From Fibrisoma montanum (GTDB taxonomy: Bacteria > Bacteroidota > Bacteroidia > Cytophagales > Spirosomataceae), in the NCBI RefSeq assembly GCF_003583365.1, contig NZ_QXED01000002.1, forward strand, positions 744,001-808,000: 64,000 nt of DNA, read 5' to 3'. The notes under the pieces were generated by a model, which worked only from the letters and a program-made list of their open reading frames with translations, made no database searches and was not told the origin of the DNA. Made by a program: the position numbers and the translations under genes. The number at the start of each line of letters is the position of its first letter. The stretch's first letter is position 1. This document shows positions 1 to 64,000 of this stretch, piece after piece.

Positions 1-648
1 TCGGAGTGGGGGATGACGCCCCCGACGGTGAACGCCTACGCCAACCCGACCAACAACGAAATCGTGTTTCCGGCCGGAATCCTGCAATTCCCCTTCTTCG
101 ACAAAGACGCCGACGACGCCATCAACTACGGGGGCATCGGTATGGTGATTGGCCACGAGATGACCCACCTGTTCGACGATCAGGGTCGCCAGTACGATCC
201 CAACGGCAACCTCCGCGACTGGTGGACGAAGCAGGACGCTGAGCGATTCAAGGCCAAAGTAAAACCGGTGGTGGATCAGTACGGTAACTACACGGTACTG
301 AACAACCTGCGGCTGAACGGTCAGTTGACCCTCGGCGAAAACCTGGCCGACCTCGGTGGATTGACGCTGGCTTACCAGGCGTTTAAGCTAACCGAACAGG
401 GTAAAAGCGACGAAACGATTGATGGGTTTACGCCCGATCAGCGGTTCTTCCTGGGCTTTGCGCAGGTCTGGCGCGTTAAGATTCGCGACGAGACCCAGCG
501 CGTGCTGGTATCGGTCGATCCGCACTCACCGGCCAAGTTCCGCGTGAACGGTCCGCTGACCAATTTCGAGCCATTCTACAAGGCGTTTGATGTAAAACCC
601 GGCCAGAAACTGTACAAACCGGAAGTCGCCCAGGCGAAGGTGTGGTAG
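1..648 (+). CDS. M13 family metallopeptidase (neprilysin/PepO-like), C-terminal part
   Basis: Only the last 215 residues are in the window; the reading frame is open from base 1. The piece holds the zinc site of the M13 family: HEMTH at residues 52-56 (two His ligands and the catalytic Glu) and GENLADLGG, whose Glu near 113 is the third ligand. The C-terminal end NFEPFYKAFDVKPG...W is the usual close of these peptidases, which are about 670 residues long. Members are exported zinc endopeptidases that cut short peptides. No signal peptide can be seen because the 5' end is missing. A strong hairpin follows the stop codon. Confidence 0.95.
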   Translation, partial: SEWGMTPPTVNAYANPTNNEIVFPAGILQFPFFDKDADDAINYGGIGMVIGHEMTHLFDDQGRQYDPNGNLRDWWTKQDAERFKAKVKPVVDQYGNYTVLNNLRLNGQLTLGENLADLGGLTLAYQAFKLTEQGKSDETIDGFTPDQRFFLGFAQVWRVKIRDETQRVLVSVDPHSPAKFRVNGPLTNFEPFYKAFDVKPGQKLYKPEVAQAKVW

Positions 649-652
649 TTGC

Positions 653-691
653 CCTCACGGCAGCGGTCCCGCCGGGACCGCTGCCGTGAGG
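653..691. terminator. Bidirectional hairpin between convergent genes
   Basis: An 18-bp perfect stem (653-670 with 674-691) with a 3-base loop lies between the converging M13 peptidase and SPL-like genes. It is GC-rich and has no clear T-run on either side. I read it as a shared transcript end, inferred from its position and strength. Confidence 0.6.
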
Positions 692-697
692 TTACCG

Positions 698-1900
698 CTA
701 CGTCCAGTACAGAATCGGCGCGTCGGGGAACCGCTTCTGCCACTCACTATAAAAAAATGCTTTCAGTTCCTTCATGTCGTCCGGCTTGTAGACGTACTTC
801 GTGCCGCCAAACTTGTTGCGCTTCTCGGCACGGGTGGCTTCATCCATATCGAGCGTCGTGTTGGGGTACCACTGCGTAAGTACGTCCTTCGAACCGGGGG
901 TAAAGCGGTGGCTGATCAACTCGACGTTCATGTCCAGCGGTCCGGCGGTTCGGCTAAAATCAACAACCTCGGCAATGCGGTCGAGCAGGGCGGTGTAATG
1001 CGCCCGCCAGTCCGGAATCGGCATGATCGGCGCAATAACCAGACCAATCGGGTAGCCGCCACCCCCTAGTTCCTTCGGTAACGCCAGCTTGCGGATGGCC
1101 TGGAGCCGGGCTTCGACCGAGGCTGTGCCGCCTTCCAGCCGCCGGGCAATTGCATCTGCATTGAGACTGACGCGAGCACGGGTCTGGCCATTGTGGGGCA
1201 GATCGAGCAGACTATCCACCTGATCGTATTTCGTCACAAAACGCAGTTGGCCATTCGCCCGCGTACCATAGTACCGGATGCACTCGGCCAGGCTGCCGGT
1301 CAGGTGCTCAATGCCCAGTACGTCGGTGTAGCAGCTCACCTCAAACGTAGTCGGGCGACCAGCGTCCGTGCCCTGCCAGCTGCGGTTCGGTGGATACGTA
1401 CCTTCGTACGCAGCGGTGCTCTCCAGCATTTTGGGCAGGTTGGCATAGACACGCACAACCGGCGGACCAGCCAGGCTGCCGGCCAGGTAACAATACTGAC
1501 AGTGGGCGGGACACCCTTCGGCCAGGTTCATCTGCCAGTCGGCCGAGGGGGGGATGGGTTGCAGCCGGAACGCGCTCTTCGGGGCATTGACCACCGCCAG
1601 CGTATTCTTGGCAATGCGGTACGTTTCGCGCTCATCGGCCCCGCGCAGGCCGGTGATGCGGTTGTTCTTCATCACCTCGATCGGCAGATTCAGGGCCGTA
1701 ACCCGCTCGTAAATCTGCTGACCAAACGGCTCATCGAGTGCATCGGGGGTAAACACGACCCGCTTCGGCATCCAGATACGGGCCTGACGGGTGTCCGCAG
1801 TACGTGTTTGTTGGGAAGAAACGGGCGTAGACGCCGGGGAGGTATGTTCCAGAATCATGTCGAACGTTGAGGGGCAGACCGCCAAACCATCACGAACCAT
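698..1900 (-). CDS. Spore photoproduct lyase-like radical SAM protein
   Basis: The protein has the radical SAM cluster motif C130-xxx-C134-xx-C137 followed by Tyr-Leu, which in known spore photoproduct lyases binds the 4Fe-4S cluster and S-adenosylmethionine. The segment SCYTDVLGIEHLTG around C190 matches the region holding the hydrogen-donor Cys of Bacillus SplB, so the repair chemistry may be intact. The substrate is unknown, since this lineage does not form spores; UV lesion repair is the family-based guess. The first 43 residues look non-conserved. The true start may be Met15 (1858) or Met44 (1771), where the sequence MPKRVVFTPDAL begins. Confidence 0.85.
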   Translation of the reverse strand: MVRDGLAVCPSTFDMILEHTSPASTPVSSQQTRTADTRQARIWMPKRVVFTPDALDEPFGQQIYERVTALNLPIEVMKNNRITGLRGADERETYRIAKNTLAVVNAPKSAFRLQPIPPSADWQMNLAEGCPAHCQYCYLAGSLAGPPVVRVYANLPKMLESTAAYEGTYPPNRSWQGTDAGRPTTFEVSCYTDVLGIEHLTGSLAECIRYYGTRANGQLRFVTKYDQVDSLLDLPHNGQTRARVSLNADAIARRLEGGTASVEARLQAIRKLALPKELGGGGYPIGLVIAPIMPIPDWRAHYTALLDRIAEVVDFSRTAGPLDMNVELISHRFTPGSKDVLTQWYPNTTLDMDEATRAEKRNKFGGTKYVYKPDDMKELKAFFYSEWQKRFPDAPILYWT

Positions 1901-2122
1901 TCGCTGTAGGCTGCCAGATAAATAACATAGATCGCGGCCGTATAAATCCCGATACTTGGTTTAATTTTTGATACTATTATACTGATTAACAGATAGTTAA
2001 AAACTATTTTTGATCGTGTCTATTCATGAAAATGAGGTCCCGTGCGGGTCAGACGCCCGGTGGTTGGATGTATGTATCCAGCCGTGCAATCCCGACGTGC
2101 CAGCAGGAACAGGTACGAGCGT

Positions 2123-2872
2123 TTACCGAATATCATCATACCACCGTTTCAGCTTTTCCGGTGGGTAGCCGATGCCCCAGAGAAACCCGATGGCCAGAAA
2201 AATACCGTTCGCTTTCCAGAAGCCCCATTTGGCCACGCGCCGGTCCGACGATTCTACGACGCGGTTTACCTGCCGAATGCGGCCGAACTGTACCAGCCTC
2301 AGCAGCAGGTCAGCTTCTTCCATAATCGGCATATCGTCGGTGTAGCCTCCCACGGCCCAAAACTGCTCCCGTCGGCAGAAAATCACCTGATCGCCAAACA
2401 AAAGCCGGGCCCCTTTGGCAAAGAACAGATAGGGCCGGAACAGCAGCGGGGCGTAGTAGGTCTTGATGTAGTTGTGAAACGACGTCAGCCAGCGGGTTTT
2501 GGCGGGCCCGCGCATAATCGAGATAAACCCACCGGCGGCTGTTCTGGGGTCACGGAGCGTCCGTTCGATCACGGAAAGCGCATCGTCGGGCAGGGCTGTG
2601 TCGGCGTGTAGAAAACACAGAATATCGCCCTTCGCCTGTCTGGCGGCATGGTTCATCTGACGCGACCGGCCCACCCGCGGGCAGGCTACGACCCGCAGCC
2701 GGGGATAATCCTGCTGAACAGCCTTGGCCAGCCGAACGGTCTGGTCGGTACTCCCGGCATCGGCCACGAGTACCTCGACCGGTTCGGGACACAGGCGCCG
2801 GAGCTGGCGGAGGGTTCGCGGGAGGTCGCGCTCTTCATTCAGCGTAGGAATAATGATGGAGACGTTGAGCAT
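2123..2872 (-). CDS. Family 2 glycosyltransferase
   Basis: This GT-A fold protein of 249 residues opens with VSIIIPTLNEE, the nucleotide-binding strand of GT2 enzymes, then has VADAGSTDQT and FLHADT (the metal/sugar-nucleotide DxD-type site). GGFISI and a later GGYTDDMPIMEEADLL segment are typical acceptor-side motifs. It resembles the TIGR04283 subgroup, some members of which are linked to arsenosugar synthesis; I see no arsenic genes nearby, so the substrate is open. It has no obvious transmembrane anchor apart from a hydrophobic stretch near the C terminus (FLAIGFLWGIGY). It reads in the same direction as the SPL-like gene, 222 bases upstream of it. Confidence 0.88.
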   Translation of the reverse strand: MLNVSIIIPTLNEERDLPRTLRQLRRLCPEPVEVLVADAGSTDQTVRLAKAVQQDYPRLRVVACPRVGRSRQMNHAARQAKGDILCFLHADTALPDDALSVIERTLRDPRTAAGGFISIMRGPAKTRWLTSFHNYIKTYYAPLLFRPYLFFAKGARLLFGDQVIFCRREQFWAVGGYTDDMPIMEEADLLLRLVQFGRIRQVNRVVESSDRRVAKWGFWKANGIFLAIGFLWGIGYPPEKLKRWYDDIR

Positions 2873-2977
2873 ACAGAGTCTAAACCAATTCGGGGCGGTG
2901 CGGTTTACGTATCGATAGATGGTACCGGCAGCCGGTCGCTAGTTTACCCATTCTTTTCGTACAATCTCCGATATACA

Positions 2978-4537
2978 TTGTTTCGATTCATTCCGAATGT
3001 GCTGCTGAAGCAGCTCTACACGCGTAAGAGCCTGCGTAACACAAGCGAAGGCTTTACCTTCTCGCTCAAAAACCGCCTGGCCGATGCCCGGTTCACGGGC
3101 CTGCAACGGGCTCTGATTGACGGGCAGATTTACCCCGCCGAGAGCTTCACGATCGAACCCGATGGGGCAGACCCTGTTGCCGTCGGTGCCATTTCTGCTA
3201 CGCAGCCACTCAGCTTCCCGCTTCGGCGATCGGTGCAGGTGCGGGCAAAAGCCGGCCAACTGGCACCCGGACCACATACGCTCGAAATTACGCTGCATAC
3301 GCAACCATTCGGCACGATTACGCTGCGGGTTGAGGACGACCTGCAAACGGACGAAGCAGCCGCCAATCGGCCCGCGGGTATTCCCCGCAACCCGGTCAAT
3401 GACTATAGTCCGGAAGTTATCGACCAGCGCCGGCAGTTCGTTCGTCAATGTACGGATACGGCCCTTCACCACGTAGCCAGACCGTCGTTCGACCCCGCTG
3501 TAGTGCAGGGCAATTGCGAACAGTTTATCGGCGTGGCCCAGGTACCGATCGGGGTAGCCGGACCGCTGCGCGTCAACGGGGAACATGCGCAGGGGGAGTT
3601 CCTGATTCCCATGGCTACCACCGAGGGAACGCTGGTGGCCAGCTACAATCGGGGCATCAAGCTGATTAACCTCAGCGGTGGCGTTACGTGTACCGTGCAG
3701 GACGACGGTATGCAGCGGGCACCGGTGTTTCAGTTTGCCGACGCCCGGCAGGCCCGGCAGTTTGTGCAGTGGGTCAACGAACACCAGACTGAGCTGGCGG
3801 CCGAGGCCGAATCGACTTCGCGGTTTGCAAAACTACGCTACGTCGATAGTTACCTGAACGGTCGGCTGGCTTTTCTGCGCTTCGGCTATTCGACCGGCGA
3901 CGCGGCCGGGCAGAACATGGTCAGCAAGGCGACGCTGGCGGCCTGCAACTACATCCTGCAGCAGGTTGAAGGGATTGAGCACTTTTTTCTGGAATCGAAC
4001 CTGGCAACGGACAAGAAGCCGTCGCAGGTAAACGTACTGCGGAGTCGGGGCAAACGCGTAACGGCGGAGGTGCGCATCCCCCGCGATCTGCTGATTCGGG
4101 AGCTTCAGGTCGAGCCGGAGCAGCTTCACCGACACGCCCGAATCGGCGACGTCGGGGCTCGTCTGGCAGGAACCAACAATAATGGCCTGCACTCCGTCAA
4201 CGGTCTGGCGGCCCTGTTTATCGCAACGGGGCAGGACGTGGCCTGTCTGGCCGAATCCTCGGCCGCCATTACGTATTCGGAGATTACGCCGGAGGGTGAT
4301 TTATACGGCTCCGTTACGTTACCGTCGCTGGTGATCGGCACGGTGGGGGGCGGTACCGGGCTTCCCACCCAGCGGGAGTGTCTGGAACTGATGGGGTGTT
4401 TTGGTACCGGCCAGGTCAACAAACTCGCCGAAATCATGGCCGGGGTCGTAGCCGCCGGAGAACTGTCGCTGGCGGCAGCTATCTCGTCGCTGGACTGGGT
4501 GTCGAGCCACGAAAGCAGCCGATTTGCGGGGAAGTGA
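2978..4537 (+). CDS. Class I hydroxymethylglutaryl-CoA reductase with extra N-terminal domain
   Basis: This enzyme reduces HMG-CoA to mevalonate with NADPH in the mevalonate route to isoprenoids. Class I motifs are all present: MATTEGTLVAS (catalytic Glu), ATDKKPSQVN (catalytic Lys), GQDVACL (catalytic Asp), GTVGGGTGLPTQ (cofactor region) and a C-terminal SSHESS (catalytic His). About 120 residues precede the catalytic part and look like a separate beta-rich domain (RNTSEGFTFSLKNRL onward) that I cannot name firmly. There is no ATG in frame outside the overlapping antisense glycosyltransferase gene. I chose TTG at 2978; GTG at 2999 is the alternative. It is divergent from the glycosyltransferase. 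Confidence 0.85.
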   Translation: MFRFIPNVLLKQLYTRKSLRNTSEGFTFSLKNRLADARFTGLQRALIDGQIYPAESFTIEPDGADPVAVGAISATQPLSFPLRRSVQVRAKAGQLAPGPHTLEITLHTQPFGTITLRVEDDLQTDEAAANRPAGIPRNPVNDYSPEVIDQRRQFVRQCTDTALHHVARPSFDPAVVQGNCEQFIGVAQVPIGVAGPLRVNGEHAQGEFLIPMATTEGTLVASYNRGIKLINLSGGVTCTVQDDGMQRAPVFQFADARQARQFVQWVNEHQTELAAEAESTSRFAKLRYVDSYLNGRLAFLRFGYSTGDAAGQNMVSKATLAACNYILQQVEGIEHFFLESNLATDKKPSQVNVLRSRGKRVTAEVRIPRDLLIRELQVEPEQLHRHARIGDVGARLAGTNNNGLHSVNGLAALFIATGQDVACLAESSAAITYSEITPEGDLYGSVTLPSLVIGTVGGGTGLPTQRECLELMGCFGTGQVNKLAEIMAGVVAAGELSLAAAISSLDWVSSHESSRFAGK

Positions 4538-4570
4538 CAGGGCGATATGAACCGATGCGTAAGCTTTTTC

Positions 4571-4608
4571 TGTCATCCCGACGCCAGAATCGGGCCGTCG
4601 GGATGACA
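4571..4608. repeat. REP-like palindrome
   Basis: Arms TGTCATCCCGACG (4571-4583) and its exact complement (4596-4608) flank a 12-base loop. It lies between the 3' ends of the converging HMG-CoA reductase and b-type membrane protein genes. Similar GTCATCCCGACG palindromes are, to my knowledge, dispersed in related genomes. It may also end transcription, but no T-run follows. Confidence 0.55.
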
Positions 4609-4630
4609 AAGATTTGAAAATCAGCGGTTA

Positions 4631-5071
4631 TCAGAACCAGCCCGCGCCCGGAATGCGGAACGGCCAGGGAATCAGAGCCAGGATGAGCAATAACCCCAGA
4701 CCATACCAAATGGCGATAAAACGCTGCTTGGTGTCCGGATCGGTGGCGCGTTTTGACCGCGAATAACCGATCGTGATGAGGGCAATGGCCACCAGCATAC
4801 CCGTAATGTGCTCAACCGTGTAGAAGCGGTACACCTTATCGCTCAGCAACGCACCGTCGAACTGCACTTTAGGGCTGATGAAGTACAGAATCAGCCCCAG
4901 CACCAGTTGAATATGCACGGAAATCAGGGTAAACAGGTATAGTTTTCGGTTACCGTCCGTGTAGCCAGCGCGGCCCTGCCAGCGTTGAAACGCAACCACA
5001 ACGGCAACGAGTAATAAAATAAGCGCTATCCAGCGAAGGCCCGAGTGGGCGTGAACAAGTCCAGGATACAT
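4631..5071 (-). CDS. Small four-helix membrane protein, cytochrome b-like
   Basis: The protein has 146 residues and about four hydrophobic helices. His residues lie at the start of helix 1 (GLVHAHSGLRW), in helix 2 (ISVHIQLVLG) and in helix 3 (VEHITGML), a pattern that would suit haem binding. Proteins like this are common in Bacteroidota and often labelled cytochrome B, without experimental support that I know of. The ATG at 5071 is chosen because the longer upstream frame loses membrane-protein character and runs into the divergent DUF4286 gene. A 14-bp palindrome lies just upstream. Confidence 0.65.
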   Translation of the reverse strand: MYPGLVHAHSGLRWIALILLLVAVVVAFQRWQGRAGYTDGNRKLYLFTLISVHIQLVLGLILYFISPKVQFDGALLSDKVYRFYTVEHITGMLVAIALITIGYSRSKRATDPDTKQRFIAIWYGLGLLLILALIPWPFRIPGAGWF

Positions 5072-5085
5072 AGTCTGAAGGAGTA

Positions 5086-5099
5086 GGTAAACGTTTACC
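5086..5099. promoter_or_regulatory. Palindromic candidate operator
   Basis: GGTAAACGTTTACC is a perfect palindrome with a central CG, the general form of LacI-family operators. It sits 15 bases upstream of the minus-strand membrane protein and 57 bases upstream of the divergent DUF4286 gene. Which regulator binds it, if any, is unknown. Confidence 0.35.
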
Positions 5100-5155
5100 G
5101 GGCAAAGAAAAAGACAAAATGTCAACTTTCGGTTGAAAAGAGTTGTTCGACCTCT

Positions 5156-5458
5156 ATGATTCTTTATAATGTTACCGTCAACATTGACGCAGCACTGGAG
5201 CAGGACTGGCTCCGGTGGATGAAAGCTGAACACATTCCGGCCGTAATGGCAACGGGCCTGCCCGTCAGCAGTAAGGTGCTGCGCCTGCTTACTGAACTTG
5301 ACAACGGCGGGGTGACATACACCGTTCAGTACTTCTTCAATACACTGGAGGATTACGAAATCTACCAGAACGAATTTTCTCCGGCCTTGCAGAAAGAACA
5401 CCACGACCGCTACCGCGACCGCTACGTATCGTTCCGGACGTTGCTGGAAGATGCCTGA
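5156..5458 (+). CDS. DUF4286 family protein
   Basis: This is a 100-residue soluble protein opening with MILYNVTVNID, followed by a WLRWMKAEHIP segment and VQYFFNTLEDYEIY. The layout matches the DUF4286 family, a small ferredoxin-like alpha/beta fold in Bacteroidota with no known role. It is full length for the family. It stands alone between a divergent membrane protein gene and the sigma factor gene. Confidence 0.8.
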   Translation: MILYNVTVNIDAALEQDWLRWMKAEHIPAVMATGLPVSSKVLRLLTELDNGGVTYTVQYFFNTLEDYEIYQNEFSPALQKEHHDRYRDRYVSFRTLLEDA

Positions 5459-5546
5459 TTGTCCGGCATAAGCGATCCGTACTGATTATTTTTAATGTTT
5501 GCCATTATTTGAGGAAAATGTTGAATAATAATCAGAAATTGCCTGA

Positions 5547-6098
5547 GTGAAAGGCGCTTCGGAACAACTGCAGAACTGGCTTGACCGCATTGCCCGGCAC
5601 GACGACCGCCGGGCATTCCGGATGCTGTTCGATGTGTTCTATCCTCAACTGCTCCGATTGGCGCTGTACTACCTCAACGTGCGCGAAACGGCTGAGGAAA
5701 TCGTTCAGGACGTGTTCGTCAAGATCTGGCAGATTCGGCAAACGTTGCCTACGGTGGTAAATTTCCGGGCCTACATCTTTTCAACAACCCGAAACCACTG
5801 CCTGAATCAGTTGCAGAAAAAAGGCAGTCCGGTTCTGATGAGTTTTGACGACGTACCGGCCGACGGCCTGATTGGTCCCGATGAATCCCCGGACGAAGCC
5901 ATCGAATTTCAGGAAACCCAGTCGAGGGTTCAGACGGCGATCAACAACCTGCCCCCCCAGTGCCGTCTTATTTTTCAACTGGTAAAGGAACAGGGCCTGT
6001 CGTACAAGGAAACGGCCGAGCTGCTGCAAATCTCCCCCCGAACCGTAGAAACCCAGATCGGTATTGCCCTCAAAAAACTTGCTGCTGCCTTAGGGTGA
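5547..6098 (+). CDS. ECF RNA polymerase sigma factor (FecI-like)
   Basis: The protein has 183 residues. Region 2 (about residues 20-90) includes YYLNVRETAEEIVQDVFVKIWQ, the core-binding and -10 recognition part. Region 4 (about 125-175) includes LPPQCRLIFQLVKEQGLSYKETAELL, the -35 helix-turn-helix. It is followed by a FecR anti-sigma factor and a SusC with an STN domain, the standard surface-signalling trio for glycan loci in Bacteroidota. In that scheme a loaded receptor signals through FecR to release the sigma factor. The start is GTG at 5547 because an in-frame stop lies just upstream. Confidence 0.93.
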   Translation: MKGASEQLQNWLDRIARHDDRRAFRMLFDVFYPQLLRLALYYLNVRETAEEIVQDVFVKIWQIRQTLPTVVNFRAYIFSTTRNHCLNQLQKKGSPVLMSFDDVPADGLIGPDESPDEAIEFQETQSRVQTAINNLPPQCRLIFQLVKEQGLSYKETAELLQISPRTVETQIGIALKKLAAALG

Positions 6099-6174
6099 CC
6101 GAAAAAGCGGCCATCCATGCCTGACCGCCTGATCAAACAAAACGCATGCGTGTGGGCTTTATCAGAACTTCCCT

Positions 6175-6193
6175 AAAAAATTTCAAATTTTTT
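6175..6193. other. AT-rich hairpin between sigma factor and fecR-like gene
   Basis: AAAAAATTT and AAATTTTTT form a perfect 9-bp stem around a single C. It lies in the 157-base gap between the sigma factor and the anti-sigma factor. It may end sigma-factor transcripts or be part of the fecR promoter; the sequence alone does not decide. Confidence 0.35.
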
Positions 6194-6255
6194 CTTAGAT
6201 CGTTTACGGGTTGCCGGGCACAAACACTGTCTTAGCAGATGAAACCATGTGAACG

Positions 6256-7302
6256 ATGAACGAATCGATTGATTGGGAACTACTGGGCCGGATTTTTGCG
6301 AATGAAGCGACCGAAGAGGAACGGAGTGCGTTCAGCGAGTGGCTGAAGGCTAACCCCGAATCGCAGCCGCTGGTTGACAAGCTGCGGCAACAGTGGCAGG
6401 CATCGGCCCCCTCGGCCTCTTCGCTGACTACGTCGGTGGCGTTCAACCAGGTCTGGAGCCGCATTGAGGCCGAAGACGAAAGCGGTGCGCCGATCCGCCG
6501 GATTGGTCAGCGATGGCTGGGTTGGGTCGCGGCTGCTTCTGTCGTGCTGATTGGCGTGTTTATTGGCTGGAATCTCTACCCGGGCCAAACCGTGTCGCCG
6601 ACGCTGGTGCAGCAGACAAACCCGAAAGGTACCCGCTCAAAAATTCAACTGGCCGACGGCAGTACCGTATGGCTCAACGCCGACAGCCGGCTGGACTACC
6701 CAAAAACGTTTACCGGTGCGCTTCGTGAGGTTTCGCTGGAAGGGGAAGCCTTTTTCCAGGTGGCGCATAATCCGCAGCAACCGTTCGTGGTGCGGCTGAA
6801 AACCGGGTCGGTGCGGGTGCTCGGTACGTCGTTCAACATCCGGGCGTATCCGGGCGACAGTACGGTAGAAACGGCTGTCGTGACGGGTAAGGTGGCGTTC
6901 ATTCCGAAGCAGCCGGCCCGGAAACGAGCGGGCCTGCCAACTAAACAAACCCTTCAGCCGGCGTCGGATACGTTGTTCCTCACCCCGAACCTAAAGGCGG
7001 TTCAGTCGCTGACAACGCGGCAGATCGTTACGCAGCCGACCGTAGCGGCCAACCAGATAGCCTGGACGGAATCGAAGCTGGTATTCCGCAACACACCGCT
7101 TGGTGAGGTGGCCAAAACGCTTGAGCGGTGGTACGGCACCCCCGTTGCCCTCGAACGGGAATCGCTCCGCCAGTGCCCGCTGACGGGCACGTTTCAGAAC
7201 CAGAGTTTGAAAGAGGTTATGAATCTGATTGCGATGACCAGGCGGTTCGACTATGAGCTGACGGAATCCCGGCTTACCATCAAAGGGCCGGGCTGCGAAT
7301 AA
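6256..7302 (+). CDS. FecR family anti-sigma factor
   Basis: The protein has 348 residues. A cytoplasmic N-terminal part with ATEEERSAFSEWL binds the sigma factor in known members. One transmembrane helix follows at about 86-106. The periplasmic FecR domain lies at about 125-220 (KIQLADGSTVWLNADSRLDYP and GEAFFQVAHNPQQPFVV), then a DUF4974 domain at about 278-345 that contacts the STN domain of the receptor. It should hold the upstream ECF sigma factor inactive until the downstream SusC receptor is loaded. The order sigma/FecR/SusC supports this. Confidence 0.95.
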   Translation: MNESIDWELLGRIFANEATEEERSAFSEWLKANPESQPLVDKLRQQWQASAPSASSLTTSVAFNQVWSRIEAEDESGAPIRRIGQRWLGWVAAASVVLIGVFIGWNLYPGQTVSPTLVQQTNPKGTRSKIQLADGSTVWLNADSRLDYPKTFTGALREVSLEGEAFFQVAHNPQQPFVVRLKTGSVRVLGTSFNIRAYPGDSTVETAVVTGKVAFIPKQPARKRAGLPTKQTLQPASDTLFLTPNLKAVQSLTTRQIVTQPTVAANQIAWTESKLVFRNTPLGEVAKTLERWYGTPVALERESLRQCPLTGTFQNQSLKEVMNLIAMTRRFDYELTESRLTIKGPGCE

Positions 7303-7351
7303 GCCAGGCTGCGAATACACTGAATCTCAACCGAGTTTAACCCTACTACCT

Positions 7352-10300
7352 ATGAAGCGAATTACTACTGGTTGGCTGTTGATCGGCATGCTGAGTAGCA
7401 GCCCCTTTCTGGGGGCCCAGGACGTAGCCAGTACCGTTAAAGGACTCCCGGCCGGGCGGCTGGGCGATAATACTTTCGTTACGTTGTCGGCCGAGGGCCG
7501 AACGCTGGATTCGATCCTGCGAGATATTGAGCAGCAAACCGCCCATACGTTCGTTTACAGCGACGACCGGTTCCGGCAGGTGAAGCCGTCGGTGCAGGTT
7601 GTGCGTCAGCCGCTGACACAGGTGTTGACCGAGTTGTTTACGCCCCTTCTGGTTACGTACCGCATTGTTGGTAAACAGATTATCCTGTCAAACCAGGAGC
7701 GGGTGCTGAGCGGTCAGGTGGTCGACAGCGAGAGTGGCGAAACGCTGCCGGGCGTGAACATCACCATCAAAGGCACCAACCGCGGAGTATCGTCCGATGC
7801 GCGGGGAAACTACCGCATTACGTTGCCCAATGGCAACACTACGTTGGTGTTCAGCTACGTGGGGTACGCACCGCAGGAAGTGACCGTCGGGAGCCAGAGC
7901 ACCCTCACCGTCAAACTGGTGGCCGATGTCCGGGGGCTGGACGAAGTGCAGATCGTGGCCTTTGGCGAACAGCGGAAGCGCGACCTGACCGGTTCCATCT
8001 CATCCATCAAATCCGACGTGATCCGGACCAATACGGCCGCGAGTCCGGATGTGGCCCTGCAGGGGCGGGCAGCGGGCGTGCAGATCACCCAGGCCGGAGG
8101 AACGCCGGGCGGTGCCGTGCGGATCAACGTGCGGGGTGTCGCGTCGATCAACTCCAACTCCCAGCCGTTGATTGTCATTGACGGCGTGCCGGTGCTGACG
8201 TCGGCGTATGGCGCGGGTGGCATTGCCATGAACCCACTGGCCGAAATCAACCCGAACGATATCGAGAGCATGGAGGTGCTGAAAGATGCGTCGGCGTCGG
8301 TACTGTACGGGTCTCGGGCGGCCAACGGCGTTATTCTGATTACGACCAAGAAGGGGAAAACGGGGAAGCCCAATTTCGAGGTGAGCTATGAAGAAGGGGT
8401 GACCAGCGCCACCAATCGGGTGAAGTTTCTGGATAACCCCTCCGATTACTTCTCCGTGCTGAAGCGGGCCGCAGCGCAGAATCGTCAGTCAGGTCTGCTT
8501 CCGGTGGCGCCCAATCTGGTGAATCTACTGCCCTCAGGTATCTTACGGGGCTCGGATGCCAGCATCGACAGCCGACTCCTCGCCGATTCGGCAACGCTTT
8601 ACAACACGTCTACGGACTGGCTGTCACAAACTCTTCGGCAGGGATCGTACCGGGTTGCCAATCTGAGCGTCAGTGCGGGCACCAACAAGCTGTCTGTTTA
8701 TGGCAGTGGGTCGTACCGGCGGGATAACGGCATCGTTACCGGGCAGTCGCTCGAACGGCTGAGCGGTCGCATCAACCTGACGTACCGGCCAATCCGGCAG
8801 GTGCAGATCGGCGTCAATGGATCGATCAACGGCCTGGAAACGGAAACCATTCCGCTGGGTAACTCGTTCCGATACGCTCTGACGACCGCCCTGCCGGTTT
8901 ATCCGGTGCAACTGGCCGACGGTACGTATTTCAACGGCATCAACTACGGCAATAACCAGATCAACATCGGATCGAATCCCGTCTTTTACCGGAATAACTA
9001 CAGCAACGTTGTCAACACAACCCGGAGCATCAATACGGCTTTCCTGCAGGTGGAGCCGCTGCCGGGGCTGGTGCTACGTACCGAATGGGGGTACGACTTC
9101 CAGAAAAGTACCAACGATGTTCTGCAAACGCCCGCTTTGTTCCTGGCTGGCATCAATGGGCAGGAGCGAAACGGAAACGGCAGGGCCGAAAACCGGGATG
9201 CTACCAACAATACCTGGAACACGAACAATACGCTGACCTACACCCGAAAGCTGTTCCGGGATCATAGCCTGAAAATTCTCGTCGGCAACAGCGTTCAGAG
9301 TCAAACCAGCCAGTCCAATACGTTCATCACCGAAAACGTACCCGAAGGTGCACGGGGTGGGCAGGATACGGCGCGGGTCGTGCAGACCGACGACAGCCCG
9401 GCGTTTCGGTTCGTGTCGTTCTTCGGCCGCTTAAACTACGCCATCAAAGACCGATACCTGTTCGAAGCCAGCTTCCGGACCGACGGCTCATCGCGATTCG
9501 GGCCGGGGCGACGGTTTGCGTCGTTTCCGGGCGTATCGGTCGGCTGGGTGCTGAGCGACGAACCATTTCTGAGCGACCGGCTGAGAGCCCTGTCGCTGCT
9601 GAAACTGCGGGCGTCGTACGGCTCCACCGGTAATGCCGAAATCGGTAACTTCTCCTGGCAGAAGACCTTCACCTACGTAGGCTACAACGCAGCCATTTAC
9701 GGCGGCATCCAGGGCGGGCAGTTTACGAACCCCGGCAACCAGGACCTGAGCTGGGAAACCACCCGCCAGTTCAACGCGGGCCTGGACTTTGGCCTGCTGA
9801 ACGGACGCATCCAGGGTACGTTCGATTTTTACAACAAGATATCCGACGGCCTGCTGCTGGAATACAGCCTTGGCCCACTCTATGGGACCATTAACAACAC
9901 GATGACCCTGAACCTCGGCTCGGTACGTAACCGGGGGCTGGAGTTCAGCATCAGTTCGCAGAACATCATCCGGCCCCGCTTCCGCTGGACGACCGACTTT
10001 AATATTGCCCGCAACAAAAACGAGGTGCTGAGTACGTACACAGCCTCGTTCCTGAATTATCCGTACCAGTTCATCAGCGGACCGAGCATTGCGGCCGTGG
10101 GGTATCCACTCGGAACGTACTACATGCCCACGTTCGCGGGTTTCGATCCGGTGACGGGCAACGAACTGTTCTACGAGCGCGACCGGACGGCCTTTACCGT
10201 CACCGGACAAACAGTCCGGACGGGTAACCTGTGGGACGGGACGGTCAATAACCAGTCGGCTAACAACCAGTTTATTCAAACCGGCAAGACACCCTATCCG

Positions 10301-10840
10301 ACCTTCTTCGGCGGGCTGACCAATACGTTCACCTTCGGCCAGATCGACCTGAGCTTCCTCCTGTACTACCAATACGGTAACTGGATCTACGACCAGGGCG
10401 AGCGATCGCAGAGCTACCCGACGGTTGGGCAGGTGCTGCGGGCCACGGTTCCGGGAGTTGGTAACCTGGGCGATGAAGTTCGTCGGGCCGAAGCGGGTGG
10501 GGTTTACCGGCTGCAATGGCAGTCGAACGCCCGGGGCTTTGAGTCAACCCGGTTCCTGCACGACGGCTCGTTTATCCGGCTGAAAAACATTCAGATTGGC
10601 TATTCGCTTTCGCGCGAAACAGCGAAACGCCTTCGGCTGCGTACGGCCCGCATCTACGTAACGGGGCAAAATCTGCTGACGATCACCCGGTTCAACGGGT
10701 GGGATCCGGAAATTTTTCGAAACGCGGGAGTGGGTAACTCGCCGGTCGAACAGGGAACGGCCAACCTGCAACCGGGCGTGACCAGCAACGACCTGCCGCA
10801 GATCCGGACGGTGAGTATTGGCCTGAATGTGGGATTTTGA
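7352..10840 (+). CDS. SusC/RagA TonB-dependent outer-membrane receptor with STN domain
   Basis: This 1162-residue outer-membrane transporter has a signal peptide (about 1-22), then an STN signalling domain (about 45-112), a carboxypeptidase-D-like domain (118-192, GQVVDSESGETLPGVNITIKG), a TonB box region (LDEVQIVAFGEQRK), a plug domain (about 210-325, DASASVLYGSRAANGVILITTKKG) and the 22-strand barrel. With the next gene (SusD) it imports a glycan or glycopeptide across the outer membrane, powered by TonB. The STN domain fits control by the upstream FecR. The substrate cannot be read from the sequence. Confidence 0.96.
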   Translation: MKRITTGWLLIGMLSSSPFLGAQDVASTVKGLPAGRLGDNTFVTLSAEGRTLDSILRDIEQQTAHTFVYSDDRFRQVKPSVQVVRQPLTQVLTELFTPLLVTYRIVGKQIILSNQERVLSGQVVDSESGETLPGVNITIKGTNRGVSSDARGNYRITLPNGNTTLVFSYVGYAPQEVTVGSQSTLTVKLVADVRGLDEVQIVAFGEQRKRDLTGSISSIKSDVIRTNTAASPDVALQGRAAGVQITQAGGTPGGAVRINVRGVASINSNSQPLIVIDGVPVLTSAYGAGGIAMNPLAEINPNDIESMEVLKDASASVLYGSRAANGVILITTKKGKTGKPNFEVSYEEGVTSATNRVKFLDNPSDYFSVLKRAAAQNRQSGLLPVAPNLVNLLPSGILRGSDASIDSRLLADSATLYNTSTDWLSQTLRQGSYRVANLSVSAGTNKLSVYGSGSYRRDNGIVTGQSLERLSGRINLTYRPIRQVQIGVNGSINGLETETIPLGNSFRYALTTALPVYPVQLADGTYFNGINYGNNQINIGSNPVFYRNNYSNVVNTTRSINTAFLQVEPLPGLVLRTEWGYDFQKSTNDVLQTPALFLAGINGQERNGNGRAENRDATNNTWNTNNTLTYTRKLFRDHSLKILVGNSVQSQTSQSNTFITENVPEGARGGQDTARVVQTDDSPAFRFVSFFGRLNYAIKDRYLFEASFRTDGSSRFGPGRRFASFPGVSVGWVLSDEPFLSDRLRALSLLKLRASYGSTGNAEIGNFSWQKTFTYVGYNAAIYGGIQGGQFTNPGNQDLSWETTRQFNAGLDFGLLNGRIQGTFDFYNKISDGLLLEYSLGPLYGTINNTMTLNLGSVRNRGLEFSISSQNIIRPRFRWTTDFNIARNKNEVLSTYTASFLNYPYQFISGPSIAAVGYPLGTYYMPTFAGFDPVTGNELFYERDRTAFTVTGQTVRTGNLWDGTVNNQSANNQFIQTGKTPYPTFFGGLTNTFTFGQIDLSFLLYYQYGNWIYDQGERSQSYPTVGQVLRATVPGVGNLGDEVRRAEAGGVYRLQWQSNARGFESTRFLHDGSFIRLKNIQIGYSLSRETAKRLRLRTARIYVTGQNLLTITRFNGWDPEIFRNAGVGNSPVEQGTANLQPGVTSNDLPQIRTVSIGLNVGF

Positions 10841-10851
10841 CTGATTTGATC

Positions 10852-12492
10852 ATGAAAAAGATACACCTTTTACTACTTTCCCTTAGCCTTTTCGGCGGGT
10901 TGACGGCCTGCGAAAAATTTATTGCGGAGCCGGAGTCGTCAACACTGATTTCCCGCGAAAACCTGCGCACGGTAGGGGACCTGGATATCCTGATGACGGG
11001 GGCTTACTCGGGCATTGCGCGGGAGGTTGCCTTTTCGGGGAACGCCATCCTGATCGGTGATCTGTTTGGAGACCTGGTGACGGTGAATAACACCAACTTC
11101 CGGAATAGCCCCGGTCGGCTGTCACGGGTGTATTTTTGGACCCACCGGGAGGAGGACTACGGTGCTCAGGCCGAGTTTCTGCAATGGTCGACGTTTGGGC
11201 TGAACAACGCCAACAACGTACTGGAGGTGCTGCAACAGAACCAGATACAGACCCCCGGTGAGACGGACCCCCGCAGGGACATTGCCCGGCAGCGGGGACG
11301 AATTGAGGGCGAGGCCCGGTTCGTGCGGGCGTTGTGCGTATTTGAGCAAACGCGGCTGCTGGGGTATCCGTGGGGGTTCCAGCCGGACAATGGACAGCCC
11401 GGGCCGATCAGCAATTTTAAATCGTTGTCTACGTTCGGTGATCTGGCGTATCCGCGGCTGAGTGTTAAAGCGGCCTACGACAGTGTATTGTATGACTTGC
11501 GCCGGGCCGAACAACTGCTGCCCGAAGCGTATGACCCTGCCCTGCATCCGGTCGATTTTCAGCCGCGGGGTAACAAATACGCGGCCCTGGCCCTGATGGC
11601 ACGGGTCTATTGGCAGCAGGACAATATGGACAGTGTGCTGGCCGTGACGAACCGCCTGCTGGGCGCGGGCAGCGCCAACCGGTTTCCGCTGGAGCCGGGC
11701 GCTACGCTCTTAAGGAACGTGTATCAACGAACGGGTATTCAGCCAACGACCAATGCGACAAACCGCAGTGAAGTGATCTTTGAACAGGTGCACGTGGTCG
11801 GCCGAAACCCACGTACGACGAATGGGGCACCGATTCGAGTCAGTTACGTGTTGCAGACCAACTACACACCCGCTCAACTGGCGAACGTAAACAATCTTAA
11901 CTCCGGCCCGAACCTGAGGCTGAGTCAGCGCTTCAAAACCCTGGCCAACTTCGACCGGCAGCGGGATTTACGGTACCGAAACCTGATCGATACCGCGCAG
12001 GCTACCAATGCCAGTGCGGCCTGGGACAGTCCCAACCGGTTGTGGTTCACTAAAAAGTGGGGCCACCTTGGTACTACAAACCTGGGTCCGGCGCAGGGCG
12101 TGAACATGAACATACCCCTGTTTCGGTCGGCGGAGTTTGTGCTGATGCGGGCCGAAGCCAACGCCCGGAAAGGGAATGCGGCTGCGGCACTGGCCGACCT
12201 CAATGCCGTTCGGACCCGGGCTGGCTTATCCGCCTTACCCGCAGCGCCGACTGACCTCCTCGATCAGATCCGGACGGAATACGTGCGGGAAATGTACGCT
12301 GAAGGAACGCGGGTGCACGATCTCAAACGACGCCGGGAAAGTGTCAGCCCCGGCGACCGGACCCTGTCGCCGAACCGGGTCGACTGCGCGGCCGGCGGTT
12401 GTAATGAAGTGCCCTGGAACAGCCGTTTGCTGGTGTTTCTGATACCGCAGACCTTCCTGGATCGGAACCCGCTCGCTTCACAGAACGACTAA
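10852..12492 (+). CDS. SusD/RagB family nutrient-binding lipoprotein
   Basis: A lipoprotein of 546 residues with lipobox LTAC at about residue 20. It carries the SusD pattern: an N-terminal TPR scaffold (EARFVRALCVFEQTRLLGYPWGF) and the C-terminal MRAEANARKGNAAAALADLNAVRTRAGL and EGTRVHDLKRRRES. It forms the lid over the partner SusC and binds substrate outside the cell. ATG at 10852 is preferred over 10837 because only it gives a clean lipoprotein signal; it leaves 11 bases after susC. Confidence 0.94.
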   Translation: MKKIHLLLLSLSLFGGLTACEKFIAEPESSTLISRENLRTVGDLDILMTGAYSGIAREVAFSGNAILIGDLFGDLVTVNNTNFRNSPGRLSRVYFWTHREEDYGAQAEFLQWSTFGLNNANNVLEVLQQNQIQTPGETDPRRDIARQRGRIEGEARFVRALCVFEQTRLLGYPWGFQPDNGQPGPISNFKSLSTFGDLAYPRLSVKAAYDSVLYDLRRAEQLLPEAYDPALHPVDFQPRGNKYAALALMARVYWQQDNMDSVLAVTNRLLGAGSANRFPLEPGATLLRNVYQRTGIQPTTNATNRSEVIFEQVHVVGRNPRTTNGAPIRVSYVLQTNYTPAQLANVNNLNSGPNLRLSQRFKTLANFDRQRDLRYRNLIDTAQATNASAAWDSPNRLWFTKKWGHLGTTNLGPAQGVNMNIPLFRSAEFVLMRAEANARKGNAAAALADLNAVRTRAGLSALPAAPTDLLDQIRTEYVREMYAEGTRVHDLKRRRESVSPGDRTLSPNRVDCAAGGCNEVPWNSRLLVFLIPQTFLDRNPLASQND

Positions 12493-12503
12493 CCCAGACC
12501 GCC

Positions 12504-13181
12504 ATGAAACGAATCAATAGCCTCCTGATATGCTGCCTGCTTGGTATGGCCATCCTGGCGTGCCAGGACGAATCGTTACCTACTATCGCGTCCGACGAAG
12601 CCCTGAGAACTCAGCTCCGGGGCACGTGGCTGCCTACTGAACTCACCATGAAGTATCAAATTGGTATTACGCCAAACCAGCGCGATACCACCATTCGGCT
12701 GACACCCACAACCCCACCGTTGCTGGTGGCCGGGCGCCCCAATCCGGTCACGGCGTTTACCGATACGCTGACGTTGGGTAATGCCGCTACGGCCGGGCTT
12801 GATACGTTCTATCTGGCCAATCGGGGCATCCGCCAGCGTGGCTACTTCTTCGTGACGGGCGCGTCGGAAGGCGCTGCGCTGCTCCGCACTGGCGTTGCTA
12901 CGCGTTCGGCCGGGCAAATTACCCGCTGGAATTACGACATTGTCTCCCACGGCAACGTATCGGTCGGGGCTAACAACTCGGCCAGTTTCGCCCCGGCTAC
13001 GTACCAGAACTATGCGTACACCATTCGGGAAGCCAGTGCGTCGCGGCTGGTGCTGTCATTCCAGACGCCGGTCAACGTGAACAACTTACCCCAGGTCCCC
13101 ATCACGGCCGCCAATCAGAGCAATACGTCGGTCTGGGCCGGTCGGCCGGTGTTGTTTACGGCTACGTTCACGAAGCGATGA
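12504..13181 (+). CDS. Exported lipoprotein of unknown function
   Basis: A 225-residue protein with a lipoprotein signal (LLGMAILACQDE). The mature part is rich in beta-strand-like Thr/Ala/Asn stretches and has LRGTWLPTELTMKY near its start, a pattern seen in lipocalin-like Bacteroidota lipoproteins. I do not recognise a family. It starts 11 bases after susD and is surely in the same operon, so it is probably a surface accessory glycan-binding protein of this locus (inference from position). Confidence 0.75.
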   Translation: MKRINSLLICCLLGMAILACQDESLPTIASDEALRTQLRGTWLPTELTMKYQIGITPNQRDTTIRLTPTTPPLLVAGRPNPVTAFTDTLTLGNAATAGLDTFYLANRGIRQRGYFFVTGASEGAALLRTGVATRSAGQITRWNYDIVSHGNVSVGANNSASFAPATYQNYAYTIREASASRLVLSFQTPVNVNNLPQVPITAANQSNTSVWAGRPVLFTATFTKR

Positions 13182-13203
13182 GGATGTGGTACTGTAATCA
13201 ATG

Positions 13204-13291
13204 GAACGCTGATTTTTATGATCATTATGATTTAACCTGCGTTTTACAGGCAAAACCATGAACATCATAACGATCATAAAAATCAGCGTTC
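13204..13291. repeat. Long inverted repeat covering the start of the GH42-like gene
   Basis: Left arm 13204-13231 and right arm 13264-13291 are 28 bases each and complementary except for one A-C mismatch. The 32-base loop contains the start codon at 13258. The right arm encodes the first residues of the hydrolase signal peptide. The arms begin and end with GAACGCTGATTTTTATGATC or its complement, which looks like a mobile REP-type palindrome. Confidence 0.75.
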
Positions 13292-15456
13292 TATCAACGT
13301 TTGTTTTAAAAACCACGGTTTTCGCCCAGCCGAACGACCCGTTCTTACACAAACTTTACGACCGGCTGCACGACTCACCCGCTCAGGCGAAATACCGTAA
13401 AATTGCCCCCATACCAGTCGGGGCGGTGTACGTGCAGCGGCCGGGCGAGGGTGAGAAGGCCATTCGCGAACACTTCCGGACCATGAAGCGCCTGGGCTTC
13501 AACGCCCTCAAGCAGATCATGACCGTACCCGGCTGGACAATCGAACAGGTACAACTGATCGCGCTGGAAGAAGGCATTATCCCCTGGTGGTACGGCGAAG
13601 GCGGCTGGGAAGGCATTACGGATAATCTGCTCAAAAAACTGAATATTCCGCTTCAGACACCCATCGCCGATGTTCGAAAACATCCCCGTATGGTGGCTTA
13701 TCAAACGGAGGTGCTGCGTCGCCGGATTCAGCATACACAGGCGTACATAAAAACGAATGGAAAGCCGCTCAAGGACCGCAGCGTGGCTTACGAGCCTGAA
13801 CTGGGCGGTCGCGGCTTTGACCTGACCGAGCGCGGTAAGCAACAGTTCAGGCAGTGGGTCCGGCAGCAATATGGCACCATCGAGCAGGTAAACAAAGCCT
13901 GGAACCAGCACCACGCGGGTTTGCAGCCCGGCGAAGCGGACCCTTTTCAATCCTGGGACGATTTTGAGCAGCGGTACGACAAACTCGGCGGCAAAGAATA
14001 CCGGCACCTGCACGACATTCTGAACTTTAAAGCTGAACACGGCATCAGCAGCATCCGGCAGACCTGCGAGCAATTCCGGGCGTTCGATTCCAGTGCGGTG
14101 TTTCGGGGTGGGGGTGAGATTGGGCTGTTTCACCCGCTGGCCTGGTACGGTGTCGACCTCGAACGCATCGCTGACCTGATGACGGACTATGGCTCGTTCT
14201 ACCCATCAGTTCATTTTGCCTGGCATTACGGTGAAGTGAATTACGAACTGGTACGTCCGTTTTACATGCAGGCATCGCTGGCCAACGACTTCTTCAAAGG
14301 GGGATGGGCGGCTACCTGGGAGTCGACCGGCGGACCGCAGCAGTTCAGTGGGGGTCGCGGTGGAGGAGCCGACTTCACAGTCGACGAAGGCACGATCACA
14401 CAGTTTCTGCTCAGCCAGATCGCGGCCGGTTTTCGCGGCTGGGGTGCCTGGGCCTACAACGCCCGCACGGCCGGTTGGGAAGCCGGTGAATACGCCCTGC
14501 TCGACCGCCATAATCAGGTGACGCCCCGCGCCATCCGAATGGGTCAGATTGGGCAGGCCGCCAACCGCTACCGCGACGAGTTGTGGGCCGCGCATAAGGA
14601 ACCGGTGGTGGGTGTACTGTACGACTGGCACAACGAAGCCATGTGGGCGGCCATGACCGAATCGGGTCGCGAGGAGTTCAAATATCGACCGATGCAGGCC
14701 CGCGTGGGGGTTAGCCGGGCGCTGATCAACGCCAACGTACCCTTTGAGTACGTAACGGTGCCGGATTTGAAAAAGTGGCTGGGCCCCCGGTATAAAGTCA
14801 TTTACTTACCTGCTCAGCTGAGTCTGAGTGATGAACTGATGAAACTACTATCGGCCTACGTTGAACAGGGCGGTCGGTTGGTGATGGATGTACCATCGGG
14901 GTACTATGACGAATATGCTGCCCTGTTCCCAACCAACGCCGGGACGCCCTTTGAACAATTGACCGGCGTAACGATTCGTGAGTACCAGGGCTCCGGGGCT
15001 AACCGAACCTACAAGCTGGGAGAGACGGCCGTTACAGGCATGATTGCTGCCATGCTGCCTACGAAAGCGAAGGTGATAAGCCGGTACGACGATGGTCAGC
15101 CCGCCGTGACAGAACACCCGTTTGGCAAAGGAACGGCCGTCGTGATTGGCTACGAAGCGGCCCGGATGTGCTTCAAACCGAACAACGCGGCTTCCGAAAA
15201 GCAACTACTCACTGACGCACTTGGTACGTACAAGGCATCCTTCACCTGCGACGGAGCCCTTGCGTACCGCCTGGCAAGCCCACAGGCTGATCATTATTTC
15301 CTGGTTAACGATGGGCCCGCAAAAAGCGTGACGCTGACGACGGGCACGATGCGCTACAGAAACGTAACGGACGCCGTAACGGGGGAGTTGATTAACCTCA
15401 GCCAGCCCATCCGCATTGATGCCAACAGCGGACGGTGGGTCAGGGCAGAGCGCTGA
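13258..15456 (+). CDS. GH42-like beta-galactosidase-type glycoside hydrolase
   Basis: An exported 732-residue hydrolase with signal peptide about 1-24. The TIM-barrel part starts at HFRTMKRLGFNALKQ. Candidate catalytic acids are E179/E181 in YEPELGG and E355 in ATWESTGGPQQF, which sits where the GH42 nucleophile is expected. A second domain (about 470-660: VGVLYDWHNEAMW, IIYLPAQLSLSDELMKLL, GGRLVMDVPSGYYDEY) is the class-I-glutaminase-like trimerisation domain of GH42 enzymes, and a small beta domain follows. The sugar specificity is not certain. It converges with the lacI-type gene and is separated from the lipoprotein gene by a repeat. Confidence 0.82.
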   Translation: MNIITIIKISVLSTFVLKTTVFAQPNDPFLHKLYDRLHDSPAQAKYRKIAPIPVGAVYVQRPGEGEKAIREHFRTMKRLGFNALKQIMTVPGWTIEQVQLIALEEGIIPWWYGEGGWEGITDNLLKKLNIPLQTPIADVRKHPRMVAYQTEVLRRRIQHTQAYIKTNGKPLKDRSVAYEPELGGRGFDLTERGKQQFRQWVRQQYGTIEQVNKAWNQHHAGLQPGEADPFQSWDDFEQRYDKLGGKEYRHLHDILNFKAEHGISSIRQTCEQFRAFDSSAVFRGGGEIGLFHPLAWYGVDLERIADLMTDYGSFYPSVHFAWHYGEVNYELVRPFYMQASLANDFFKGGWAATWESTGGPQQFSGGRGGGADFTVDEGTITQFLLSQIAAGFRGWGAWAYNARTAGWEAGEYALLDRHNQVTPRAIRMGQIGQAANRYRDELWAAHKEPVVGVLYDWHNEAMWAAMTESGREEFKYRPMQARVGVSRALINANVPFEYVTVPDLKKWLGPRYKVIYLPAQLSLSDELMKLLSAYVEQGGRLVMDVPSGYYDEYAALFPTNAGTPFEQLTGVTIREYQGSGANRTYKLGETAVTGMIAAMLPTKAKVISRYDDGQPAVTEHPFGKGTAVVIGYEAARMCFKPNNAASEKQLLTDALGTYKASFTCDGALAYRLASPQADHYFLVNDGPAKSVTLTTGTMRYRNVTDAVTGELINLSQPIRIDANSGRWVRAER

Positions 15457-15480
15457 TCGTAACAGGAACCCCCCAGGGTG

Positions 15481-16629
15481 CTAGGATACCGTCGATCCTC
15501 TCACAATTAGCTCCGTTGGAAGCACAACGGTTTCCGGTTCAACATCCAGTTCGCTGGTCAGTTGCCGGAGCAGTAACCGCGCTGACTCCTGACCAATTTC
15601 GTTTACAGGTTGCGCCACTGTTGTCAATCCCGGTTCCACCAAAGCCGAAATAGGGTCGTTGCTGAAACCGACAATGGCAATGTCATCGGGGATACGTAAC
15701 CCCCGGCTTTTAATTACTTTCAGAGCCTCAATTGCGGTTGGGTCGTTGATGGTGAACAGAGCATCGGGTGGCTGCGGAAGGTTGAGCAGGTGATTCACGT
15801 AGATGTTCGCTTTTTCGAGCGTCAGGTCGTAGGAGATGACCAGTTCGGGTTCCTCCGCAATCCCATAGTGTCGCAGCGCGTCACGGTAGCCGTTCAGGCG
15901 GTTGCGGCTATTGGTCAGGCTATCAGGTCCGGCCAGGTGGGCAATGCGTCGGCGACCGGTCTGAATCAGGTGTTCGACGGCTTTGAAAGCGCCGGCCTGG
16001 TCATCGACCGTTACTTTCGATACGTCCATGTCTTCGCAGAACCGGTTGAAAAACACCACCGGAATGCCGCGACGCTGAAACGCCCGGAAGTGGTCGAAAT
16101 TACGGGTTTCTTTGGTGTGTGACACCAGCAGCCCGTCAACCCGGCTGGCCAGCAGTGCCCTGGCATTGGCTACTTCCGTTTCGTAGGATTCGTTGGAATG
16201 GCAAATCACTACGTTGTAGCCGGCTTCGGCCAAGACGTTCTGGGCACCAATAATCACTTTTGGAAAAAAGAAGCTGACAAACTCAGGCACCATGATGCCT
16301 ACGGTGTTGCTACGGCTCTTGACCAGACTGTGTGCCAGTAGGTTAGGCTGGTAGTCGAACTGTTTTACCGCATCAAGAACCGCCTGCCGGGTACCGGGGT
16401 GAATATCCGACTGCCCACGCAACGCCCTGGACACCGTTGACTTCGAGATGCCCAGTTCCTGCGCAATGTCAACAATCGTAACCTGATGCCGACGCGATGA
16501 CCGGGTGGGTTCGGCGGTTGGGAAGCTGAAATGAACCTCGCAGGATTTGCAGAAGTAGCGTTGTTTGCCTCGCACAATCCCCGTTTTATTGATTGAATCA
16601 ACCTGCTGACAATGCGGACATTTTATCAT
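15481..16629 (-). CDS. LacI-family transcriptional regulator with N-terminal zinc ribbon
   Basis: Residues 1-31 form a zinc ribbon (C4-xx-C7 and C27-xx-C30, with GKQRYFCKSC) like the N-terminal domain of IS1/IS1595 transposases. A normal LacI helix-turn-helix follows (about 51-72, TIVDIAQELGISKSTVSRAL), then the hinge and the periplasmic-binding-like effector domain (SNTVGIMVPEFVS, VDGLLVSHT, IVGFSNDPISALVEPGLTTV). It is divergent from a susCD operon whose upstream region holds a perfect 18-bp palindrome, so it probably represses that operon and its own gene until a sugar binds. The added zinc ribbon is the odd feature and may widen DNA recognition. Confidence 0.92.
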   Translation of the reverse strand: MIKCPHCQQVDSINKTGIVRGKQRYFCKSCEVHFSFPTAEPTRSSRRHQVTIVDIAQELGISKSTVSRALRGQSDIHPGTRQAVLDAVKQFDYQPNLLAHSLVKSRSNTVGIMVPEFVSFFFPKVIIGAQNVLAEAGYNVVICHSNESYETEVANARALLASRVDGLLVSHTKETRNFDHFRAFQRRGIPVVFFNRFCEDMDVSKVTVDDQAGAFKAVEHLIQTGRRRIAHLAGPDSLTNSRNRLNGYRDALRHYGIAEEPELVISYDLTLEKANIYVNHLLNLPQPPDALFTINDPTAIEALKVIKSRGLRIPDDIAIVGFSNDPISALVEPGLTTVAQPVNEIGQESARLLLRQLTSELDVEPETVVLPTELIVRGSTVS

Positions 16630-16750
16630 GAAAATTGACTTTTTCCGTGATGGGCGTTTTTGACGATAAACATCTGCTTCATCCGTCGTACGGCTGAAGC
16701 ATTGAGTGATACAAGCAATAATCTCTTAATCGTTACCTATCGGTTTCGTT

Positions 16751-16768
16751 ACCGGGAACGTTCCCGGT
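16751..16768. promoter_or_regulatory. LacI-type operator
   Basis: ACCGGGAACGTTCCCGGT is a perfect 18-bp palindrome with the central CG step usual for LacI-family sites. It lies in the intergenic region between the divergent lacI-type gene and susC, 168 bases before the susC start. Most of the rest of this 306-base region is AT-rich and probably holds both promoters; I found no convincing TAnnTTTG box in it. Confidence 0.7.
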
Positions 16769-16935
16769 ATTTTCTGTTGGATAAATCTATCATTTTCACT
16801 TGAAAAGTCAATTCAGGCGAATAGCTTCCGTCTCAAAGTTTTCTCGTCGCGTCTGTTGATTAACGCAGTGTAGCGGTTCGTTCTTTGCTTTTTCCAAGAA
16901 GCTTACTTGATACTAACCTTAATCTTACTTCACTT

Positions 16936-19900
16936 ATGAGGCACCTCTTCTGCCTGTTCTGGTTCGTCCTGTCTACGTGCGGGATAGCCATTGCGCAAAC
17001 ACCGGATCGCACCGTGGCGGGGCGTATCACCAGCCAAACCGGCGAGGGATTACCCGGTGTTAACGTCGTTATAAAAGGTACGCAGAAAGGCACCACAACC
17101 GATGCCAATGGGCGGTTTTCCCTGACAGGCGTTCCGGCCGGTGCCACGCTCACGTTTTCGTCCATCGGCTTTGTTTCGCAGGATGTAACAGTAGGTAATC
17201 GCTCCACTATCGACCTGAGCCTCTCTTCCGATGACCGCTCCCTGAGCGAAGTGGTTGTGGTTGGGTACGGAACGCAGCGTAAAGTTGAAACGACCGGCTC
17301 GATTGCTTCGGTAAAAGCTGCTGACATTGTGCAGACGCCCGTAGCCAACGTAGCGCAGGGTTTGCAGGCGCGGGTGTCGGGTATTCAGATTAACCAGAAC
17401 TCCGGCGCACCGGGAGGCAACATCAGTGTCCGGATTCGGGGAACGAACTCCATCAACGGTACATCCGAGCCGCTGTACATTGTCGATGGTATCCAGATTT
17501 CCAACGGTGGTGGCATCAACGACGTAAGTCCATTATCGACCATCAACCCGAACGATATTGAGTCGGTTGAGGTCCTGAAAGACGCATCGGCAACGGCAAT
17601 TTACGGGTCGCGGGCGGCCAATGGCGTCATTCTGATTACCACCAAGCGCGGCAAGGCGGGCGTAACGCGCGTCACCTACGACGGCTACTACGGCACCCAA
17701 CAGGTAAACAAAAAACTTCCGGTGCTGAATGCTTCGGAGTTCGCCCAGTTAGAGAATGAGGTGTTCCGGAATAGTTTTTATCCCAATCCGTCGAGTCTGG
17801 GAGAGGGCATTAACTGGCAGGACTTTATTTTTCAGGAAGCACCCATTCAGAATCACCAGCTAAGCATCAATGGTGGGTCGGAGAAAACGCAACTGGCCGT
17901 TTCGGGCAACTACTTCAACCAGCAGGGTATTGTCATTAATTCGGGGTTCAAGCGCTACTCGGTACGGGTCAACCTGGATCACCGCATCAGCGAACGCGTT
18001 AAAATCGGGACCAGCATCCTGGGCAGCTATTCGGTCAGCAAGAACGTGCCCTACGGTACCCGGAACCTCGGTGACGCGGATGTCGTGACGAGCAGTATTC
18101 TGGGCGCAGCCATCGGTGCTCCGCCGACCTTACTGCCGTACAGACCGGATGGCAGCATATTTCCCTTTGGCGAGCAGGCGAATGGGCAATACCGCGAAGT
18201 AGCCAATCCGCTCGGTCTGGCCGCTATCTCGAACCAGATTGCCATCCGCCGAACGCTGGCAAATTTTTACGGCGAAGCAGCGCTGCTGAAAGGATTAACG
18301 TACCGGGCATCGTTCAACATTGATCTCGATAGCCGACTGCGCGATGTGTATTCGCCCCGCTCGATTGTTTCGCGCAATGACCTGAACGATAACTCTGGCT
18401 CGGGCTCGAAAACGAACGAAAACAACACCGTTTTGCTGCACGAAAGTATCATGACCTATGCGGCCACGCTGGCGGCTCAGCACTCGCTGAAGTTTACGGG
18501 GGTGTTTGCTACCCAAAGCAATCTGTACGACCAGAACGTAATCAACGCCAACGGTTTTCCGAACGATGCAACGGCTAATGAGGCTTTGCAACTGGCGCTC
18601 AACCGGACTGTAAGCAGCTTTCGCTCCAAAGAGCGGTTGGACTCCTACCTCGGCCGGATTAATTACGGCTTCAAAGACCGCTACTTCCTGGACCTGACCG
18701 CTCGGGTGGATGGGTCGAGTAAGTTTGGGGCCAACAACAAATACGGCTTCTTCCCGGCGGTTTCGGCAGCGTGGCGAATCATCGAAGAGCCGTTTCTGAA
18801 ACAGGCGGGCTGGTTGTCGGACCTGAAACTCCGGGCTAGCTGGGGCGTCACGGGAAATGCGGGTGGCATCAGCCCGTACAGATCACTGGCTACGGTATCG
18901 GCATCGGGCAGCGACTACCAGTTTAATCATGTCTATCAGACCGGTATCAATCCGTCGGGTATTGCCAATCCTGACCTGCGGTGGGAGCGGTCCATTCAGA
19001 CAAACATCGGTCTGGACCTTAGCTTGTTTAACAACCGCCTGAGCCTGGTTATGGACGTATATGACAAAGATACCCGTGACCTGCTCTATGTCAGAACCTT
19101 GCCGCTTTCGTCGGGCTACGGCAGTATCGTAGGCAACTTCGCCCGCTTACAGAATCAGGGTATTGAACTGGCGACGAATGCCCGAATCCTACAGGGGGAT
19201 CTTCGGTGGGACGTATCGGCCAATGCCACCATCAACCGAAACAAGATTGTTGACCTCGACGGCGGTACAACGCAGGAGCGCTTTGTGACAACCTACAGTG
19301 TTCTGAGCGTTGGTCAACCGTTGGGTATGTTCAAGACCTACGTGTTTGATGGCATCAACCAGACCGGCGAAACGATTCTGCCGGGATACGATGGTCGGCT
19401 GGGTGGTCATAAGATTAAGGACCTGAACGGCGACGGCACCATCAACTCCGCCGATCAAATCTTCACTGGCAATCCGAACCCTACGTTCATATTCGGTTTC
19501 TCAACGAACCTGGCTTACAAGAACTTCGATTTCGGGGCATTTCTGTCCGGAACGCAGGGGAACGCCATCTTCAACCAGGCGCGGTTCGCGTTTGAGACTC
19601 CCCTGGGTCAGCGTAACCTGCTGAAAGGCGTAGCAAACCGCTGGTCGCCGACGAACCCCAACAACGAGTACGCCAGTGCCGCCCAGGGAAGCCGCCTGCC
19701 CGTCAGCGACCGCTTCGTGGAGGACGGTTCGTACCTCCGCTGCAAGAATGTTACGCTGGGCTACACCCTGCCCAAGTTCAAGGGCATCGAGCGGATTCGG
19801 GTGTATGCCAGCGCCAATAACCTGTTCACAATCACGAAGTATAGCGGCTTTGATCCGGAAGTAAACACGTTTGCGGGCGATAACACCGTGATTGGCGTCG

Positions 19901-19959
19901 ATAACTTAGTATATCCACCCGCCCGGTCGTTTCTGGGTGGTTTGCAGGTCACTTTCTAA
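16936..19959 (+). CDS. SusC/RagA TonB-dependent outer-membrane receptor
   Basis: This receptor of 1007 residues has a signal peptide, a carboxypeptidase-D-like domain (about 27-100, GEGLPGVNVVIKGTQKGT), a TonB box region (LSEVVVVGYGTQRK), a plug domain with VEVLKDASATAIYGSRAANGVI and a large beta barrel ending in a terminal Phe. It lacks the STN domain of the other SusC in this window, which agrees with control by LacI and not by a sigma/FecR pair. ATG at 16936 is used because it begins a clean signal peptide; the frame is open further upstream. Confidence 0.95.
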   Translation: MRHLFCLFWFVLSTCGIAIAQTPDRTVAGRITSQTGEGLPGVNVVIKGTQKGTTTDANGRFSLTGVPAGATLTFSSIGFVSQDVTVGNRSTIDLSLSSDDRSLSEVVVVGYGTQRKVETTGSIASVKAADIVQTPVANVAQGLQARVSGIQINQNSGAPGGNISVRIRGTNSINGTSEPLYIVDGIQISNGGGINDVSPLSTINPNDIESVEVLKDASATAIYGSRAANGVILITTKRGKAGVTRVTYDGYYGTQQVNKKLPVLNASEFAQLENEVFRNSFYPNPSSLGEGINWQDFIFQEAPIQNHQLSINGGSEKTQLAVSGNYFNQQGIVINSGFKRYSVRVNLDHRISERVKIGTSILGSYSVSKNVPYGTRNLGDADVVTSSILGAAIGAPPTLLPYRPDGSIFPFGEQANGQYREVANPLGLAAISNQIAIRRTLANFYGEAALLKGLTYRASFNIDLDSRLRDVYSPRSIVSRNDLNDNSGSGSKTNENNTVLLHESIMTYAATLAAQHSLKFTGVFATQSNLYDQNVINANGFPNDATANEALQLALNRTVSSFRSKERLDSYLGRINYGFKDRYFLDLTARVDGSSKFGANNKYGFFPAVSAAWRIIEEPFLKQAGWLSDLKLRASWGVTGNAGGISPYRSLATVSASGSDYQFNHVYQTGINPSGIANPDLRWERSIQTNIGLDLSLFNNRLSLVMDVYDKDTRDLLYVRTLPLSSGYGSIVGNFARLQNQGIELATNARILQGDLRWDVSANATINRNKIVDLDGGTTQERFVTTYSVLSVGQPLGMFKTYVFDGINQTGETILPGYDGRLGGHKIKDLNGDGTINSADQIFTGNPNPTFIFGFSTNLAYKNFDFGAFLSGTQGNAIFNQARFAFETPLGQRNLLKGVANRWSPTNPNNEYASAAQGSRLPVSDRFVEDGSYLRCKNVTLGYTLPKFKGIERIRVYASANNLFTITKYSGFDPEVNTFAGDNTVIGVDNLVYPPARSFLGGLQVTF

Positions 19960-19961
19960 AA

Positions 19962-20038
19962 ATGATTGAATTGCTGAATGATTGAATAATCGAATTAGGA
20001 CTACAGACTTTTATTCAATCATTCAGCGATTCAATCAT
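19962..20038. repeat. 28-bp hairpin between susC and susD
   Basis: Arms 19962-19989 and 20011-20038 pair over all 28 bases in RNA (one G-U) around a 21-base loop. Each arm is built from two copies of ATGATTGAAT. It fills most of the 98-base gap between receptor and lipoprotein, and ends 19 bases before the susD start codon. It could set the ratio of the two proteins through mRNA stability or partial termination. Confidence 0.8.
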
Positions 20039-20057
20039 GCAATCATTAGCTGAACCC

Positions 20058-21536
20058 ATGAAAAAGATACTCATTCCTATACTCGCTGCTGTGTGTCTGG
20101 CTGGTTGCCAGTTAGATGAGACGGTGTATTCATCCATCTACACTGAAGCGTTCTACAAAACGGCGGCTGATGCCGAAAAAGGGCTGATTGCCGTTTATGA
20201 CCCGCTGGCCGACATGTGCGCCGGCCCGGCCCTGACGCTGGCATCGGATTTTAGTGCGGACCAGTGTTACCCCCGGGCGGTTGTTGGGCGTAACACGTTG
20301 ACGCTGTTTACCTACGACCCCAACTACACCACCCAGCGAACGGCAGGTCGGCAGAACGAATCGCCCCAGCAAATCTGGATTTCGTGCTACGATGGCATCG
20401 AGAAAGCGAACTGGATCATCGAGCGGGTACCGAATGCAAACATGGATGCCGCCCGGCGGAATCAGATTGTTGGCGAAGCGTACTTCATGCGCGCATTTTA
20501 CCACTGGACACTAAGCAGAAACTTTGGCGACGTACCCGTGAAAACAAAAGCCAGCGTGTCGCAGGCCGAAGCCATTGTTGGTAAGAGTTCAAAAGCAGAC
20601 GTATACAAGCAGATTTACAGCGACCTGGACAAGGCACTGGCCGCTGGCTTAGTATCCGGCCCAACGGTTGAAAAAGGTCGCCCGTCGAAGGAGGCTGCTA
20701 ACGCATTATACGCCAAAGCTGCTCTGTACAACGAAGATTGGGCGAAAGCTCTGGAGCAGGCGCAGTTGGTTATGAACTCCGGCAAATACTCGCTCATGCC
20801 CGACGTTCGGGATGTGTATCGGTACGATAGAGAAGATGCCGCCCGGGTCGAAAACATGTGGGCGTTTGAGTCGGAGGGAGGGTTTAGCCCCAGCCGAGGC
20901 CACCAACTGACGGGTTTGTGCGGACCAACGGGCAACGCCGGAGCCGAATACGCCCGGACATCGTTCGGCTCGATGTTCGCGTACCAGTCGTTTTTCAACT
21001 CGTTCGACCCGAAAGACAAACGGCGGCAACTGCTGGATACGACGTACGTGGACCGGAGCGGCAGGATAGTGCCCCAGCGTAGCATCACACCAATTACAAC
21101 CCAGGGCGTTTTAATCAAGAAATATCAGGACCCGGTTTCGACGATTGGTAATCTGTCAAACATTCCTATTCTTCGGTTGCCGGATGTGTATCTGATTGCG
21201 GCCGAAGCCGAAGCCCGGCAAAACGGCCCAACGGCTCTGGCTTATGGATTCATCAACACGGTTCGTAAACGGGCGGGGCTCGATGACCTGCGAGCCGGTT
21301 TGAGCAGGGAGGCTTTCATCGACGCGGTGATCCAGGAGCGTTCGTGGGAGTTTTTCGCCGAGGGCGACCGCTGGTATGACCTGACGCGGACGGGTAAGTT
21401 TTTGACCGAAGTACCAAAAGCCGTTAATAACGTCTACCCAACCCGGACGCTACAGGCCCGCAACAAGTATTTCCCGATTCCGCTGGATGAGTTGAACGCC
21501 AATCCGCAATTACAGCAAAACCCCGATTGGAAGTAG
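20058..21536 (+). CDS. SusD/RagB family nutrient-binding lipoprotein
   Basis: A lipoprotein of 492 residues with lipobox LAGC. The SusD signature segments are GEAYFMRAFYHWTLSRNFGDVPV, LRLPDVYLIAAEAEARQNG, NTVRKRAGLDDL and QERSWEFFAEGDRWYDLTRTGKF. It pairs with the preceding SusC as the surface glycan-binding lid. ATG at 20058 gives the lipoprotein signal; an earlier in-frame ATG at 20037 falls inside the hairpin arm and is less likely. Confidence 0.94.
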   Translation: MKKILIPILAAVCLAGCQLDETVYSSIYTEAFYKTAADAEKGLIAVYDPLADMCAGPALTLASDFSADQCYPRAVVGRNTLTLFTYDPNYTTQRTAGRQNESPQQIWISCYDGIEKANWIIERVPNANMDAARRNQIVGEAYFMRAFYHWTLSRNFGDVPVKTKASVSQAEAIVGKSSKADVYKQIYSDLDKALAAGLVSGPTVEKGRPSKEAANALYAKAALYNEDWAKALEQAQLVMNSGKYSLMPDVRDVYRYDREDAARVENMWAFESEGGFSPSRGHQLTGLCGPTGNAGAEYARTSFGSMFAYQSFFNSFDPKDKRRQLLDTTYVDRSGRIVPQRSITPITTQGVLIKKYQDPVSTIGNLSNIPILRLPDVYLIAAEAEARQNGPTALAYGFINTVRKRAGLDDLRAGLSREAFIDAVIQERSWEFFAEGDRWYDLTRTGKFLTEVPKAVNNVYPTRTLQARNKYFPIPLDELNANPQLQQNPDWK

Positions 21537-21564
21537 ATTGACCCAATCCACCACTCTCTTTATT

Positions 21565-24141
21565 ATGACAACATCGCGTCTCTTTTGCGCCCTGCTAACC
21601 TTATGGACCAGCGGAGCAATCGCCCAAACGGCCTCGAAACCGACGTTGGAGAACGACCGGCTTCGGCTACGTTGGGAACAAACGGCCAATGGCTGGCGTC
21701 TGCGCGAAGCGGCTGTTCGGCAGGGCGGCAAATGGACTCAGGTGGCCAACCCATCCGGCGAAAACACGCTGCTGTATGCCGCCCAGAAGCCGCCGACCGA
21801 ACCGGAGCGCACGTTCAAATCCAATACAGGCGAAGAGTTTCCCGGGCCGAAATACCATTACCAGCAGGACCAGTGGCGACAAACGACCAGTCCCGTAGGC
21901 TTGAACACGGCCGGAACGGCGTATCATTTCTTCCCGAAAGCAGCGCAGCAAACGGGTAAGAATGGCGTGCGGTTTCAGCACGAGACCGACGTAGCAACCG
22001 TGGTTTCGGACTGGTCCCTCGATCCGAAATTTTCGACGGATGTAATAATCAGGCAAACCATCACGGTTAAGCAGCCGGGGTATTATTCTTCGACCAGCCC
22101 GACGGTGGTTACCGTTCCGGAAAACGAGCTGGAATGGGCCACAGTGCCGGGGTATTTTCAGGGCAATGCTATCCAGAAGGATTTCGTACGGGCGTATGCT
22201 TACGGTCAGGGCGTGCCCGAGTTGCCGGTTGTTTACCGCGAGCGCTGCGCCAGTACGCTCTGCCCAATGGTGACAACCAAAGCTGGCCAGACAATTGCCG
22301 TAATACCCGATCCGTCACTGGGCCGCGACCCGTGGGCGGTCGACAAGATTACGCAGGAGAACTGGAACATTGGGTTGTCGCACATGAACCGCAAGTCACA
22401 GCTTAGTCCAACGCTCTACTATCCGGTGCTGGGCGAACCCAAGTCGCAACTCAAGGCGGGCGATGTGCTGACGTATTCGTTTCGCATCAGTCTGAACAAT
22501 GGCGACTGGTTCAGTACCCTGAAGCATGCCGTGTACGATGTGTATCAGTTCAGGGAGTCACTGGCGTTGCGGCAGAACAAGCAGTCGCTGACCGACCGGA
22601 TCCAGAAAATGCACCAGTATCTGACCGACCCGGTTACGTCGCTGTGGAACGTGGAGGAGTACCAGAATCTGAAAATTGGTGGACAGTCGTACCTCGGCGG
22701 GGTGGTCGGCTCCAATAAAGACGCCATGAAAAACTCCGACTACGGCGCCATGTGGATGCTGGCTAACGCAACGGGCGACCCGAAGCTAACGCGTGAAGTT
22801 TTGCCGTATGCGCTGAACTTCAAGCTGACGCAGCAGCAGACGCAGGACGGATTCTTTAAAGGTGCGGCCCTGGGGCAATACTATCTGGCCAAATCGAAGA
22901 AGTTCGTGGAGGAGTGGGGTGAGGTAGTCGAACCCATCGGCCTGACGTACTACACCATGCTCGATATGGGTAACATCCTGCTGTTTGAGCCGGATAACCA
23001 GGCGCTAAAGGAGCGCTTGCGGCTCGGGGCCGACCGGCTGTTGCAGTGGCAGAAACCCGACGGTAGCTGGGCCGTTGCTTATGACAAACCCACCGAAAAA
23101 GAAGCCTTTCAGGATATTCCTGACACCCGCCCAACGTTCTACGGCCTGATTGTCGCGCACCGGATACTGAAAGATGACAAGTACCTGCAGGCCGCCCGCA
23201 AAGGAGCCGACTGGTTTTTGGAAAACGCCGTCAAAAAAGGGCACTTTCTGGGCGTGTGTGGCGATGCGCGGTACGCCCCCGATTTTGCTACCGGACAGTC
23301 GGCGCAGGCTTTGCTGGATTTATATGATCTGACCAAAGATAGCCGCTATAGGGATGCCGCAATCACGGCTGCCAAAATTTACACAACGTCTATTTATACG
23401 CACCCGATTCCGAACAGGACGGTGAAAGATGTGAAAGGCATTAAACGCGAAGACTGGGAGATTACCCAATCTGGTTTAAGCTTTGAACATGGCGGGATTT
23501 TTGGTTCGGCCAATCGTCACGGTCCCATTCAATTAGCCAGCCACGCGGGCCTGTTCATCCGAATGTATGAACTGACAAAAGAGCCTTTGTTTGCCGATAT
23601 GGCGAGGGCCGCAGCCGTGGGTCGACACGCGTTTGTGGATGACAAAACCAGCGTTGCCTCCTACTACTGGCAAGCCATGAATCGGGGTTCGGGGCCATAT
23701 CCGCACCACGCCTGGTGGCAGATTGGCTGGATTACCGATTACCTCATGGCCGAAGCCGAACTTCGGTCGGGCGGCAACGTGGCGTTCCCGCGCGGGTTTG
23801 TAACGCCCAAAGTCGGCCCGCACCAGACATACGGGTTTGCGCCTGGCACCATCTATGGAAAACCTGCCAGCCTGATTATCCGCGAAGGACTCGTGACGCC
23901 GGAAACCCCGAATGTCGACTACGTAACGGCCCTGTCGCCGGACAAGAAAAAGCTGTTCATCGTCTTGTTGAACAACCGCGCTGAGGCTACGCAAACAGTA
24001 GTGAAGCTACAACCGACTGTGGTTAAACCCGGTAACGGACGGTTGACAAGTTTGATGAACAACAAAGCAATCGACGCACAACAGACAACGGTCAACTTAG
24101 CGCCATTCGGCATCGATGTCTGGCAGTTTGAGTGGCCCTGA
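21565..24141 (+). CDS. Exported glycoside hydrolase-like protein with (alpha/alpha) barrel
   Basis: The protein has 858 residues with a signal peptide ending near AIAQ. The first third is beta-rich. From about residue 370 it is a helical-hairpin barrel with repeated segments typical of (alpha/alpha)6 sugar enzymes: GADRLLQWQKPDGSW, DTRPTFYGLIVAHRIL, DDKYLQAARKGADWFL and DFATGQSAQALLDLYDLT. This fold is shared by GH88/GH105-type and other polysaccharide-acting enzymes; I cannot assign a family or active site. Its place between susD and a symporter gene makes a role in breaking down the imported glycan likely. Confidence 0.7.
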   Translation: MTTSRLFCALLTLWTSGAIAQTASKPTLENDRLRLRWEQTANGWRLREAAVRQGGKWTQVANPSGENTLLYAAQKPPTEPERTFKSNTGEEFPGPKYHYQQDQWRQTTSPVGLNTAGTAYHFFPKAAQQTGKNGVRFQHETDVATVVSDWSLDPKFSTDVIIRQTITVKQPGYYSSTSPTVVTVPENELEWATVPGYFQGNAIQKDFVRAYAYGQGVPELPVVYRERCASTLCPMVTTKAGQTIAVIPDPSLGRDPWAVDKITQENWNIGLSHMNRKSQLSPTLYYPVLGEPKSQLKAGDVLTYSFRISLNNGDWFSTLKHAVYDVYQFRESLALRQNKQSLTDRIQKMHQYLTDPVTSLWNVEEYQNLKIGGQSYLGGVVGSNKDAMKNSDYGAMWMLANATGDPKLTREVLPYALNFKLTQQQTQDGFFKGAALGQYYLAKSKKFVEEWGEVVEPIGLTYYTMLDMGNILLFEPDNQALKERLRLGADRLLQWQKPDGSWAVAYDKPTEKEAFQDIPDTRPTFYGLIVAHRILKDDKYLQAARKGADWFLENAVKKGHFLGVCGDARYAPDFATGQSAQALLDLYDLTKDSRYRDAAITAAKIYTTSIYTHPIPNRTVKDVKGIKREDWEITQSGLSFEHGGIFGSANRHGPIQLASHAGLFIRMYELTKEPLFADMARAAAVGRHAFVDDKTSVASYYWQAMNRGSGPYPHHAWWQIGWITDYLMAEAELRSGGNVAFPRGFVTPKVGPHQTYGFAPGTIYGKPASLIIREGLVTPETPNVDYVTALSPDKKKLFIVLLNNRAEATQTVVKLQPTVVKPGNGRLTSLMNNKAIDAQQTTVNLAPFGIDVWQFEWP

Positions 24142-24206
24142 CCAGAGCAAATACTTCGCTCGTTCACTCCGGTCCGGCGCTCCGGTTCGCACTTTCACCT
24201 TTTGAG

Positions 24207-25943
24207 ATGAATACAACTATTGATACCGCTGTCATCGTCATCTTCTCGGCCTTCGTGCTGGGAATCGGGATGCTGTTCGCCCGGACGGGACGGAACCTGA
24301 AGTCGTTTTTTGCCGGTGGTGAAGCTGTACCGTGGTTCATCGGTGGATTGTCCTTGTTCATGAGCTTTTTCTCGGCCGGAACGTTCGTGGCCTGGGGTTC
24401 TATCGCCTATAAATACGGTTGGGTCGCGATAACGATTCAGTGGACCATGTGCATCGGCGCATTGATTACGGGCTTGTATCTGGCTCCGCGCTGGAAAAAA
24501 GCCGGAGCCCTAACGGCCGCCGAGTTCATCCGCGAACGGCTCGGCCTGACGGTTCAGAAGGTGTACATTTTCATTTTTACTCTGGTCTCGGTGTTTATCA
24601 AAGGCTCGGTGCTGTATCCGGTTGCCAGGCTGGTTAGCTCGTCGCTGAATCTGCCGCTGGTGCCGTGTACGATTGGGCTGGGCATTTTTATGATTGCCTA
24701 CACAGCGGTGGGTGGACTCTGGGCTGTGATGGTGACGGATATTCTGCAATTCGTGGTGCTGTCGGCGGCTGTGTTCATCTTACTGCCGTTATCGCTGGAT
24801 CGGGTAGGGGGCTTTACAGGGTTTACGCAAAACGTGCCGGACGATTTTTTCGGTCTGCTCAACGGCGAATACACCATCGGTTTCATTCTGGCTTTCGTAT
24901 TCTACCACATCGCTTACATCGGCGGTAACTGGACGTTCGTGCAGCGCTACACCAGTGTTGACAGCCCAAAGTCAGCCCGAAAAGTGGCGTTTCTGTTCGC
25001 GAGCTTGTACCTGATTAGCCCGGTAATCTGGATGTTGCCGCCCATGATTTACAAGGTAATCAATCCTTCACTGGCCGGGCTGGATACCGAAAACGCATAC
25101 CTGAAAATTTGCCAGCTCGTGCTGCCGCCCGGTCTGCTGGGTCTGATGCTGACGGGTATGTACTTCTCCACTTCGGCCAGCGCGAATACGGCCCTGAACG
25201 TCGTTTCGGCCGTGTTTACTAATGATATTTATAAAGGACTGATTAACCCGAATGCGTCTGATAAGCAACTAATTCGGGTGGCTCGTGGCTCGTCGTGGCT
25301 ATTTGGGCTGGGTATGATTGGCATTGCGCTGCTGGTTCCGGCGGCTGGTGGTATCGTGGAGGTGGTGCTGAGTATTTCGGCTATTTCGGGCGGGCCGTTG
25401 CTGGCGCCACCGCTCTGGGCCTTGTTCTCTAAACGCCTGACCAGCCGCGCTACGCTCTGGATTACGGGCATCGGTTTATTTGTCAATCTGTTCTTCAAAG
25501 TGCTGTCGCCGTGGTTGCTGGGTTACAAACTGTCGCGGGCCTGGGAAACGGCCATTGGCGTGGGGTTACCGTTGTTGCTATTGCTGGGTTATGAATTGTA
25601 TCAACGGTCACGGAATAGAACCGCCGACGATTACTTGAAGTACCAGGCAACCCGTGAACAGAAACGGGAAGACGCCTTACTTCAAGCCGAGCAACCCGAA
25701 GAAGCCGCGGCTATCCGTCAGCAGAACCGCTTCGGCCTGCAGGTCATAGCCGGGTCGCTGGTATTTACGGCGGTGATGCTGTTTGGACTGAGTTTGCTGG
25801 CTACGTCCGGTGCCGGGCCAACAGCAGGCATTGCCGTGGTGATTCTGTTGGCTGCGCTGATTCCCTGGCGGGCGGCACGAAAAGTCAAGCTTTACTCAGA
25901 CTTGCAACAAGCTCAAAAATTCGTCAACGCGGATAACAGATAA
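24207..25943 (+). CDS. Sodium:solute symporter family transporter
   Basis: The protein has 578 residues and about 13-14 hydrophobic helices. SSS-family features are the early ARTGRNLKSFFAGGEAVPWFIGGLSLFMSFFSAGTFVAW, the segment AYTAVGGLWAVMVTDILQFVVL and FSTSASANTALNVVSAVFTNDIY. It imports a solute, probably the sugar released by the neighbouring hydrolases, with Na+ across the inner membrane. ATG at 24207 is chosen over 24132, which lies inside the preceding gene and adds no membrane sequence. Its last 48 bases overlap the 3' end of the antisense PIN toxin gene. Confidence 0.93.
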   Translation: MNTTIDTAVIVIFSAFVLGIGMLFARTGRNLKSFFAGGEAVPWFIGGLSLFMSFFSAGTFVAWGSIAYKYGWVAITIQWTMCIGALITGLYLAPRWKKAGALTAAEFIRERLGLTVQKVYIFIFTLVSVFIKGSVLYPVARLVSSSLNLPLVPCTIGLGIFMIAYTAVGGLWAVMVTDILQFVVLSAAVFILLPLSLDRVGGFTGFTQNVPDDFFGLLNGEYTIGFILAFVFYHIAYIGGNWTFVQRYTSVDSPKSARKVAFLFASLYLISPVIWMLPPMIYKVINPSLAGLDTENAYLKICQLVLPPGLLGLMLTGMYFSTSASANTALNVVSAVFTNDIYKGLINPNASDKQLIRVARGSSWLFGLGMIGIALLVPAAGGIVEVVLSISAISGGPLLAPPLWALFSKRLTSRATLWITGIGLFVNLFFKVLSPWLLGYKLSRAWETAIGVGLPLLLLLGYELYQRSRNRTADDYLKYQATREQKREDALLQAEQPEEAAAIRQQNRFGLQVIAGSLVFTAVMLFGLSLLATSGAGPTAGIAVVILLAALIPWRAARKVKLYSDLQQAQKFVNADNR

Positions 25944-26303
25944 GGCAGGAAAGGCTATGTCGCGAAGAATAATAAAATGCCGGTCTTCTGAGACTAAGTG
26001 GTCCGAGTTGGCAACCAGGGCACAATCAACATATTTGTTGTCGTCAGGGTCACTTTGCATAAGCCCCCAACTGGAAAATATGGGCTGTAGAAAAACATTA
26101 TCGAGTGACAAAAGCAACTTGATGACATTGTCGGCTACCGTTGGCGATGTCTTCTCGGATAGCTTTTCGTGGTATTCAAGCAGGATGTCGGTACTGACAG
26201 CTATCTCGTACTTACCTTCCTTGAGTGCGTCGAACAAAGGTCGGTATGGAGAGCGAACGGGCAGCGAAATTAGCAGTACATTGATGTCCAGGACTACCCG
26301 CAT
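25896..26303 (-). CDS. PIN-domain toxin of a type II toxin-antitoxin pair
   Basis: A 135-residue protein of the PIN family (COG1569 type). The acidic metal site of this RNase fold is complete: D6 in VLDINVLL, E43 in DILLEY, D85/D87/D88 and D93 in SDPDDNKYVDCAL, and D107 in SEDRHF. It probably cleaves RNA when its antitoxin is lost. Its ATG shares one base with the antitoxin stop codon (TAATG), so translation is coupled. The 3' end overlaps the converging symporter gene by 48 bases. The start at 26303 matches the family; a longer frame to 26339 runs into the antitoxin. Confidence 0.88.
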   Translation of the reverse strand: MRVVLDINVLLISLPVRSPYRPLFDALKEGKYEIAVSTDILLEYHEKLSEKTSPTVADNVIKLLLSLDNVFLQPIFSSWGLMQSDPDDNKYVDCALVANSDHLVSEDRHFIILRDIAFPALSVIRVDEFLSLLQV

Positions 26304-26533
26304 TAAGCGTTGTGCCGACGTAGGTGTTCGTTCTTCCAAGTCTCGATGGTTTGTTCATTCCATTCTTTTTCTTCCCAAAGCTGGCTCATTTCTTCGTCAA
26401 CTTTCCGCGCAAAGTAATCGGCCAGGAGTTTACGAATATCCTGCAGTTCTGAGTCGGAAACATTGTACGGATATAGCTTCAGCAACTCCATCTGGAGATT
26501 GCTTAAACGAGAAGAAACAATTGAAGAAGCCAT
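26303..26533 (-). CDS. Antitoxin partner of PIN toxin
   Basis: A small 76-residue protein. Its C-terminal half (LADYFARKVDEEMSQLWEEKEWNEQTIETW) matches the short helical antitoxins that precede PIN toxins in Bacteroidota. It has no recognisable DNA-binding fold by eye. The gene ends in the TAATG overlap with the toxin. ATG at 26533 is preferred; another in-frame ATG is at 26554. In either case its 5' end overlaps the TTG start region of the divergent GH2 gene. Confidence 0.8.
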   Translation of the reverse strand: MASSIVSSRLSNLQMELLKLYPYNVSDSELQDIRKLLADYFARKVDEEMSQLWEEKEWNEQTIETWKNEHLRRHNA

Positions 26534-29397
26534 ATTGGAAAATCGTTTTGACAAAATTACTCATAATAACGTGGATTGTGTGCGGGTTAGTTTCTGGTGC
26601 GAGTGCGCAAAATACCACATCCCTCAATGGTACCTGGTCCTTTCGCACTGATCCGAATGGGCGGGGTGAGTCGGCGGGCTGGTTCAGACCCGACTATACT
26701 GCGGCTGAGTGGGATTCGCTGCCTGTGCCCGGCAACTGGGATTTGCGGAACGAGTACGCGCATTATGCTGGCAAAGGCTGGTATCGGAAAACGCTGTCGA
26801 TTCCCGCTAATCTGAAAGGTAAAACCATGCGGCTGTGTTTCGAGGCTGTTTACCACGACAGCAAAGTCTGGCTCAACGGTCAACTGCTTGGAACGAATAA
26901 CAGCGGGTATCTGCCCTTCGAGTTTGACGTTACGTCGCTGCTGAACTACGGCGGGCCAAATACCATTGTGGTCTGCGCTGATAACACCTTCCGGCGCGGA
27001 GCCATCTGGAACTGGGGCGGTATCCGTCGACCTGTAACGCTGGAGGCTACTGAAGCTGTCCGCATTGTCCGACAGCACATTACACCAATCGTTGATCTGG
27101 CCAAACGCACGGCTGTAGTGGGCGTGAAGGTGCTGCTGCAAAATCACGGAACAACGCCCGAAACGGTACAGGGTGAAGTGTCGCTGTCGGCCCCGAATGG
27201 GTACCAGAAGAAGCTGCCGTTTACCGCAACGGTGCCGCCGAAGCAGACGCAGGAAGTTGTGATTTCCACAAATCTGACCAGCAAGCAGGTTCACCTCTGG
27301 CATTTCGACGACCCGTTTCTGTACACATCAGCCGTGACGATACGTACCGATAAGCCGGTAATTGACCGCTTTGGTGTGCGTAAAGTAGAGGTTGATAACA
27401 GAAACTACGCGTTCAGACTCAACGGCGAACCTATCCGACCAATGGGTTTTAATCTCGTGCCCGACGATCGGACAACTGGTAACACGCTCCCCCTCTGGCG
27501 TATCAAGGAAGATATTGATAAGTTAAAGGAACTGGGTGCAAACATGGCCCGGTTGACGCACCTGCCCCTGCCCAAAGAAGCGCTGGACTACCTCGATGAA
27601 CGCGGCATTATGACCTTCGCCGAGATACCCCTCTGGGGTTTCGACGTACTGGCCGACAAAGACAAACCAACCACAACCGAGTGGCTGGAGCGCATGATTG
27701 CGCGGGATTTCAACCATCCCGCTATTATCGGCTGGAGCGTGGGTAATGAGATTGGTGACTATCCCGGAACAATGAACTATGTCGAATTGGCGACTCAACT
27801 GGCCCGAAAGCTTGACCCAAATCGGCTCGCCGTCATGGTAAGCCATACGGCGCAGCGCAAGCCCGATGCAATTCAGTTTTCGGACGTGGGTCTGATCAAC
27901 AAGTATGGAAAAAATCTGGGTCAGCTTGCCGACCAGATTCACACGCAGCACCCCGACAAAGTGCTTTTTTACACCGAATACGGCTACGGTCAGTTGCAGG
28001 AAAATCTGGATGCCGACGTAGACGCCAAAGCGATGGTCGATTCCATCCGCAACCGTCCGTACCTGATTGGCGGGTCGCTCTGGACCTTCAATGATTATCG
28101 GAGCAGTTACGTGGGTACCAAAGAGTCTACCGAAAACCGGCCGTGGGGTGTTGTCGATGTGTTCCGCCAGCCCAAAAAAGCGTGGTATTCGTTCCGTCGG
28201 GAAACGGCTCCGGTTCGGTCAATGGCCGTGACCAACGTAACCAGCAACGGCGCTACGGTTGTGTTTTCGCCCCGGCGCGTGCTGGACCTACCGGCGTACA
28301 CGCTGAACGGGTACCGGCTAGTTTGGAAAGTACTCGACCGCAACGGTCGGTTTGCGCAGGGCGGTTTCACAAATCTGCCTGCTATCAGGCCCGGTGACAA
28401 CCCTGTTCAGCAAACTGTGCAATGGTCGAATGGGGCCGCTACATCGGATGCCGTGCAGATTGCGCTGGTGTCGCCCCTGAACTACGCTGTTTACGATACG
28501 ACGCTGTATTTCAGTAAGCCCAAGTCGCCAGCCGTTCTGGCGGCTACCAGCGGACGGACTGAGCAGAACGATATCCGACCCAACAGTGCGGTAATTCGGG
28601 TGACGTTCGCGCCAGTGCCCACGGCAACGGGATACAAACTTCGCTATGGAACTGATAATCTATCGAACGAAACCGCACCCACCGCGAACCCCTATATCGA
28701 CATTCCTAAGCTAACCTTTGACAAGACGTATCAGGTTGCTCTGGTAGCCGTAAACCCGGCAGGGGAGAGCGAGCCCACGGCTGTTCGGTCGGTTAAAACA
28801 GAGCAGGATTCGTACGTGCCGCCCGCCATTCAGTACGTAGAACCAGCCGATAGGGGGTTCTTTGTGGGGTACGCTACGCAGGTAGACGATTACCTGTTTC
28901 AGATTCAATACACGACAAAATCCGGCGACTACGCAAACGCGCCCATTCTGCAATCCGACACCAAAGGCGTATTGTTTATCTCCAATCTGACCAACGGCCA
29001 GCCGTATTTTTTCCGGCTACGGCGACTGAAACACAACAACTATCAAACCGCCTGGTCGGAGGAGCGAACCGTAACGCCGGATGGTGGTCAGTTGCCGACA
29101 GCGCCCCAGGTGCAAGGCGTTATTCGCCAGCCAACGGAAGCCATTGTTTGTTTCGAACCGGTCAAAAAAGCCACTGGCTATGTTCTGGAATACAGACCAG
29201 TTAGTAGCGCAGGAACGACCACCGACGCCTGGACGAAGGTCAGCATTAATGTCGCGCAGAGCGGGTACTATCACCTGTCCGGCCTGGCCAAAAATACACC
29301 TTATCAATTCCGGATGGCAGCACTGAACGCCAACGGCCAATCCGATTTTTCACCTGTTATTGACGCTCACTATTATGCTGAAGTCCGACGCAACTGA
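26521..29397 (+). CDS. Glycoside hydrolase family 2 enzyme with C-terminal fibronectin III-like repeats
   Basis: An exported protein of about 958 residues, starting from TTG at 26521, which gives a good signal peptide (KIVLTKLLIITWIVCGL...ASAQ). Order of domains: a GH2 sugar-binding jelly roll (LNGTWSFRTDPNGRGES to NWGGIRRPV), an Ig-like domain, then a TIM barrel with acid/base E410 in GWSVGNEIGDY and likely nucleophile E486 in LFYTEYGYG. The last third has about three fibronectin-III-like modules. GH2 covers beta-galactosidases, mannosidases and glucuronidases; I cannot choose among them. No ATG fits, and upstream sequence in frame is antisense to the toxin-antitoxin pair. Confidence 0.88.
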   Translation: MKKPYWKIVLTKLLIITWIVCGLVSGASAQNTTSLNGTWSFRTDPNGRGESAGWFRPDYTAAEWDSLPVPGNWDLRNEYAHYAGKGWYRKTLSIPANLKGKTMRLCFEAVYHDSKVWLNGQLLGTNNSGYLPFEFDVTSLLNYGGPNTIVVCADNTFRRGAIWNWGGIRRPVTLEATEAVRIVRQHITPIVDLAKRTAVVGVKVLLQNHGTTPETVQGEVSLSAPNGYQKKLPFTATVPPKQTQEVVISTNLTSKQVHLWHFDDPFLYTSAVTIRTDKPVIDRFGVRKVEVDNRNYAFRLNGEPIRPMGFNLVPDDRTTGNTLPLWRIKEDIDKLKELGANMARLTHLPLPKEALDYLDERGIMTFAEIPLWGFDVLADKDKPTTTEWLERMIARDFNHPAIIGWSVGNEIGDYPGTMNYVELATQLARKLDPNRLAVMVSHTAQRKPDAIQFSDVGLINKYGKNLGQLADQIHTQHPDKVLFYTEYGYGQLQENLDADVDAKAMVDSIRNRPYLIGGSLWTFNDYRSSYVGTKESTENRPWGVVDVFRQPKKAWYSFRRETAPVRSMAVTNVTSNGATVVFSPRRVLDLPAYTLNGYRLVWKVLDRNGRFAQGGFTNLPAIRPGDNPVQQTVQWSNGAATSDAVQIALVSPLNYAVYDTTLYFSKPKSPAVLAATSGRTEQNDIRPNSAVIRVTFAPVPTATGYKLRYGTDNLSNETAPTANPYIDIPKLTFDKTYQVALVAVNPAGESEPTAVRSVKTEQDSYVPPAIQYVEPADRGFFVGYATQVDDYLFQIQYTTKSGDYANAPILQSDTKGVLFISNLTNGQPYFFRLRRLKHNNYQTAWSEERTVTPDGGQLPTAPQVQGVIRQPTEAIVCFEPVKKATGYVLEYRPVSSAGTTTDAWTKVSINVAQSGYYHLSGLAKNTPYQFRMAALNANGQSDFSPVIDAHYYAEVRRN

Positions 29398-31660
29398 TAA
29401 GCGGTCACTCAAAGCCATCCGTCACGAAGCCGACCTGATTGTTGTGGGTGGTGGGTTATCCGGCACCTGCTGCGCCATTACAGCGGCTCGGGCGGGCATC
29501 CGCGTCGTACTCGTTCAGGACCGTCCGGTGCTGGGTGGCAACGCGTCCAGCGAAGTACGGCTGTGGGTGTTGGGAGCTACGTCGCACATGGGCAACAACA
29601 ACCGCTGGGCGCGCGAAGGGGGCGTTATCGACGAAATTCTGATTGAAAACTGGTATCGGAACCCCGAAGGCAATCCGCTGATTTTTGATACGATTCTGCT
29701 GGAGAAAGTCATCAGTGAGCCAAACATTACGCTGCTGCTGAACACGGCGGTTTATGAGGTTAAGAAGTCGAGCGAAGATACCATCAGCAGCCTGAGCGCT
29801 TTCTGCAGCCAGAACAGCACGTTGTACGAGTTGGTAGCCCCTTTGTTTTGCGACGCATCGGGCGACGGCATCGTAGGCTTTCAGGCGGGAGCGGCTTTCC
29901 GGATGGGGGCCGAATCGCGGGAGGAGTTTGGCGAGAAGTTCGCGCCCACGGCCGAGTATGGCGAGCTGCTGGGTCATTCGTTGTATTTCTACACGAAAGA
30001 CACGGGCCGACCGGTTCGCTTCGTGCCGCCGTCGTACGCGCTGGACGACATCACGAAGATCCCGCGCTACCGTCGGTTCAATGCTCAGGAATACGGCTGC
30101 CAGCTTTGGTGGATTGAATACGGCGGGCGACTGGATACCGTCCACGACACCGAAACCATCAAGTGGGAATTGTGGAAAGTGGTGTACGGCGTCTGGAATT
30201 ACATCAAGAACTCCAACGAGTTTCCCGAAGCCGAAACTATGACCCTCGAATGGGTCGGCCACATTCCCGGCAAGCGCGAAAGCCGCCGGTTTGAAGGGGA
30301 TTACATGCTGACGCAGCAGGACGTGGTTGAACAGCGAACCCACCCCGACGCCGTCGCTTTCGGCGGCTGGTCGATTGACCTTCACCCGGCCGACGGTGTG
30401 TTTTCCGAAAAGCCCGGCTGCAATCAGTGGCACAGCAAGGGTCTTTACCAGATTCCGTATCGATGCCTGTACAGCCGGAACATCTCGAATCTGTTTATTG
30501 CCGGTCGAATCATCAGCGCCAGCCACGTAGCGTTCGGCTCTTCACGGGTTATGGGAACCAGCGCGCACGTTGGTCAGGCAGTAGGTATGGCCGCAGCCTT
30601 GTGTACACGCGATGGGTTGATGCCGCGAAACCTCGTAGAGACGCAGGGAATAGCGTCTCTACAGCAAGCCCTGCTCAAGACAGGTCACCACATCCCGGGT
30701 TTACGCCTGCGGGACGAGCAGGATTTAATCCAGCAGGCTACTTTAACCGCATCCAGCGAATTTGCCTTGACCGAATTGCCCGCCGACGGTCCGCTGGTGA
30801 CGCTGGCTCAATCAGCCGCGCAGATGCTGCCGCTACCGACCGGGCCGGTTCCCCGTCTGACTGCCTGGGCTGTGGCTGAGCAGGACACAACCCTGACCGT
30901 CGAGTTGCGCCGGAGCAGCCAGGCCAGTAATCACACGCCCGACGTTACGTTGGCGACGCTGACAATAGCACTACGGAAAGGAAAACAGGAGTTTGAGCTG
31001 AACTTCGACGCAAGCGTTGACGAGCCGTGCTACGTGTTCGTGATGTTCATGAAAAACGAGCACGTTAAACTGCAATACAGTAATCTGCGCGTAACGGGCG
31101 TGTTGTCGGTATTCAACAGGATTAACGCAGCCGTGTCGAACTTTGGCAAGCAGGAACCAGCCGACGATATTGGGGTCGATACGTTTGAATTCTGGTGCCC
31201 CGAACGCCGTCCGAAGGGCCACAACATTGCCCTTAAATTGTCCAAACCGGGTATTCGACTGTTCGGTCCCGAAAATATCCGAAACGGCATTCAGCGGCCG
31301 ACGAGTCAGCCCAACGCCTACGTTGCCGACCTGGCCGATCCGAATCCAACGCTAACGGCAAACTGGCCGACCAGGCAGCGAATCAGCCGCGTTGACCTGT
31401 TCTTCGATACCGACTATGACCATCCACTGGAGTCGGTCATTATGGTACATCCCGAAACGGCTTCACCCTTCTGTGTTCGGGAATATATCCTATGCAACGA
31501 CCGGCAGGAGCGTATCTACCACAAAACGGATAATCACCAGACGCGTAACACGATTCGCTTCGAGCAGCCGGTTGAAACCCGCAGCCTGACGATTCACCTG
31601 AAAGCGACGAACGGTAGCGCCCCAGCGGCCCTGCTGGAAATGCGGTGTTATGAGGAGTAA
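29375..31660 (+). CDS. FAD-dependent oxidoreductase (FAD_oxidored family)
   Basis: The protein has 761 residues. The N-terminal Rossmann motif is ADLIVVGGGLSGTCCAITAARAG, with the FAD segment VLGGNASSEVR and the later NLFIAGRIISASHVAFGSSRVMGTSAHVGQAVG, typical of PF12831-type oxidoreductases. From about residue 460 it continues into a beta-rich region (LTVELRRSSQ, EPCYVFVMFMKNEHVKL) that may be a sugar-binding sandwich. There is no signal peptide, so it is cytoplasmic. It overlaps the GH2 gene by 23 bases and closes the glycan operon. Oxidation of a sugar or glycoside is a fair guess, not proven. Confidence 0.82.
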   Translation: MLKSDATDKRSLKAIRHEADLIVVGGGLSGTCCAITAARAGIRVVLVQDRPVLGGNASSEVRLWVLGATSHMGNNNRWAREGGVIDEILIENWYRNPEGNPLIFDTILLEKVISEPNITLLLNTAVYEVKKSSEDTISSLSAFCSQNSTLYELVAPLFCDASGDGIVGFQAGAAFRMGAESREEFGEKFAPTAEYGELLGHSLYFYTKDTGRPVRFVPPSYALDDITKIPRYRRFNAQEYGCQLWWIEYGGRLDTVHDTETIKWELWKVVYGVWNYIKNSNEFPEAETMTLEWVGHIPGKRESRRFEGDYMLTQQDVVEQRTHPDAVAFGGWSIDLHPADGVFSEKPGCNQWHSKGLYQIPYRCLYSRNISNLFIAGRIISASHVAFGSSRVMGTSAHVGQAVGMAAALCTRDGLMPRNLVETQGIASLQQALLKTGHHIPGLRLRDEQDLIQQATLTASSEFALTELPADGPLVTLAQSAAQMLPLPTGPVPRLTAWAVAEQDTTLTVELRRSSQASNHTPDVTLATLTIALRKGKQEFELNFDASVDEPCYVFVMFMKNEHVKLQYSNLRVTGVLSVFNRINAAVSNFGKQEPADDIGVDTFEFWCPERRPKGHNIALKLSKPGIRLFGPENIRNGIQRPTSQPNAYVADLADPNPTLTANWPTRQRISRVDLFFDTDYDHPLESVIMVHPETASPFCVREYILCNDRQERIYHKTDNHQTRNTIRFEQPVETRSLTIHLKATNGSAPAALLEMRCYEE
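30635..30662. repeat. Palindrome inside the oxidoreductase gene
   Basis: GTAGAGACGC (30635-30644) and GCGTCTCTAC (30653-30662) flank an 8-base loop. The element is read in frame as part of VETQGIASLQQ at the join between the flavin domain and the C-terminal region. Palindromes of this GTAGAGACGC type are, as far as I recall, dispersed in several bacterial groups. Confidence 0.65.
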
Positions 31661-31701
31661 ACTGCATATATTGGGCAGCGAAACTTTAAACTCCACATAC
31701 C

Positions 31702-32439
31702 GTGAATCATCCTAACCGCTTTGCGACTGATGCACTACACATGAATGAGCTACTGGCTTTAGAATACGATCGCCATCTGCAGACATTATACAAGTTAATT
31801 GATACAAACAAGGAGGTTAATGAGCAGCCTTCTTGGCCTTTCTTTATGTGTGTCAGCAACGAGTACATCCGAGCTCCAAAGAAATTGTTAGTTGTTGGGC
31901 AGGAAACTTATGGTTGGAACAACAATGAACCTCGCCCTTGCGTGAAGGAAGCAATGGACTTGTATAGAGGATTTGTGAGTAGTAATAACTTTCATAATTC
32001 TCCATTCTGGTGGTTCAGACAGATGTTAGCTGAGCGTATTGGAATAAGTGTATCAGTACCATATGCAGAAGCTTCGCTATGGACTAATCTGTCTAAGATT
32101 GATGTAAATAAGAAACGCCCATCAGACCAGCTATTCGATCACACTATGCAGTTTTTCATTCAGTTGTTAGTGCACGAGATTGATATTGTCAAACCAGATA
32201 TTGTACTAATTACAACTGCTAACGGTAAGTATAATTGGCATATGAATCATTACTTCTCTCAGTACAAGAATTGGGCTAAGAAACATCTAGAATCGTCAGT
32301 TTATCAACTCCATTCTGAAAAGTTACCTTTGAACACGTTTCAGATTGCTCATCCTAATAGTCTTCGTTTTAAGAAGGGAAAATTTACGGACAAGGCCAAT
32401 AGTATACTTGACGTGATAGAGCGAAACCTGACTATGTAG
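31702..32439 (+). CDS. Uracil-DNA-glycosylase-superfamily-like protein
   Basis: A 245-residue soluble protein. KLLVVGQETYGW (about 61-72) resembles motif 1 of the UDG superfamily (GQDPYH), and FQIAHPNSLRF (His217) resembles motif 2 (HPSPLS). The match is by motif only and the middle of the protein is not familiar. The gene is clearly AT-rich compared with both neighbours, which suggests transfer. It starts with GTG at 31702; ATG at 31741 is the alternative. It stands alone between a glycan operon and dnaE. Confidence 0.55.
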   Translation: MNHPNRFATDALHMNELLALEYDRHLQTLYKLIDTNKEVNEQPSWPFFMCVSNEYIRAPKKLLVVGQETYGWNNNEPRPCVKEAMDLYRGFVSSNNFHNSPFWWFRQMLAERIGISVSVPYAEASLWTNLSKIDVNKKRPSDQLFDHTMQFFIQLLVHEIDIVKPDIVLITTANGKYNWHMNHYFSQYKNWAKKHLESSVYQLHSEKLPLNTFQIAHPNSLRFKKGKFTDKANSILDVIERNLTM

Positions 32440-32771
32440 CAACGGTGCAATGACAAAAAAAATTTTATCTCCAGTGACTTTCTGGGGCGTAGAAGAGGTC
32501 AAACAAGCACTCCTGAAGTAGATACTTTCATTTTGCTGCGCTATCGTTGATCTCACTCCTGATCAGTTCAGATATACACGGCAACAGTCAAACCCGCTAC
32601 CCTGGGACGCCTGACGTTCGCCATTTCATACTCAACTTCTTACCAAAATCTTTCTAAAAATCTCGCTCACTTTACATTCTTACCGACGCAGTTTGTTCTA
32701 TTTTTACCGGAAGAACTAAATCGTGTTAATCAGAAAAATCTGGTAAAATCCGATTCAGACAATTCCGACGT
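32440..32771. other. Intergenic region upstream of dnaE
   Basis: The 332 bases carry no convincing gene. A 23-codon frame at 32450-32521 has no recognisable features. The stretch 32640-32760 is AT-rich and probably holds the dnaE promoter, but no full TTTG/TAnnTTTG pair could be identified. Confidence 0.5.
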
Positions 32772-35700
32772 ATGCAATTCTCTCACCTCCACTGCCACAC
32801 GCAATACTCCCTGCTCGACGGGCAGGCTGATATTAAGAAGCTGATTAAGAAGGCCAAGGCCGACAATATGCCCGCCGTAGCCATCACCGATCACGGCAAT
32901 ATGTTCGGGGTGTTTGAGTTTGTGGCCGAAGCCAGCAAGCAGGGCATCAAGCCCATCGTCGGCTGTGAGTTCTACGTGGTGGAAGACCATACCCGAAAGC
33001 AGTTTACCAAAGACGTTAAGGACGTTCGGTATCACCAACTGCTGCTGGCCAAGAACCCGCAGGGCTATAAAAACCTGGCGAAACTCTGCTCGCTGGGCTA
33101 CATGGAGGGGCTGTACGGTAAGTACCCGCGCATTACCAAAGACCTGATTGACAAACACAAAGAAGGTCTGATTGCAACTACGTGCTGCATTGGAGCCATC
33201 GTGCCGAAAACCATCCTTAAAAAGGGGGAAGCCGAAGCCGAAAATGAATTCAAATGGTGGCTCGACCGCTTTGGTGAGGATTACTACGTCGAACTCCAGC
33301 GCCACGACATTCCCGACCAGATCAAGGCCAACGAGGTGCTGGTCAAGTTTGCGCATAAATACAACGTCAAAATCATCGCGTCGAACGATTCGCACTATGT
33401 GGACCGCGACGACTGGGTTGCCCACGACATTCTGTTGTGTGTGAACACGGGCGAAAAACTGGCGACGCCGTCCGAAAAAGAATTTAACGACGAGGAAGGC
33501 CCCAAAAAAGGAACCCGGTTTGCCTTCTTCTCCGACCAGTTCTATTTTAAGAACACGCAGGAGATGAGCACGCTGTTTCACGACCTGCCCGAAGCCATCG
33601 ACAATACCAATGAGATTGTCGACAAGGTGGAGGTGCTGAAGCTTAAGCGGGATATTCTGCTGCCCAACTTCCCCATTCCTAAGGAGTTCCAGCTCCACGA
33701 CGACGACGTAGCGAACCAGTGGGAATATCTGAAACACCTCACGTTCGAAGGCGCGAAGAAACGCTGGGGCGAAATCGATCAGAAAGCGCAGGAGCGCCTT
33801 GATTTCGAATTGTTTACGATCAAAACAATGGGGTTTGCCGGTTACTTCCTCATCGTGGCCGACTTCATCAAGGCCGGGCGCGACCTCGGCGTAATGGTGG
33901 GCCCCGGCCGGGGTTCGGCGGCCGGTAGTGCGGTGGCCTACTGCATCGGTATCACCAACATCGACCCCATTAAATACGATCTGCTGTTCGAGCGGTTTCT
34001 CAACCCCGACCGGAAATCAATGCCCGATATCGATACTGACTTCGACGATGAAGGCCGGCAGCGGGTCATTGATTACGTGGTTGACAAATACGGCAAGCAG
34101 CAGGTAGCGGCCATCGTTACGTACGGTACCATGGCCGCTAAATCGGCTATCAAGGACGTAGGGCGGGTGATGGACTTGCCCCTGCCGGATGCCAATGCCC
34201 TGGCGAAACTCGTGCCGGATAAGCCGACGTATAACATGACGCTCAAACGGATTTTTGAAGATCCGATTGACGGCCCCGGTGGTCTGGCGAACGTGATTCA
34301 GCCCGAAGAGGTGGAGAACGTGAAGCGGATGCGGGCACTCGAAGCCGGCGATCAGAGCGTCGGGCGGGCCATGAAGCTGATCGACACGGAGAAAGTCCAG
34401 AACGTACTGCAACAGGCGCGTCGGCTCGAAGGAACGGTGCGCAACACGGGCGTTCACGCGGCCGGGATCATCATCGCGCCCGATGACCTGTCGAATATTG
34501 TACCGGTCTCAACCTCGAAAGATACCAACCTCATCATCACCCAGTACGAGGGTAAGGTGATTGAGGATGCGGGGGTAATCAAGATGGACTTCCTGGGGCT
34601 GCGCAACCTGACGATCATCAAGGAATGTCTGCGGCTCATCAGGCAAAACTACGGAGGCTTTTTTGTCAACGGCGTCGAAACGGACATTGACGATATTCCG
34701 CTGGACGATCCGAAGGCGTATGAACTGTTTCAGCGGGGCGAAACCAACGCGATTTTTCAGTTCGAATCCGACGGGATGAAAAAGCACATGAAGGACCTCA
34801 AGCCCGACCGCTTCGAGGACCTTATCGCCATGAACGCCCTGTATCGTCCGGGACCGATTCAGTACATCCCGAATTATATCAACCGGAAGCACGGCCGCGA
34901 GGAAGTCAAGTACGACCTGCCCGAAATGGAGGAGTTTCTGGCCGATACGTACGGCATTACCGTCTACCAGGAACAGTTGATGCTGTTGTCGCAGAAGCTG
35001 GGCAACTTCACCAAGGGCGACGCCGACGTGCTGCGGAAGGCGATGGGTAAAAAGCAGAAGGACGTGCTCGACAAGATGAAGGGCAAGTTCATGGACGGAT
35101 GTGCCGCCAACGGCCTGAATCTGAAAATCTGCGAGAAAGTCTGGAGCGACTGGGAGGCCTTTGCGTCCTACGCATTCAATAAGTCGCACTCCACCTGTTA
35201 CGCCTTTGTCGCTTATCAGACGGCGTACCTCAAAACGTACTATCCGTCGGAGTACATGGCGGCCGTCTTGACAAGCTGTCTGGGTAACATCGAAAAGATT
35301 ACGTTCTTCCTCGAAGAGTGTAAGAACCTGGGTATTCCGGTGCTGGGCCCCGATGTGAATGAATCGGAGCGGGTGTTTGGCGTAAACCAGAAAGGCGAAA
35401 TTCGCTTTGGTCTGGGCGGCATCAAAGGCGCGGGCGACGCAGCCGTAGAAGCGATCATTGAGGAACGTAAGGCGGGTGGCCCCTATAAAGATATCTTCGA
35501 CTTTGCGATCCGGGTTAACCTCCGGACGGTGAACAAGAAAACCTGGGAATCGCTGGCCTACGCCGGCGCTTTCGATAGTATCGATGAGTACCACCGGGCC
35601 CAGTATTTTGAAATGGCCGATGGCGACTCATCACCTTTCCTGGACAAAATCATTCGGTACGGCAACAATTACCACGCCGAGAAAGCGGCTGCGCAACAGT

Positions 35701-36407
35701 CGCTGTTTGGAGCGCTGACGGGCGGAGAACCTATGCTGCCGCGGCCAAAAGCGCCGACCGTGCCGGAATGGAACCAGATTGAGAAACTGAAGTTCGAAAA
35801 GGAGGTCGTTGGGTTTTACATCACCGGCCACCCGCTCGATGAGTTCAAGCTGGAACTGGACGGGTTCTGCAACTGCACGCTGGACAAGATCTACGAAACG
35901 CGCCAGCCCGAAATCAAGGTGGGGGGCATTGTATCGGCGGTGCAGACGAAAATCGCCCGGAACGGTAATCCGTTCATGATCTTCAAATTTGAGGACTACA
36001 GTACGTCCGTCGAGATGACCCTGTTTGGCGACGACTACGTGCGGATGGCCCAGTATGTGGAGGTCGGCCGCTTCCTGCACATAACGGGTAAGACGCAGAA
36101 CCGCTGGAACTCCGATCAGTTGGAATTCAAGCCAACGGCGATGCGGCTGCTGAGCGAAATGCGCGACAAGTTCTGCAAGGAGTTACGGGTCTCGCTGTCG
36201 CTGGATTCGGTAAACGCCCAGCTCATCGCCCGGATTACGGAACTGATCAGTGCCCACCCCGGTACCTGTACCTTATTGCTCAACGTCGCTGACCCCCACG
36301 AGCGAATTGAAGTCAGTTTGCTGTCGCGGACGGTGAAGGTAGCCCCAACTAATACATTGCTGCGGGCGCTGGATAGCCTGGACGGCGTGACGTGTAAGGT
36401 GGCGTAG
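32772..36407 (+). CDS. dnaE: DNA polymerase III alpha subunit
   Basis: The replicative polymerase subunit, 1211 residues, the usual DnaE length. The N-terminal PHP domain begins HLHCHTQYSLLDGQADI and AITDHGNMFG. The palm has GPGRGSAAGSAVAYC and the catalytic aspartates in MPDIDTDFDD. A helix-hairpin-helix region follows (RFGLGGIKGAGDAAVEAI) and an OB-fold domain (VGGIVSAVQTKIARNGNPFMIFKFED). It is cytoplasmic and works with the beta clamp. Two small genes follow closely, only one base after the stop. Confidence 0.98.
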   Translation: MQFSHLHCHTQYSLLDGQADIKKLIKKAKADNMPAVAITDHGNMFGVFEFVAEASKQGIKPIVGCEFYVVEDHTRKQFTKDVKDVRYHQLLLAKNPQGYKNLAKLCSLGYMEGLYGKYPRITKDLIDKHKEGLIATTCCIGAIVPKTILKKGEAEAENEFKWWLDRFGEDYYVELQRHDIPDQIKANEVLVKFAHKYNVKIIASNDSHYVDRDDWVAHDILLCVNTGEKLATPSEKEFNDEEGPKKGTRFAFFSDQFYFKNTQEMSTLFHDLPEAIDNTNEIVDKVEVLKLKRDILLPNFPIPKEFQLHDDDVANQWEYLKHLTFEGAKKRWGEIDQKAQERLDFELFTIKTMGFAGYFLIVADFIKAGRDLGVMVGPGRGSAAGSAVAYCIGITNIDPIKYDLLFERFLNPDRKSMPDIDTDFDDEGRQRVIDYVVDKYGKQQVAAIVTYGTMAAKSAIKDVGRVMDLPLPDANALAKLVPDKPTYNMTLKRIFEDPIDGPGGLANVIQPEEVENVKRMRALEAGDQSVGRAMKLIDTEKVQNVLQQARRLEGTVRNTGVHAAGIIIAPDDLSNIVPVSTSKDTNLIITQYEGKVIEDAGVIKMDFLGLRNLTIIKECLRLIRQNYGGFFVNGVETDIDDIPLDDPKAYELFQRGETNAIFQFESDGMKKHMKDLKPDRFEDLIAMNALYRPGPIQYIPNYINRKHGREEVKYDLPEMEEFLADTYGITVYQEQLMLLSQKLGNFTKGDADVLRKAMGKKQKDVLDKMKGKFMDGCAANGLNLKICEKVWSDWEAFASYAFNKSHSTCYAFVAYQTAYLKTYYPSEYMAAVLTSCLGNIEKITFFLEECKNLGIPVLGPDVNESERVFGVNQKGEIRFGLGGIKGAGDAAVEAIIEERKAGGPYKDIFDFAIRVNLRTVNKKTWESLAYAGAFDSIDEYHRAQYFEMADGDSSPFLDKIIRYGNNYHAEKAAAQQSLFGALTGGEPMLPRPKAPTVPEWNQIEKLKFEKEVVGFYITGHPLDEFKLELDGFCNCTLDKIYETRQPEIKVGGIVSAVQTKIARNGNPFMIFKFEDYSTSVEMTLFGDDYVRMAQYVEVGRFLHITGKTQNRWNSDQLEFKPTAMRLLSEMRDKFCKELRVSLSLDSVNAQLIARITELISAHPGTCTLLLNVADPHERIEVSLLSRTVKVAPTNTLLRALDSLDGVTCKVA

Positions 36408-36408
36408 G

Positions 36409-36876
36409 ATGGGGATCCAAGCAATAAGTTTTGATCAAAACGGCTATATCACTCCTTACGAGATCAACCAGGTTGATTATTCCGTCTTTAAGGATACGTT
36501 TGGCTGGAACAGTCATCGTAAAGATTTACTGCTCCAGTATGAGCAGTTCTTAAATCAGCTACAGATGGTGCTGCCCATTGCTCATAGAGAGTGGATTGAT
36601 GGTAGTTTCGTCAGTAGACAAGCAGAGCCAGGGGACATTGATATTGTGATCTTCGTACCTTTTTCCTATTTTGACAATATCTCGAATGAGTTGCGTCAGT
36701 TGAAGAAAGATGTATCTACTGCATTGGACTGTTACTTTGTCGAGCAGTACCCCGCCGATCATCCTAAGTATTTAATTAGTCGAGCGGATGAATTGGATTG
36801 GTACTACTTCTTGAAAACTGATCGGCGAAAACGTCCAAAAGGATTGATAGAATTGTCGATAACGTATGGAAATTAA
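36409..36876 (+). CDS. Nucleotidyltransferase-like protein (DUF6932-type)
   Basis: A 155-residue protein. The segment WIDGSFVSRQAEPGDIDIVIFVP holds the nucleotidyltransferase pattern: Gly65-Ser66 and two aspartates (D76, D78). The third acidic residue of the fold is not obvious. Comparable small proteins are named DUF6932 and lack a known role; related minimal nucleotidyltransferases act in toxin-antitoxin pairs. It starts one base after dnaE and overlaps the next small gene by 11 bases, so the two are translated together. It is less GC-rich than dnaE. Confidence 0.65.
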   Translation: MGIQAISFDQNGYITPYEINQVDYSVFKDTFGWNSHRKDLLLQYEQFLNQLQMVLPIAHREWIDGSFVSRQAEPGDIDIVIFVPFSYFDNISNELRQLKKDVSTALDCYFVEQYPADHPKYLISRADELDWYYFLKTDRRKRPKGLIELSITYGN

Positions 36877-37081
36877 CGACGAGTTAGAGATACGGCTATT
36901 TCACACGATCGAACAGGTTAGGCGTATGAACGAGGCCATTAGGAGGCATCAACAAGCAGATGAACCGAATGCATTTATGATTGAGCAGTTCCAGGAAGTT
37001 AAAACACGGTTGACAAAGGAGTTGCAAGATCTCATGTCGCGGGCCACTGAAATGCAGTGGCAGGTTGCTGCTGCCCAATAA
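36866..37081 (+). CDS. Small coiled-coil protein partner of the nucleotidyltransferase-like protein
   Basis: A 71-residue, highly charged, all-helical protein with heptad-like spacing (IEQVRRMNEAIRRH, MIEQFQEVKTRLTKELQDLM). No family is recognised. The 11-base overlap with the upstream gene implies a functional pair. It has no membrane segment or Cys/His motif. Confidence 0.6.
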   Translation: MEINDELEIRLFHTIEQVRRMNEAIRRHQQADEPNAFMIEQFQEVKTRLTKELQDLMSRATEMQWQVAAAQ

Positions 37082-37194
37082 ACCCGTGGATTGTCCAGAT
37101 GACCTAAGCCGCTACGTAGCCTAACCGGAACTTATCCGTATCAAAACGGTTTATGGTGTAGAATCTTATTTACACACATAAAACTCGTTTAGTC

Positions 37195-37524
37195 ATGGCA
37201 GCAGGATCACGCGCCTTTGAAGCAACTGACGCGAACTTTAACGATTTAATTAATTCCGATAAACCGGTTTTGGTAGACTTCTGGGCCGAATGGTGTGGTC
37301 CCTGTAAGATGATCGGTCCGGTTGTTGAACAACTAGCCGACGAATACGAAGGCAAAGCTGTTATCGCCAAAATGGACGTTGATCAAAACGCCCGTGTACC
37401 GCAGCAATTCGGTATCCGCAGCATTCCGACACTGATGGTTTTCAAAAACGGTCAGCTGGTCGACAAAGTGATCGGTGCCGTACCGAAAAACATCCTGGAG
37501 CAGAAATTACAAGCCGCTCTGTAA
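37195..37524 (+). CDS. trxA: Thioredoxin
   Basis: A 109-residue cytoplasmic thioredoxin with the redox motif WCGPCK (C34, C37), buried Asp in VDFWAEW, and the cis-proline segment RSIPTLMVFKNG. It reduces protein disulfides using thioredoxin reductase. Length and motifs are standard. A strong terminator follows 20 bases after the stop. Confidence 0.97.
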   Translation: MAAGSRAFEATDANFNDLINSDKPVLVDFWAEWCGPCKMIGPVVEQLADEYEGKAVIAKMDVDQNARVPQQFGIRSIPTLMVFKNGQLVDKVIGAVPKNILEQKLQAAL

Positions 37525-37544
37525 TCGGCCGAACACATAGATGA

Positions 37545-37586
37545 AGTGGGCCCGAAACGTAGCTACGTTTCGGGCCCACTTTTTTT
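37545..37586 (+). terminator. Rho-independent terminator after trxA
   Basis: A perfect palindrome with 18-base arms (37545-37562 and 37563-37580), containing GTGGGCCCGAAACG, is followed at once by seven T bases. This is the clearest intrinsic terminator in the window. Confidence 0.93.
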
Positions 37587-37624
37587 GTCGTTCATCGAAG
37601 CCGATGCGGCTCAAATGCTTTTCG

Positions 37625-37632
37625 TACCTTTG
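37625..37632 (+). promoter_or_regulatory. Bacteroidota -7 promoter box upstream of alaA
   Basis: TACCTTTG matches the TAnnTTTG consensus of the main Bacteroidota sigma factor and lies 34 bases before the alaA start codon, just past the trxA terminator. No good TTTG element was found at the expected upstream distance. Confidence 0.55.
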
Positions 37633-37665
37633 CGCTCCGGCTGTAAAAGCCAGTATGTTGCTAGT

Positions 37666-38883
37666 ATGGAGGAAATTCTGAAGAGCGAACGGCTCACGAA
37701 CTTAAAATACGACATCCGGGGACCGGTGTACGAAAAAGCCCTCGAACTGGAAAGTCAGGGGTACAAAATCATCAGCCTGAACATCGGCAATCCCGCGCCC
37801 TTCGGTTTTGATACGCCCGACGAAATTGTCCACGACATCATCCTGAATATCCGCAACGCGCAGGGGTACTCCGACTCCCGCGGCTTATTCGCGGCCCGAA
37901 AGGCGGTGATGCACCATACCCAGAACATCGGCCTGCCGGGGATTACCATCAACGATATTTTTATTGGCAACGGTGTCAGCGAACTGATTCTGCTGTCTAT
38001 GCAGGCGCTCATCAACGAGGGTGATGAGGTGCTGGTGCCGTCGCCGGATTATCCGCTCTGGACCACGTCCGTAGCCCTTTGTGGTGGCCGGCCGGTTCAT
38101 TACATCTGCGACGAAGCCGCCGACTGGAACCCCGACCTGGCCGACATTGAGCGCAAGATTACGCCCCGGACCCGGGCCGTTGTGGTTATCAACCCAAACA
38201 ATCCGACCGGCGCTGTTTACGATAAGGCCGTGCTGGAAGGCATTGCCCGGATTGCCGAAAAGCACAAAATCATCGTATTCTCCGACGAAATCTACGACAA
38301 GATTCTGTACGACGGAGCCATGCATCACCCCATCGCCAAAAGCGTGCACGATACGTTGTGCATCACTATGGGCGGCCTGTCAAAGAACTACCGCGCGGCC
38401 GGGTTTCGCGGGGGCTGGCTGATTCTGAGCGGGGCGAAGCAGAAAGCAAAATCATACATCGAAGGCCTCACGCTGCTGGCCAGCATGCGGCTCTGCGCCA
38501 ACGTGCCGACGCAGTACGCGATCCAGACCGCGCTGGGAGGGTACCAGAGTATCAACGACCTGGTGGCCCCGAGTGGCCGGCTGCACAAGCAGATCATGCT
38601 GGCCTACGACCGGATGGTGGCCATTCCGGGCGTATCGTGTGTGAAGCCGAAAGGCGCTTTATACGTCTTTCCCAGGCTCGACCTCGATCGGTTCCGACTG
38701 GCCGACGATAATCAGTTTGTGTACGATCTGCTAACTGAGCAGAAAGTGCTCGTGGTGGCCGGCACGGGCTTTAACTACGTTCACAACGACCACTTCCGGA
38801 TTGTATGCTTACCCACTGTTGATGAACTGACTGTAGCGCTCGACCGCATAGAAACGTTTCTCGAAAGTCGTCGAATTGCCTGA
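37666..38883 (+). CDS. alaA: Alanine aminotransferase (AlaA-type, PLP-dependent)
   Basis: A 405-residue fold-type I aminotransferase. It follows E. coli AlaA closely: YDIRGPVYEKALELE, LNIGNPAPFGFDTPDE, YSDSRGLFAARKAVM, the PLP-contact INPNNPTGAVY, SDEIYDKILYDGAMHH and the Schiff-base Lys240 in GGLSKNYRAAGFRGGW. It makes alanine from pyruvate and glutamate. ATG at 37666 is chosen because upstream codons in the same frame are the trxA terminator. Confidence 0.93.
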   Translation: MEEILKSERLTNLKYDIRGPVYEKALELESQGYKIISLNIGNPAPFGFDTPDEIVHDIILNIRNAQGYSDSRGLFAARKAVMHHTQNIGLPGITINDIFIGNGVSELILLSMQALINEGDEVLVPSPDYPLWTTSVALCGGRPVHYICDEAADWNPDLADIERKITPRTRAVVVINPNNPTGAVYDKAVLEGIARIAEKHKIIVFSDEIYDKILYDGAMHHPIAKSVHDTLCITMGGLSKNYRAAGFRGGWLILSGAKQKAKSYIEGLTLLASMRLCANVPTQYAIQTALGGYQSINDLVAPSGRLHKQIMLAYDRMVAIPGVSCVKPKGALYVFPRLDLDRFRLADDNQFVYDLLTEQKVLVVAGTGFNYVHNDHFRIVCLPTVDELTVALDRIETFLESRRIA

Positions 38884-39109
38884 GCCTACAGCTAGCCGAT
38901 TAATCCCAGCCGTCGGGTCGATTGGCAGGTGTGGACCGCAATAATTACATAATACGCTGCGGGAAACTTTCGCCTAAAATATTCGTTATTCTATTCCGCC
39001 TTGATGCAGATTACCGACGTGTATGGCTGACGTCAGTACGCAGACGCGGGCGGTTAACTAGTTTATCAAACAGTGTGTACGTTTAGGACTCACCGTTTTT
39101 GCAGAAAGT

Positions 39110-39940
39110 ATGGAAGAAACAAAAGAAAATGCAGCCGTTTCGGTGTCATCTACATCGACGATGCAACGCTCAGAAACCCAGAGCCCAACCCAGATAGCCA
39201 AAGATTTACCAAAGCGTGACGAGCTACTCTTAACGCCCGACGAACAAAGAATCAAGGAAGCCTTTCAGGACCGGAACTGGAACGAAGTAAAAACCGCTGA
39301 TTCCTGGGTCATTTTTAAGGTAATGGCCGAGTTCGTCGAAGGCTTTGACAAACTGGCACAAATTGGCCCTTGTGTATCCATTTTCGGATCAGCCCGGACC
39401 AAGCCCGATAATCCGTATTACAAAATAACCGAGGAAATTGCCGCTAAGCTGGTGCGACACGGCTACGGAGTAATTACGGGCGGTGGTCCCGGTATCATGG
39501 AAGCCGGCAATAAAGGTGCTTTCGAACAAGGCGGTAAATCCGTTGGTCTGAACATCAAACTCCCGTTTGAACAGCATAGCAACATCTACATTGATCCGGA
39601 TAAGAGCATCAACTTTGACTTCTTCTTTGTCCGGAAGGTCATGTTTGTCAAATATGCCCAGGGCTTCATTGTCATGCCGGGTGGCATGGGCACGCTCGAC
39701 GAGCTGTTTGAAGCAATTACCTTGATCCAGACCAAGAAAATTGCCCGGTTTCCGATTGTGCTCGTTGGCCGGTCGTACTGGAAGGGGCTGATTGACTGGA
39801 TCACGGAGGTGATGCTGGGGCAGGAGCATAACATCAACCCGGAGGATATGAAGCTGATCAGCCTGGTCGATACGCCTACCGAAGCCGTTGAAGTCATTGA
39901 CGCCTTCTACGCCAAGTACCTGCTGAAGCCTAATTTTTAG
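39110..39940 (+). CDS. LOG/TIGR00730 family protein (nucleotide 5'-monophosphate phosphoribohydrolase type)
   Basis: A 276-residue protein with the LOG signature: CVSIFGSARTKPDNPYY, VITGGGPGIMEAGNKGA and PGGMGTLDE at about 190-198. LOG enzymes split cytokinin-type nucleotides into base and ribose phosphate; older labels as lysine decarboxylase are wrong. The first 60 residues are a low-complexity charged lead. It converges with the ComEA-like gene across a long hairpin. Confidence 0.9.
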   Translation: MEETKENAAVSVSSTSTMQRSETQSPTQIAKDLPKRDELLLTPDEQRIKEAFQDRNWNEVKTADSWVIFKVMAEFVEGFDKLAQIGPCVSIFGSARTKPDNPYYKITEEIAAKLVRHGYGVITGGGPGIMEAGNKGAFEQGGKSVGLNIKLPFEQHSNIYIDPDKSINFDFFFVRKVMFVKYAQGFIVMPGGMGTLDELFEAITLIQTKKIARFPIVLVGRSYWKGLIDWITEVMLGQEHNINPEDMKLISLVDTPTEAVEVIDAFYAKYLLKPNF

Positions 39941-39944
39941 AAGG

Positions 39945-40022
39945 AGAAAAGGAGGAGGGAGGAAAGGAGAATGGAATAGCCACTGAGCCGTTCCTTTCTC
40001 CATTCCTCCCTCCTCCTTTTCT
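39945..40022. repeat. Polypurine/polypyrimidine hairpin between convergent genes
   Basis: Arms 39945-39976 and 39991-40022 pair over 32 bases with two mismatches, and the 14-base loop is ordinary sequence. One arm is nearly all purine (AGAAAAGGAGGAGGGAGGAA), the other all pyrimidine. It probably ends both converging transcripts. A similar pyrimidine tract recurs at 40517-40547 inside the next gene. Confidence 0.75.
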
Positions 40023-40024
40023 TC

Positions 40025-41026
40025 TCAGAATTCCAGATACGGCGCTATCTTCTCAATCGTCCTGGCGTCCAGAATCCGGATAGGCCTGAGCGACTCGGCG
40101 GAGGTGTAGGCTCCGTGCTGTTCGCGGTACTTGACGATGATTTCGGCTTGTCGGCGCGTCAGGAACGGATGGCGATCCAAGGCTTCGGCGGTGGCGGTGT
40201 TGACCGGTATTTTTCGGGGAGCCGACTGGATCCTGCCAAACTTCTGCAATTCCTCCACGGCCAGCGAATCCAGACCGTAGATGTCGCGAAACTGATCCGT
40301 AGAAACAAATCCGCCCAGAGCATCGCGGAATTTAACGATACGTCCGGCGAGGGTTGACCCAATGCCCTTCAACGCAATCAGTTGCGACGTATCGGCCGAA
40401 TTAATGTCAAACGGCTGGAGGGCCGGTTTAGCTTTCTCCGAAAAGGAAGGCCTTTCCGCAGGTCGGCCAGATTCGTTTGCATACGGTTTATCATTGAAGG
40501 CAGCGAAGCTCTTTTCGCCCTCCTCCTTTCTTCCCTTTCCTCCTTTCAGAACAATATACGGCTCCAGTTGATCGTACAAATCAGGGGGAAAGTCATAGAT
40601 TTTCAGCAGGTCTTCTTTACGGCGGAACTGCCCGCCCTTGCTACGGTATTTGTCGATACGCTCGGCCATCCAGCGCGGCAGGCCCAGTTGCTGCCACTGC
40701 GCAACACTTACCGTATTCGGATCAAAGGGAAACAGGTTTGGTTCGCTGAAATGCTCAGCGGTGGTACGGGCGCGGTCGTTGGCGTAGCGGCTCTGGCGCT
40801 CGGCATCCTGCTTTATTGTCTCCGTCTGCATCAGGGCTACGAGGCTATCGAGTTTTCGCTGATCAGCGGCCGACGTATCAACAACGGTGTCGGGAACCAG
40901 GTAGCGGTATAGAAAGGGAATAAGCAGGCAAAGCAGCGTAAGAAAAATCACGACGACGAAGCCGCGACTTTCCTTGTGCGACATGCCAAAATAGTCGCGG
41001 ATGAGCGACTGGAAGCGAGTAAACAT
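40025..41026 (-). CDS. ComEA-like helix-hairpin-helix protein
   Basis: A 333-residue protein with an N-terminal membrane helix (about 22-43, GFVVVIFLTLLCLLIPFLY) and three helix-hairpin-helix units: near 117-157 (GLPRWMAERIDKYRSKGGQF), about 212-262 (INSADTSQLIALKGIGSTLAGRIVKFRDALGGF) and the C-terminal 276-330 (VNTATAEALDRHPFLTRRQAEII). Such proteins bind double-stranded DNA, in ComEA for uptake during transformation; a role in competence here is not shown by neighbours. A Gly/Lys/Glu-rich linker after the first unit is encoded by a purine-rich repeat. Confidence 0.88.
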   Translation of the reverse strand: MFTRFQSLIRDYFGMSHKESRGFVVVIFLTLLCLLIPFLYRYLVPDTVVDTSAADQRKLDSLVALMQTETIKQDAERQSRYANDRARTTAEHFSEPNLFPFDPNTVSVAQWQQLGLPRWMAERIDKYRSKGGQFRRKEDLLKIYDFPPDLYDQLEPYIVLKGGKGRKEEGEKSFAAFNDKPYANESGRPAERPSFSEKAKPALQPFDINSADTSQLIALKGIGSTLAGRIVKFRDALGGFVSTDQFRDIYGLDSLAVEELQKFGRIQSAPRKIPVNTATAEALDRHPFLTRRQAEIIVKYREQHGAYTSAESLRPIRILDARTIEKIAPYLEF

Positions 41027-41252
41027 GAAATTGATTGTTACGGTTGGGGGCTAAACTTAGCCATTTATGAGCAAAAAAGAACGATTTATGTAGCCCGTCG
41101 TCAATGGCAATTTGCGAAGTATGAGACTTACACTTTATTACAAATCTTAAGAAAGGGATTAGGCCATTAAGTAGTTCTGATAAAATTGATATACGGTAAA
41201 ACTTTGGATGCCGTTCAGTGATTACTATGTTAAAACACTATTTTTGGAACGA

Positions 41253-44200
41253 CTATTCCTTTATAATTCGTCGTTCGGCTAAGCTAATTCCACTTGACTG
41301 AAGTTGAATTATATATAACCCAACCGGCAAACTACTTGTATTGACGATTTCAGATTGTAAAGCACCCGTTCCTATTCGGTCAGTTTGCAATAGAATACGT
41401 CCTGTTGCTGAAACAATTCGTAATGTGATTGCTTTCCGTAATGGTGCTAACCAATTGATTAAGATAGAGCCACTGATTGGATTTGGAGAAACCAACACAT
41501 TAACTTTCTCAATTGCTGGATCAATGGACGTAACAGGATTGATTCTTAATTGGTAAGGTGTCGGAAGTACGCCGGGTCCACAGTCATTGGAAAGTGAGTT
41601 AATCGAAAAACTCAGGGGGCGGCTTACTCCAATTTGCGTTGACAATGATGCGGGAAGTCTGACCCAAACTACCAATGGATTCTCCAGCGTCCGGTTGAAA
41701 GTCCGAAATTTCTCGCCGTCCCAACATGTCAGTGTCCAGGGGCCCTCTCCTCCAAAGTGAATACGTACAGCAGAACTGTCGGTGCTAAACATTTCGCCGT
41801 CACCCACTAATCGAGCTGTTGCCTGAGAAAGAACGCGTGCCAGAACAGGTACGTACGGGCTTTCACAGCCGCTACCATCAGATTGGGTGACATACCAAGT
41901 TTGAGAAGAGGCCCCATTGGTTGGAATTGTTGCCTGTGATCGTGAATTAAGTTTGTTTTCAGCGTCGGACTGCGACGAATACCACTTAAGGGCATTACCC
42001 GTAGCAGAGAGCGAGAAAGGCGTACCAATACAAGCATTTTGTGTGGATTGAGCAACCGGAGCTGCAGGCAATGAGCGGACCGTAAACGTAATAAAACTTG
42101 GTTCGCTAACGCAGCTGCCAAGGCGATCGGTAACAGTATAGGAATAGGTCGCTGCGGTAGTGGTGGGGGGGGTTGGCGGAGTCGTTGGCGAAGTCAGACC
42201 ACCACCACTCGATGCTGTCCATAACAAATCGTTGCCTTTGGCAGTCAACGCTTTTGCGGGTGTGCCCAGACAGGCAAATTGAGAAGCTACTACTTCCGGT
42301 GCGTTTGGCTTGTTGGCCACCACTACTGTTAATGATTGCCGAGGGCTTTCGCAGGATGTAGCTTCGTTTGTCTGACTGACATAATACAGCAAATTTTTTG
42401 AAGCTTCGGTTGTAATGACGGGAGCGGCTATCGAAGCTGACCCACCAGTTGCATTTTGCCCATACCAATTGAGTCGGTGACCTGATAAAGCCGTAGCAGA
42501 TAGTGCTTTAGATGCCTCATTCAAACAAAGTAGCAATGGACTAACTATAGGTCTGACTGGAGCCAAATTAAACGTTTGAATAACAGTTGCTTTTTCACTG
42601 GTGCAACCATTACGTGTTTGAGTTACCTGATAGGTTAAAGGCGTGGTTCCATTAGTAGGTGGCTGTGGGGCTCCATTAATAGCATTATTATTCGAGTCAT
42701 ACCATTGTAAATTCTCACCAATGGCTGTAAGTGCTTTAGAAGGCCCTCCCTGGCAAAGAGCATCGGGATTAGGGACAGTTGGTTTTACTGGTATGTCTTT
42801 TATCGTTACATTAATAGTTGCCTGATCGCTACGACAATTAGACCCTTCCTGTTGTGATACTTTATATACCTGTGTACCAATAACATCGGTTGAAGGAGCA
42901 GGAGGTCCTGTAAGCTGGTTGCCGTTTGAAGAGTACCAAATTAGGTTCTGACCGTTAGCACTTAACTGCCGTGGCGATTCACCCTTGCACTGATCAACAT
43001 TCGATACGCTGGGCATAGCTGATTTTCCAGTAACCACTAGGGTAAATGTGTTATAACCACTTTGACAGTCGTTGTTATCTATTTGCGCAACTTCATAGCT
43101 ATATGTTCCCGGAACTTTTGGTATCGGTGGAGCTTCTCGACGGTCCCAGCCTTCTCGGTTACCATTTGTATAAACGCCAAACCACATCAAATTGCTAGCA
43201 CCAACTTCAAACGAGCTAATGGGATTATCTTGGCAATAAGTTTGATTCTTAACAGAAGGGGGATCAGGACGAATTAGGGTTACGCCTATTGAAGAACCAT
43301 CATCCTGAACATTGCCATTATTTGAAATAACTTTTATTTTATAATTGCCTTTTGGATAGGTGTCTATTGGGCGTGTTTTACTACAGGTAATTGGAGAAGT
43401 CGTGCCTGTCCCAAGTATATTTCCATCCCTTTCCCGGCTAGGATTTGGGCTTTGAAAAACGCCATTCTGATCTGAAATCAAAACGGTGTAGACAGTGCCA
43501 CTTGGAGGAGTACCATTAACAGTGAAACCAACAATAAATTGGTCTCGACCTGGGCAGTAGTTATTTGTTATATTAACGGAAGTTGTCTTTATCGTTAATT
43601 GACTAGATCTAACTACGAACGTCGAACTTACCGTTCCAAGAACTTGCTGTGTCAAACCGTTGGTTACTACCCTGGCCCGGTAAGTTCCAGGAGGCACATC
43701 AGCTGGTAGCGTTGCTTTTATTTCACGTGGGTTACCTCGACTGTAGCCAAAGTCTTCAGCTGGAGGATTATACAGATTTTCCGAATTAAGCATGTCTCGT
43801 ATAAAAACTCCACTAGAGGTCAATAGTTGAACTTTGAACTTACCGATAGCTAAGTCGATCGGATATGTCCCAGTTCCTGTAACGTATGTAAATAGCAATT
43901 CAGAACCGGCCGTTGTTTCGGTTACATTAGGACCGTTGGTCGTAATGGTTAGTTGTTTAGCTGTTATTGTAACTGAACCAAAAATGTTTGCTGTAGAACC
44001 GGAAAAGTTTAAAACTTTACTTTTGTCTACAACCATATTACCTGTCGGACGGATGTTGAAAAACCTATTTTCAGTTACTGGATCAATGTTTTTGTTCTCT
44101 CCTGGCGAAAACATTGTAAATGACTTAGTACCGCTGCCGCCAAACTTCGCGTAAATTGAAGCATCACCGTACTGATTACCTGAATAGAATACAAAACCAG

Positions 44201-44324
44201 TAAATACATTACCGGAGTCGTCTCGGTCGGTTAGTGTAAGTGAGACAGGTTGAGCCCACAGTTTTGTTAAGCTTACTAGGGACACAATTATCCCAATTGC
44301 CAATCGATAAAGGTTATTTCTCAT
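41253..44324 (-). CDS. Large T9SS-sorted surface protein with Ig-like repeats
   Basis: An exported protein of 1023 residues with a signal peptide (ending near LWAQ). From about residue 360 it has about six repeats of 80-90 residues, each with Cys, then L-A-G-L-W-Y (for example CQGGPSKALTAIGENLQWYDS and CIGTPFSLSATGNALKWYSS), the Ig-like form of Bacteroidota adhesins. The end (VSPNPISGSILINW... GLYIIQLQSSG...RRIIKE) is a type A sorting domain for the type 9 secretion system. It is probably placed on the cell surface. It ends the long minus-strand operon. Confidence 0.85.
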   Translation of the reverse strand: MRNNLYRLAIGIIVSLVSLTKLWAQPVSLTLTDRDDSGNVFTGFVFYSGNQYGDASIYAKFGGSGTKSFTMFSPGENKNIDPVTENRFFNIRPTGNMVVDKSKVLNFSGSTANIFGSVTITAKQLTITTNGPNVTETTAGSELLFTYVTGTGTYPIDLAIGKFKVQLLTSSGVFIRDMLNSENLYNPPAEDFGYSRGNPREIKATLPADVPPGTYRARVVTNGLTQQVLGTVSSTFVVRSSQLTIKTTSVNITNNYCPGRDQFIVGFTVNGTPPSGTVYTVLISDQNGVFQSPNPSRERDGNILGTGTTSPITCSKTRPIDTYPKGNYKIKVISNNGNVQDDGSSIGVTLIRPDPPSVKNQTYCQDNPISSFEVGASNLMWFGVYTNGNREGWDRREAPPIPKVPGTYSYEVAQIDNNDCQSGYNTFTLVVTGKSAMPSVSNVDQCKGESPRQLSANGQNLIWYSSNGNQLTGPPAPSTDVIGTQVYKVSQQEGSNCRSDQATINVTIKDIPVKPTVPNPDALCQGGPSKALTAIGENLQWYDSNNNAINGAPQPPTNGTTPLTYQVTQTRNGCTSEKATVIQTFNLAPVRPIVSPLLLCLNEASKALSATALSGHRLNWYGQNATGGSASIAAPVITTEASKNLLYYVSQTNEATSCESPRQSLTVVVANKPNAPEVVASQFACLGTPAKALTAKGNDLLWTASSGGGLTSPTTPPTPPTTTAATYSYTVTDRLGSCVSEPSFITFTVRSLPAAPVAQSTQNACIGTPFSLSATGNALKWYSSQSDAENKLNSRSQATIPTNGASSQTWYVTQSDGSGCESPYVPVLARVLSQATARLVGDGEMFSTDSSAVRIHFGGEGPWTLTCWDGEKFRTFNRTLENPLVVWVRLPASLSTQIGVSRPLSFSINSLSNDCGPGVLPTPYQLRINPVTSIDPAIEKVNVLVSPNPISGSILINWLAPLRKAITLRIVSATGRILLQTDRIGTGALQSEIVNTSSLPVGLYIIQLQSSGISLAERRIIKE
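42165..42172. repeat. G8 homopolymer tract in surface-protein gene
   Basis: Eight G on the plus strand (C8 in the coding strand) encode part of a Thr/Pro spacer in the T9SS-sorted protein. A length change here would shift the frame. Confidence 0.6.
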
Positions 44325-44350
44325 GGTGTGTAAGTATCATATTTGAGTAC

Positions 44351-46003
44351 TTATTTCTTTATTAATGGCTTAATTTTCCCCGCTTTGCCGAACGACCGTA
44401 TGCTGTTTACAACTAAAGCCAGGCTAACTGCACACCCTGCATAAGCACCATACATTCCCGGTTTGCCGTAGCTACTGATAGACATGGGTTCAAGAGAACT
44501 ACCGGTTGGGTTGCGGGTCAGGTCGCGCCAGGTGTTGTAATTATTGTTCAATTGGTCAACGCGGGCTTTATAGTTATCGTAGTCTTTCTTGATGGCTGAG
44601 TAAGACAGATATCCCCCTACCAAACCTGCAATACCCCCAACAATCTGTAGCCACCCCGCCCGGCGGTAGCGTGCCTTCCGGGCTTTAGCCTCTGCCGTTA
44701 ATGATTGCGTTAGAGTTGGTGTCGAAGTTTCTTGTTTGTCCGGAACCTTCACAATAGGCGTTGAGGGTCTGGTTTTCTCCTGAGCCACCGCCGCATCTGT
44801 TGTTATTGATGCAGGCTGGTTAGGTATTGGCGTATCAGACTTCAGCTCTGCCTTACTGATCTGAGTTGTTGTGGGAGCGGGTTGTGTTTCGCTGGGATTG
44901 CTGCCACTCAACACGGCTGGTTTAGGTTCGGTGGCGGGCGGTCGGCTGGCGATTGCTGTAGTTTGGGAGGAGGGTAGCGTTAGGCTGGATGTTGGTATTG
45001 ATGATGCCGTAGTACCAACCGGTTGGGTTGTGGCTGCTACTGGTTTTTGAATTACTCGATCAAATCCGTTGTAAGTCAATCCTTTGTAAAAAATAAAGCG
45101 ATTGTTATTTTTTTGAAACTCGATTTTGGTTTGTTCATCTAACTGATCGCCTTTCACCCACACATATATTGGCAGTTTTCCCTGCCGTTTATACCAGCCA
45201 ATCGGAATATCAACTGAACCCGCTTGGACTACCTGCGTCCAATCTCTGTTAAATTTGAGTTTAACTTCAACTCCATCATCAGTTCGCTGGTAGGCAACGT
45301 CGGCTCCATTGATCGACAGGTTTTCTGGAATCATCACTTTAGTAATCTCGGCAGTGGTTGTATTGCCAGGTTTGGGTGATGCAGGATTCTGGGGAATTGA
45401 TTCCATACTTTCGCCGGGCTGGAAAAAGCCAAAGCGGATAATACGTACCTGCCATTTATTATTAATTCGTTCGGCCCGCATCTCAACCACCCGATTCGTA
45501 GGCAGATACGCTTTGTCTGTTTTGGTATTTTTTCCACGAAACGTTGAAGTGAAGTAGACCTTTTTCAGTATAAAATCCTTTTCTTGTCGGGCGGGAGGAA
45601 ACCTGTAGTTAGAAAAGATAATAGTGTTAGGCTGATCGGGTTTGGCGTAAAATAACGATAAATCGGTTAGGTATTTTTCAATCGTTACGTCTTCTGTTTT
45701 ATCTGTCGATGTATGATCGGGGTTAATATCGTCTTCAATAGTAACCAGGTCATTATAGAACACCTGATTTTCCCCTGGCTGATAGCTGTTCGATATAAGA
45801 TAGTTCACATCTCGACCTTCCAGTTCCTTGTCAGTTAACTGATTCATCAGCTGATTCAACAACGTTAATCTCTCCCGCGCGTAATACGTGATATTATCGT
45901 CATCGCGCTTGGTTAACGGTGACGGCGATTGTCCAAATACAGGTGCTTCAACTACTTGTAGGGCGGTAAGTAAAGCTATGTAGAACGTAAAAAGTTTTTT
46001 CAT
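44351..46003 (-). CDS. Exported protein of unknown function with C-terminal membrane segments
   Basis: A 550-residue protein with a signal peptide (about 1-24). Residues 25-330 are a folded region without a family I know (DNITYYARERLTLLNQLMNQL, SNYRFPPARQEKDFILKKVYFTSTFRG, LPIYVWVKGDQLDEQTKIEF). A Pro/Thr/Ser-rich linker of about 110 residues follows. Two hydrophobic helices close the protein (GWLQIVGGIAGLVGGYLSY and YGAYAGCAVSLALVVNSI). The layout suggests a periplasmic domain tethered to a membrane. It lies 26 bases upstream of the T9SS-sorted gene, in one operon. Confidence 0.7.
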   Translation of the reverse strand: MKKLFTFYIALLTALQVVEAPVFGQSPSPLTKRDDDNITYYARERLTLLNQLMNQLTDKELEGRDVNYLISNSYQPGENQVFYNDLVTIEDDINPDHTSTDKTEDVTIEKYLTDLSLFYAKPDQPNTIIFSNYRFPPARQEKDFILKKVYFTSTFRGKNTKTDKAYLPTNRVVEMRAERINNKWQVRIIRFGFFQPGESMESIPQNPASPKPGNTTTAEITKVMIPENLSINGADVAYQRTDDGVEVKLKFNRDWTQVVQAGSVDIPIGWYKRQGKLPIYVWVKGDQLDEQTKIEFQKNNNRFIFYKGLTYNGFDRVIQKPVAATTQPVGTTASSIPTSSLTLPSSQTTAIASRPPATEPKPAVLSGSNPSETQPAPTTTQISKAELKSDTPIPNQPASITTDAAVAQEKTRPSTPIVKVPDKQETSTPTLTQSLTAEAKARKARYRRAGWLQIVGGIAGLVGGYLSYSAIKKDYDNYKARVDQLNNNYNTWRDLTRNPTGSSLEPMSISSYGKPGMYGAYAGCAVSLALVVNSIRSFGKAGKIKPLIKK

Positions 46004-46063
46004 GCGTTTTAAATTTTAGTAGCCTTACATTATGCGTTTGAGAAGCAAATGTTTTTTTGTTGA

Positions 46064-46993
46064 TTACTCGCAATTAGAATAAGTATAGCGGACTCGTTGT
46101 CCGTCACTTCGGGCGTACCCGAGCGAATAGCGATTTTGATAATAGGCATGTTTGTAACGTAAGGTTCGATTGAACAGTGGATCTCCCCAGCCTGTACCAA
46201 CTTTCCGATAATACGTTTCAGTCAAAGTGAGTATATTATTGGTGGCAACGGCTCGGCCTGGCGAGTTCATATAAGGACCTGGTTGATGTACGCTCTTGCC
46301 TTGTCCTAGTTTAGGGAAACCTTTAAAAAACAAGCCAGTATTAGAATATGAAATCTTGCTATCGTCGTCATACGTGTACGTATATACCCTACGTTCCATA
46401 CCATTCGGAAATATGTACTCTTGACTGACTAATTGATCAAGGTTGTTGTATATGTCGTTCAAAATAGCCCCATTGGTGTACTTCTCTTGACTAATTTTGC
46501 CATTTTGGACTTTAAAAATATCAGTAGGTGTAGTTCTTATATCACTCAACTGCCCAGCCGAATAGGTATAGGTTATTACGGCTGTACCATTCTGTATACT
46601 GTATGTTTTTAAGTTATCGCCCTCGTACGCGTACGAATACTTAAGTGTTCCCCCAGAAATTTCCTTGATTCGTTTAGGATTACTTTCGTATTGATACGTT
46701 AGAACAGTACCACCATCCTCCGTCTTAGTCAGATATCCTTCGCTGTCGTAAGTGTACGTCCGTGTACCTGAAGGAAAAACAATTTTGGTCAGATTTCCCG
46801 ACTTATCGTACTCATAAGCAGTCGTGCTACGATAGGTAGTATCAATTATTTCGACCTGTGCTATCCGGCACTGATAAGGTACGATCGAGTCGGGCAAAGC
46901 CGGCTCTTCATGGCAGCTGACCAGTACCATTAGGAGACCAAATAAAAAACAGCCTATTCCCGTACGCAGCCAATGAGTTTGCATCATCTTCAA
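46064..46993 (-). CDS. Lipoprotein with YD/RHS-like repeats
   Basis: A 309-residue lipoprotein (lipobox region MVLVSCHEE). The body is a row of short repeats in the Y-x-Y-D-x-x-G-x-L-T-K form, such as YEYDKSGNLTKI and YTYDSEGYLTKT, the pattern of YD/RHS beta strands. It is far too short for a complete RHS toxin cage, and there is no toxin-like C terminus. A carbohydrate or surface-binding role is possible. The start lies five bases after the OmpA-family stop codon. Confidence 0.72.
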   Translation of the reverse strand: MKMMQTHWLRTGIGCFLFGLLMVLVSCHEEPALPDSIVPYQCRIAQVEIIDTTYRSTTAYEYDKSGNLTKIVFPSGTRTYTYDSEGYLTKTEDGGTVLTYQYESNPKRIKEISGGTLKYSYAYEGDNLKTYSIQNGTAVITYTYSAGQLSDIRTTPTDIFKVQNGKISQEKYTNGAILNDIYNNLDQLVSQEYIFPNGMERRVYTYTYDDDSKISYSNTGLFFKGFPKLGQGKSVHQPGPYMNSPGRAVATNNILTLTETYYRKVGTGWGDPLFNRTLRYKHAYYQNRYSLGYARSDGQRVRYTYSNCE

Positions 46994-46998
46994 GGAGT

Positions 46999-48330
46999 TT
47001 AATTTGACATGAACTTTAGTTGAACACGCCGATTCTTGGCTTTATTAGCTTCTGTATCGCTCGGAGCTGCGGGGTAGCGACTACCAAAACCAACTATTTC
47101 GAGTCGGTGGTCATCTATGCCCTGTATCGTTAAAAAACTTAATACAACCCGGGCCCGGTTCTCAGCCAGGGCTCGGTTTAGACGCTCATCCCCTTCGGCG
47201 TCAGTATGCCCGATAATTCTAAGTTTCAATTCGGGACGCTGAATGAGATAGGCTGCTATTTGTAGCAAAACCTGTTTCGCAGAAAGCTGAATCGCGTAAC
47301 TACTTCGTTCAAAGTAGATGAGAGGTAGCGAATCGGTCCTGGTCAAGGGCGGTATGGACGTATGTTCTGTAACCGTAGAAGCACCAGAGGTCGAAGCTGC
47401 TACTAGAGGTTTTGCTACCTTTTCCACATTTAGGCCTCGGCGAAGACTAATCGGTCGTTGTTCTCGAACGTTTCCACGACGGTCAAGAACGACTAGAGTG
47501 TAAACTTGTGACAGGACATTCATGGCTACCAGAACGTCCGGATGCGCTGGGACAGGCACCAGAGCAATTCCTTTACTGCTACCCGGCGTTCGAAGTTCGC
47601 AGCTACCCACTCCGCCGTCGATCTGTACTGACAACAGGACCAGCTCCCGCGTCAGCCGGATCACATGCTGTAACCGACGTCCATTTAATTCTTCAACGTT
47701 GATATTTCCCTTGTATGTCTGGTAGCCGGGAGCCGCTATTTCGACGGCAATAATATCTTTTCGATCGAACTCCATTATTAATTGCCCTGCTGCGTTGGCG
47801 TTGAAACACCTTTTCTGGCCGCTGTTGGTGAAAACGAAACAAGCTTTGGCTGGGAGCGCTTTATTAGTAAAGGCGTCCGTTATCACAAATACGTTTTGTT
47901 GAGGACGGGGGCTGGTCAACCCACTACCCTGTTGCTCTGTATGCGTTTGTTCGCTTTGTAGATAAGGCCGGTCGGTTCCCTCCGGGTCCACTGCAATCAA
48001 TGGAATAATAACAGGGATTGACACTTCTCCCGCTTTGGTTGTGATCTCGTTTAAAGGGAGTTGTTGAGGCCGGTAGCCCTTGCGCTCGATCAATAACATA
48101 GTAGCTTGACAACTTATGTCGATCTGAAACCGGCCTGTTTCGGTCGAACTGCCGAGGTTGGTGCGACCAGTAGAGGTTTTTAGGAAAAACTGGGCAGCTA
48201 AGGGCTGGCGAGTAGCATAGTCTTGTACCACTCCGGTCAATCGCATACAGGGTGCCGCCAACAATGGCCAGCATAGTCCACTGAACAGACCTGTCGTTAG
48301 TAGGACAAACCGATGTGCCAGCCCCGTCAT
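46999..48330 (-). CDS. OmpA-family protein with carboxypeptidase-regulatory-like domains
   Basis: The protein has 443 residues with a signal peptide. Two small beta-sandwich regions resemble carboxypeptidase regulatory domains (GVVQDYATRQPLAAQFFL and VFVITDAFTNKALPAKACFVF). The last 110 residues are an OmpA C-terminal domain: IYFERSSYAI, RIIGHTDAEGDERLNRALAENRARVVLSFL and NRRVQLKF. That domain binds peptidoglycan in known members. It probably anchors the products of this operon to the cell wall. It is seven bases downstream of the preceding gene. Confidence 0.9.
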   Translation of the reverse strand: MTGLAHRFVLLTTGLFSGLCWPLLAAPCMRLTGVVQDYATRQPLAAQFFLKTSTGRTNLGSSTETGRFQIDISCQATMLLIERKGYRPQQLPLNEITTKAGEVSIPVIIPLIAVDPEGTDRPYLQSEQTHTEQQGSGLTSPRPQQNVFVITDAFTNKALPAKACFVFTNSGQKRCFNANAAGQLIMEFDRKDIIAVEIAAPGYQTYKGNINVEELNGRRLQHVIRLTRELVLLSVQIDGGVGSCELRTPGSSKGIALVPVPAHPDVLVAMNVLSQVYTLVVLDRRGNVREQRPISLRRGLNVEKVAKPLVAASTSGASTVTEHTSIPPLTRTDSLPLIYFERSSYAIQLSAKQVLLQIAAYLIQRPELKLRIIGHTDAEGDERLNRALAENRARVVLSFLTIQGIDDHRLEIVGFGSRYPAAPSDTEANKAKNRRVQLKFMSN

Positions 48331-48337
48331 AAACTAT

Positions 48338-49588
48338 TTAGTTCTGTTCGGTCTCTACACTTACGTTACCCAGCAACACCCGCCACTTGTCGAGTTCCTG
48401 ACCGTCAATCACCTTTTGGTATGATTCTAATTTCACCCGAACATTTTTGGCTGTACTGTCGCTGTAGACGGGTTTACCATTGCTATCATAACCAATAAAG
48501 GTTTGCTGGCCGGCAATCGTCCCGTAGTAGTTTCCATCGGCTTCCTGACTTAAATCTTTCACGAACTTAGTCTGTACCCATTCAATTCTAGTAGACTTAT
48601 AGGGAAGTAATTTCAAACGGGTCAGATATTGACCTATGGACAGCGTTCGCGAACCAGGACGACTGACCGATGTAACTTCAACTGTGGCGCCTGCCATAAA
48701 AAGCTTCGTAGCCTGTGCGATAGCCCGGTCTTTATCATCATTACTGATATTTTTGTCAGTGATTATATTGATATAAGCCACGAAATCCTCCACCCGAGCC
48801 AGTGATTTCTGCCGATATCCTTCTTTTTCTTCTTCGGTCAACGTCAGTCGTGGCCTAGCAAACATTGCATGGGGGGGGGGAGTAACGACGGGTTTTGAGG
48901 GAGTTAAGTCGGTTGGCTGAGCAGCGACTGGTTCAACAACCACTGGTTTTGATGGAGTTGTTGCTGTTAAGTCTGCTTGCGCGGTCGTTACATTCGTTAC
49001 CGAGAACGGAGGAGCAGGTGTTGTACTGGTAACCGGTTTTCCGCCATTGAACACCGTTGGCCGGATTTCGGCCAGTATTGGGGCTACATCACTTGCAAGG
49101 GCAATAATTGAATGTCTTCCGTCTTTATAAAGTATTGCTAACAATTCATCTTTATTTATTGAAGCAGAATTACCGGACACAGCTTTGTAATTAACTAATT
49201 CATCGCTGTCATAGGTGATTTCGCCAGGAATTACTGTAATTGGGATCGCTTTGATTAAATAGTCTTTGCTGTCGTTGCGTAAAGGGGCTTCCAGAAATGT
49301 CCGTAATTGCTGTTTGGCCTGCTCCAGATCAGTTGCTAACTCCGACATGAGCAGGAAGTGTCCAGTTTTAGTGAAAGCCATCAAGATTCTGCTCCGACTG
49401 AAGCTATGCTCTTTTGGGTTTCCTTCTACACTGAATGTAACTTTATCCCCAGTAAGGTTAGTAATTCGAGCGTTGAGTAATTGGTCACCGTTCGAAAAGT
49501 AAATTGCATCCTGCGCCGAAGCTGTATTAAAATAAACAGTTTGGCTGCCTATGCACACAAACCAAAAAAAAGCTAGGTATACTTTCAT
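48338..49588 (-). CDS. Exported protein of unknown function with Pro-rich linker and poly-C tract
   Basis: A 416-residue protein with a signal peptide ending near ASAQ. An N-terminal domain (DAIYFSNGDQLLNARITNLTGDKVTFSV) resembles small beta domains that begin many Bacteroidota periplasmic proteins. A Pro/Thr/Val linker has two near copies of TPSKPVV. The C-terminal domain is not recognised. A run of ten C in the coding strand encodes the PPP after the linker and is in frame in this copy; a slip of one base would remove the C-terminal half. Confidence 0.7.
   Translation of the reverse strand: MKVYLAFFWFVCIGSQTVYFNTASAQDAIYFSNGDQLLNARITNLTGDKVTFSVEGNPKEHSFSRSRILMAFTKTGHFLLMSELATDLEQAKQQLRTFLEAPLRNDSKDYLIKAIPITVIPGEITYDSDELVNYKAVSGNSASINKDELLAILYKDGRHSIIALASDVAPILAEIRPTVFNGGKPVTSTTPAPPFSVTNVTTAQADLTATTPSKPVVVEPVAAQPTDLTPSKPVVTPPPHAMFARPRLTLTEEEKEGYRQKSLARVEDFVAYINIITDKNISNDDKDRAIAQATKLFMAGATVEVTSVSRPGSRTLSIGQYLTRLKLLPYKSTRIEWVQTKFVKDLSQEADGNYYGTIAGQQTFIGYDSNGKPVYSDSTAKNVRVKLESYQKVIDGQELDKWRVLLGNVSVETEQN
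48871..48880. repeat. G10 homopolymer tract (possible phase-variation site)
   Basis: Ten G in a row on the plus strand, inside the coding region of an exported protein. Tracts of this length are prone to slipped-strand errors and are the longest single-base G/C run seen in the window. Confidence 0.85.
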
Positions 49589-49608
49589 GGTGTTGATAGT
49601 AAAATGAA

Positions 49609-50355
49609 TTAGCGCATCGCGCGAACTAGTTGCTTAGTTGCATCAGTCATAAATAACTCCAATTCGTCTTGCTCAACAGCTTCGTAAGGGCCAATTTTGG
49701 TTCGTGGCACCGACGGGTGAAGTCGACCTCCCTTATAGATGTAAGCACAACCATCCGTACAGGGGGTATAGTGTAGTTTATAGGTACCGACTACCTCGTT
49801 GGTTTTGACGTATATTAGCTTGAACTCCACAGAGGCTCCTAACCGCCGGAAGTTATTCGGTAGTTGAATCTCCCGCTCTTTTCCTTTCCGCGTAGCCTCG
49901 TAACACCGGTTGGTATTGTAATGAACTTCTCGGTCAATGTTGATCCATTCTAGAATCAGATCTGTGTTTGTAAGACCATTTACTTTTGTATAGTCAACGC
50001 TAGCTGCTTTATCTAATACTTCATTAAATAGACCTCGATCGCGTACACTGAACCCTTCTCGGAAGAGTTGTTTTTCAATAGCGTTGTAAAGCAGGTTATC
50101 ATCCTGCTTATTGGCTGCTTTGTTCAGTTCTCGGGGGCGCTTCTTGTTCTGACTATCCGTACTCTGGTCATTGGTAACTCCTTTACGAGTCTCAGGAACA
50201 CGTAATACGATTTTAGGCGACCTATTTACCAGCATCATTTGGGTCAACGATTCGGAAGAGTGCATTTCGGTCGGCAATTGTTTATAGCGAACCAGCACTT
50301 TCTTAGTACAGTTGGTCAGCAACAGTCCTAAAAACAGGTAAATAATTGGACGCAT
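49609..50355 (-). CDS. Lipoprotein of unknown function
   Basis: A 248-residue lipoprotein (LLLTNCTKK). The middle (DDNLLYNAIEKQLFREGFSVRDRGLFNEVLD) reads like the family of outer-membrane assembly lipoproteins that mix helices with a beta sheet, followed by LILEWINIDREVHYNTN. No named family can be given. It begins 44 bases after the TPR-like gene and is in the same operon. Confidence 0.68.
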   Translation of the reverse strand: MRPIIYLFLGLLLTNCTKKVLVRYKQLPTEMHSSESLTQMMLVNRSPKIVLRVPETRKGVTNDQSTDSQNKKRPRELNKAANKQDDNLLYNAIEKQLFREGFSVRDRGLFNEVLDKAASVDYTKVNGLTNTDLILEWINIDREVHYNTNRCYEATRKGKEREIQLPNNFRRLGASVEFKLIYVKTNEVVGTYKLHYTPCTDGCAYIYKGGRLHPSVPRTKIGPYEAVEQDELELFMTDATKQLVRAMR

Positions 50356-50399
50356 AGTTAGTTATGGGTGATATAGTGTATACAGGATTTTGACTTCAA

Positions 50400-51026
50400 T
50401 TAATATTGCTTATCGTTAGTCAGTCTAATTGACTTACTTTTATCTTTCGATCGTGTTCCTTCTTTTGATGTGCTAGGAATACTACTCGTTATAGTCTTTG
50501 GTGGGGGCGGGGCCAGCGTTGGTTTGGGCCTGACGGACGAGCGATTAGGTGAAGTTGGAGAGGGTATCGGGCGGTTTACAACCCCCTCGCTATTAGCAAT
50601 GTTTGTTTCAACCTGCTTTAATGCTTTTACCTTTCGCAATAGTGCCTTATAATCGGTCACATTTGCATCCTCGCGTTGCTGTAAAGAAATTAATTCATTT
50701 TGAATACGGTCCCGATTGGGCTTGCTGACGATGGTCGTCAGTACATGACGAATCTCCTTCGAATGTGATTCAATCACCAGCATCTGCTGCTGGATTAATT
50801 CATCCACATGATTTATGGCCTGTTGAACCGTAGTACGGTTGGTAGCTGATGCATAGGACAGGGCTTTACCATAGGCGTCGAAAGCTTTGCGGTAATTACC
50901 TTGTTGTTCATACCGCTGTCCCTGGTCAAAGTAAGTATGGAATGTCTGTTCCGTTTGTCCATAGACCGGCAAAGCAGATAGAATCAAACAGCCAAGTAGC
51001 CATTTCGTTCGTGAAAACGTAGGCAT
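50400..51026 (-). CDS. Exported TPR-like protein with coiled coil
   Basis: A 208-residue protein with a signal peptide ending near VYGQ. One TPR-like pair (FDQGQRYEQQGNYRKAFDAYGKALSYA) is followed by a helical coiled-coil stretch and a Pro/Ser/Lys-rich tail. It is the first gene of the minus-strand operon that runs to 41253. The 291 bases upstream are AT-rich and hold no gene; the operon promoter must lie there. Confidence 0.7.
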   Translation of the reverse strand: MPTFSRTKWLLGCLILSALPVYGQTEQTFHTYFDQGQRYEQQGNYRKAFDAYGKALSYASATNRTTVQQAINHVDELIQQQMLVIESHSKEIRHVLTTIVSKPNRDRIQNELISLQQREDANVTDYKALLRKVKALKQVETNIANSEGVVNRPIPSPTSPNRSSVRPKPTLAPPPPKTITSSIPSTSKEGTRSKDKSKSIRLTNDKQY

Positions 51027-51317
51027 AGAAGTAATTCAAAATGGGTGGATAAGAATATGTTTACTAAATTCCAATTTAAAAATAGGAAACAGTAACCTGT
51101 TTTGATCCACAATCTCTTCTGAATTAATTTAACGGTAGATATCTCTGTAAATCTTTACTTTAGAAACGTATTCAGCAATAGGCTTACAGTAATACATCAA
51201 ACGGTTCATTGTTTAATAGTATGGACTAATGGTAATACTCTCTGAAATGATTTCTATACAAGATTTGTTAGTAAGGACAAAGTTGGTTACAAGGATAGTA
51301 GTAAACAGGCTGCAGGC

Positions 51318-52688
51318 TTATTCTTTACAACGCCTGAGCAAATTCTGAACTCTTGCGACTGTGTCTCCTAAGTTGTCTATTGGGATAGCTAATTTACTGG
51401 AAGCAATGTTTCTAAATTGAGGATCATTGATGTAATCATTAGTTTCATCGAGCAATTCGGCTGTTTCACCACAGGTTTTGGTAAACCATGCTACGTCTTC
51501 AGGTCCAAGGTTAATTACATTTAGTTTCTGGGTAGCCAGACGAAAAAATTCCTGCCGATCAGTTGAATAATATTTACGAAATTCTTCAGCAGCCGCATCA
51601 GGCTCCATTGTGGACACTCGTCCACGAAAATTTTTTAAATAGCTCAAATGGCTTTGCAAGGCTTTGAAAGCCACCCGGTTGATAGCGCAAATGCCTGTTA
51701 AGTCTCCTGTAGATTCAGGGCTGGACACGGGTTCTGTGACAACAGGGCTAACAGATGGTTCGAGTACGGACGCGCTAGGGGAATCAACACGCGACAAACC
51801 AGTACTTACAGGTGAGGCAGTGGCTACAGCAGCTCCAGTTGATCCGGCAACAGTTTCAGTCGCAAAGATTTGAAAGACAGGCTCCTGTACTGCTCCTTGT
51901 TCACGGGCATATTCGATGGTTGATTGAGTTGAAGCGCTTAGCAAAGCCCTCCATTCAGCTGGTTGTTGACGAAATGATTTAGAAGTAAACTGCTTGAACT
52001 GATCGTAAAACGATGTAAAGAACCATCCCCCATCTTCACTACTATTCGACTTTTGCCCTCGCTTACAGGTATGCAACAAAATGGAGGCTCGGCTCTGTAA
52101 GAATAAGTTCTTCAGTTGCTCAGCCTGTATTGCTGATACATTCATGATACGTGTATTGTGCCCTTTTGCCTTCGAACGGTCATTAATTGCGCTATTGCAG
52201 GATTCACCGAAGGCCAGTGTCAAGCGGTTGCCTTTACGTCTTAATTGTTCAAATACAGCTTTTAGGTTGCGAGAATTAGTTGGGCCAGGACTCTGGCCCT
52301 GGGTTTTAAACAGGAGCATAGGCTCCTCCGTCTCCGAATTGTTCCAACCATGACCCATAAAATAGAAAAAAACAACATCGTTGGCCTCAGGCTTAAAATT
52401 GCTGAGGACCTGATCGCACCGGCTGGCCAAAAAATCTTTACCTTTAAAAACCATCATCTGATTTTTTAAACCAGTGGCCTGACACACATCGTTAGCCATT
52501 TCGGTTAGAAATGAAATATTCATGAGATTAGGAGCCGACAAGCCTGGGTCATCTGTATCTGCAAAAATTAACAGATGAAAGGTTTGGGCCGATGTTTTCT
52601 GTATCAATCCAAATACACTAAGATGTAGTCCTAGCATTACACTGAAAAATGTAATCAAAGAGGGCCTAATTGGTTGATTCGGTTTCAC
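51318..52688 (-). CDS. Exported caspase-like protease (C14 family) with intact His-Cys dyad
   Basis: The protein has 456 residues with a signal peptide in the first 35. The caspase-fold core has VVFFYFMGHGW with His113 and LTLAFGESCNS with Cys164, the catalytic pair of the C14/metacaspase clan. After residue 275 comes a Val/Ser/Pro-rich linker and a helical C-terminal domain (FKALQSHLSYLKNFRG) of unknown role. It is translated from GTG, overlapping the upstream gene by 23 bases; ATG at 52637 would also give a signal peptide. It is the last of three tandem caspase-fold genes. Confidence 0.85.
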   Translation of the reverse strand: MKPNQPIRPSLITFFSVMLGLHLSVFGLIQKTSAQTFHLLIFADTDDPGLSAPNLMNISFLTEMANDVCQATGLKNQMMVFKGKDFLASRCDQVLSNFKPEANDVVFFYFMGHGWNNSETEEPMLLFKTQGQSPGPTNSRNLKAVFEQLRRKGNRLTLAFGESCNSAINDRSKAKGHNTRIMNVSAIQAEQLKNLFLQSRASILLHTCKRGQKSNSSEDGGWFFTSFYDQFKQFTSKSFRQQPAEWRALLSASTQSTIEYAREQGAVQEPVFQIFATETVAGSTGAAVATASPVSTGLSRVDSPSASVLEPSVSPVVTEPVSSPESTGDLTGICAINRVAFKALQSHLSYLKNFRGRVSTMEPDAAAEEFRKYYSTDRQEFFRLATQKLNVINLGPEDVAWFTKTCGETAELLDETNDYINDPQFRNIASSKLAIPIDNLGDTVARVQNLLRRCKE

Positions 52689-53526
52689 AACAGGTGATGG
52701 TTTGACGGCTGATTAAAGGCGTTTGGCGATTTTTTGTCTTTGATTGCGTTATCTGAACTATGTTTTCTTGAACATACTTCCAGGGCGATTGACCGTAAGA
52801 CTGCGATTTAATCAAATTTGAAACGGCGTGGGTAAAGGCCATTAACCAAACTGAACCTTGCTTTAGTGAACTGTAGGCGCGTTGTCCCCGGTTGGCAGAT
52901 GTCATAATAATAATTTGCCGTAGATCTTTTGCTTTAAATAAACTCTCATAAGTAGCTACGATGGTCATGTCGGGCAAATCGGTCAACGCTGGATTAGTTA
53001 CGGTCGGTCTGACAATCGTTGATACAAATTGTTGAGTGCTAACTGTTCGCTCATCATTCTCAAAAAGGGATGAAGAATGACTAGGTTTATTATTACAATC
53101 AGCAGTTACCAGCAAGGTCCGAACGGGTTTTGCCCGAAACCGAGCCAATAAGTCCCGAACCGGTAAGTCTCCTCCATTTAGTTGAAGCGTTGGCCAAGCC
53201 TTTGGACCATCACAATACCCCTTGCCAGCATAATAAAACCAAATCATATCAATCTCTGATGACCGGGGTGAGAAGGTTTCAATCGTTTTGCGTATTACTT
53301 GGGGCGTAAAATTCGCGCTGTCGCCAAAGTCGTACCAGTGAAGTGTATAGTTTCCGTATTTTGCTATTTCTGTAGTAAACGCGCGCAGTCGTTCAGCATC
53401 TAATATCTTGTTGGGACGTTTTGCTGCGTTCGTCTCTATAACTGAAAAGACATAAAGATTCTGGCCATGCGCCATTTCCATCTGGAACCATAAGAAAAAG
53501 ATTAATATACCTATTTTAGCCAGCAT
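52666..53526 (-). CDS. Exported caspase-fold protein, catalytic His replaced by Lys
   Basis: The 286-residue protein has a signal peptide ending near AHGQ. It is homologous by layout to the flanking caspase-like genes: MIWFYYAGKGYC carries Lys102 where the catalytic His belongs, while LLVTADCNN keeps Cys144. A second conserved region, IIIMTSANRGQRAYSS, matches the equivalent IASASVGQRAM in the next paralogue. Without the His it should not be a normal cysteine protease, so it may be a pseudoenzyme that binds peptide or a partner. Confidence 0.78.
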   Translation of the reverse strand: MLAKIGILIFFLWFQMEMAHGQNLYVFSVIETNAAKRPNKILDAERLRAFTTEIAKYGNYTLHWYDFGDSANFTPQVIRKTIETFSPRSSEIDMIWFYYAGKGYCDGPKAWPTLQLNGGDLPVRDLLARFRAKPVRTLLVTADCNNKPSHSSSLFENDERTVSTQQFVSTIVRPTVTNPALTDLPDMTIVATYESLFKAKDLRQIIIMTSANRGQRAYSSLKQGSVWLMAFTHAVSNLIKSQSYGQSPWKYVQENIVQITQSKTKNRQTPLISRQTITCCETESTN

Positions 53527-53533
53527 ACAGAGA

Positions 53534-54328
53534 TTAATTTTGAGAGGTATCAGAAGCTACGTCTCCTTCGTCGTCATCAACGTCAGCAGGGCAGTCTACA
53601 GCAAATCGAGGCTTTTGCATACCGTTCGATTGGGTTATGACTTTATCGATTAAACTACTTTTAACAGTGTTTGCTAAACGATTTAGCCCCCATCTGGGAT
53701 CAGGTTCGGCCATCTGCTCTTTCATTGCAGCTAAAAAAGCTCCTAAAAAAACCGAGTTGCCGTTTTTATCACGCATAGCTCGCTGTCCAACTGAAGCAGA
53801 AGCAATCTTGATGAACATTTTTTTACATTCAGCATTTCCAAGAAAAAATTTCTGGCTGCTTTCACGTAGAGCCGGGGGGTGCGGACGAGGTATCAGCCGC
53901 GCCACATAGACCGGTTCGGGCTGATTATCGCAATCAGCGATTACTAAGGTTAGGTGTGCTTTGCGGGGACGTACTATTTCCATCACATCACGGCTAGGCG
54001 TTTCGTCACCGCTTTTTAATTTCATAATAGGCCACACCCGATCGCTGGCAGCCTCCCCTCGGCCTGAAAAGTAGAAAACCACTATATCCTTTCCAGCAAG
54101 AATAGGCGTTGCTCGTAACTTTGCTAAAAGTTCTCGACGACTGTAAGCCGTTTGAGTTGTAACAGGGTAGTCTAAATATGGGCCCACATAACGCCAAAAA
54201 TTTTCCATCTCTGTTCGATCTTTGACCCCACGGCTGTCTTCAGGGTCAGCCAGGAAAAACAAGTGAATTTTCTGGGAATAACCATGAAGTGAAATCAGTA
54301 GAAATAAGCAAGTTAATAGTCGTTTCAT
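53534..54328 (-). CDS. Exported caspase-fold protein, catalytic His replaced by Arg
   Basis: A 264-residue protein with a signal peptide ending near GYSQ. It shares the caspase-like core of its neighbours, with VVFYFSGRGEA (Arg90 in the His position) and LTLVIADCDN (Cys133 kept). SASVGQRAM is conserved. The C-terminal tail is acidic (CPADVDDDEGD). It begins 22 bases after the M48 protease gene and is seven bases from the next caspase-like gene. It is probably a pseudoenzyme. Confidence 0.78.
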   Translation of the reverse strand: MKRLLTCLFLLISLHGYSQKIHLFFLADPEDSRGVKDRTEMENFWRYVGPYLDYPVTTQTAYSRRELLAKLRATPILAGKDIVVFYFSGRGEAASDRVWPIMKLKSGDETPSRDVMEIVRPRKAHLTLVIADCDNQPEPVYVARLIPRPHPPALRESSQKFFLGNAECKKMFIKIASASVGQRAMRDKNGNSVFLGAFLAAMKEQMAEPDPRWGLNRLANTVKSSLIDKVITQSNGMQKPRFAVDCPADVDDDEGDVASDTSQN

Positions 54329-54350
54329 ATACTTATAAAAGGTAATAGGG

Positions 54351-56108
54351 CTACTTTTTCTTCTTTGCAGGAGTACCTGTCGGTTTCAGTTTACGAGCTT
54401 CGGGCTTCTTCGTGGCTGCTGGCTTAAGCCCCTCTCCAGGTTGTTCGGCCACTTCACTATCGTCTGTGGCTGGTAACCCCTTAACCAATCGCCTTAAACG
54501 CTTTTGAATGGATTTATATTCAGTTTCGCCCTTAGTAAGTTTATCTAAATCTGCATCCTGATAATTTTTAATAATTAAAGCATTGAGCGATTTAAACCGC
54601 TTGCCAGCGGATGGATGAGACGCGTAAATTGAGGAAATGGCATTGTTGCTTAAGGCAGCGGCAGCCAATGCTGTCACTTGCTGAGTTGTAGGGTTTACAC
54701 CTTGTTCGGATAAAGTGGCAATTGTTGCTGCTTGACTTAGCATTCGCTCACCGAATGTTTTGGTTGGCACATCCGGAGTACGGTGGAACAGCTTTTCCCA
54801 CAGTTTCGGTGCCTCCCGTGGATCATATCCAGCTTCATAAATGTAATTTAAACCAATACGATCAGCCTGATTCTCCAATCCTCGGCTGTAACTGCTTGAT
54901 AAGGCCGCTCCACCAAAAGCTGATACCAGATTAGCCAGGTCTGCTGATTCCATGCCATAAGCCGCTACCATAGCCGTTGAGAAAACGGCTTTTCCAATGG
55001 CAATTCCCTGGCTTTTTTCATACTCTTGGCGGCTATGTCGATACGTTACATGAGCAATTTCATGTCCCAAAACGGCAGCTAATTGAGCTTCATTATCAAT
55101 TTCATTCAATAATTGAGTATGAACGAAGACAGAACCATCAGGGTAAGCACACGCATTAAACGTAGTGTCAATAACAACGAAGAAATTAAAGTTTACATAA
55201 GCAGGATGATCTTTAGGCAATTTCTTAATATGATCAGGGACTAGCTTTCGTCCCACGCGAGATACGTATGCGTTAATCGTTTCGTCCTTCAATAAATTGA
55301 ATTTAGCGTTGCCAAACGACACCTCTGTTCCATCCAGCGACAGCTTCTTGGTATTCCGCAACGTAGTCAACAGCTTCCGATCGGTCTCAGTGAATTCATC
55401 GGGAACAACGGTTCCTGATTCAACCAGAAGTATTCCATCGGTTTGGCGTTGGCCTCGGAGTTTAAGTTCCATGCCTTTCTCCATGTCCTTAAAGCTGCTG
55501 AAAAAACGACCTTTGTAGCCTTTTTCGCCAACTAATTTAACTCCTGACTTGAGACGTACTGCCTCTCCGTCGACGGTCGCAATCTCTCCATCCAATTGTT
55601 CATAGGTGCCACTAACCGAACCTGATCCTTTCAAGTCCGTCAGGATGGTAATATCCTGCATGACAAATTTTTTGCTGTACCGATACTCGTAAAAAGCAAT
55701 TTCAATTTCCAGACCTGCTTTGAGTAAGTGCTTTAATTGCTGATAATGAGCTTTATCAATTGGAGCAGGGACCTGATCCTTAAAGGGCTTGTTACTAGAA
55801 AGAGCCTTCTGTTTGCGCTCTTCATACTTCTCGCGATCACGTTCAAACTTTTGGCGTTTACTTTCGTACTGCCGCCGGTCAGCCTTATCCATAAATACCA
55901 GAACACTATCCGGGTAATCGATAAACGAGTAGTAATCCCGATAGTCGTCCTCAATGTTTACTCTGATTTTTGCGTAGGGTGGTTTGAAGTCAACCACGTA
56001 ACCCATCTTGTTTGAGTGAAGAATGGGGACTTCTGTTTGGGCTGATGCAGTCATCAATGAGCCTAATACGGCTAAGACTGCCAGAAGATAGCAGGATAGG
56101 TATCTCAT
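54351..56108 (-). CDS. M48 family zinc metalloprotease
   Basis: The protein has about 585 residues with a signal peptide (MRYLSCYLLAVLAVL...ASAQ). The N-terminal 220 residues are an unfamiliar beta-rich and charged region. The M48 catalytic part has VLGHEIAHVTYRH (HExxH at about 349-353), with ENQADRIG as the third-ligand region. The C-terminal tail is Lys/Pro-rich. M48 enzymes such as BepA act on outer-membrane proteins in the periplasm. ATG at 56108 is used since it starts the signal peptide. It heads the operon with the caspase-like genes and is divergent from the kinase. Confidence 0.9.
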   Translation of the reverse strand: MRYLSCYLLAVLAVLGSLMTASAQTEVPILHSNKMGYVVDFKPPYAKIRVNIEDDYRDYYSFIDYPDSVLVFMDKADRRQYESKRQKFERDREKYEERKQKALSSNKPFKDQVPAPIDKAHYQQLKHLLKAGLEIEIAFYEYRYSKKFVMQDITILTDLKGSGSVSGTYEQLDGEIATVDGEAVRLKSGVKLVGEKGYKGRFFSSFKDMEKGMELKLRGQRQTDGILLVESGTVVPDEFTETDRKLLTTLRNTKKLSLDGTEVSFGNAKFNLLKDETINAYVSRVGRKLVPDHIKKLPKDHPAYVNFNFFVVIDTTFNACAYPDGSVFVHTQLLNEIDNEAQLAAVLGHEIAHVTYRHSRQEYEKSQGIAIGKAVFSTAMVAAYGMESADLANLVSAFGGAALSSSYSRGLENQADRIGLNYIYEAGYDPREAPKLWEKLFHRTPDVPTKTFGERMLSQAATIATLSEQGVNPTTQQVTALAAAALSNNAISSIYASHPSAGKRFKSLNALIIKNYQDADLDKLTKGETEYKSIQKRLRRLVKGLPATDDSEVAEQPGEGLKPAATKKPEARKLKPTGTPAKKKK

Positions 56109-56350
56109 AAGTTTGGATGGATAGATAGACTTTATAACCTTCCGCAAAGAAAGTCTCTGTAAATTAAAGTGATAAAAGTTGGGAATGCTACTCAACTTCT
56201 TATAAATTTCCCAAAAATCTTGTATTTTTTACCGGGTTATATTTACAACTATCCACTCATGCAACTACTGTTTACTACATTCACCGCACAGGTGCGATGG
56301 CTACTTGCCATTTACTCGGTCTATAGCTCATTCTCATGCTTCCATGAGCT
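56109..56350. promoter_or_regulatory. Divergent promoter region between M48 protease and kinase genes
   Basis: An AT-rich gap of 242 bases. TATATTTA at 56238-56245 is a partial match to TAnnTTTG for the plus-strand kinase. A 32-codon frame from ATG 56256 ends in an ATGA overlap with the kinase start and might be a leader peptide. No regulator site is recognised. Confidence 0.45.
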
Positions 56351-58081
56351 ATGAACTACACCGATTTTCGGAAGCGCTACCAGTGGAACGCTAAAATCGA
56401 TAAGTTAGGAGAAGGCGGATTTGGCAAAGTCTATCGTGCGCTCGATACTGTACGCAACCGTCAGGTTGTGCTGAAAATCGCTGATGTGCCGACTGATCAC
56501 AAGTTCTCCCTACAGCGCGAGGTCGAACTGAACCGTGACCTAACGCCCCACCCTAACATTGCCCAATACCGCAACTGCTACCGGCTGGAAGACGACCACG
56601 GCGACGAGCGCGACTACGCCACGATGGACTATTTCCCCGATGGAAGCCTGACAAACGTTATGGCCTGCCCTATCGATCCAGACGATTTACACGACATTGT
56701 GGAAGGGATGCTTCGGGGACTTGTACATCTTGAGCGGGAACAGGTCATTCACCGTGATTTCAAGCCGGGAAATGTCTTGATGGCTCGTGATGACCGGGGC
56801 CGTTGGCAACCCAAGATTGCTGACTTTGGGCTGAGCCGATTTACAGATATGGATACAACAGTCTCCAATTCGTCAATCGGTATTTCGTATGATTATGCCG
56901 CACCTGAGCAATTTCAGCCGGGCTCAGTGAATCGGCAGGCCGACCTGTGGGCATTAGGCGTGATAGTGTATCGGCTTTGTGCAGGTAAACTACCTTTTGC
57001 CGTGTCAGCGGACCTTACCGGCGAAAGCCGCCGATTGGAACTGATTCGGTTGATTAATAAAGCAGAGCTGCCTGCAGACACTAGTCTAATTGCCGAGCCT
57101 TATCAGACGATTATTCGTCGATGTTTGGTAAAGGAGTTAGGTGGACGGGTGAAGTCGTCGGAGGACTTATTAATCTTGATGCACAACATTCCCATTGTAG
57201 ATAAAGATGAAGAAGTTTTTTCTCAAGTACATACGATATCAAATGGATTAGAATTACATGTTACCAATGATAAAGGCATTACTTACAAAAAAGAGATTAA
57301 TACTATTAAATTTAAAGAGATTGATACTAATTCTAAACACTTGGAAGAGAATCCAAAAATTATAAATAGTAAATTTCCTACATCCTTAGTTGCTATTATA
57401 GTTCCTATGATATTTATAGTTTTGTTAATTTTTATTCTTATCGATCAAGCTTACAAACCTAATCGTAAGAAGAATGTAATTGCTAGAACAGATGATACTA
57501 ATTCGACCTTTGTAGTTTGGAGGGACAACCCTAGATATAGCAAAGCTAGATTTATATATTATTATAATGAATCTCTGTCTGTCGACTACGATGATGTAAC
57601 ACTCTTATTGGGTTTGAAAGATTCAAATGGTAAGTGGTTGACCCCCAGAATATATAAAAAAATAGGAGAATTTAATGAATTTGGTATAGCCGAAGTTGAT
57701 ACTGACAAGGGGATTGAAAATTACGTAAGTATTCATGGGGCTCGCTTATTAAATGTAGAACGTGATAAGCCAATAGGATTATGCACAGGTATAGATATTA
57801 ATGGTAGCAAGAAATACTTTATAAGGGGTTTTGCTGAAAGCAGGCTAATTGACGAAATTAAACCTGTTGACTCTGAAGGTCTTAGGCCAGTTAGAGCAGG
57901 GAAGCTCTGGGGGTACGTTGATCTGAGTGGGTATCTAGTGTTGCCCATCGTATTTGATTTAGCTGGACCATTAGATGGTAATGGATATGCGTTCGTAAAA
58001 TATAAGGGCAATAACTACCACATAGACCGACGGGGGCATGATAAAAAAGGAAATACCATTGTAGATGTAGAGAACCTTTAA
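56351..58081 (+). CDS. Transmembrane Ser/Thr protein kinase with periplasmic WG-like sensor
   Basis: A 576-residue receptor kinase. The kinase domain (about 10-280) has the Gly loop GEGGFGKV (20-27), Lys42, catalytic HRDFKPGNV (134-142) and DFG (158-160), all intact. One membrane helix lies at about 345-366. The C-terminal part, predicted outside the cytoplasm, has a WG-repeat-like segment (LWGYVDLSGYLVLPIVFDLAGPL). Base use changes sharply near 57200: the kinase part is GC-rich like clpV, the rest very AT-rich. It is 14 bases upstream of clpV, so it probably controls the secretion machine, as PpkA-type kinases do in other systems. Confidence 0.88.
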   Translation: MNYTDFRKRYQWNAKIDKLGEGGFGKVYRALDTVRNRQVVLKIADVPTDHKFSLQREVELNRDLTPHPNIAQYRNCYRLEDDHGDERDYATMDYFPDGSLTNVMACPIDPDDLHDIVEGMLRGLVHLEREQVIHRDFKPGNVLMARDDRGRWQPKIADFGLSRFTDMDTTVSNSSIGISYDYAAPEQFQPGSVNRQADLWALGVIVYRLCAGKLPFAVSADLTGESRRLELIRLINKAELPADTSLIAEPYQTIIRRCLVKELGGRVKSSEDLLILMHNIPIVDKDEEVFSQVHTISNGLELHVTNDKGITYKKEINTIKFKEIDTNSKHLEENPKIINSKFPTSLVAIIVPMIFIVLLIFILIDQAYKPNRKKNVIARTDDTNSTFVVWRDNPRYSKARFIYYYNESLSVDYDDVTLLLGLKDSNGKWLTPRIYKKIGEFNEFGIAEVDTDKGIENYVSIHGARLLNVERDKPIGLCTGIDINGSKKYFIRGFAESRLIDEIKPVDSEGLRPVRAGKLWGYVDLSGYLVLPIVFDLAGPLDGNGYAFVKYKGNNYHIDRRGHDKKGNTIVDVENL

Positions 58082-58095
58082 ACATACACAACACC

Positions 58096-60705
58096 ATGAC
58101 CCTATCCGAAACCTCCAAACGTGCTATTCAAATTGCGCAGGCCGTAGCTAAAGAGTACCAACACGCGCAGTTTGCACCTGCCCACCTTACGTTGGGCTTA
58201 CTCCATAACGATGTAACGCTGGCCTCCTGGTTGATGGCTATTGGCAAAGACGTGTATTACCTGCGCGACTGGGCCGAAATCCGGCTTGAAGATGTGCCGC
58301 GTTCCGGACGTGTTCCCGAAAACCCGCCCGCCGACGCGAAGGCACAGGCTGCCGTGCAGATGGCCGAACTCATCGCTCTGCAACTCTCATCTACTGCCGT
58401 CGAACCTATTCACCTGCTGGCGGCCCTGCTTAAACCCGGTATTGGGTTCACCGCCGATCAGTTGAAGTCGCTACCGCTGACCCAGAAGGAACTCCTTGAT
58501 TCAGCGGTCAACGAGCAGTCGGTGATGGATGCTGTGATGCCTGGCAAACAAGACGGTAACGGCGCAGCCAATGGGCAGGCACCAACAGGTGGGCCCGGCG
58601 ATGGGCAAAAAGCCGCGCTTTATAAATTCTGCACTGACAAAACGGCTGCCGCCCGAGAAGGTAAACTTGATCCAATTATCGGTCGTGACCGCGAACTGCG
58701 ACTCATGCTCGAAATCCTGGGTCGACGTACCAAGCCTAACGTTATGCTGGTGGGCGAACCAGGCGTAGGCAAAACGGCGCTGATTGAAGGTTTTGCGCAA
58801 GCCATTATAGCTGGAAAAGTGCCTGCCAACCTTCAGGACGCTAACTTGTTCGAATTGGATTTGGGGGCATTGGTGGCTGGAGCCGCCTACAAAGGCGAGG
58901 TTGAAGACCGCATAAAGAGTATCATCCGCGAAATAAAGGCATTTGAGAAAGCGATTCTTTTTATTGACGAAGTACACGTCCTGCTCAACCCAAACGGTTC
59001 GGTCGGAACGGGCGTGTCGCAATTGCTTAAACCTGAGTTAGCACGAGGTGAGTTGACCGTGATTGGAGCAACGACCAATGACGAGTTTCGGCAATACATT
59101 GAAAAAGACGAAGCTTTCAGCCGGCGATTCGAGCGACTTATCATTCCTGAGCCCGATGTCGTAACCGCGACGCGCATGGTGGCAAATTTGCTTCCTTTGT
59201 TTGAAAAACATCATGGCCTTAAAACTGAGCCGGGTGTGGCAGAAGAAGCGGTTCGACTGGCAAGTCGCTACGTGAAAGATCGCCGATTGCCCGATGCGGC
59301 CGTTGACCTGCTCGACCGCACGATGGCCGCTATCCGCACAACCGGAGAAACAGCCCCCGCTGAGTTGGATAACCTTGCAACTCAACTCAACATGTTGCCT
59401 GAACAACTGGCTGAACAGGATACAACCGGGAAACTGGCTGAATACCGCTGGATGCTCCGGCAGTTTCAAGACCGGATCAGCCCTATTCTTCGGCAGCAAA
59501 TAGAAGACAAGACACCACCGGAAACCATTGAAGAGCCAACAGAACTTCATACTTATTTGACGGATCGAATTGAGCAGCTTCGCCCGTTAGCCGATGCCAA
59601 GCAAGAGGAAGTGACCCGGCAGGACGTAGCGGCCATGATCTCAGCCAAAACAGGAATTCCACTTGGCAAACTGCAATCGAGCGAACGGGAAAAGTTGACT
59701 AAAATGGCCGATGTACTGCGGAAGCGGGTGGTTGGTCAGGAGCAAGCTATCACGGCTTTAGCTGCATCGGTACAAAGTACGCGGGCCGGTTTATCGGATG
59801 GTCGCAAACCAGCAGGTGCATTCTTTCTGCTCGGTCCGACCGGTACTGGTAAAACTGAACTGGCAAAAGCCCTGGCTGATTTTCTGTTTAATGACGAATC
59901 GTTCTTAATTAGGTTCGATATGTCAGAATTCAAGGAGGAACATTCAGCATCGTTGCTACTAGGAGCTCCTCCGGGTTACGTCGGTCATGAACAAGGTGGG
60001 GTACTAGTCAATAAAATTAGGGAGAAGCCTTACTCGGTGGTGCTATTCGACGAGATCGAAAAAGCGCATCCATCCGTGTTTGATATTTTCCTGCAGATTC
60101 TGGACGAAGCCAAACTCCGCGATAAACTCGACAAAGAAGGTGATTTTTCAAATGCAATCGTACTGTTTACCTCCAATATTGGAGCGCAACATATCATTCG
60201 CTCGTTTGGAGAGGGCAAGGTGCCGTCGTCAAACGATCTAACAGAGATTATGGCCCGGCATTTCCGGCCCGAATTTCTGGCTCGTATCAATGAACAGGGC
60301 GGCATCATCCCTTTCGCACCCATTACTACGCCCAACGCCGTTCAGATTTTTGGCATTCACCTTCGAGGTCTGGAAGAGCAATTAGCCAAGCAGGGTATTA
60401 CACTCGTACTGTCCGAAGCAGCCCGCGAGCATCTGGCCCTGAGTGGTTTCACGCCCGAATACGGTGCCCGGCCCCTCAAAGGAGTGATTCGTAGTCAACT
60501 TCGGTTGCCCATTTCCCGCATGATCATAGCCGGTGAATTAACTAAAGGCAGCACCCTGACCGTCGATGCCAGCACTGAGAACATCTTAATCTGGAACATA
60601 AATGACGAAGCCCCGACAGGAGCTTTTGTGGCAACATCAACTGAATTTAAACCACCCGCAAACGCAGCACCCGTGTCGGAAGCCGATCCAATACAAACTT
60701 CTTAA
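58096..60705 (+). CDS. tssH: T6SS sheath-recycling ATPase ClpV/TssH
   Basis: An 869-residue AAA+ ATPase. It has an N-terminal Clp repeat domain (1-145), Walker A GEPGVGKT (220-227) and Walker B near D291-E292 in the first ring, and Walker A GPTGTGKT (580-587) and Walker B D652-E653 in the second ring, then a D2-small domain. ClpB has the same layout, but the gene sits with tssB and tssC and the middle coiled-coil domain is short, as in ClpV. It disassembles the contracted sheath in the cytoplasm. The kinase gene is just upstream. Confidence 0.88.
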   Translation: MTLSETSKRAIQIAQAVAKEYQHAQFAPAHLTLGLLHNDVTLASWLMAIGKDVYYLRDWAEIRLEDVPRSGRVPENPPADAKAQAAVQMAELIALQLSSTAVEPIHLLAALLKPGIGFTADQLKSLPLTQKELLDSAVNEQSVMDAVMPGKQDGNGAANGQAPTGGPGDGQKAALYKFCTDKTAAAREGKLDPIIGRDRELRLMLEILGRRTKPNVMLVGEPGVGKTALIEGFAQAIIAGKVPANLQDANLFELDLGALVAGAAYKGEVEDRIKSIIREIKAFEKAILFIDEVHVLLNPNGSVGTGVSQLLKPELARGELTVIGATTNDEFRQYIEKDEAFSRRFERLIIPEPDVVTATRMVANLLPLFEKHHGLKTEPGVAEEAVRLASRYVKDRRLPDAAVDLLDRTMAAIRTTGETAPAELDNLATQLNMLPEQLAEQDTTGKLAEYRWMLRQFQDRISPILRQQIEDKTPPETIEEPTELHTYLTDRIEQLRPLADAKQEEVTRQDVAAMISAKTGIPLGKLQSSEREKLTKMADVLRKRVVGQEQAITALAASVQSTRAGLSDGRKPAGAFFLLGPTGTGKTELAKALADFLFNDESFLIRFDMSEFKEEHSASLLLGAPPGYVGHEQGGVLVNKIREKPYSVVLFDEIEKAHPSVFDIFLQILDEAKLRDKLDKEGDFSNAIVLFTSNIGAQHIIRSFGEGKVPSSNDLTEIMARHFRPEFLARINEQGGIIPFAPITTPNAVQIFGIHLRGLEEQLAKQGITLVLSEAAREHLALSGFTPEYGARPLKGVIRSQLRLPISRMIIAGELTKGSTLTVDASTENILIWNINDEAPTGAFVATSTEFKPPANAAPVSEADPIQTS

Positions 60706-60807
60706 ACCAGTATAGGCTGCGTAGGTAACGGTGTCATTACAAAGTTTTTTACCGCATATTTTCACTGATCTGGGAGTTAGTACCCGTACCAAATCACATG
60801 ATAGGCT

Positions 60808-61995
60808 ATGTCATATCCAAGCTATAAAAAAACTAATCTGTCTGCTGGCCCTTACAAACCCTTTGCTACATCAAACTCGGGTGTATATAGCTGCTCATCG
60901 GACGATGCCCGCCTACGGCTGTTAGAATCGCGGCTGAACGCTAAGGTACCGGGTGTGACGCGACCCGGTACCGAGCTGGGCAAATCGCCCGAATCGGCTA
61001 AGCGATCTACCATAGATCAGGCAAGTAACGTACAGAAGATACTCTCTATTGGCTACGATTACAACAAGCTGATCCGTGACTCAACCGCTGTTTCAGAGAA
61101 TATTCAGCTGCTTACCGAAAAAAGTAGCCGTTTGGTTACGGTAACCCATACGGTTAGAATCCGTGAGCTAACGCAGCTGGCCGTATTTGTCGATGAAACA
61201 ACCATTATGCTAATAACCCGACTGCGCGTTTTTCAGCAAACGGTGCGGTTTTCAAACATTGACGAGGTAACAAGGAGTCTGAGTGAGCTGAGCGGGTTGC
61301 TGGATAGCCGCCTGAAGCGATTTGGGGCGTTGTTAGCGCAAGTACTTGAAGCCGTGGGCCGTGCGTCGGCAGCAGTAACAGGCTCCTCCAAAATAAAGGC
61401 GGTGCAAACACAATTAGCCCTGTACGTGAGCAAGATACCTCGACTTCAGACTGCTTTACTGCGCGGTATGTCTATGATTGGCAAGGCGCTGGCGGCTCTG
61501 GGTATTGCCATCAGCGCCATCCAGACCTACGACAAATGGAAAGATTATTCGGAAGATCGTTCGCCCGAAAAACTAAAGAAAGCCATTATTGAAAGCATTG
61601 CCTTTGTGGTGGGTATTGTAGTGATAATTGTCGGTGCTGTATTTGGGGGTACCGTTGCTATTGTTATTGGTGCTGTGCTTCTGATATATGGCATTGTAGA
61701 AGCATATCTGAGCTACCGGGATCCTAATCATCAAGATTCACTTTCGCGGGGAATATACGCTGTAGGGGAGGTACTGTATGCAAAAATGAACACGGCCATG
61801 GAAATGCTTTCAAGACTAGGCGAAGCCTTTGACAATGGTATACAACGGCTTGGGCATTACTTATACGACCTATATCAGAAGTTAATGCAAGCGGTAGACA
61901 GACTCACCGATTCAGTGGAAAAAAAAGCTACCGAATTGATCGACGATCTGCTACTACAAATGCGCGACACCCTGCCTCACCTGCCATATCCATAA
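60808..61995 (+). CDS. Unknown protein with hydrophobic helical hairpin, inside T6SS locus
   Basis: A 395-residue protein with no recognised family. The first 80 residues are polar and unstructured in look. Residues 80-240 are helical. At about 262-300 there is a hydrophobic stretch rich in Gly and Val (AFVVGIVVIIVGAVFGGT and AIVIGAVLLIYGIVEAY), able to form two membrane helices, like the hairpin of pore-forming toxins. The C-terminal 85 residues are amphipathic helices. There is no signal peptide. It could be a T6SS effector or a lineage-specific part of the machine. No immunity-like gene is next to it. Confidence 0.55.
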   Translation: MSYPSYKKTNLSAGPYKPFATSNSGVYSCSSDDARLRLLESRLNAKVPGVTRPGTELGKSPESAKRSTIDQASNVQKILSIGYDYNKLIRDSTAVSENIQLLTEKSSRLVTVTHTVRIRELTQLAVFVDETTIMLITRLRVFQQTVRFSNIDEVTRSLSELSGLLDSRLKRFGALLAQVLEAVGRASAAVTGSSKIKAVQTQLALYVSKIPRLQTALLRGMSMIGKALAALGIAISAIQTYDKWKDYSEDRSPEKLKKAIIESIAFVVGIVVIIVGAVFGGTVAIVIGAVLLIYGIVEAYLSYRDPNHQDSLSRGIYAVGEVLYAKMNTAMEMLSRLGEAFDNGIQRLGHYLYDLYQKLMQAVDRLTDSVEKKATELIDDLLLQMRDTLPHLPYP

Positions 61996-62168
61996 GTTCG
62001 GCTTGCCTGTAAATGGCCTGAATGGCAACGGCTAACCGCTTACACAACTCACGACCTAAATTTTCAAAAAAATTTGCATCAACCTGTTGAACTACTTACA
62101 TTAGCTCTTGAAAACCAAATACATGTCAATCTGCTTGTATTTGTCAAATCCACCCATTTTTAGTTGCT

Positions 62169-62621
62169 ATGAACCCTACTCTCAATATGCCTGGTGCATG
62201 GGCTGCCGTTCGCGACGTCCCGCCCAGCCTTTCGCCCGTTAGTCTCAATAAGACGCTTTACGTAGCCAAGCTTTCCGACGAATTCAGCATGACACCCGAA
62301 GCCATTCCCGGTCTCGAATCGGTGGAGGATGTTATGGAACATTTTAAGCCAGAGGTGGGCGTTACGCTTGAAGATGAGCAGGGGGGAAGCAGCTACGAAA
62401 CGTTCCAGTTTCGACAAATGGGTGATTTCTCACGCGAAGGATTGGTGGAGCAAAGCAAACTCATGCGCGATCTGAACCGTAAGATCCTCGATTTGCAGAA
62501 AATAGACATGCAGCTTCGCTCAAACAAACTGCTGCAAAATGCCCTTCTGAACGCGGAGGCTAGGCTGGCTATGCTGGAAATGATTCAGCAGATGCTCGAT
62601 GAAATTGAGCAGGCTAGCTAG
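62169..62621 (+). CDS. tssB: T6SS contractile sheath small subunit TssB
   Basis: A 150-residue cytoplasmic protein. LNKTLYVAKLSDEF, the middle VEDVMEHFKPEVGVTL and the C-terminal helical region (MRDLNRKILDLQKIDMQLRSNKLLQNALLNAEARLAMLEMI) match Bacteroidota TssB. With TssC it forms the contractile sheath. ClpV acts on the TssB-TssC sheath in known systems. The gene is 54 bases upstream of tssC and 173 bases after the unknown gene; that gap is AT-rich upstream of the start and may hold a promoter. Confidence 0.9.
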   Translation: MNPTLNMPGAWAAVRDVPPSLSPVSLNKTLYVAKLSDEFSMTPEAIPGLESVEDVMEHFKPEVGVTLEDEQGGSSYETFQFRQMGDFSREGLVEQSKLMRDLNRKILDLQKIDMQLRSNKLLQNALLNAEARLAMLEMIQQMLDEIEQAS

Positions 62622-62675
62622 GTTAAACACCAATATTAACACATCATTTACTCTTAACCGAGTTTGTTCCGCACA

Positions 62676-64000
62676 ATGGCTGAAACGCAGCAAAGCGTCG
62701 GGGGAGGTAGTCCTACCGCCGAACGCACCATTACGCCCACCCGGTCTTTCGACCAAAATATTCAGCAGCTCCAGCAGCTCCGCTTCGGTGGATTCAAGCT
62801 ATTGGAAACCACCATTGATGGTGCTGACAACCTGAACCCTGAGCGCCGGGCTAAGAAGAATATCTTTCTGAAAGAAGAAAGTCGTCAGGAGGACCGGGAA
62901 GCGCTTAAACAGCGGCTCGAACTTTGGAAAGAACTACTCTTGAAAGAGGGAACTTCGATAACGGACATGGCCGATGAGGTAACCGAAAAGCAGAAAGTAG
63001 CCGAAGAGTTGTTTCGAAAAAATTTGGCTGACATTGTTGGTGAAACCCGGGAGTACGAAAGTACATATCGTGGCATCACGCTCTTTTTCGAAAATGCGAA
63101 GACAAGTGGTCTCAAGCTACGGAATGCGGTGTTTATGAACGCTACGTCCGAACAGCTTGATTCAACTAAGATTACAAACAAGCAGACGATTGATCACATC
63201 GAGAACGAGATTCACCAAGTATATAATCGGTTTGACTTAGGTGAAAGTTACTCGTTGCTAGTTGTACCTGGGTATCTTCACAACCGGCAAACCGTAGATA
63301 AATGGGCTAAAATCGCTAGTGACCATAAACTGATGCTGATTACAGATTATCGGAACGTGGATTCGCTAAAAGACATGCTCGATTTATTCCACAAGGAAAA
63401 AATTGCTTCTGATACGCCCCGTAATGCTAATGTTCTGATGGCTTGTAACCATCTTGTGGGTCGAGGTCGGTACGATGACTTAGACGAGGATGATGATCTG
63501 TACATTGAACCGTCAAGTGCATTGGCTGGCAAAATCTACTCCAACCTAATTTCTCAGGTATCGGCTGGCTACCAGTATGGTACGCTCGAACAGGTTGATG
63601 GTGTTCGGCTAGATCTGCTTAAAACAGAAGTAGGTGAGTTGGAAGGGCTTGGCTTAATTCCCATGACAAAAGAATGGGGGCGTGTTGTGCCGTTCTCAGG
63701 TAAAACGCTATATACCGGTAATAATCTGGGTTTAAAAACCTACTCGGTCGTTCGAGTTTTCGACTGGATTATGAAGGTACTGATGCAGTTTCTGAACAAG
63801 CGGGCTATGGAAAACTGGAACACGACCGTGCAACAAGAAATTCAGCGAGAAATTGTCCAGTTTCTGGATAAGATTAAAGGTCCTGGCAAAATCATTGAGC
63901 GATTTGAAGCTCCTCAGTTCCGTCGTGATCCTACTCAGAAAGATCGAATTTATCTGGATATTCACATTACCCCTTTCTTTCCGGCCAAAACATTTGTAAT
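62676..64000 (+). CDS. tssC: T6SS contractile sheath large subunit TssC (DUF5458 type), 3' end missing
   Basis: The frame is open from ATG 62676 to the window end, 441 codons, close to the full length expected. It has FDQNIQQLQQLRFGGFKLLE near the start, the region YNRFDLGESYSLLVVPGYLHNRQTVDKWAKIA, and a late RRDPTQKDRIYLDIHITPFFPAKTF. This agrees with the DUF5458 family, the sheath large subunit of the Bacteroidota-specific T6SSiii. The rest of the machine should lie beyond the window. Confidence 0.9.
   Translation, partial: MAETQQSVGGGSPTAERTITPTRSFDQNIQQLQQLRFGGFKLLETTIDGADNLNPERRAKKNIFLKEESRQEDREALKQRLELWKELLLKEGTSITDMADEVTEKQKVAEELFRKNLADIVGETREYESTYRGITLFFENAKTSGLKLRNAVFMNATSEQLDSTKITNKQTIDHIENEIHQVYNRFDLGESYSLLVVPGYLHNRQTVDKWAKIASDHKLMLITDYRNVDSLKDMLDLFHKEKIASDTPRNANVLMACNHLVGRGRYDDLDEDDDLYIEPSSALAGKIYSNLISQVSAGYQYGTLEQVDGVRLDLLKTEVGELEGLGLIPMTKEWGRVVPFSGKTLYTGNNLGLKTYSVVRVFDWIMKVLMQFLNKRAMENWNTTVQQEIQREIVQFLDKIKGPGKIIERFEAPQFRRDPTQKDRIYLDIHITPFFPAKTFV

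Follow-up and report, generated by a model that had tools for sequence, protein, structure and literature searches.

An exported caspase and two predicted pseudocaspases encoded with an M48 protease beside a Bacteroidota-type T6SS in Fibrisoma montanum

Introduction

Bacterial caspases have mostly been treated as cytoplasmic death or defence proteases. The genome of Fibrisoma montanum carries three tandem caspase-fold genes with features of another kind: their products have export signals, two of the three appear to be catalytically dead, and the live caspase is encoded in the same operon, which is tied to a secretion machine. What would such an array do, and why would dead caspases that are old and conserved be kept beside a live one? 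We analysed a 64,000-nucleotide stretch of contig NZ_QXED01000002.1 (positions 744,001 to 808,000; hereafter the window, numbered from its first letter) and compared it with related genomes. A preliminary description, made from the letters of the DNA, had proposed a periplasmic or surface proteolytic switch composed of one active caspase and two pseudoenzymes that lost only the catalytic histidine.

The array and its operon

The first gene of the operon, on the minus strand, encodes an exported M48 metalloprotease (54351..56195; PF01435, E 2.9e-28) with an intact HEIAH motif, which probably begins in fact at Met30 of the open reading frame; the M48 neighbor named in the preliminary description is thus confirmed. 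Directly downstream on the same strand are casp3 (53534..54328; PF00656, E 4.5e-7), casp2 (52666..53526; E 1.2e-6), and casp1 (51318..52688; E 2.4e-7), giving the order M48-casp3-casp2-casp1. The packing is operon-like: 22 bases separate M48 from casp3 and 7 separate casp3 from casp2, and casp2 and casp1 overlap by 23 bases. A scan for promoters and terminators returned sites no more numerous than in shuffled sequence. The three tandem caspase genes are real, being minus-strand open reading frames that each score above the Pfam cut-off of 21.4 bits for PF00656 (31.1, 28.8, and 30.2 bits for casp1, casp2, and casp3, respectively). Judged by eye, the N-termini of all three caspases, as had been described, and of the M48 protease resemble Sec/type I signal peptides. 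Such signals had also been taken as an unusual trait; however, most relatives in Spirosomataceae seem to carry them (N-termini inspected).

Catalytic residues and fold

The core motifs FYFMGHGW, FYYAGKGY, and FYFSGRGE were read correctly in the preliminary description and correspond to His113 in casp1, Lys102 in casp2, and Arg90 in casp3. The same description held that the strand bearing the catalytic cysteine is kept in all three proteins, and on this point our results differ. In three separate alignments (A2, A7, and A8), the column of casp1 Cys164 holds Asn145 in casp2 and Asp134 in casp3, and the cysteines that these two proteins do retain (Cys144 and Cys133) lie one residue ahead of the catalytic position. 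No gap interrupts the alignment of the strand before this column or of the Asn after it (LTLAFGESCN in casp1, LTLVIADCDN in casp3, and TLLVTADCNN in casp2). In relatives that have the histidine, the commonest motif is GDCCN, in which the first Cys is non-catalytic and the second is catalytic; the cysteine of casp2 and casp3 corresponds to the first, and the second is replaced. Because their cysteine sits one column early, casp2 and casp3 have lost both dyad residues and are, by alignment, double-loss pseudocaspases. The Arg-Asp or Lys-Asp replacement seen in casp3 and its orthologs may form a stabilizing pair at the dead site.

In casp1, by contrast with its two neighbors, the His/Cys dyad is intact (His113, codon 52352-52350; Cys164, codon 52199-52197); the protein also has a C-terminal region at about 330-456. 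The dyad is invariant in seven aligned M48-linked sequences and is also present in the casp1 orthologs of a Spirosoma metagenome-assembled genome (MAG; G039) and of Dyadobacter. As the only member of the array with an intact dyad, casp1 is probably the single active protease, as had been thought from the letters.

Both dyad-less proteins are predicted to retain the caspase fold. AlphaFold2 models built from 28-sequence alignments reached pLDDT 86 and pTM 0.84 for casp2 and pLDDT 87 and pTM 0.84 for casp3. The best PDB matches of the casp2 model are caspases (VIA-align Z 19.1, rmsd 2.9 over 194 residues), with the FLIP-L/caspase-8 pair (PDB 3h11) among its fold matches, and that of the casp3 model is the MALT1 paracaspase (Z 17.0, rmsd 3.8 over 183 residues); identity to solved structures is low, about 9-16%. 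The fold evidence comes from these predicted models, since no caspase turned up when solved structures were searched by sequence with the casp3 profile, and a wide-alignment profile gave weak metacaspase matches only. Structure prediction had been proposed as a check on the two variants, and it pointed to the caspase fold for both and to no other.

Pseudocaspases in related genomes

How common such proteins are was assessed in 133 related genes from the same family and order, with near-identical copies removed. The His/Cys dyad is kept in 103 of these genes, one has His/Ser, none has the Cys without the His, and 29 have lost both residues; dyad loss in genes lacking the histidine is therefore always double (29/29). 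The sole His/Ser case is a casp1-type protein (L046:1-936), in which the His is kept and the catalytic Cys is changed to Ser (GEASN).

Across this wider family the residue that replaces the His is L, F, Y, P, Q, T, or R. The replacements at the two dyad positions tend to be coupled: among double-loss genes, R or K at the His position is found chiefly with D, N, Y, or G at the Cys position (one R pairs with R), and L, P, or Q is accompanied by R (one L has S instead); F goes with R or S, Y with S, and T with A. Some of these proteins are larger: L088, L101, and L102 encode exported proteins of 500 and 900 amino acids with an N-terminal pseudocaspase domain of the Arg/Tyr or Arg/Asp type, and in L088 and L101 they stand in tandem.

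A quick tree placed the double-loss genes in two clades, one of 22 genes (SH-aLRT 92) and one of 7 genes (SH-aLRT 90) that holds casp2, casp3, and two His-less proteins of another genome, G027. The pseudocaspase clades are old. Since casp2 and casp3 share one of them, a single ancestral loss of the dyad is likelier than two separate losses. The earlier claim that the two proteins lost the His by different changes thus stands as regards the residues now present (K102 and R90), whereas the separate origin that it implied is less likely.

Orthologs of casp3 are found in 3 of 222 genomes of the family, F. montanum itself, the Spirosoma MAG (locus L112), and Dyadobacter jiangsuensis DSM 29057 (L113), and in all three loci M48 is upstream, casp1 is downstream, and TssH is divergent. 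As the orthologs keep the same neighbors in three genera, this neighborhood is beyond chance. The dyad positions of casp3 orthologs are R/D in the Spirosoma MAG and K/D in D. jiangsuensis; the casp2 ortholog of the Spirosoma MAG has R/G, and casp2 is absent from Dyadobacter. In G027 (L075), an M48-pseudocaspase-pseudocaspase-casp1 array without a nearby T6SS has L and T at the His position; this genome yielded no TssC match.

We considered whether His, Lys, and Arg form a recurring signature, and rejected it: the order is H/K/R in Fibrisoma, H/R/R in the Spirosoma MAG, H/-/K in Dyadobacter, and H/L/T in G027. What recurs is an active caspase with one or two pseudocaspases. The residue at the His position is basic in all five T6SS-linked pseudocaspases (R, R, and K in casp3; K and R in casp2), whereas it is mixed in the wider family and L or T in G027.

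The adjoining T6SS

A T6SS locus adjoins the array; it was missed in the preliminary description, and most of it lies beyond the end of the window. Divergent from the M48-caspase operon, on the plus strand, are genes for a Ser/Thr protein kinase with WG repeats (56351..58081; PF00069, E 3.4e-41), a TssH/ClpV-type AAA+ ATPase that is the first T6SS gene (58096..60705; TIGR03345, E 1.6e-190, below the cut-off of that model), and the TssB sheath protein (62169..62621; weak PF05591 match). The cluster, mostly past the window end, comprises TssB, TssC, three TssD proteins, VgrG, TssN, PAAR, and an Rhs protein, then TssE, TssF, TssG, a TssO-like protein, TssK, kinases, FHA proteins, PP2C, and a fourth caspase (His/Cys). 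Markers of the Bacteroidota type are clear (TssC, PF17541, E 2.4e-162; TssD, PF17642, E 4.1e-35; TssN, PF17555, E 5.9e-39), and family matches are present for TssE, F, G, K, and VgrG, several of them under the NCBIfam cut-off. PAAR and TssO were assigned from sequence and position: the TssO-like protein is a 274-residue single-helix protein without a Pfam match, named by position and form. From these matches we classify the cluster as T6SS subtype iii (T6SSiii). With T6SSiii and its TssNQOPR membrane complex (PMC10781749) it shares TssB, C, D, E, F, G, H, K, and N, along with a TssO-like protein; TssP, TssQ, and TssR were not recognized here. In D. jiangsuensis, the normal TssB and TssC genes are adjoined by a gene for a second, diverged TssC-like protein of 457 amino acids with a TssB-like start (L113:2047-3420).

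The fourth caspase belongs to a type of about 260-300 residues with His/Cys and a signal-peptide-like N-terminus. Genes of this type adjoin a PP2C phosphatase gene in 21 of 21 places (L008:10448-13108, which is C20:827947-830607, and 20 others, picked by eye from coordinate lists and compared by coordinates only), most of them away from T6SS.

Behind casp1, the Fibrisoma strand continues past a 291-base gap. The genes there, all on the minus strand, encode a TPR-containing exported protein (50400..51026; weak TPR matches), a lipoprotein with lipobox LTNC (49609..50355; CsgG/LpoB-like by eye, no Pfam match), the exported protein p416 (48338..49588), an OmpA-domain protein, a peptidoglycan anchor (46999..48330; PF00691, E 3.8e-20), and the exported protein p550 (44351..46003). 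Relatives of p416 are T6SS-linked across the family: 27 of 49 have TssC no more than 25.5 kb away, where about 0.5 would be expected, so this part of the strand is linked to T6SS. Together p416 and OmpA occur in other T6SS loci (for example L177, L203, L205, L207, and L212-L218), and p550, too, accompanies them in other T6SS loci. The p416/OmpA/p550 set recurs in or beside the T6SS loci of many family genomes, often between TssH and TssB (L212-L218). It is possible that these three proteins are counterparts of the unrecognized TssP/Q/R envelope proteins. In Dyadobacter, the strand reads M48-casp3-casp1-PP2C-kinase-p416-p550.

For caspases in general, 9 PF00656 loci lie within 25 kb of TssC in the 44 TssC-bearing genomes, against 0.8 expected (Poisson P 2e-7, which is too small, as the genomes are related); 36 of the 44 have no caspase locus near TssC. 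In Spirosoma and Larkinella, M48-casp1 pairs occur with no T6SS nearby, and M48-caspase islands that lack one are frequent. Large exported-protease islands were seen in Larkinella, Spirosoma, and relatives (L118, L119, L120, L122, L079, L084, and L104); they hold several His/Cys caspases, M48, a DUF4384 protein, a CsgG/LpoB-like lipoprotein, and small NTF2-like proteins, and that of L079 also has a papain-like protein.

Comparison with known systems

The profile matches place all three proteins in family C14/PF00656 (caspases, metacaspases, and paracaspases), and the casp2 and casp3 models are nearest to animal caspases and MALT1; unlike the enzymes of this family, casp2 and casp3 are without both catalytic residues. 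They fit the definition of pseudo-orthocaspases, with a p20 fold and substituted dyad residues (the inactivity being predicted), and they share with that group its evolutionary retention (Klemencic et al. 2019, PMC6426788). Pseudo-orthocaspases have been reported mainly from Alphaproteobacteria and Cyanobacteria, with Tyr-Ser, Tyr-Asn, Phe-Ser, and other replacements, and pseudo-variants made up 10 of 1,078 Bacteroidetes sequences in that survey (PMC6426788). Our counts suggest that Cytophagales are richer in pseudocaspases, although our sample was drawn by similarity and does not give a rate. Unlike those of the survey, the Cytophagales pseudocaspases are apparently exported, carry Arg-Asp, Lys-Asp, Lys-Asn, and Leu/Phe-Arg replacements, and share an operon with M48 and an active caspase, next to a T6SS in three cases.

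Our search of open-licence papers found nothing relevant on exported or T6SS-linked caspases; in PMC10781749, searching for terms gave "protease" once and neither OmpA nor "caspase". Pseudo-orthocaspases are already known; the exported, T6SS-linked array of an active caspase and pseudocaspases is, as far as this search goes, new.

Possible roles of the array

Our preferred reading, to which we give a probability of about 0.4, is that M48, casp3, casp2, and casp1 form an exported set of proteases and pseudoproteases that works with the adjacent divergent T6SS in the envelope. All four proteins would act in the periplasm, where casp2 and casp3 would bind casp1 or its substrates and so set the timing and targets of its action, and where casp1 and M48 would cut or clear envelope proteins at sites at which the T6SS is assembled or fired, or at which incoming effectors arrive. 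A parallel for the proposed binding is FLIP-L, which has a caspase fold but no catalytic activity and modulates live caspase-8 by forming a heterodimer with it; the likeness is an analogy in how the proteins would work and claims no membership. In favor of this reading, 3/3 casp3 orthologs adjoin TssH together with M48 and casp1, the strand continues into T6SS-linked genes, caspase loci lie near TssC more often than expected, casp3 is as well conserved as M48 and TssH, both pseudocaspase models are caspase folds, and dyad loss is double and old. Against it, the tight link comes from three genomes, most TssC-bearing genomes (36 of 44) have no caspase locus nearby, and similar arrays and pairs exist without a T6SS.

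Those T6SS-free cases favor the main rival account, which we consider somewhat less probable, namely that the genes are a self-contained envelope protease or quality-control operon of a kind common in the family (exported caspases, M48, CsgG/LpoB-like lipoproteins, and small NTF2-like proteins), which merely adjoins and travels with a T6SS in three genomes. Comparable T6SS-free islands, seen in G027, Spirosoma, Larkinella, and others, speak for it; they hold M48, several His/Cys caspases, and p416-like, DUF4384, and CsgG/LpoB-like proteins. Against it are the position of every casp3 ortholog at TssH, a strand that runs into the T6SS-linked p416, OmpA, and p550 genes, and a Dyadobacter strand that goes into PP2C and kinase genes known from T6SS loci.

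Were the array to serve the T6SS as we propose, one could go further and regard a periplasmic caspase under dedicated pseudocaspases as an integral component, regulatory or protective, of certain Bacteroidota T6SS, with Cytophagales running unrecognized exported caspase/pseudocaspase modules; this extension we consider less likely than not. If true, it would offer a two- or three-gene system for testing what bacterial pseudocaspases are for, and would indicate a missing envelope factor of Bacteroidota T6SS.

It is unlikely that these proteins are themselves secreted or injected by the T6SS as effectors, or act as self-killing caspases. The array does lie beside the VgrG, Hcp, and PAAR genes and the Rhs protein of the same cluster, but the proteins have Sec-type N-termini in place of the features of effectors, nothing ties them to PAAR, VgrG, or an immunity gene, and two of the three are predicted to be catalytically dead. 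The proteolytic switch of the preliminary description, in which pseudoenzymes lacking only the His would keep a usable catalytic Cys, has become very improbable: an arrangement of active and inactive members does exist, but the register of the alignment puts the cysteine one residue early and led us to reject a retained catalytic Cys in casp2 and casp3. A proteolytic switch of some other form may exist. More improbable still than one with a usable Cys is a cytoplasmic anti-phage function, since the marginal caspase matches that PADLOC returned (E 0.002) are weak, came without a known defence system or its partner genes, and concern proteins with export signals.

Finally, casp2 and casp3 are hardly likely to be decaying duplicates. 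Both have lost the two dyad residues, and casp2 is only 54% identical between Fibrisoma and the Spirosoma MAG, against 78% for casp3, 76% for M48, 73% for TssH, and 64% for casp1. Synonymous sites are saturated between Fibrisoma and the orthologs compared, yet casp3 keeps this 78% identity and 62% to its ortholog in D. jiangsuensis, the frames are open, and the pseudocaspase clades are of long standing. As casp3 is conserved as much as M48 and TssH, it does not appear to be decaying, and decay is unlikely for both proteins, least clearly for casp2; that the variants are retained, as had been supposed from the letters, agrees with this conservation and with the caspase folds of both models.
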